64,000 nt of DNA. Source: Hirudinaria manillensis. Lineage: Eukaryota; Annelida; Clitellata; Hirudinida; Hirudinidae. The translations under genes were made by a program, and so were the position numbers. The stretch spans positions 11,606,510 through 11,670,509 of the forward strand of contig CM067526.1 in assembly GCA_034509925.1 (NCBI GenBank). Direction: 5' to 3'. The notes beneath the pieces were generated by a model. It searched no databases. It saw only the letters and a list, made by a program, of their open reading frames with translations, and was not told the origin of the DNA. Of the stretch, positions 1-64,000 are shown in pieces (within the stretch, counting starts at the first letter, position 1; every line of letters starts with the position of its first letter).

Positions 1-240
1 TTGGTGATGTTGTTGTTGTTACTGTTGCTACTGTTGGTGTTGATGTTGGTGATGTTGCCTTTGTTGCTATTGGTGTTGATGTTGGTGTTGATGTTGCTGT
101 TGGTGATGTTGTTGTTGCTGTTGGTGTTGATGTTGTTGTTGTTGGCGTTGGTGTTGTTGTTGTTGCTGCTGTTGCTGTTGGTTTGATGTTGTTGCTGTTG
201 CTGATCTTGATGCTGTTGTTGTTGGTGCTGTTGCTGTTGG
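1..240. repeat. Degenerate (TTG)n / (CAA)n tract at the window edge
   Basis: The first 240 bases are an interrupted GTT/TTG repeat with occasional GAT and GCT triplets. On the minus strand one frame stays open and reads as Gln, His and Asn runs, so a poly-Gln exon continuing past the window edge is possible. There is no splice signal or conserved sequence to support it. Confidence 0.75.
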
Positions 241-1634
241 CGCAAAAACGTCGACTGTTGGAAGTTTTCCGGTTCAGTTAAAAAAAATTTTTCCACCTCT
301 GCGTGGCGTCGAGTTTGTCAGCGTAATGGAGCTTGATCGCAACCGGTGCAAGTTGGATCACGTGATGAGACGACCGGTTGCCAAGGACTCTTCTGGAAGT
401 GAATGAATTCGTTTAAAAAAAAATCGGCTTCAAATTTTTTTTTATTGAAATCGCTTTTCGATGAATTTTGTTTTATTTTTTGTTTTTATTGTTGATTGCC
501 AACATCCGTCATAAGCTGTTCTTCCTTCTTCATCGGCGCAAAGAAGGCCTATGAAGAAGATGCAATCTCATCTTTCAAAGTCCACTTTGCTTCGTTGTTT
601 GACCATCATCATCAATACCCTTTTCTGACCAGATTTTTAAGTGTATGACTGTGTGTGTGTGTGTGTGCGTGTACGCATCCTCCATTAACTGATAGACTGT
701 CTCCGACATCTGTTGTCATCCTAAGTTTTACTTTCTTTCCATCATCTCATCGCCATTATCGGCACTTGGTTTATTGTTAACGCCACCGTCGTTATCGGCA
801 TCATCGCAAGCGACAGGAAGTGGTGCACTATCATCATCGCCATCTTCGTCATCATCATAACCAATAGGAAGCAATGCATCATCATCATCATCATCGCCAT
901 CATAATCAACAGGAAGTGATTCATCAAACCATGTGCCTTTATGACCCTTTGTTGCCTTCATTTTTCTCACTTAGAGCAACAAACTGTCTTTTCTGTCATC
1001 ATCAATGTCATCCAAGCTGCCATCACAATCATCATCATCGTCATCATCATCATCAGCATCGACAACATCATCATCATCACTGTCGTTATCCATTTCCAAC
1101 TAATCCATTTTGTTTGCCTTATTGACCTTCGTTAGAAGAAGATATTTTAGGAGGAAACGTTGTTATGCTGCTGATCACGACGACGATGATGATGACGATG
1201 ATGATGAACGACGACGACGATGATGATGATGACGATGGTGACAATGAAAAAGAGAACGACATCATAAAGTGTCAGGTCCTTAATGCTTCACGTTGAACGA
1301 TGTTCCACTAAATGAAATCAAATCGAGTACAAAACACCGCTAAAATTGATGATTATGACGACGACGATGATGATGATGATGATGGTGATTATGACGACGA
1401 CGATGATGATAATAATAATGATGACAATGTTTCTGCGATGACTTGAAATGCTTGATGTGCGTAGAGCTGAATTAAAAATTGAAGCGACAAGTCGCGTGAA
1501 ATCCTCTAAACATGGTTTGAAATAAAGACGCCATGATAAACACGATCTGGATTTCTTTCTCAGATGTACTGAATAATATTTATTCCATATTTATCGAATC
1601 ATTGAGAAATTATGCGACGCTGCCCTCGTGGTAT
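241..1634. other. Gene-free region with (ATC)n/(GAT)n tracts
   Basis: No coding region is supported. From about 600 the sequence holds a short (GT)n run (652-668) and many interrupted ATC, GAT and GAC triplet tracts (730-1090 and 1165-1430). The open frames over them are poly-Asp, poly-His or poly-Ile and come from the repeats. Confidence 0.6.
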
Positions 1635-2027
1635 CTGTCCAAACTCTCTCCAAACTCTCTCCAAACTATGTCCAAACTCTCCCCAAACTCTCCCCAAACT
1701 CTCTCCAAACTTTCTCCAAACTCTGTCCAAACTCTGTCCAAACTCTCTCCAAACTCTGTCCAAACTCTGTCCAAACTCTCTCCAAACTCTGTCCAAACTC
1801 TCCCCAAACTCTCTCCAAACTCTCCCCAAACTCTCTCCAAACTCTCTCCAAACTCTCCCCAAACTCTCTCCAAACTCTCTCCAAACTCTCTCCAAACTCT
1901 GTCCAAACTCTCCCCAAACTCTCTCCAAACTCTCCCCAAACTCTCTCCAAACTCTCCCCAAACTCTCTCCAAACTCTCCCCAAACTCTCCCCAAACTCTC
2001 CCCAAACTCTGCCCAAACTTCCCCCAA
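1635..2027. repeat. 11-bp minisatellite, about 36 copies
   Basis: The unit CTCTCCAAACT repeats head to tail, with variants CTGTCCAAACT and CTCCCCAAACT. Since 11 is not a multiple of three, each reading frame cycles through all phases, and most of the six frames stay open as Lys-Leu-Ser-Pro-Asn type periodic translations. I therefore do not call it a gene. Confidence 0.9.
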
Positions 2028-3078
2028 AGTTTCCTTTCCAGTGTCGTGATGTTTTGCACTCAACTCCAGTCAACTGAGGACAACATTTGGAGTGTTTCAC
2101 GGAACTCCAAGATGCACTGAAAAACTTCGGTCCTTTCAGAAAAGGCGTGACGTCACGGTTTTTACGGCCTCCTATTGGTCATGGTTACGATGTGGTACAG
2201 AGTCAGGCACTCTTACGATGTCTTCTCTATGGCATAATAATAATATTATTATTATTAATGTTATTATTATTATTATTGCAATTTAATGTCCTTATTAATA
2301 ATAACATAAAGACGTGATCCTCAGCTCACCGCTTGCACGAGTTCCCATTAAATCGCTCGAGTGGCAATAAATCCTAATTGGAAATTATGATTATAGTTTT
2401 AACGGCATAATTAAAAGTTGCAGGTGAACATTAGAAAGATTAGAAGGACACACACATGACGACAATTACAGTCACATGACGAGAGCATTCACAGTCACAT
2501 TTAATTTAACTAAATATCGTTATAATTATTGTCATTATTTTAAATTTAGGCATTTAATTATTATTATAATTATAATTATTTTAATTATTGTCTTTATTTT
2601 AAGTTCAGCCATTTAATTAATATAATTATTGTCTTTATATTAAATTCTGACATTTATTTTTAATATTTTATTTAATTATCATAATTATTATAATAATTAT
2701 AGCCTTTATATTAAATTCTGACATTTACTTTTTTTCCTGACTTGCTTCATTTATCCCTAATAATCCCATAAAATGCTATTAAAAGTATACGACATGAATT
2801 GAATTAAAAAGGAAAATTAAATTTAGAAATAATTTTAAAAAAATCCGACCTTTGATATTAGCGATTTAAGAGAAAATCATTTTTATTTCTATAAAATACT
2901 TTTAATTATTATATCTGAGGAGATGAATATTATTATTATTATTGCTTGCATACAGAGTTGTGGCAACATTAATTGCTTCACAACGGAAACTGAAACAACA
3001 GTTGTTGCTGTTGTTTTAGACGTCATCCATATTGTTATTGTGGTCATTGTTGTTGTTACTGCTATTATTATTATTAAT

Positions 3079-3162
<84 letters not shown>

Positions 3163-3406
3163 GCTATTATTATTGTAATTTGTTATCGTAGTCGTAGTCG
3201 TTGTTGTTGTTGCTTGAGTGGATGCTTTCCGAGACTCCCAAGAGTGCAGAGTGCATGGCTTAATTGGAAAATGGTAAGCAATGAACAATCGTCCACGTGC
3301 TGTTGACAGATGCATTTACAAATGCATTGAATGAATGTATGTCCCTTGATTGATGTGCATTATCACCATCCGCTAAATAACGTACTAACATTTGATCCAA
3401 CCAATG

Positions 3407-3442
<36 letters not shown>

Positions 3443-6184
3443 ACTCGTAAGTTGATTAAGGTACCTTCTGTTGAGGATGTTGTTGTCAAATTCCTAACAA
3501 TTTAAGATGCAGAGTTTTCTATATAAAAACAAAATTATCGCACTGAATATTAAAAGTGTAGCGAAAGAGTGAACGAGACGAGAAGGAGTGAAAGTGTAGG
3601 AGAAGCGATTGGATTGGAAAAGTGGAAAATTTCGTTAGGGACGAGTTCTGGATGTCATCAGGAGGTGGAATGACTCCAGTCGTCCTGGATTTACTCAGCG
3701 TTATACACGTTAGGGTCAGGGACAAGCGATACGTGGAAAACGTCATCAGCGTCGTCGTCGTTGTCATCATCATCGTCCTCTTGTTTATTTATTTGAAATT
3801 AACGTTGTATTATTACAAAAGATCGTTTAAACTTTTTTTTTTTAATGTTTTGTTACATTTTTGTTTTATGCAGCTTTCCAGAGAAAGTCTCCTGCTGGAG
3901 ATATTTATTCAGAGAATTTCATTATTTATGGAGCTAAATGTGATTTAAATTTTTCGACCGAGACTTTATCAACTTCAACCTCCACATTCTTCTCCGGACA
4001 AACTCTTTAAAATACTCCTTCCAGTAATTCTTTTCCAGTCGTGCATAAAATAAATATTCTTCTCCAGTTGTCATTTCACGGATCTCCTAAACTCACATCG
4101 TCTAGAAAATGTTCACCAAAGTGTTTTCATACCTCAACTCGTATCCGTCTTGTTGCTCAACAATGTCAACAACAAAACATTGTTTCATTAACAACAGCAA
4201 CAACAACGGAGGCGACGACGACGACAACAACAACAACTTTTCAATAAGAAAAATGTCAACATTTTCGTTGAATTATTTCGATTTAAAGCAACAATTCGAA
4301 TGAAAAATGACAGCATGAAGACATGACGTGACGTATTTATTCTATTTAAGGCTGTATTAAAAGGTTTTAATATTTTTATTTCCAAATTAATCTCTTCATG
4401 CAACGTTCTTGTTTTTTCTGGTAGAAACAAATATTATTTTTATTACAATTATTATTATATATAATATATATTTATGTGTTATTATTAAATATATATTATT
4501 AATTATATATTTATAATATTATTAAATATAAAATATATATTATTCCATAACTTTATTATCTGATTTATTTTACGTATATTTGTATAAAATCGATAAATTA
4601 TAAACTCATGCTCTCAGGTGAACAATAGTTTTATAAAGACTTTTTAAAACAATTATTTATTTATTCAATTACGAACATAAATGATTTTAAGTAATTATTT
4701 GCATATTTAAAAAAAATATATCAAATATTCGTTTATATAATTAGGAATAAACATGATTTCAAACAGTTATTTGCATATTTTAAAAATTTAATATTTTTTA
4801 TATTTGCCAATAATTACGTTTAATATTAAATAAATACTTTAATAATAATTTCATTTTCAAATAAATAAATAAATAAATACTTTGCAATAATTACTTAATC
4901 ACGGATTTATTTATCGTTCAATATAAATCTTTCATCTTTGGATGCAAGAAATTAAATCTCTTCTGATTAGTCTTTCACGTTCAAATATTCTTTGGTTTCT
5001 GTGGACTTTGTGTGTTTATTTGTATGAGAGTAATATATAAATTATTTGAAATTACATCTGTTATTATGCGTATATTATAAATAATATAATTTGTTATTGA
5101 TTAGATTATATTATATTAGATTATATTATATTATATTATATTATATTATATTATATTATATTGTATTATATTATATTATTTTTTATTGTATTTTATTATA
5201 TTATATTATATTATATTATATTATATTATATTATGCCTGTGAAATTGACTATCAGGAATTTCATCTAGTTGAAATGGACTGAATAAACTCGTAAAAATTG
5301 GAAAATAACATTATATTATCTTTTATTGTACGAAATTGGCGGAGTTAAAAGAGAAAATCTATTCTAATTAACGGGTGAAGATCGATATTTTTGTTTTTGG
5401 ATTTGCATGACAATATTCGGTCACCAATTATTATTATTGGTTTATAATTGGATAATAATAAATATAAGTGAAATGAAATAATTGTTATGTATTTATATGG
5501 GAAATTTAAATTGGCTTTTATAAAAGTCATTTTGAAAGTTGAATTGAATGTTTTAATTATTATTTTTATAAATTTATAATTTACGTTGTTATTATTATTA
5601 TTAGTTTTAATTTTCAAAGGATATTTATGAAGCTAATTGCGATTTAAATTGTCATTATTATTTATTATTATTATTATTTAATTTATTAAATTGAAATATT
5701 TGCGATTTTGTGATTTGAGATTGAAATTAAAATATTTCTGAATTTACTTTTTGTTTTATAAAAATAATTTTTACGTCATCTACCAAAATAATTTTAGATC
5801 AATTTTGAATGTTTATTTAATTTTAAAATTTAAAATTCCCACATAATTCCACGTTGACGTCCGATCTTCAATTTATGTTTGACATCAATAAATCATATAA
5901 TTACAGTCGACTCTTTAAATCCCGCCATTTTTAAGGTGTGTTCTTTTCGTGGCTGCACACATGAAGTATGGAGACCTGTAAATAAGATGCACAGCCTCAC
6001 TTCCGGTTGATCATAAAACTTGCTTTTGTCTAATTTTCACTTTACCTAATTTATGGAAAATAATAAATAAATGAAGATAAAAATTTGTAACAAATGTTAA
6101 CAATTAACATAATAGTCAATATATAATAATAATAATAATAATAACAATAATAATAATAATAATAATAATAACAACAACAACAAC

Positions 6185-6246
<62 letters not shown>

Positions 6247-7489
6247 TAACAAATTACCAGGAGGCTGTTTATTTTGAGGACCGAAAATATTGATATCCTA
6301 TGTTCTCTTCGCGACTATTTCCTGTGCTTCTAAAAATAAGTTTCTTTGTCTGTTTCTACGGTTACCTACCTATTTATATTATCTATTTATATTATTAAAT
6401 GGATAACTGTATAATTGATTATTATATTTTATGGTCCATTTTAATCTATTTACAATCTCTCAAAAATAAAAATCCAATAAGTAAATAATAAATCAAAATC
6501 AGAGTTATTCTTAATACTATTGCAATTATTATTATTATTATTATTATTATTTATATCATTATCATCATCATCATCATTATATGTGCCACTTGCAATTTGT
6601 GAGTCTCGACAAATTTTGGACCTTTCAATGAGTTTTTAGAAACGAAACCAAACTGCGATGACGTCACATGTTGTTGTGGCATCTTAGGATGTGATGAAGA
6701 TTGTCACAAGTCCCCACAACCCATCCCCCCCCCCCCCCACCCCCACACACACATACACCGCCACTAATACCGCATCAATTAACACGTTGAAGGCAGCAGA
6801 TGGAATCTTCAAAGATCCGCTTGTGCTCGTGTGTCGTTGTGAGTGGATAATCTCATCCAGTTGCGGTTCTTCTGGGAAAATTTTGGAATTCTCGCCGGTC
6901 ACTGATTGGGTGGAAGTTGGGTTGGGGTGGAATTCTAGGAAATCAGTTGGAATTTTATTTTCGTTTTTTTTTTCGAGGAAAATGAATAAATAAATCACGA
7001 GGTTTTGGAAATATTCTTTCGGACATTTCACCTCATTTCCTATAGAAACGAATGCCCTCATTTTAAGGTCTCCGCAAGAGAGTAAAAAATTTAATTCAAT
7101 TTATTCTTTTTTTATCAATTTAATTTTACAAGAAAAGGCGCCATCTTTGCAGTCACGTTCTTAGACATCCATCACTTCACGTGTTCAATTCTTGCCTTTC
7201 ATGTGCCAGCAGTCAGAAGCCATCTTCTTGTTGTTGTCTCGTTCGGCACTCAATCCTTTGAAAATGGCGCTCTGTTGAGTACCTCGTCTCGTCTCTGTTT
7301 GCCTGGGTTTCGATTCCAGTTCAGATGAGAAGACGAGGTGTGAGAACGAATGTCCTGTTGAAATGCACAGCTTTAATCAGCAGATCTCAAGTACGGAACA
7401 TGTCCACGCATTCGTCTCGTCCAACAGTTACTGTTTGCCCTTCTGTTTCTCGGGCGATCACCTTTTCTATCTATCCATCCACCCCCTCC
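2028..7489. other. AT-rich intergenic DNA with simple repeats
   Basis: No gene is supported. Contents: (ATT)n at 3065-3165, (TTGA)n at 3410-3442, a (TTATA)n tract at 5103-5235, (AAT)n with AAC interruptions at 6121-6246, and an uninterrupted run of about 15 C at 6725-6739 followed by CA dinucleotides. Two TGACGTCA palindromes lie at 2148-2155 and 6659-6666. Open frames here are short and compositionally biased. Confidence 0.6.
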
Positions 7490-8445
7490 CATCCATCCAT
7501 CCATCCATCCATCCATCCATCCATCCATCCATCCATCCATCCATCCATCCATCCATCCATCCATCCATCCATCCATCCATCCATCCATCCATCCATCCAT
7601 CCATCCATCCATCCATCCATCCATCCATCCATCCATCCATCCATCCATCCATCCATCCATCCATCCATCCATCCATCCATCCATCCATCCATCCATCCAT
7701 CCATCCATCCATCCATCCATCCATCCATCCATCCATCCATCCATCCATCCATCCATCCATCCATCCATCCATCCATCCATCCATCCATCCATCCATCCAT
7801 CCATCCATCCATCCATCCATCCATCCATCCATCCATCCATCCATCCATCCATCCATCCATCCATCCATCCATCCATCCATCCATCCATCCATCCATCCAT
7901 CCATCCATCCATCCATCCATCCATCCATCCATCCATCCATCCATCCATCCATCCATCCATCCATCCATCCATCCATCCATCCATCCATCCATCCATCCAT
8001 CCATCCATCCATCCATCCATCCATCCATCCATCCATCCATCCATCCATCCATCCATCCATCCATCCATCCATCCATCCATCCATCCATCCATCCATCCAT
8101 CCATCCATCCATCCATCCATCCATCCATCCATCCATCCATCCATCCATCCATCCATCCATCCATCCATCCATCCATCCATCCATCCATCCATCCATCCAT
8201 CCATCCATCCATCCATCCATCCATCCATCCATCCATCCATCCATCCATCCATCCATCCATCCATCCATCCATCCATCCATCCATCCATCCATCCATCCAT
8301 CCATCCATCCATCCATCCATCCATCCATCCATCCATCCATCCATCCATCCATCCATCCATCCATCCATCCATCCATCCATCCATCCATCCATCCATCCAT
8401 CCATCCATCCATCCATCCATCCATCCATCCATCCATCCATCCATC
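7490..8445. repeat. Perfect (CATC)n array, about 955 bp
   Basis: About 239 uninterrupted copies of CATC (ATGG/GATG on the minus strand). All three plus frames read Ile-His-Pro-Ser periodic peptides and the minus frames Trp-Met-Asp-Gly. These long open frames result from a stop-free 4-bp unit and are not genes. The lack of any interruption points to recent expansion, or to an assembly that may not reflect the true length. Confidence 0.97.
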
Positions 8446-8946
8446 AGCAGAGGCATAACTTGATGTGAAGTCTTAAAAGACTTTGCATTCGATTCTGTCA
8501 ACACTAAGATACTTCAACGTTTGCAACATCCACTTGGAACTGAAATAGAATCGTCAACTCAATGTGTGCAATTCATGCTTGTGAACAGAGTTCTTTTTAT
8601 GTTCAGAAAAATGAAAGAAATTGAAATTTTTTAAAAATTGTTTTCTTCAAGAAATATTTGAAATTAAATAGCGTAGGTGCAAACGGGTGCGCACGAATAC
8701 AACGCTATTTTTGCACCATTAATAAATCTTTTATGATTTTATAATTTCATTTTCAAGTATTTTTTATTTGCAAATGAATATTTTAAAATGTAAATTAGGA
8801 ATTCAACGAATTCATGGCGTTTTTGTTCACCTTTGAAATGATTTTAAACTACGAGTGCACACATTTTGATGTAAATTCTTAAAAACGCAGAAAATAATTG
8901 TGAACTTTTTTGCTAACTTTGTTTAAAAAATGTTTTTTATTCAGAT

Positions 8947-10365
8947 ATGGACATAAAATACAACGATTCTTCGAAACAGACCAACAACACCAACAGCAAC
9001 AACAAAAATAACATCACTGTGGAACTGTCGGTCACCATACCTCAGCAACAACAACAAATACTACCAAACGCTGTCTCTCCCAACGAACAACTGAGCGATA
9101 TAATGTACCCCTTTGAAGTTCCATCTCTCGACAACTTGATGAATTCTTCATCGGAATTCCCACAGTCTCCTCTGCAACATTCGCGTTTCATACCTTTCAG
9201 ATATCAACAACAGCCTTTCTACTACTTCCTGACGACGACGTCGCGTCACCAACACAAACAACAACAAGATTCGCAGCCTCCGTTTTTCGAGCAGACCGGA
9301 GAATTGCTGCTTTTGGCCGTCATCATCGGTCTCTGGCTGAGTGCCATAGCAGTGTTTCTCCACCGATGGAAATCCATTCGCATCGTCAGGGCTCCCGAGA
9401 CCCGTCTGGCCAGCTACAGGCCGAAGAATCTCGAAGCCATAAAGATAGTCACTAAGCACAGGGACTCGGTCATCTATAAGAACCTTCCGGAGAACATGTC
9501 GAGAACTCTGGAGGCCAGACAGAAGCGCTTGAGTCGCATGAGTACCGTGCCGAACATCAAACTCGGCGAGCAGCTGCAGCAGCTGCTACCGCAGCCTCAG
9601 TCGCTCATGTTCTCGCCTCTGCTCCTGCCGCAGGTTCGAGAGCAGCCCGTTTATTGCTTCGGTCGACCCCAGAGCTTGCCGCAGTTGCAAGAGTTCCTGC
9701 AACATCAACTTCTCCAGCAACTACATCTACTGCGTCAGACGCAACACACCAACCTTCTGTCGCCGCAACAAGAGGAGGAGGACGAGCTACAAGAGCAACA
9801 AGAACAACAACAGCAACAAGAAGCAACGATATCCATAGAAAAGTCTTCAGATAATGTCCTTCTCCATCAGACTGATCGGGAAGCGTCCAATTCAATTGTT
9901 GAAGAATCCCTTCAACATCAACAACAACAAGTTGAAGTGCTCGAAGAAGTGAACCACCAACAAGAACAACAGCAACAACAACGACAAATCAACACATCTC
10001 CACAACGACCTACAACTACGAATAGAACATTCCGTGAGGAGACTGTAAATTTCCGTGTGACTTCGCGTAAGTTATTGCCTGGACAATGTTCCTTCGACGG
10101 GGCTTATTACGTGCCAAAGTCTGACATCGCCGCAGTTACAAGTGACGGCAGGACAGCTCAAGTCACACCACCCGAAACCGAAACTAGTGTCAAGAATTCC
10201 GAAGACGAGAGATGTAATTTGCCTATTGAAACTGAACTTCTACTGAAATCCGAAACTTCGAAAATCCAGAGGAAACCGAGACCTATCCTGAAATACAAAA
10301 CTCAGCTCGTTCTTCACCCCTTCATGTCAGCTTCGGAAAAACCATTGAAATCGATACTAAAATAA
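8947..10365 (+). CDS. Gln-rich single-pass membrane protein, unrecognised
   Basis: One open exon of 472 codons. It is preceded by a good acceptor (pyrimidine-rich tract ending TTCAG at 8939-8943), so the ATG at 8947 may be the true start or an upstream exon may exist; none was recognised. Residues about 1-115 are Asn/Gln-rich. Residues about 118-139 form one hydrophobic segment (LLLLAVIIGLWLSAIAVFLH), followed by HRWKSIRIVR. By the positive-inside rule this suggests an outside N-terminus and a cytoplasmic C-terminus. Residues 145-205 (Arg/Lys-rich, not repetitive) look most constrained. The rest is broken by poly-Gln stretches, then a charged tail ending KSILK. I do not recognise the family. 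Ordinary codon use in the non-repetitive parts and the acceptor make it likely real. The stop TAA is at 10363-10365. Confidence 0.7.
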   Translation: MDIKYNDSSKQTNNTNSNNKNNITVELSVTIPQQQQQILPNAVSPNEQLSDIMYPFEVPSLDNLMNSSSEFPQSPLQHSRFIPFRYQQQPFYYFLTTTSRHQHKQQQDSQPPFFEQTGELLLLAVIIGLWLSAIAVFLHRWKSIRIVRAPETRLASYRPKNLEAIKIVTKHRDSVIYKNLPENMSRTLEARQKRLSRMSTVPNIKLGEQLQQLLPQPQSLMFSPLLLPQVREQPVYCFGRPQSLPQLQEFLQHQLLQQLHLLRQTQHTNLLSPQQEEEDELQEQQEQQQQQEATISIEKSSDNVLLHQTDREASNSIVEESLQHQQQQVEVLEEVNHQQEQQQQQRQINTSPQRPTTTNRTFREETVNFRVTSRKLLPGQCSFDGAYYVPKSDIAAVTSDGRTAQVTPPETETSVKNSEDERCNLPIETELLLKSETSKIQRKPRPILKYKTQLVLHPFMSASEKPLKSILK

Positions 10366-12214
10366 CGATTCGTTAATTCATGGAATTACGTTCATAATCG
10401 CATGGTTATGTAATTAACTTGGATCATCATCAAAACGTCGTCGTAGTCATCATCATCATCATTTTGAAAACTGAGAAATAATTTATTATTGATTTGTAAT
10501 TTATCTCAAAGAAATATTGGTGATTATTGGTTGCAACCAATTTAAAAGCAAGTCACAACTTGAAACCTTCCAATATTTTGTTTTTCACATATTTTTGAAT
10601 TAAATGTGCGATATTTCTTCATATTAACGAATAAACTCATTAAATAGATGATTCTTTCTTCCTAATTTACTTTCTAATTCATTCTGGAATTAAATATTTA
10701 CGGTTGAGTGATTTTCGAATTAACGGATGAATGAATCAACATCGATTTCTGGGGATAGCATCTAATTTATCAGACTTTCAAATATTTTAAAATTATTTTT
10801 ACAAATCATTTGAAATTAATCTCCAGAAAATGATTAAGCTCTTAATAAATTATCCATTACTTAAAGAATTGCCTCCTATAATTTTGTATTTATAAATTAT
10901 GACAGTCATCTGTCTTAAAAAAAGATAATTCTCTCTCCAGGTGATATTTTGGGCATCATCATCATCATCATCATCGTCATCATCATCATCACTTCAATTA
11001 CAATTAATTCACATGATTACGGACAATTAAGAAACAATTCTGTGATAAATAAAAAGAATTATTGGTTAATTTACAAGTCCAAGTAATAAAATGCAGAACG
11101 AACATCCACCGTCCAATATAATCTTTATGACAATCCAATACGATGTCTAATACTTATTACTGTGTAATATTTAAATTTAATTAGTTTAAAAAGCAGCTAT
11201 TTAATTTAAATTAATTAATTATTAATTTATTATAAATTAATTAATTATTAATTTATTATAAATAAATTAATTATTAATTTGTTATAAATTAATTGATTAT
11301 TAATTAATTATTAATTAATTAATTATTAATTTATTATTAATTAATTAATTATTAATTTATTATTAATTAATTTAAGAGTCATAAATTGTTAAATATCACT
11401 TATTATATTAAATAGCACTCAATAAATCCATAAACGTCCTACAAAGAACAACAACTTTCTTTGGATCTCTTTTTATTTCAAAATAAAAACAAATCAGTTT
11501 CAGTATATTGCGAACAATTCTGGAAATAATTATTTATGTTTTGTTTTCAAATCATTCTAAAAGCTATCGAAAGTTGACAGACAATTCTTTCATTGGAACC
11601 ACGACTTCAAGTGGCAAAATGGCTAAATTTAAACCGAAATTCAACCAAAATTCAACCGAAATTCAACCGAAATTTAGACGAAATGTTTCAAGAATTCAAG
11701 GAATTATAAACAATATTAAATAAATTTACTTGGAATTTCAAATAATTGTCTTTAATAAGTTTGAAAAATTTCGTTTTTCTTTTTGTTTTTAAATTCAATT
11801 CAACTTTGACCTACTTCTGAACTACAAAGTTCTGAACTCACAAACGTTAAAGGAACCAATATATCTCAATGTTGACAAACAATCGACAAATTCATTGATA
11901 CAAACTCGTCTGCAACGTTCCGTGCGAAAAATCAGTTGAAAAAATATTTCCTTTGTAACCGAAGATCATCTTTGGAAAAAATAAACAAATCATTCTCTCT
12001 TAATTCCTTATTATTATTATTATTATTGTTGTTGTTGTTGTTGTAATTATTATTATTATTATTATTATTACTATTATTACTATTATTATTATTATTATTA
12101 TTATTATTGTTGTTGTAATTATTATTATTATTGTTATTATTATTATTATTATTATTATTGTTGTTGTAATTATTATTATTATTGTTATTATTATTACTAT
12201 TGTCATTGTTATTG

Positions 12215-12257
<43 letters not shown>

Positions 12258-12500
12258 TTATTAAAATTGAAATTAATAATACAATGATATTATGTTATAT
12301 TATAATAATATAATGATATCATATTATTACCATTGATGTTGTTAACATTCGAGTTTCTTGTTCCAAACTAAAATCAATGACAAATCTTCGTTAAATAGGT
12401 AAAAACTTTAAAAAGAAAAACATTTTCAACCGGTGGAAATGATTCATTCGTTTTTCTTTCTTTCAGTCGTTCAATGGTTCAAAGGGAGTTGAATTTAGGT
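10366..12500. other. AT-rich intergenic spacer between convergent genes
   Basis: This is 3' flanking DNA between the plus-strand membrane-protein exon and the end of the minus-strand transporter gene. It holds an (ATC)n tract (10957-10990), a palindromic ATTAATTA-rich block (11180-11370), four copies of an 11-bp AAATTCAACCG-like unit (about 11630-11680) and a long (ATT)n tract with GTT interruptions (12010-12255). No gene is supported. Confidence 0.6.
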
Positions 12501-28365
<15,865 letters not shown>

Positions 28366-28438
28366 GTATGCAGCCTGCCAAAGCAGTTTTTCATCAACTT
28401 AAAACTGTAATCATATTATTAATTATATTTAATGACAA

Positions 28439-28484
<46 letters not shown>

Positions 28485-30100
28485 TGAATGACAAATTGTT
28501 ACAAATAAATTAGATCGAATGCCAATAGTTTCATTACATTTATCGCTTAAATTTGAATTAAAACTATTTAAACCTTAAATAGTAACAAAAAGTGGAACGC
28601 GATTCTATGCATCTTTTCAATAGCTCTCGTACTGAATGTATTACTGAGTACTGAGTACTAAGTGAAAGTAAAATTATTCTTGATTTTAAAGGAATTTTCT
28701 GAAAAAATCGACAAAAAAACAATAAAAATGTTTTAAATTATCCCTTATTATGTTTGTTCCAGTTCTTAAACAACCCGAAACATGGCAGGACTTGGAAAAT
28801 AATGAATATTTTAATATTATTAAATATTAATTTTATTAATTATGCTTCAGGGCTGCCATGTTATTCATGACTAAGTTTGAAAATCTTTGAACAGAATTCC
28901 CTCTTAGGACATTTGCATTCATAAACTCGTGACCATCATCGTCATCGTCGTCATCGCCATCGTCATCGTCATCATCATAATCATCGTCGTCATCATCATG
29001 GAGAATTACAATCGTTTTCAAGTACAAATTACACACGAAATTCCTCGTCCTAAAAAAAAAAAACATATTGTCTTAGAAAATTAAAGAAACGATTTTATGT
29101 TCGGAATTTAAATTTACTGCCGGAAGATGTTCGAAAGCATTATTTTCTTTTAGAAGCACAACTTCCTTCTCTTATCCCAGAGAGGAAATTTTCCATTCCA
29201 AGTTAAAAATGGCTTCCTCAAGGTCTGGAATAAATCAAGTTTTGTAAAAATATTCCAATTTATTCCAAATTCCTTGCTTTACTCCGCATTCTATTCGTTC
29301 AGAATCGCGTGTAACTCGACGAAGCTGTCAAAGACCGTCATCGTCATTTTATGAATTTCAATTTCAGTTTAATGTTTGGTCAAAAAAAAAAAGGAAATAA
29401 TAATTTCAATTTCTGAGCAATAAAGTGTAAATGAATATATCTATGGTCTATGTTATAAACAATTATAAATTAAATAATAAGTAAGAATAAAATATATAGT
29501 ATAATATAATATTATATAATATATGTAAAAGCAAGGATGAAATTGGATCGTTAACCTTTAAATTAAAAATAAATTCAAGACATTAAGACAAAAACTCTCC
29601 AAAAACCCAAAAAGGAGAAGAAATGCAATCCATTTTAAAGTCTGCAGAACTTTCCACGACTGCCACCATCCCAGCACAAACCAACGAGGCACGAGGAAAA
29701 CATGAATTCATGGGAGAGGAGAGAAACCTTTCTGATCGAATCATCTGTTGGGTTGGTTTGAGTGGTCAGCCACAGGCCACCCATCTACCCACCTAGCCAC
29801 TGGGGAGTTGAAGTGATTGAGTGCAGGAGTTCTAGACGATTTGAGGGAGGCAAAATGAGGCCATGATGAACTGATGTTGCTAATACGTGGTAGCGATTAT
29901 CAAATGGCTCGTCATTACACTTAAAATATAAATAAATAAATAAATAAATTATAGGCTTAATAACATATTTAACAATTTAAATAGAAAAATAATTGCGGAA
30001 AAATAGGCAGATTGGCAGCTAGGAGCTGATGTCTTTGAACTATGCCGAGAGTTTATTTAATACTTGAAGAATGAATGAACGGAGGAATGGGCAGTGGACA
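28366..30100. other. Gene-poor spacer upstream of the transporter
   Basis: This is the 5' flank of the transporter gene and should hold its 5' UTR exon and promoter, which I could not locate. There is an (ATT)n tract at 28437-28485 and an interrupted (ATC/GTC)n tract at 28935-29000. Otherwise it is AT-rich unique sequence with no supported coding region. Confidence 0.5.
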
Positions 30101-30149
30101 GGCACGAGCCGAAATTTCAGTCCGACTGGATCTGACAATTAAAATTACC

Positions 30150-30310
30150 AGACTTGCAGTACTGGGCACTGAAGTTCAATTATTGGTACTTCAGCACTTT
30201 TTTCATGTGCTAATGCTGAAGTACAACGTAAGTACCTTTTCAAATAGTTGTACTTAAGTACTACTTAAGCATTTTTCCAAGTACTGGTACTTAAGTACAA
30301 CTTGACTGGC
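30150..30310. repeat. Palindrome-rich element, possible MITE
   Basis: The segment is built from TACTT/AAGTA motifs. GTACTTAAGTAC occurs twice (about 30249 and 30290), and TACTTCAGCA (30187-30196) pairs with TGCTGAAGTA (30213-30222) as a hairpin. TACTTAAGTA-type internal palindromes are common in short non-autonomous hAT-like elements. I see no terminal repeats or target duplication, so the class is a guess. A related short patch lies at 36218-36250. Confidence 0.35.
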
Positions 30311-30716
30311 TACAAGTCTGAAAATTTCCCCATTACTCCGGTCAATCAGAGACTTGTAGGAATCAAAAATAAACGAAAGTCGAAGAAAAGAAAGAAGCTC
30401 CAATCGAAAGATAAACCCTTCCTTTGCTTGGATTGGAAGCGAAAAGAAATGAAAGTCCGCTAATGGTTCTAATGACTTCAATTTAAAGTACACCAATCAA
30501 ATCCGACCTCCTAATTATTCTTTCATTCCTCCTTCAGGAATCCCGAACTCGTTCAGTCGTTCCAAGAAGGACAGAGCGAGCGGCCCTGGAGTTGTTCGGT
30601 TCCCATGGAAACAAAACAAAAAGGCGCGAGAGGGAGATGGAGATAATGACGTCACTAGGTAATGTGGCGTGATGGATGGTCGTATCACGTGACCGGACTG
30701 ATTTGTTACGAGTAGT

Positions 30717-30772
30717 GCATGCATGCAATGCATGCCTGCCTCTCTGCATGCATGCATGCATGCATCGCATGG
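30717..30772. repeat. (GCAT)n palindromic tract
   Basis: Two blocks of alternating GCATGCATG separated by about 15 bp, self-complementary and able to form a cruciform. They lie in a locally CpG-rich stretch (30560-30830) that also holds a TGACGTCA (30647-30654), CACGTG-like and CCATGG motifs, so the area could be a promoter. No gene start is proven here. Confidence 0.6.
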
Positions 30773-31472
30773 TGCCCTTCTGTACTTGTTGACCCGTAGT
30801 ACACTGTGCATTGTGCATTGATGCGTCGTTCACAATTCACTTGAATTACTTTCGTCAGGTCGAAATGATTGCGTACTTTGATGTACTTTTAACGATCGCG
30901 TCTTTTCTATCTTTCATTTTGTCTGCACTCGAAGACCACAAAAATCTTTTAATTTAGTTTAACGAAACGAAAGAAAATTTATTTGAAAATGCATTTAAAA
31001 TTCAGTAAAATTCAACAGTAAATGGCTGCTAATTGATTTATTAACTCAATTTAATGTTAACTCAACACCAATTTGGTTAACTTGAAGAAATTGCTAAAAT
31101 ATTTTTTATTGATTTATGTTATTTTATTCTTTTTTAATCTCATTTTATAAAATAATTAAGAATTTAATGTTTACAAATGCTCTTTTCATGCTCCTCCACA
31201 TTTCCAGGGCGTTCATAGTTTCAATGTGTTCATTAGGAAAAGCAGACTTAAGTGGACGAAACAGAAAGTAAATGCAGGCTTTCAAGTGGATCTCCAAGTT
31301 GCCTTTTTTCATTCTTTTCACTTATTTTATTTTTATTCATTTATTTATTTATTGTTTTTTTTTTTATTTTAATTTTTTGCATTTTCCATAAAACATTCAA
31401 AAGCTTTGCGTTGTAAAAACCTCTCCTCTGTTCACGGTCCTGCATTCTGGTCACGTGCTCGTCGTGGAAAAA

Positions 31473-31593
31473 ATGGCAGAAAGTCCTAAAATGCAGAGAA
31501 TGATTTCACAGCTGAGTGTAAAGGAGCTGCAACCCTTCTCGAGCCCCGACATGGATCCTCAGAGAGGAGACCCCTTCTTTGACAAAACGGAAG
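31473..31593 (+). CDS. Candidate first coding exon of an unidentified gene
   Basis: An ATG in good context (AAAAAATGG) opens 40 codons of ordinary, non-repetitive sequence (MAESPKMQRMISQLSVKELQ at the start, ending DPFFDKTE) and runs into a plausible donor, G|GTAGGG, at 31594, leaving phase 1. The upstream 60 bp contain CACGTG. No downstream exon with matching phase was recognised before the (GAGT)n array at 32719, so the gene cannot be completed or named. It could also be a chance open frame. Confidence 0.35.
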
Positions 31594-32718
31594 GTAGGGG
31601 TCAGACATGATGCTAAAGTAGAGAAAAACCGCATGTCATCCCGCGTTCCACGTCGGAATCGAATCATAGTTTTAGAAACTACTCTCGGAAATTTCCAAAA
31701 CTCTTGTGAATCTGGAATTAGCGGCAGAAGAAGAAGAAGTGCAAGTCGAACGAGAAACTTTCTGAAATCCACTTGTCACTTTCCTTTCAGTTTTTCAAAA
31801 GACAAAAAAAGCTAATTTCACTTTCACATCTCCCTGGAAAAGCCAATTTCTTGCCGCTTCCCATTTAAAAAGACCACTTTAATCTCTTGTCGACTGGGAT
31901 GATGTTTTTTGTCCTCTCATAATTATTTCATAATAAAGACAATTATTATTATTATTATTATTAATTCTCAATTTCTGTGTCTATTTATTTTCAGAATTTT
32001 AATATTTGCAATATCTCGCCTAAGCGCACAAATAAGTTTTAAATTAAATTTGAAATTAATAAATTAAATCCCTTCCCATGAAACGTTCGAGATCAGTCTT
32101 TATTAGAAAAGCTCATAATCCCTGATTATCTTGCTTCAGAGACCATGAAACGGATGTGTTGGCAACTCAACTTTTTTTTTGATATGGCGCTATATAAATA
32201 GTCTGAGAAATGGTGTGGCTGGGATTTTAAAACCGTTCGGAGTGGAATGATGACTTTTAAAAAACACATGGCTGATGGTGAATCTTTCTAATTGGCTTCT
32301 CACTCGATAATGGATGTTTATCCCGTCTTAAATCATGAATTCAACGAAAATCATTTCTAATTGAATAACGGATCTGTGTTTATCGTTAGTTGCAATCAAA
32401 TTCAACCGGCCTGGTTACTTCAATCAATCAACCTGGTTACTTCAATCAACCAATCTGGTTACCCCATCAATCAACCTATTGCAAGGAAGGTGTGAATGAA
32501 TGATCAAATGCTAGAGAATAATGCACACAAAAATAGAAAATATTTTCACACCCAGGAAGCCATAACCGTGACGTCACGAGGAATACTCGTTTTTCAATTG
32601 GCTATTAAAAATATCGAATCGCCTCCTTATTCCCCATTGGTGGGTGATTGGGATAAGCGAGTAATGGTTATTGTTGTGCTGGAGTCAAGTGTCACCTCAA
32701 TCATCATAATCTCCGACC

Positions 32719-33560
32719 TGAGTGAGTGAGTGAGTGAGTGAGTGAGTGAGTGAGTGAGTGAGTGAGTGAGTGAGTGAGTGAGTGAGTGAGTGAGTGAGTG
32801 AGTGAGTGAGTGAGTGAGTGAGTGAGTGAGTGAGTGAGTGAGTGAGTGAGTGAGTGAGTGAGTGAGTGAGTGAGTGAGTGAGTGAGTGAGTGAGTGAGTG
32901 AGTGAGTGAGTGAGTGAGTGAGTGAGTGAGTGAGTGAGTGAGTGAGTGAGTGAGTGAGTGAGTGAGTGAGTGAGTGAGTGAGTGAGTGAGTGAGTGAGTG
33001 AGTGAGTGAGTGAGTGAGTGAGTGAGTGAGTGAGTGAGTGAGTGAGTGAGTGAGTGAGTGAGTGAGTGAGTGAGTGAGTGAGTGAGTGAGTGAGTGAGTG
33101 AGTGAGTGAGTGAGTGAGTGAGTGAGTGAGTGAGTGAGTGAGTGAGTGAGTGAGTGAGTGAGTGAGTGAGTGAGTGAGTGAGTGAGTGAGTGAGTGAGTG
33201 AGTGAGTGAGTGAGTGAGTGAGTGAGTGAGTGAGTGAGTGAGTGAGTGAGTGAGTGAGTGAGTGAGTGAGTGAGTGAGTGAGTGAGTGAGTGAGTGAGTG
33301 AGTGAGTGAGTGAGTGAGTGAGTGAGTGAGTGAGTGAGTGAGTGAGTGAGTGAGTGAGTGAGTGAGTGAGTGAGTGAGTGAGTGAGTGAGTGAGTGAGTG
33401 AGTGAGTGAGTGAGTGAGTGAGTGAGTGAGTGAGTGAGTGAGTGAGTGAGTGAGTGAGTGAGTGAGTGAGTGAGTGAGTGAGTGAGTGAGTGAGTGAGTG
33501 AGTGAGTGAGTGAGTGAGTGAGTGAGTGAGTGAGTGAGTGAGTGAGTGAGTGAGTGAGTG
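32719..33560. repeat. Perfect (GAGT)n array, about 842 bp
   Basis: About 210 uninterrupted copies of GAGT/GTGA on the plus strand. This is the same unit as the arrays at 14913-15039 and 21239-21494. The Leu-Thr-His-Ser periodic open frames on the minus strand are a product of the repeat. Confidence 0.97.
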
Positions 33561-36500
33561 ATTGAGCCTGACTTAGGCATAACATAAAATTCGTAATATG
33601 ACCTTTTCTGACCTTCGCGATTGGAGCGCCAAGGATTGACCTCCCTAAATTGAAGGTCGTAATTTTAACATAAAAATACAAAAAAATAACATTTGTGCCG
33701 ATTGTTCGACGTATTTTGAATTTTAAAAAATCATGGAAATATTTCTGAATTGAATATGTTGATCTGGTGCTTCAATCATTCGTGAATAATTCATTAACTC
33801 GTTCCTAAATATCTCATGAATGATGTAGACATACGCAGACATACCTCAGGCATGATTACTACTGCAATTTAATCTTCATCGTCGTCGTCTTCATCTCCAT
33901 TTTTGAGTCAGTTGTTTGACATCCCTTCAAATATTTGATTAAGCAAACGAACCCTCATCTGGAGTTTCTTCCTATTTCCACTTCCTCTGCTTATCGGAAT
34001 GACCATTCATCATCGTCGTCATCGTCCTCATCGTCATCATCGTCGTCATCGTCGTCGCCATCAACGTCATCATCATCATCATTATCAATGACGTTTTCGT
34101 TTCGTTTCGTTAATATCAACCACGACGATATTCGAGAATGATAATTTTATCTCAATTGAGTTTTAAGTCAGTACAAATTAAAATTATTTTACGTTATTAT
34201 ATTATAATATATTATATTTTGAAAATATTAAACCTCTTGAAACTTTCTGATCACTCACTCACCTGATGATATAATTACACAAATTATTATTAATTATATA
34301 AATTATTATTATTTTTATTATTATTATAAAAATTGTTCAAACACTCACTTTACGATAACCTTTCAAAGTCAAGAATTACGAATGGTATAAAATATTATTA
34401 CTTATCAGCATCGATTCATCAAAAATAATTCCTTCTTATAATTTCTTCTTCTTCTTCTTCTTATTATTATTATTGTTATTATTACAGAATTTATTGTTAT
34501 TTTTAATGCTATTGTTATTATTGTTGCGATTACCACTGATAATAATAATAATATAAATATAAAATGGAGAGATTAATTATTTTATTTATAACCTCGACGA
34601 TTAAAAAGAATAGATTTGAAAATAAATATTTTTCTCTCATCCATGCAACCGAGCGTCAGTCATTCGATGGTCAGTGACGTCTCCAGTTGAACTCATCCGA
34701 ATGCGCACGTTTCATCATTTATCGCTCACACGTGGTGGCGCTCGCTGGGTGTCGCCGAAGCGGCCGTCGACGCTGTCGTCGACGTGGTTGGTGTGGTTGA
34801 TGTCGACGTTATTTGTCGTTGACAGTGCAGTCGGTTGAAGTTGGACTCTTGTTGATCTCAGTTGATTCAGTTCTTGTGCTTATTGTCCTCTTGATGGAAT
34901 TTTAAAGATTGAATCATTTCACCCAAACAATTCATATTGTTCTAAAGCATTGGCAGAATAATACGGAGTGTATGTGGAATGCCATCATCATCATCAACTC
35001 GATCATCATCGTCATCGTCACCATCAACGCCATCATCATCATCGTCGTCGTCGTCACCAAAATGTAATCACTATCATCAATGCAAACTCTCTGCTATTGC
35101 CGTCTACATTTGTCTCACATAAGTCCCGAGCATCTTGATAATGATCATCATCTGAGACCGCCGTAACGTACAGCGTTGTGGGCGTATTTCCCGCAGCTGC
35201 GGTCAGCGCATACGTCGATGCTGGCGCTGATGTTGGCGCTGGTTTGAGATGCTCGGTCTTGGCGCTCGCGTGAAACTCGTCGTGGTTATTTAAACATAAT
35301 AATTGAATTCTGCCTCCATTTAAAATTAAAACTTGAAAGATTTCGATTCGAATTTACGTTTCGAGCAGTTGTTTTAAGTAACATTTTGAGAAATTACAGA
35401 AAAATGCAAAGGTTTTAAAAATCATAATGATCGACCAATAGAATTGCAGTATTAATTAAATAATTAATTAGTTGATAATGGAGAGTAATGCACTGACGAC
35501 CGACTGCTGTAATTGCTAATAAGACTAGGCGCAAGAATAAGTCGGCGTAAGAATACACGAGGGTGTGATACGGCTCTTGGTAACAATTTGCATGCAATTA
35601 TTTCTTGCAAGGATTAGAGAAGCCGAACTCTGCATTTCTTCATTTATTTATTTATTTATTTATTTCTTTGTAATTTTATTCAAATCTGTGTTTTTTGCTT
35701 CATAGAGATCCATTCACAGCTCCATAACAAACTCAAAATTGATTAAGTTTTCCATTTTCAAGTTTTCCATCGTTCGCCGTGAAAATTACAAACTGGAACC
35801 AGTCACGAGTTTTGTTTCCAGATTTACTGCTTTAACAGCTACGGCGATAATAGGATGATGACGACGACGATGATGATGATGATGGTAATGATGGTGGTGA
35901 CAACGACGACGACGACGATGATGATAGGATTGTGGTTTGTGATGAATAGCCATTGCATTGGGAGGTGGTCGAAATCTCCATGCGAGGTTTAATGGTAGCA
36001 TGTCCTGCTCGACGATGTTCACGATGATGATGATGATAGTGATGATAATCATGATCCTGATGATGATGGTAGTGATAATCTGCTTGACCATAGAGTAAGG
36101 TAGGAGTAAGTTTCCCTACTTCTGCCAGTATTCGATGCTCTTTTAGTGACTGATTTTGGACGTGAAAGGAAATCAGAAGGTACAAATTCAACTAAATATA
36201 TTTCAACTTGAATCATCATAAGTACTTAAACGTACTTAAATGTACTCAAACGTTGTTAACTCCTCCCACACGATCCATTTTAAAATCTTGACCGTGCCAC
36301 TGATTTATGCATTTATTGTAAATGCATGTCGCACCATTGGTTTCTTGTGACCAGCCATTTGTCTATTTCTTTCTTTCTTTCTTTTCTTCTTTCTGTCTTT
36401 CTTACTTTCTTTATCTCTTTCTGTATTTCTCTCTTTCATTCTTTTGCGACGGAATTACTTGCGCTGGACTGCATAACTCATTTTCTCTTTTGGATCCTCC

Positions 36501-36964
36501 AAGCATCAACTTATTAACTTCTTATCAGACTTATCTGAGTTATGCAGTTATTGGATTAAGTTATTAATCATTTATTTTTGAATTAATAAATAATTAGCAA
36601 AGTCTGATAATGGATCCGAGCAAGTTCATTCATCCGAAAACAGCCTAAACTGGATTAGCGAGACTGTCGTCGATACTGACTCAACAACATCTCAAAAACA
36701 ATTCGTTGCTTTTAATTCTCGTTGCTAGCATTAAGAAATTAAAGTTGTAACTCAAACTCAATGAAACATTTAAACGGAAATTGAGTCAAAAAATATAAAA
36801 TTTAAAGTGCTAAACGAAACTATTGAAATAATATTCCAATAATAAACGATTCTCATTTGCCATCGCAGCTTCCATCATAATCACTCTCCATTCCATCACT
36901 ATCCTCCTCCTCCTCGCCATCATCATCATCATCATCATCATTATCATCACCAACATCATCGTTT
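33561..36964. other. Gene-poor spacer with (ATC)n tracts and CpG-rich patches
   Basis: No gene is firmly supported. (ATC/GTC)n tracts lie at 34008-34085, 34980-35060 and 35855-36070, and (TTTC)n-like DNA at 36365-36440. A CpG-rich patch at 34690-34835 (many GTCGAC/CGACG) and another at 35155-35285 stand out from the AT-rich surroundings and may be promoter-like or exonic. Confidence 0.5.
35075..35305 (-). CDS. Doubtful open segment, possible orphan exon
   Basis: On the minus strand a frame stays open for about 75 codons across a GC-richer patch, reading ...KTEHLKPAPTSAPASTYALT... and then ...DARDLCETNVDG.... Its composition differs from the surrounding AT-rich DNA and it is not a simple repeat. 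It lacks an in-frame ATG and clear splice partners, and I do not recognise it. A CpG-rich regulatory patch is an equally good explanation. Confidence 0.18.
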
Positions 36965-39721
36965 TCAGTAGCTCGAATAAATTCTGATTTCCGCCGTCTT
37001 TTCTCCTTTGACGGCCAGAAATACGAAATCATCGATGTTTACGTCCATCCCTGCAGGTGTTACGTCACTTCCGGTTGAACTTCCGCGAAGTTTCAGGTCG
37101 GTCAGCGTCTTGACCTGGATTTGAGTTCGCCTCGAACCTTCATCGAGCGGCATGGTTCCCGCCTTTGGGCCGTGAACGTTCGCCAGGAGAAGAATTCTGG
37201 CATTGCCCGAGTCAGCCACCAAGATCCTATTTTGCCTGTCCACAGAAACGGCGCTAGGGTTCTTGAAAGGTCCGCATAATTCATGTTTCGGATAAATGGC
37301 ACTCCTCGGCTTTCCAGTGGAAACGTCGATGACGTAGATGGCTCCAGTGCCTCCTATGGCGCCGGAGTCCAAAATGACGAGTTTCTGATGAACAATTGTC
37401 ATCGTTATTATTTCTTTTGTCAGCTTAAAGCTTTTTTTAAACCGAATTTAAGTTATAATTTCATAAAAACTTAACAACAATAAAAAATAAATCATTTGTA
37501 ACTGAAACTCACCTCCTTGCCTGTAACGGCGACATCGACGATGTTTTTGAAAGAAACGTTCCTATCGACAGACTCAAACTTCTTCACGAAGACCATGAAA
37601 TTCGAACTGCAATCGAAAATCGAAACCATCCTCGCTTGAGCTACCATGATGTGCGAATCCCTGGTTTTCATTGGCCCGACCGCATTCACTGCCCCTCTGC
37701 TGACATCCAGATTGACCTTACCCTTTTCTGTTCCGTTGTAGTCCACGAGGGATATCCAATCGTCCGTTGCCACGGCCAGCTGTCCGAAACTAACCTGACA
37801 GCAACTTTTGACGCCTTTGACTTTCACCAAAGCCAAACAATCTCCTTTCACGTCAAAGACCTGAACGTTCGCCAGCTTTGGATCTGTTATGACCACTGTT
37901 TCCGGTTGCACTTCTGAATTGGGAAGGGTTTTACGAGCAGATAATTTGACGGTGGTTGGATTTACAAATCCTCCAGGCTGGGTGCTGATTTCCGAGTATT
38001 TTCCAAAACTCCTGATGAGATAAACCGTTTGAAGACTTGGATCGATGTTATGAGAGTTGTCTTCGATTTGTCTGGATGGAAAAAGGATTGTTGTCTTCTT
38101 TTACAAAGAATTTAAGTAGTTTCTAGAAACTTGATAAACTGTAAACTATTTCATATTTCTTTACAATATTTAAGTCAACGTAATATTTCTATAAATAATT
38201 TCTGCCAATATCTGATAATATGAGCTCTAAACAATCAAAAATGAAACTCAGAAATTGTTGATAAGATGCATACCTGGGAGAAAAATACTCATTTACTGGA
38301 GAAGGGTGAAGATTTTCAGCCCTGTTCAATTTAAGTATTTCTTCAGCCATTGGTCCAACTCGGTAGGGTCTTCCTGCTTCAAGTTCTGATGGCATCTTCA
38401 AAGATACAACGGATGCTTTTCCCAAAGTACTCCTGTAATCTGGATTGAAAGGCGCTGGTCTTTCAAATTCTTCATCAACTTCTTCTTCTTCTTCTTCATC
38501 GTCAAAAAACATCGGTGGTTCCTCTTCGGAAACAAAAATCGCTTTGCTTGTTGCTGTCGCAACATTTAATGGTTTCGACATTCCCATGACGTCCACTTGT
38601 TTAATATTCTTCTTTTGACCGTCAGCAAAAGTACTGCTCCTCATGACCTTGTTGCTCTGAAGACTCAAGACAGTGACTGGAAGTCCTTCTCTTTCTTTTG
38701 ATGGATGACTTCCCTTCTCAATTCCACGAGGTCTTTGTTTCGATGGGTTTCCTGGAAAACTAGATAAGGAATGCTTACCTACTTTTGAAAGTTCGGTTGG
38801 CTTTGCAGTAACTTTGGTCGTTGACGTCCGAGACACTGTTGGTGTTAGATTGGACTCCTCACCAATTGGCAAATTCTCAATGCCTCCAGAGTTCAAAACC
38901 GTCGTTTTGAAATCTTCCAACATCTGCAGTAGTTTTACCTCTGCAGAACTGTCGTCGCGTCTTTTCATTTCTTCGGGAACAGGAGAAGAATTCGTCTGTT
39001 TGGAACTTTTTCCATCTCCGACGACGATGACTGTTCTCTTGACATCGTCGGAGCCTAGCAGAGAGGCTGAGTTTGATCTTCTGACTGCTTCGTGATCGAG
39101 GCTTGTAACTGTCGGCTGCTTTTGGTCCAAAGATTTCTTGGATTCGTTATGACAGAACCGACACAGTCTATCTGTTTTCAAGCCTCTTGAATCGGTAACC
39201 GAAACCTGCACAGGGCTCAAATTGCATTTTGTACAAAGATCCTGGTTCAAATATGGCAATGATGTTTCGCCAGAGACATTCAAGTTGAGGTTTGATGAAG
39301 TCAGCTTCGGTGATCCCCTTACCTCCAGATAGGTCACGGATTTCTGAAAGTGAAAAGGAGAAATCACTTGAGGGTCTTGGGGATGTGACTCCGAAGTAAC
39401 GTTTCCAGCATCCTTTCTTGTTCTTTTGTCGCTTTTCGAAAACAATCTGCCAAACAAACTCGGAGTTTTGGTACTTTTGGTAGCGGAGTCCATTCCTTTA
39501 TTACCGACAGCCACCACCGATACTTTTTGAGGGGAAATATGCCCATCTAATCCGTCATTAGGAGGTGAGTTCTTTGTTTTATGTGAACGTTTACAAGTGG
39601 AGCAGGATTTGCTGGTTTCACCGGATGGATGGGCCAACTGCATGCCAAGTCCGAAACAGTAGGGACACTGGTGAGCGACCGTTCTTGTGCCCTGGTTAGA
39701 CTTAACTTTAATTTTCATCAT
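36965..39721 (-). CDS. NHL-type beta-propeller protein with CxxC motifs, 808 aa
   Basis: Three exons on the minus strand: 39721-38274 (ends CCCAG|GTATGC), 38071-37513 (ends GAG|GTGAGT) and 37384-36965 (stop TGA). Phases agree and the total is 2427 nt. The N-terminal part (1-480) has two cysteine-pair clusters, CPYC...CSTC (residues about 19-43) and CTKC...CRFC (about 163-192), each with four Cys as in small zinc-binding folds; neither fits a RING. It then becomes Ser/Lys-rich and disordered, with an acidic run of Glu/Asp near 400. Residues about 490-808 look like a six-bladed propeller. RSFGKYS...GGFVNPTTV and NPSAVSVDRQNRILVADSGN resemble NHL repeats as in TRIM-NHL proteins. No RING, B-box or coiled coil is seen, so it is not a standard TRIM-NHL protein. 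Molecular role unknown; protein or RNA binding by the propeller is an inference. Confidence 0.82.
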
Positions 39722-41449
39722 ACGACGTATTTCTTTTCAATATAGTCCAGCCAATATTTAGACGATTCAACAATCGAATTTCTTTCAAATATACCCCGAC
39801 CAGAAAATTACGTTAATTACGTTATTAAATTGTTTTCGACTACTATATCTTAAATTAACAATTAGTATTGCATACAATACTGAGTGATCAGAGATTAGAG
39901 ATTAGCTAAGTTTTTGAAAGCGGGATACACCTAGATATTCATAGCTTCGTGGGACGTGAGAGCTCCAACAAAGAAGGCTTGCTTAATTCAGATTTTCTAA
40001 CTTTAGGGCTGCACCTATTGTTTTTGAAGAAACACAAAATGAGAGGGAACTTAATAATTATAACATATGATATTATTTTGAATCTACCTTAGGTAATTAT
40101 CACAACCCCTAGTCAAAATAAAATAGCTTCAATTTCTGTATTGAACCGTCATCAGTAATCGCTTGAACCGAATTAGCTGACTATAAGTATAAAAAATAAC
40201 GAGCTTTTAACAATCTAGAAGTTTTTATCACAAACCTTAATTCCCTTTAATCTTAAAACAGTGTCGTTAATATAAAGTGTCACCATCAAACGCAGTAACC
40301 CAACCGAAAATTGGTTCTTCTAACGGCTGGACGATGGGAGTGAATCTACACTCGAATGACTACGAACAATTCAAGACAAGTTGGTCTTCATGCTCGACAG
40401 GGGGCTTTCAAAAATAAAAACTCTCTTTTGCCAGACTCTAACGCAAAGACTTCTGTGATTTATTTATTATTTTTGTTCAATTTAATTGCTTCGTCCCTAT
40501 TTCTAAGCTGAATAAAAAACTGAAGTCGGCGACTGCCAATCTTGTTGATACCAGCGTTGACGCCCAATATAAATCTTTAAAACCTAACGTGAGAATGTCA
40601 TGCGTCCACTCACAATTGTTGCTTGGCAGTTTGGTTTATCATTATATTGGCATTCACTTTCATGTCGTCATGACTCGTTATATCTACTTGAATTACATTG
40701 CCAGTATCACTTTCACATTCGGACGAAAACAATTTACTCGAATACAATTCGCAACTGCCGACGACAATTGGTACAAAAAAAGTTTAATCTCTTTAGGAAG
40801 CGGATCAATAACGACCTATGTAACACCACGCACTCCAAACTCAATATATCAACGCTCAACAAAATATCTTTTCATGACACCGCGCTTTGCGTCACATCCC
40901 GAGCGCGACAACCCCCCGCCAAACGTCCCGCGGATGGGCAAACACAGAAATTCCCCACCGACCCCAACGCATGCAATCCAATTGCAAATTAATTCCTACA
41001 AGACCTTCACCCCACCAGGACTTTCCATACATATCGCAAGATTCGTTAACACCAATACGAAGTGACGCCAGAGAAGCGAATGAACACAAACCTAACACTC
41101 CAGCCCAATACAAACTTTAACTGGTCCACATCTTCCTATGCGCAACAGAAAATAAAGTTGAACCAAACTTTTCAAGTTTCTTGAACCTTCAGTTAAGAGT
41201 CTGAGTTTATACATACACGTAGAGTTTCTTATTTCGTTCAATGATTTCTAAAATGAACCCCAAGCTACCAAAGATCAGAAACAGAGAAATCCAAGCAAAA
41301 AATTTCCCATTTCAAAAGTAATTGTTAAAAACATTCATGTTAAATATCATGAGAAATACAAATTCAGAATATGCAAACACATCAAATATGCAAATGAAAA
41401 AGTGTTCAAAAAAAGTACAATTTCTTCTGAACGGGGTCGTGAAATCGCC
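39722..41449. other. Intergenic region low in simple repeats
   Basis: This region lies between the NHL-type gene start and the hnRNP L-type gene end. It is nearly free of microsatellites. At 40589-41120 two overlapping frames stay open for 130-158 codons on the plus strand in sequence with higher GC content and runs such as CCCCCCGCC. The translations have no recognisable domain. A decayed transposable element or the 3' UTR of the next gene are possible explanations. Confidence 0.4.
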
Positions 41450-44400
41450 TCATTTCCGTTGAGCTTCGTCGGGACTGGCAGCGGAGAAGGCCAGTTTGAG
41501 AATGTACGGAGCAGGTCCGTCTGGAAAGAGCAAGCAACGTTTTATGACTCCAGAAAATCAAGATCACAGCGGTTTTACTAACGCACGCACGACAAGCACC
41601 CTGTAGCCTGAGGTACAAAAACCAAAGATCACATAAAACACACGGATCATATATAAATAACCCTATGACACAACATTTTGAAGTTTGAAGCAGAATCATT
41701 AGCTATGCTCATGACCTGAGCAAGGCAATACATCTAACAACACATTTTCAAGAGAAAATGAACGACTCAAATCTATATTTGTCTTAAAACAAAGTGGAAA
41801 AACATTTTTTTAAAAACAAATCACTCACTCGGATTGGGAAGTTTTGAATTGTTGATGGCCACAAGAGATTCCGTCGCGGTTTCGGCATCCTGGAACATCA
41901 GGTACCCCCTGGAACTTTTCTCGGCTGTCAATCGATCGAAATTTCCAACAATTATCCTCCTATTTATGGCCCAATTTAAATTCAAATTGATAACTTTACC
42001 AGTAATGACCGTGAGAAGAATACTTATGTTATCAAAAGCAGATTAATGCTAATTTATGCAATATTATTATTACACAAAGACTCTGGCAAAAACAATTTCA
42101 AATCGATGCTAACACTTAGCAGGCAACATGACCACTTTCTGGGGAAGTTCGGCATCGCATTTCTTGAATGGCTTGAAAATAAATACATATAACATTATAA
42201 TCTAAAGTCTTCCTTCTCCTCCTCATCATCATCATCTCCTCCTCCACCACTACCATCATTGTCATCATCACCATCATCATCATCATCATCACCTGCAAGA
42301 GTATATCCTCTGCCACTGACGGTGGAGCATTGTAAAAGTAAACGATCCTCGTCGGGAATTGAACCTGTGCAAACGGGATCGGGTCGGTCAAGGAACAAGA
42401 ACGAAGGAGAGAATGAATACAAAGGAGAGGATGAATGCGATGATGTTGTCAGAAGCCGAGCCATTAAACCAAATGACCCGTGCCAGGGCAACAAAACATC
42501 CAGATCAATTATAATTATAATATATAATTATTAGATATAATTATTAATTATTGTTCCAGAAAGGATATTGTGCTTCTTGAGTGCGTCCGGAGACCCGAAC
42601 CTGTTGTTCTTTGACCCCACAAAGTCCATGAACGAGTTGCTTCCGTCGGGAAGAGAAAATGGCGGGGAGGTGGATTCAGAGACGTACGACTGCTTGGAGT
42701 TGCTAAGGACAACAACAATGATTATGAGATAATAAACAACAAATATGTTAATTTTGTTTATGTGCATAAACATGTTAATGCTGGCTCCTGCTACAAACAA
42801 ATCATCCTTAGACCATCAGAAGTCCATGTTTATTAAACCATCTGTTTAAAGGAATTTCTGATTGGCAATATCAAGAATGCAAGTTCAATATCCGTATCAA
42901 TCCACTATCAATCTGTATCAATCAAACAGCTTGATTTCTAAATAGCTCTATTATGAATCAATATCAATACCAATCAACATAACAACGCATCACTCACTTA
43001 ACTGCCAGCTTCTTCCCGAACACCACAACATCCCTCAGCATCATGAGCACCCTCTCGCAACTGTCCTTCCCTGCCATCTGCACCATGGCTGATCCTTCTT
43101 TTGATTTCAGGAATCTTATCTGGAAGACGTTCATTGGAGGCATTTAATCATCCGAGAGGAGGAATCTAAGCTTTGGTCAAGAGCTTAACTTATAAATATG
43201 ACTTAAATTTAGCTCAAACCAAAGGTAATGCAAATAAAAGAAATCTATTAAGATAGAATTCTAGTTTAAACCGGCAAATAATCAAAACCGACGTTAAAAA
43301 TGAAAGCTCTCGAATATCAATTAAACTTAACGAATAGCTAACGACCGCCTAATCCGATCCTCACCTTGAGCACGTCTCCATAGAGACACAGCAGGTTAAA
43401 CAACTTCTGGCAGTTGAACTTTTCCATGTTGATGCCGTAAACCATGAGCACGCAATTAGGCACCTGAAACTTCAATCCAAACGAAGGTCAGCATTAGCTT
43501 GTTTAAATTATAATATCATTATATTATAATAATAATAATATTATTATTATAATATATATGTTACAACTAAATACTCTTCAATTAAAAGGTCATCTAAGGC
43601 ATTTCATTGACCTTAGAGTTATGTTCAAGACAATAATAGTAATAATAATGATAATAATAATAACAATAACAATAATAATAATAATAAATAAATGATTGGC
43701 AGGATAGAGTAAATTGTATTCCCACAAAAAAGTACAAGATACATTCAAAAGCAAGCCAGCAGCATTCCTGACATTTCCACACATTTGAAACATTTCTGAG
43801 GTTAAAAGTTAAAACTACCTGGTTCTCGGAAGAGTGACCCACGCCATAAGAATCGGAGTAGCTGGAGTCGAAGGTGGGTCTCAGACCCGACGAAGAGGTG
43901 GATGCACCCGACGACCCGAGTGGATTGAACGGACCATAACCTAAGGAGGAGGTGGTAATGATATCATTATCTCAATGGTCAGAACTGTTGCTAATCATTT
44001 ATTAACATATGTGAACATTAACATGTCATTCAACCTGATGCTAGATTGATAAACTCATGTGAAATGACCTTGGGCCACGAAAAATGTGCATACAACTATT
44101 ATTATTATTATAATTATTATTATTATTACAAGCATACAATACATGACCTACAATCAATGATAATTTATCAAATCATCATTCTGAATGGTCACACTCAATT
44201 TAACTATACTTAACTAAGCCACTTTTCCATCATGTCATGGGATTTCCAGAAAATCAAAAGAATTTACTCACCAAAACCCTGTGTGGAACTGCTGGGATCA
44301 GCCAGCAGGGGTCTACTTTTTTGGTAGCTGACAGTGGAATCTGAAGAAACAAAGCATTGAAATGAAACTAATTCCTTGAATAAATAACACCAATCAACCA

Positions 44401-47400
44401 TTGAATCATCTTCTTAAGATCTCTGAAATATGGTTTAAACCATGTACTCTGAAAGCATGCACGCATCATTCCCACATAAACCAGAAGGAAGCCCATATCA
44501 ACAGCGATGATTGCAAAGAACGGACACTTAAGATTCCTCGACAATTCTCGAGCGATAAACCTTCGGACGTTTCATAAGTTGTTTTTGTTGCTGTTGTTGT
44601 TGACGATGTTGTCAAAGGGAGAAATTTTTGTTGTTGTGGTGTAGTCACTAATGCTACATCTTTGCTTTGTCATGAGGAATTAACAAGTTCAATGTGACAT
44701 CTTTATCTCCAAATAATCCCTCTTTCACCCATTGATTGATTGATTGATTGATTGATTGATCCAGATGGAAGCTAGTTGTAAAGGGATTCCTTCTCGGACC
44801 GAGTCTCCGCTCGTTCGAGAGTATTTGTTCCAAACGGTTGTTGTGGTAACAATTCTCGATGCAGCATGAAGAATGCTCCGATTGTTGCCATCCTTTCAGG
44901 AAAGTTTGGAAATCAGAACTCAGTTGATAAGCAACCAGGATTTGTAGAGGTCACGCGACCGATAACTCGGTTTCACGGCACTTCCCGGCATAAAATTGCA
45001 AACCGAGTTTTCGACGGACTAAGAATTTCTTCCGAATATTTCACCTCCCAATCTGGAATTCAAAAAAGGTTTTCATTTTTAAAATCTCCTGAATTTGGTT
45101 TAACATTTAGCAAGCTTTAGGGATGTAAATAATCGTAAATAATTCGTAATAAATTGAATTTTATGGAATGATTTCAAAATCAAGAACACAAGCGTCTTTA
45201 CCATTCTCTGACAATGTCTAGTCGTGTGGTTGCAGTTGTTTTGTTCGTGGGATGTCTTTGTGGTGATATTGTTTGAGCCGTGTTAGTGTAGTGTAGAGGG
45301 TAACCTCGTGTGAACCAGTACGAATCACCATGTACTGTGGTAATGGAATGTGTTTCTGAAAGCTAGAATGATGTAGGTTCTTCTCTTTGTTCCTAATCGT
45401 ACACGTACAATTCTCCCGTAACAACGAAGCACGAAGTTGCCGAAAGTTTGCTCAGAACTTAAGAAAATTTGCTGCGTTGTCTCCTGTTGTTAGATGTTTT
45501 TGATTCTGTTTTTTGAGAGATGGAAATGCTAGGCCACATTTTTGTTGGCTGAAGTGTTTCAATTGTAGGAAATATGGACACATCATCATTAAAGCCATCA
45601 TCATAGTCACCACGATATCCACATCAATGTACAATTTCAATGCATCATGTAAATATTCTAAGTTTAAAACTAACTTGATGTGACTGTGTAATCCCAATTA
45701 TTTGCATCATTTCTTCTAACTGTCAGTTTAGTAGGCTGTGTGTGGAGTGATGGGTCAAGTATTATGTCAGTGTCAACAAAAATTCTAATAGTAATGAAAA
45801 GGTGGACTAGACAGAAAAAAGAACTAGTTACTAGTTAGTTCATTAGTTTCTTATTTTGTTAATTAAAGTCCAAGAATAAATCCAAGCAAGAGGTAGAAGC
45901 TCAAAGCAACAAAAAACATTCTGAGTTTCATCAGCTATTGTGATCCTAGGCATGAAAATATCTATGATAACACAAGATCATCATCATCAACCAAATATCC
46001 ATACACAGCAATTAACAAGTATGGTATACGAACAGAATAATAGAATTAGCAAGCTTTAGCAACTAGCAACTCTCAAAGGCTTGTGACGGAATAAAATCCA
46101 CGGCCATTTTAAATCCTGGGAGTGCACCAGACGACCTACCTTGGCAAACTCTGCTTTGATGGTGCATGAATTGGCATAAATGTCAGCACCGTGGAGACCT
46201 TCCTTGGCCTTCGTGGCATCCTCCACATTCTCGAATGTGAATCCAGAGTTAAGGAGAACATTGTCATCAGTCAGATCATGAGACTTAACTAATGTTAATA
46301 TATAATTGATCTCATATATAGTTTATCATATACTATATATATATATAATAAATAAACTATATTATTATATCATTGTAATTAATATATAATATTAATAAAA
46401 TATATTATTATATATAATATATATAATTGATATAACTTCATTAATCAGACGATAAAAACATCGTGAGCCATATCATATCATTTATCTGTTTTATCAATCA
46501 ATGGGATGGATTGAAAAACTCAAGAAAAGGATATTCTATGAGGACTTGAACACCATTCTTCCTGAAGATGACGATCCTGACCACATCGGCCAGAGGATTG
46601 CATATGGCGTGGATTACCTCCTGCAATTATTCAGTATTATTCAGAATTATTCGGTATTATTCAGAATTATTCAGTTTTATTCAGTATTATTCGGTATTAT
46701 TCGGTATTATTCAGAATTATTCGGTATTATTCAGAATTATTCAATATTATTCAGAATTATTCGGTATTATTCAGAATTATTCAGCTATGCAATTCAACAT
46801 GGGATATTGAAGGGAATCTCGACCAATGTCTGACAGAGTTCATGTTATGGTTTAAAATTGTCTTAATTAATAAATTAATTTACTTACCACTGTTATCGGA
46901 TGTCTGGCATTCATGATGGTGAGAAGTATCACGTTACTGCTTGGGATTTCCATCATATTAGATCTAAATAATGAATAATTTGGGCATGTTTATTGACAAA
47001 ATTGAAAAAATTCTTGAGGCATTTCAAACAATTTCAAATGCAGAATTTTTAAGAAAAACATTCGGTTGAATTCATCAACACCTTTTCAAGAATCGTGCCA
47101 ATTAAACTCAGATATGAATCAAAACTTTTTGTAATAAACAATCAACTAACAAATTAATAAACTAACTACATAACTACAACAAGGAATGTTAAGAAGAAAA
47201 CATCAACGATTATAAAAAATTCTAATTTTTACTTGGCCGATTCTTGCAATCAAATTCAAACAATCCGAGAAGTCTGACTAAAGACCACCAATTAAGCCTC
47301 AAAGAAATGCAAAAGTGGCACAGTGCATTAGACGAGACAAATCCTACATCAGGCTACATTAGTGCTGAGGTATTTGTGGGCTCGCGAGCCACAAAAGCTG

Positions 47401-48026
47401 ATGAATGGAGCTCCTCCAAGAAAACAAACAATGAAGAACAAAAGGACCAACAATAAGAATAAACATCACAACAATGCTCAGTACTGCTAGCAATAGTAAT
47501 AATAAAATTCTCTGGTGTTCTGCCATCTAAAAACATGAGGCCAGAGGTAAGCTTGGTTTATACTCATAACTTTCACTGAAGGGTATACTTAAGCATTCCA
47601 TTAAGAATGCATGGTGACATGGAATGTGAACGAATGAATTGAATTAATGCACATGGCTGGTGCATGCCACCAGTTGTACTAACAGATAAACTGTTATATT
47701 ATATACGTTATATATTTCTTATCACTTGTACTAACGGAGAAACTGTTATATTATATATGTTATATATTTCTTATCAGTAAATGTTTATTACTTGCTGCCT
47801 GCATCCGGTCTTTTGATTTTATCACTTCTCGAGAAATTATAATAGGCTGGCATGCCACCTACGGGGACATCATTGTCCTGGAATATTTGAACAATTTTTA
47901 ATTTTAAACCATTGGTCATTTGCAATTGAAACTGAAATAATTGACATAAATACATACTCTGGTGTGCTTTATAAGTCTAACTGCAGAGTCAATGTTCTGA
48001 AAAAACAAGAACATTCACTAGATTAT

Positions 48027-48077
<51 letters not shown>

Positions 48078-49457
48078 TTAGTTAATAATAATTAACAATA
48101 ATTCTTATTATAGGAAGAGGATTTATAAATAAATGTTCGAATGCTGTTCCAATCACTAACATCTATTACAAAGTATTTTAAGATATTATGATTATGCAGC
48201 AGGAATGGCCAGTCAGACCACAGCACGTCTAATCTAATAATCGTATAATATTTAGAATTAAATTACCTCATATTCAACCAAAGCCATCCTTTTTTGTGGA
48301 AAGTTCATCACGTAGCTGAAAATAGAATGCTCCCAATGTAATCAAAGTACAAATTCTTTAGTAAAATCAATGATGATAAGAAGTAAAGTTATTGGTTAAG
48401 TTATTAAGTTGTAATTGCATGGTAAAATAAAATAATAAGTCAACTAAACAGTTATCCATTTAGTTTGACTTGATTTGAATTTTAATAACAATGTCAGATC
48501 AAAGTATCAATCATGAAGGTTCTAACTTTCCCATGTCAAATAGTGTCAAGTAGACCAAGTTACAGTCATAGTGCCTATAGTTCCACTGTCCATAACATAT
48601 TCAGTACAGGTGATTAATTAACTATTTATGCTCATAAGAATTTTATTCATGCAAGCTGTGAAGCTTTTTTGTAAAATGATTTTTTTGTATTATCTAACTC
48701 ATAAGTTTAAAAGATAAACTTAATAATGTCCCATTTAGTTGTGGGAAATATTAATTGATATGACTTTTAAGGAATTTAATTAATTTAGCATCCCAAAATA
48801 ACAGTTTCATAGTTCACTTTAACAATGTCACTTGAATGAAATTAGACACTTAAAAGAAAAAGTTATCTCTCTGACTCATCAGAAATCAGTAATTAAATCA
48901 TCCTTTACTAAATATACCCAGCAGATAATAGTTCTGTCGATGAGCAAATGATTTGAGATTTGAGCAGTGATTGTCCACAAAAAGTAGATGACTAGTGAAA
49001 CAGGATTCAGTCAAAAGCCCTCACCTGATGGAGCCAAAACCATGAAGAGCCTGGATAAGGTCTGCATCGATTACATGTTCTGAGAGGCCTCTGACGTGAA
49101 CAACGCAACTAGGGGGGACATTCGGCTGCATGAAACGAAGATTGAAAAATGATGTATCTTATGCATGTTTCTACTGATCTACACTATCGCTTTTGCAAAA
49201 ACAAAAATGGGTCCTGATACCACGAATGAAATGTTGGCGTCGACAAAATAACAATCGAAATGAGTGAGCAAAATGGCCGAAAACAAATAGCACAGAGTGT
49301 GAAATGTAGGTTTATAAACCTTCTGGACATTAACGCTTTGGCCCTGGTTATTTTTCATTCTTTTGTTTGAAAAATGACTGGATTCATCATCGAAGCTATA
49401 ATCTGCCATACTATACATGCTACCCAAATTTGCTCGGCGGAAGTTCCCAAAAACCAT
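41450..49457 (-). CDS. HNRNPL: hnRNP L/LL-family RNA-binding protein, four RRMs
   Basis: Splicing regulator of the hnRNP L / Drosophila smooth family. Exons placed on the minus strand: 49457-49320, 49125-49025, 48315-48267, 47996-47958, 47877-47792, 46963-46888, 46620-46535, 46236-46140, 44340-44272, 43940-43819, 43463-43365, 43119-42998, 42702-42569, 42366-42293, 42162-42114, 41924-41829, 41520-41450 (stop TGA). RRM1 starts SCVVHVRGL, RRM2 has HAICNPLADVVRIVIFRKNG, RRM3 has NCVLMVYGINMEKFNC, and RRM4 has FPTRIVYFYNAPPSV and ends NPNGPAPYILKLAFSAA, as in vertebrate hnRNP L. The placed exons total 1508 nt. One exon (length 1 mod 3) between 46140 and 44340, expected to carry the end of the RRM2 linker, was not found. 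Two introns are AT-AC. The N-terminus is short and lacks the Gly-rich run of human hnRNP L. Confidence 0.9.
42367..42568 (-). other. U12-type AT-AC intron (hnRNP L-type gene, before RRM4)
   Basis: This 202-bp intron has the minus-strand donor ATATCCTTT right after CAC A, branch-like TTCCTTGAC (A at 42388, 21 nt from the 3' end) and terminus TTTGCAC. Cutting after AC leaves AG GTT CAA, which restores the frame as KKHKVQFPTR and matches hnRNP L length exactly. A GT or AG border in this interval breaks the frame. Confidence 0.88.
46237..46534 (-). other. U12-type AT-AC intron (hnRNP L-type gene, inside RRM2)
   Basis: This 298-bp intron has donor ATATCCTTTT after ATA GA, branch-like TCTCCTTAAC (A at 46249, 12 nt from the 3' end) and terminus GGATTCAC. 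Joining GA to ATTCGAG gives VQVLIEFENVED, matching the family pattern VQAMVEFDSV in RRM2. Read-through instead gives an early stop. Confidence 0.9.
46622..46790. repeat. Short-unit minisatellite abutting a splice acceptor
   Basis: Units TTATTCAGAA, TTATTCGGTA and TTATTCAGTA alternate for about 165 bp. On the minus strand the tract reads CTGAATAATAC and runs straight into the acceptor TTGCAG at 46621 of the hnRNP L-type exon 46620-46535. The repeat thus replaces the usual polypyrimidine tract and offers many branch-point-like CTGAAT copies. Confidence 0.9.
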
Positions 49458-50492
49458 AATTTAAGTTATGCAATATCAGTCGTAATTAATTTTATTTATC
49501 AGCATTTAATTATTCTTTTATTTTAATTTCATAAACCTAAAATATAATATTAGTTAATAATTTGTTGAGCACCATCGAAAAACGCACACAGAAGAAATAT
49601 CTGTATCCAATAAAATCTGGCTAAGATTTTTCAAAAAGCAAAGCTCGCCTAAATATTTTCTTCTAGAAAGTTTCCGTTAATCAATAAGAATAACTAACTT
49701 AAAACCAGGTTAGCACCACAGTCTCGGGAATGGATACCAACCTTCCTTGCTTCTCAGCAAGTTAGGCACAAGTTATTCATGGGCTAGTGGGCTTCGAACT
49801 ACTTCCGTCTAAAACACTCCCATAGCGTGCTCAAGAGTCCATGTCGCAAAATATTTCGAGGGCATCTCCTCTAATCATTTTGCCCTCAAGAGCACCTGCA
49901 TCAACCAAGTTTGGTTAGTCTGATCTCATAAAAGCAAAATAAAAAAACCATTCCCAGCTATGCTTCTCACAGCATCAAATTTCAACACATTAAATCAATA
50001 CCTTCGATAACATTTCACACTTGCAACCAATACAACAACTTCACCAAAACCAATGCTGTTGGAAAATTAATTCACAAAACCAAATAACAAAATCTCCACA
50101 ACAAGAAACATCAAAACTTGTTCGGTAAAATATTCAAAAAAAAATCTTAACTAATTTAAACGATTCAACAAATGTATTTGATTACACCAGACTGCAAACA
50201 TGACTAGATTAAAAACCATACAATTTACTTCTGCTTTGGAAAATATACTAACTCCTTAATGAATGTTTCAGATCCGACTCTGCATCAATCGTGGTCATCA
50301 ATAGAAATCCATATTAAAACCAGCACATCTCACAAAAAAAAATATAATGACTAAAATAAACAATAAACAAGAAAATAATTTAACGAAAACGTATTTGAAA
50401 AGCGAAATGTTCGTCTCGTTTAACATTCATTACACTGGTAGTCAAAATATATGTAAGCGCCATCAAGTTACATTTGGTGCAGAAAGTAATTC
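49458..50492. other. Spacer between the hnRNP L-type and stress-protein genes
   Basis: This is the 5' flank of the hnRNP L-type gene and the 3' flank of the stress-protein gene. It is AT-rich unique sequence without microsatellites longer than about 20 bp and without a supported coding region. Confidence 0.5.
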
Positions 50493-51703
50493 TCATGGAT
50501 CTCTTGGATCTTTGTTTTCCTTCTTCGAGCAACTTTTTCCCTCTTCCTTGTCACTACTGGCAGATTGAGATCTTGTCCAATAAATAATATAATTTATAAT
50601 TTTTCCAGTTTCCAAAAGCAACCAACATAATCCATATAATTTTGTTCAAAGCCATAAAAACGAATGCATCTATAAAACTCTAGGCATTACGAGTCCCGAA
50701 TTCAAAAGGCCTTCTGGAAAATACAACAAAAAAACCCCACCTGCTCTTTCCACCCGAGGCAAATCTTTGGCGAAAACTGGCAGCGAACGAAGTGATCGAC
50801 TCCCCAGACACGTGACGAAGCTTCGAAGTGTTGTCGGAAGAGGCTCCTATTGAAGGCCTGGTCCTGCGTTCATCCCTGCAGGAAGATGGCTAATGTCGTA
50901 CATATCGACCAAGTATTACTTATATAAACAAAAATTCATGAGATGCCAATAATCACAACCTGCAAACCATGACAGGACAAGCGGCATGGCTGACTAGGTA
51001 GTCGCTCACGCTCCCCAAAATGGTCCTCCTCATCTTTCCGACACCCTTGGTACTAGTCACGATCATCACGGCTTTCTCTTCCTGGGCCACCTGGCAAATC
51101 ATCTCACCAGCTCTTCCAGAAACTGTCCTCAAGACCCCTGGTACCTTAAGTTTCAGCATTATTTTGTCTGTTTTGAGAAATTATAACCTCAGATGTGATA
51201 TCCATTTTAGAAGCGCAAACTCAAACTCAATAAAAAACATCTTCCAGGAAAGAAATCTTTCCAGGACCGGACTTGTACAAAAATATTTTCCTTACTTTGC
51301 TTTCTTTCAGCATAGATGCCATCTTTTCTTCCAGCTCCTTTAGTTTGGTTTCTTCTTCTTTCCACATATTTGCCAAAACTCCAGGTGACACATGACTGTC
51401 TCCTTGATGATAAGAACAACAAAAAAATTATGTAGAAAATGATTGTAAATGTTTGAACATTTCTCAAAATCCCACTAACTGGCTTTGTTGGAGGAGAGTT
51501 CTGGCAATTCAATGCAATGAACAAGGGTCAATTTGTTTCCTGGTCTGTGTAATTTTTCCAGATAATCTTTAAAGTAAATTTATCTGGTGAATAGAACTCA
51601 TCCGCTCGATAAAATCGACTTAAAACGAAAATCGACAAATACATTTCACAGCATTTTGTGACTGGGGCGTGTAGTCAATAGCAATAATAACTTTCTGCTC
51701 CAT
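50493..51703 (-). CDS. Universal stress protein (UspA family), 217 aa
   Basis: Six exons on the minus strand: 51703-51643, 51566-51480, 51402-51296, 51144-50960, 50875-50741, 50571-50493 (stop TGA). The total is 654 nt with consistent phases. The start MEQKVIIAIDYTPQSQNAVK and the following YYLEKLHRPGNKLTLVHCIE match the Usp fold, as do VSGRAGEMICQVAQEEKAVM and MRRTILGSVSDYLVSHAACP. In the nucleotide loop GxxG(9x)G(S/T) the first Gly is replaced by Ser (STKG...GS), so ATP binding may be weakened. The last two exons add about 70 residues after CPVMVCR: a Ser/Arg-rich, then Lys/Glu-rich tail. If the intron after 50960 is retained, the protein stops two codons later (CRL) at 50953, giving the usual Usp length. 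Small cytosolic stress proteins of this type occur in many invertebrates. The partner is unknown. Confidence 0.87.
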
Positions 51704-52136
51704 GGCTTTCTCAAGCCAGAAATATCAGAGCATCACTAGCTTAGAGGCAATGTCAGACATGATTTAGATCGACCCTGAAGTGAAAAATGCTAAAATCATT
51801 AGAAAAAAAATATTTTTTTAATGTTTGACAATTTCGATTCTATTTATTTTAACAATTGTGGTAATGTTCGATCTGTAGTTTTTTTAGTGTAGCAGATGCA
51901 TTGAATAAACTAAAACAATGTCGGATACTCCAGGAACTATTTAAATAAATTATTCTCTATATATTTATTACAATACAAATGCAATTATAAATGCGATCGA
52001 TTTATGTTTTCTGTGTTGTTTGCTGACAGTCATCGGCAATTAGGTGTTTGGTTTCGGTGAAGTGGAAAGGAGTTTAGCAATTAAGTTGTAAATCGCAGTA
52101 ACAAATGTATTATAAGTAGGTTTAATTTACATTGAC
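51704..52136. promoter_or_regulatory. Shared head-to-head promoter region
   Basis: Only 433 bp separate the start codons of the stress-protein gene (minus) and mind bomb (plus). The space holds both 5' UTRs and any promoters. No TATA box in a convincing position and no CpG cluster is visible. Shared regulation is an inference from spacing only. Confidence 0.45.
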
Positions 52137-62183
<10,047 letters not shown>

Positions 62184-62218
62184 ATAGGTGTCGATGCTAA
62201 GATAGATATCATTGCTTA

Positions 62219-62294
<76 letters not shown>

Positions 62295-62476
62295 CATTGC
62301 CATCTATTTATTTGTATGTTTTAATTATGATGATTGATTTTTATTGAGAGGAGGATACTACTTTATTGGGAAGGTGTCGATGTTGTTGCTACCTGTCTGT
62401 TGTTGTTGTTGTGGTTGTTTGTTATTATATAATGTTTGAAAGTTATTGTTGTAGTTATTATTATAATTAGCAGTGA

Positions 62477-62516
<40 letters not shown>

Positions 62517-62995
62517 TTATATTATTTATTCAGTTTGTATAAAATTGTAATTATATTCTGGTTGCCAGGTGTTCTGACAAATTATTATAACCATTTTTTT
62601 ATTGTTGAGGTCTTGCTATTGTTGTGAGTTTGAATTCATTTGAATTTCTTTTTCGTTTGTGGCTTTCTTTGTTTGTAATGCTTTTGTCTGTAATGCTTTG
62701 TTTGTAATACTTTGGTTTGTAATACTTCGTTTTGTAATACTTTGTTTGTAATACTTCGTTTTGTAATGATTTTGTCTGTAATACTTTGTTTTGTGATGCT
62801 TTGTTGGTAATACTTTGTAAAATGTTTTATAATGCTTTGTTTGTTCTTTGTAATGCTTTTGTTTGCAATATTTTGTTTCGTATTACTTTGTATTATTTTA
62901 TGTTGTAAAATGTTTCAACCTTTATAATGGCAAAGGTATTACTTCTCATTTGAAAATGTTTTAAACTCCTGAATTGGCAATTGATTATGATTATG

Positions 62996-63042
<47 letters not shown>

Positions 63043-63684
63043 GTATTATTATTAATGTTATTATGTTGTTATTTTTATTATTATTATTTTGTAATTATTA
63101 TTATTATTATTATTAAAACAAATGTTATTGTTGTTGATGTTGTTGTTCCAACTCTGACTGCCATCATTATCATAACGTCAGACGTTTTGTTCCTTTCCAG
63201 TTGGAAGCATTCAACTCCTTTGAAGATCAAAGATGTTTCAGGAGGTGTCTAATAATCGCCGACAAGAGAACAATGATGATGATAATAGTTATGATGTTGA
63301 TGATGATGATGGTTATGATGATGATGGTTATGATGATGCTGCTGCTGCTGATGATGATGATGATAGTTATGATGATGATGATGATGGTTATGATGATGCT
63401 GCTGCTGCTGCTGATGATGATGATGATAATAGTTATGATGTTGATGGTGATGATAGAGTTGATGACTTTGTTAATTAAGTGATTGTTGCATTGTGATTAT
63501 ATTGTTGCTGATTGTGTTGACCTGGTTTGAATGACCTACGACTTACCTGGGTCATAAGATCATTATCATAATCGATTTCTGTCGTTATACAAAAAAATGG
63601 TGCAATCGTAGTCCGCATGTGAGTAGAATTTATGATGGTCATGAAGACTTTTATAATGATTATGATTATGATGATATTGATGAC

Positions 63685-63735
<51 letters not shown>

Positions 63736-64000
63736 AGTGACGACGACGATGATAGTCTAAACCTATCAGTCAGTATCTTGTTTATAGATTCGAATACGTT
63801 ATACTCATTGTGATGATAAATTTGCATTCTCTACTGTCATCATCGTTATCATCATCAGTTCAGTGTAGAATGCAATGATGATGATGATGATGATGGTGAT
63901 GACGACGGCGATGATGATGATGGATTTCCACATCAGTTGATGGATTCAGATGGATTTGTTTATAGATTGAAAAAAAAGTGTTGTTTACGTTTGTGGCGTT
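62184..64000. other. Mind bomb 3' flank: repeats only
   Basis: Downstream of the stop are (ATT)n at 62216-62294 and 62480-62512, a degenerate TTTGTAATACTTTG repeat (62670-62900), (AAT)n at 62998-63042, and long (GAT)n tracts with GCT interruptions (63270-63445, 63655-63740, 63870-63925). The first few hundred bases are probably 3' UTR. No polyadenylation site can be assigned, and the Asp- and Met-rich open frames come from the repeats. Confidence 0.55.

Follow-up and report, generated by a model that had tools for sequence, protein, structure and literature searches.

Does one hnRNP L-type gene contain two introns that are removed by the minor spliceosome? The question is raised by a 64,000-nucleotide stretch of the Hirudinaria manillensis genome (assembly GCA_034509925.1, contig CM067526.1, positions 11,606,510 to 11,670,509), referred to here as the window. 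The gene lies on the minus strand of contig C1 of the 148.4 Mb genome and is read from 49418 to 41450. It has 17 introns. Fifteen have GT-AG ends and two, introns 7 and 14, have AT-AC ends. In our explanation, introns 7 and 14 are genuine U12-type introns removed by the minor spliceosome, and we consider this very probable. The gene model and its splice elements are read directly from the DNA, while actual splicing is what we infer from them. The relevant features are given below, where C10 denotes the contig carrying a second hnRNP L gene.

41450..49418, minus strand: putative hnRNP L-type gene (coding span, 18-exon model, 512 aa, TIGR01649 match)
46535..46620, minus strand: exon 7, first part of RRM2, ending ...GVQVLI(E) (gene model and C10 alignment)
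46237..46534, minus strand: intron 7, predicted U12-type AT-AC intron, 298 nt, phase 2 (5' ATATCCTTTTCT, 3' ...CTCCTTAACTCTGGATTCAC)
46248..46256, minus strand: branch-site element of intron 7, CTCCTTAAC, matching TTCCTTRAC at 8/9 positions, branch A 12 nt from the 3' end
46140..46236, minus strand: exon 8, second part of RRM2, beginning FENVEDATKAKEGLHGADIY... (gene model and C10 alignment)
42569..42702, minus strand: exon 14, ending ...SPDALKKH(K) (gene model and PDB hnRNP L alignment)
42367..42568, minus strand: intron 14, predicted U12-type AT-AC intron, 202 nt, phase 1 (5' ATATCCTTTCTG, 3' ...TTCCTTGACCGACCCGATCCCGTTTGCAC, then AG|GTT)
42387..42395, minus strand: branch-site element of intron 14, TTCCTTGAC, matching TTCCTTRAC at 9/9 positions, branch A 21 nt from the 3' end
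42293..42366, minus strand: exon 15, start of RRM4, (K)VQFPTRIVYFYNAPP... (gene model and PDB hnRNP L alignment)

We assessed the identity of the gene using family profiles and structures. Against TIGR01649, the hnRNP-L/PTB profile, the predicted protein scored 381.6 bits (cut-off 287.4) and covered profile positions 1–491 of 493. In a comparison with the PDB, hnRNP L and hnRNP L-like topped the matches. RRM3–4 scored 169.9 bits to hnRNP L versus 54.9 to PTBP2. Given the profile score above the cut-off and these structural matches, we assign the gene by similarity to the hnRNP L type, as originally predicted, and not to PTB. The reading frame stays open through all 18 modelled exons, and all 17 introns have GT-AG or AT-AC ends. 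Exon 1, with the start codon, is the part of the model with the lowest certainty.

U12 elements were scored in all 29 introns of both hnRNP L genes. Position 1 could be A or G, and branch sites were sought in the final 45 nt of each intron. Three introns (window introns 7 and 14, and intron 4 of the C10 gene) scored 9/9 at the 5' splice site and 8–9/9 at the branch site. The remaining 26 reached no more than 7/9 on either element. At both introns 7 and 14 the 5' splice site agrees with ATATCCTTT at nine of nine positions. The donors, AC termini, branch sites and branch distances (12 and 21 nt) of the original prediction were all reproduced. On the exon side, AG directly adjoins the terminal AC of intron 14. 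The branch-to-end optimum for U12-type introns is given as 11–13 nt (PMC6717393). The 21 nt of intron 14 exceeds this optimum, and both this and the adjoining AG count against our main explanation.

The 5' element alone says little. The 9-mer ATATCCTTT occurs three times in the window versus 1.39 expected, and at least three matches arose in 12 of 100 shuffles, which is not significant. Likewise, TCCTTRAC occurs three times versus 3.44 expected (not significant). The GT-AG form of the element, GTATCCTT, has no match in the window. Hence, we place weight on exon ends fixed by homology and on a rightly placed branch site. The third ATATCCTTT of the window (5616, minus strand) was treated as a chance match, as was TCCTTAAC at 20702 (plus strand). 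How long a duplex an intron can form with U11, U6atac or U12 separates the classes poorly, and we did not count it as proof. With G-U pairs allowed, GT-AG intron 2 forms an 11-nt duplex with the 5' end of U11. GT-AG intron 15 pairs 8 nt with U12, and introns 7 and 14 only 6 nt.

The second hnRNP L gene (G000 C10, locus L038) encodes a protein 42% identical to that of the window gene (188 of 448 aligned residues). Eight intron positions are common to the two genes in column and phase, from 17 in the window gene and 12 in the C10 gene. These correspond to window introns 6, 7, 8, 12, 13, 14, 16 and 17. The partner of intron 7, C10 intron 4, is predicted to be a U12-type AT-AC intron of 95 nt, with ATATCCTTTT at its 5' end, branch element TTCCTTGAC and a CAC terminus. 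It interrupts the same codon in the same phase. Because the paralogue has this intron, the intron 7 site was probably of the U12-type AT-AC class before the duplication. At the intron 14 site, column and phase again agree, yet the C10 gene carries a GT-AG intron (GTAATGATCT...TTTTCTCACAG). It matches the U12 5' element at 4/9 positions and the branch element at 6/9 at best.

An exact search of the genome for ATATCCTTT-N55-85-TTCCTTRAC-N6-14-AC gave three matches, versus none for the backward control. Conserved proteins join across all three, which lie in a POLE2-like gene, a ThiF-family gene and the C10 hnRNP L gene. The POLE2-like identity comes from the PDB comparison; the peptide gave no Pfam family. 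With a longer gap (N86-116), the pattern and its control had no matches in the genome, a result that does not favour our explanation. In collections of viral and genome contigs, 58 and 100 pattern matches, respectively, yielded no confirmed hnRNP L gene of another organism.

We then weighed other ways of reading introns 7 and 14. Alternative borders were enumerated, within set limits, as in-frame, stop-free combinations. The original claim was that no terminus other than AC restores the frame. This did not hold in general: within the enumeration limits there are 57 such border pairs at intron 7 and 31 at intron 14, with the AT-AC pair among them, which leaves 56 and 30 alternatives. A narrower form of the claim stands for intron 7, where the AT-AC pair alone gives 512 aa, and fails for intron 14. 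There, an AT-AG pair displaced by 2 nt at each border likewise keeps 512 aa; it changes K to N and is without the U12 5' consensus. GT-AG pairs with a donor in the preceding exon do occur in the same enumeration. Among the in-frame, stop-free pairs that it covered, none of the GT-AG type has its donor inside intron 7 or 14. With GT-AG or other borders, the protein would be somewhat longer, shorter or changed in sequence, a reading that we regard as highly improbable. No alternative pair at either intron carries the U12 5' element. At intron 14, all four border pairs with GT-AG or GC-AG ends would remove 6–17 residues of a stretch that aligns gap-free to PDB hnRNP L chains. Alignment to the C10 paralogue is gap-free around both AT-AC sites. 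The predicted AC 3' termini of introns 7 and 14 are fixed by frame and homology.

It could also be that the AT-AC ends are correct, yet the major spliceosome removes both introns. Such U2-type AT-AC introns do exist (PMC2831892, PMC8280824). However, introns 7 and 14 combine the complete U12 5' element ATATCCTTT with a near-perfect U12 branch site. Moreover, the U2-type AT-AC introns of sodium channel genes are all reported to have G at +5 (PMC2831892), whereas introns 7 and 14 have C. We see very little chance that major-class removal is correct. Decay of the window gene, such that its splice sites are unimportant, would fit one observation: the window copy is farther from its best PDB hnRNP L match across RRM3–4 than the C10 copy (170 versus 218 bits). 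Yet the 18 open exons, the proper ends of 17/17 introns and the coverage of 491/493 profile positions all speak against decay, and RRM1 appears to be absent from the C10 copy rather than from the window gene. We hold decay to be just as improbable. Removal of introns 7 and 14 as U12-type AT-AC introns is the reading that we keep.

Does the genome encode the machinery that such introns would need? In a genome search, the Rfam cut-offs were exceeded at three U12 loci (120–125 bits), three U6atac loci (90–96 bits, with two further matches under the cut-off) and one U11 locus (87 bits). A U4atac candidate spans the full model length at 47 bits (cut-off 53), and its 5' end can form a 6-bp pairing with U6atac. 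Of 14 prokaryote controls, 3 had loose matches for U12, 8 for U6atac, 3 for U11 and 11 for U4atac at the permitted E-values, and none had a match over the cut-off. These control matches and the low U4atac score weigh somewhat against our explanation. Judged by these models, minor snRNA genes are present in the genome, with U4atac as a sub-threshold candidate. CENATAC reportedly promotes splicing of AT-AN minor introns (PMC8280824). Its family, CCDC84/CENATAC (PF14968), gave two adjoining exon matches covering profile positions 2–88 of 330, the better scoring 33.5 bits (cut-off 25.3).

Hence, a scheme can be proposed for the window transcript. U11 and U12 would recognise introns 7 and 14, and U4atac and U6atac would catalyse their splicing, probably with help from CENATAC. 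The remaining 15 GT-AG introns would be left to the major spliceosome. Translation in silico gives the expected outcome of failure. If intron 7 were kept unspliced, 11 further residues would be followed by a stop after aa 190, within RRM2, and the product would be without the remainder of RRM2 and without RRM3–4. Similarly, with intron 14 retained, the frame would run for 12 further residues and stop after aa 425, before RRM4, so that the product would be without RRM4. Since retention of either intron would truncate translation, the full-length window product is predicted to depend on the minor spliceosome. It would need two minor-spliceosome events, and the C10 protein one. An effect on expression may follow.

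How unusual is this arrangement? AT-AC introns had been called a small minority of U12 introns. This is too strong, as they make up about 22–26% of human minor introns (PMC6717393, PMC10639083). The presence of two AT-AC introns in one gene is supported, but the view that this is notable should be moderated, given the clustering of U12-type introns in genes in 21/21 genomes tested (PMC7367187), the 50 human genes with two minor introns, besides three with three (PMC6717393), and the published U12-type intron of human HNRNPLL (PMC3564746). Like the human two-minor-intron genes, the window gene combines a pair of minor introns with many major ones (PMC6717393, PMC7367187). It differs in that both are AT-AC and that one site is GT-AG in a paralogue. 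In the papers that our literature search covered, we found no text on two AT-AC introns in one hnRNP L-family gene. Clustering of minor introns and the U12 intron of human HNRNPLL were already known, and the window gene, with its pair of AT-AC introns, adds a further example.

Human HNRPLL (named HNRNPLL in PMC8329584) and the window gene are both hnRNP L-family genes with a U12-type intron (PMC3564746, PMC8329584). The human intron is a U12-type twintron, in which the choice between U12 and U2 sites slightly alters an RRM (537 or 536 aa; PMC3564746). Possibly, it occupies the same position as window intron 7 or 14. The HNRNPLL U12 intron competes with a nested U2-type intron. Within the enumeration limits, neither window intron contains the donor of an in-frame, stop-free GT-AG pair. 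SRSF10 and prospero offer another parallel, being regulators with AT-AC U12-type introns, and SRSF10 is itself a splicing factor with a link to minor-spliceosome activity (PMC8329584). However, the SRSF10 and prospero switches need nested competing U2-type introns (PMC8329584), and the window gene has none in frame within the enumeration limits.

What is new is the C10 paralogue, with eight shared intron positions, the same class at the intron 7 site and a different class at the intron 14 site. By these splice elements, the class at the intron 14 site has switched in one copy. Most simply, the C10 GT-AG intron is the outcome of a U12-to-U2 conversion after duplication, with the direction inferred. 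Conversion is taken to proceed nearly always from the minor to the major class (PMC10639083). This assumption weighs against the opposite course, in which an ancestral U2-type intron at the intron 14 site turned into a U12-type intron in the window gene. One U2-to-U12 conversion has been reported in flies (PMC2831892), and we judge the opposite course unlikely here; it concerns history, and the class of the window introns does not hinge on it. Loss of U12 class in the C10 copy is the direction that we favour.

Comparable cases are catalogued in U12DB. Eight of its 87 conversion clusters contain both U12 subtypes, and the other 79 comprise 74 GT-AG and five AT-AC clusters; a class switch at AT-AC introns is reported as rare (PMC2831892). 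As in those clusters, U12- and U2-type introns occupy one homologous position and phase at the intron 14 site (PMC2831892). Here, the pair is AT-AC against U2-type GT-AG and lies between paralogues of one genome. Tentatively, the two copies might differ in how far they rely on the minor spliceosome, the window gene through two AT-AC introns and the C10 gene through one, after a change from AT-AC to GT-AG in C10 made directly or stepwise. Their responses to minor-spliceosome or CENATAC activity would then differ, and regulation of major-class splicing would be coupled to minor-class activity. We offer this as a possibility of less than even likelihood.

The two genes provide a testable pair for the persistence of minor introns, as one site is predicted to be AT-AC U12-type in both paralogues and the other differs in class. 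They are also a natural comparison, between sister genes, of minor-spliceosome dependence. The acceptor of the C10 partner of intron 14 still reads CAC, followed by AG.

Another hnRNP L gene and a relative of the hnRNP L/PTB family were found in the searched genome (G000), together with other AT-AC U12-type introns.

Features of G000 and of the window
L038 (fetched stretch of contig C10) 3265-8261: second hnRNP L gene, RRM2-4 present
C5:9998945-10000576: hnRNP L/PTB family relative, 30% identity to the query
C12:3241249-3279975: head-to-tail array of RRM ORFs, at least 42 matches
L040 (pattern-match locus) 1501-1605: AT-AC U12-type intron, POLE2-like gene
L041 (pattern-match locus) 1501-1609, minus: AT-AC U12-type intron, ThiF-family gene
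Window 7325-8463: long TCCATCCA-type minisatellite, SIHP/WMDG repeats
Window 32627-33681: long CTCACTCA-type minisatellite, THSL repeats
Window 38189-39721, minus: 510-aa ORF, several CxxC pairs

Within the fetched stretch, RRM1 was not recognisable in the C10 gene. The N-terminus of its protein is a short stretch rich in G, P, Q and S. On C5, both matches to the relative fall within a single 594-aa open frame. Hence, the gene apparently lacks introns at that locus. A U12 snRNA gene lies approximately 9.5 kb away (C5:9989332). The ORFs of the C12 array, which carry an RRM, are mostly 218 aa long and mostly spaced by about 870 nt.

The ThiF-family gene is presumably MOCS3/UBA4-like. In the window, several reading frames are open in both minisatellites. 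The CxxC ORF is directly downstream of the hnRNP L gene.
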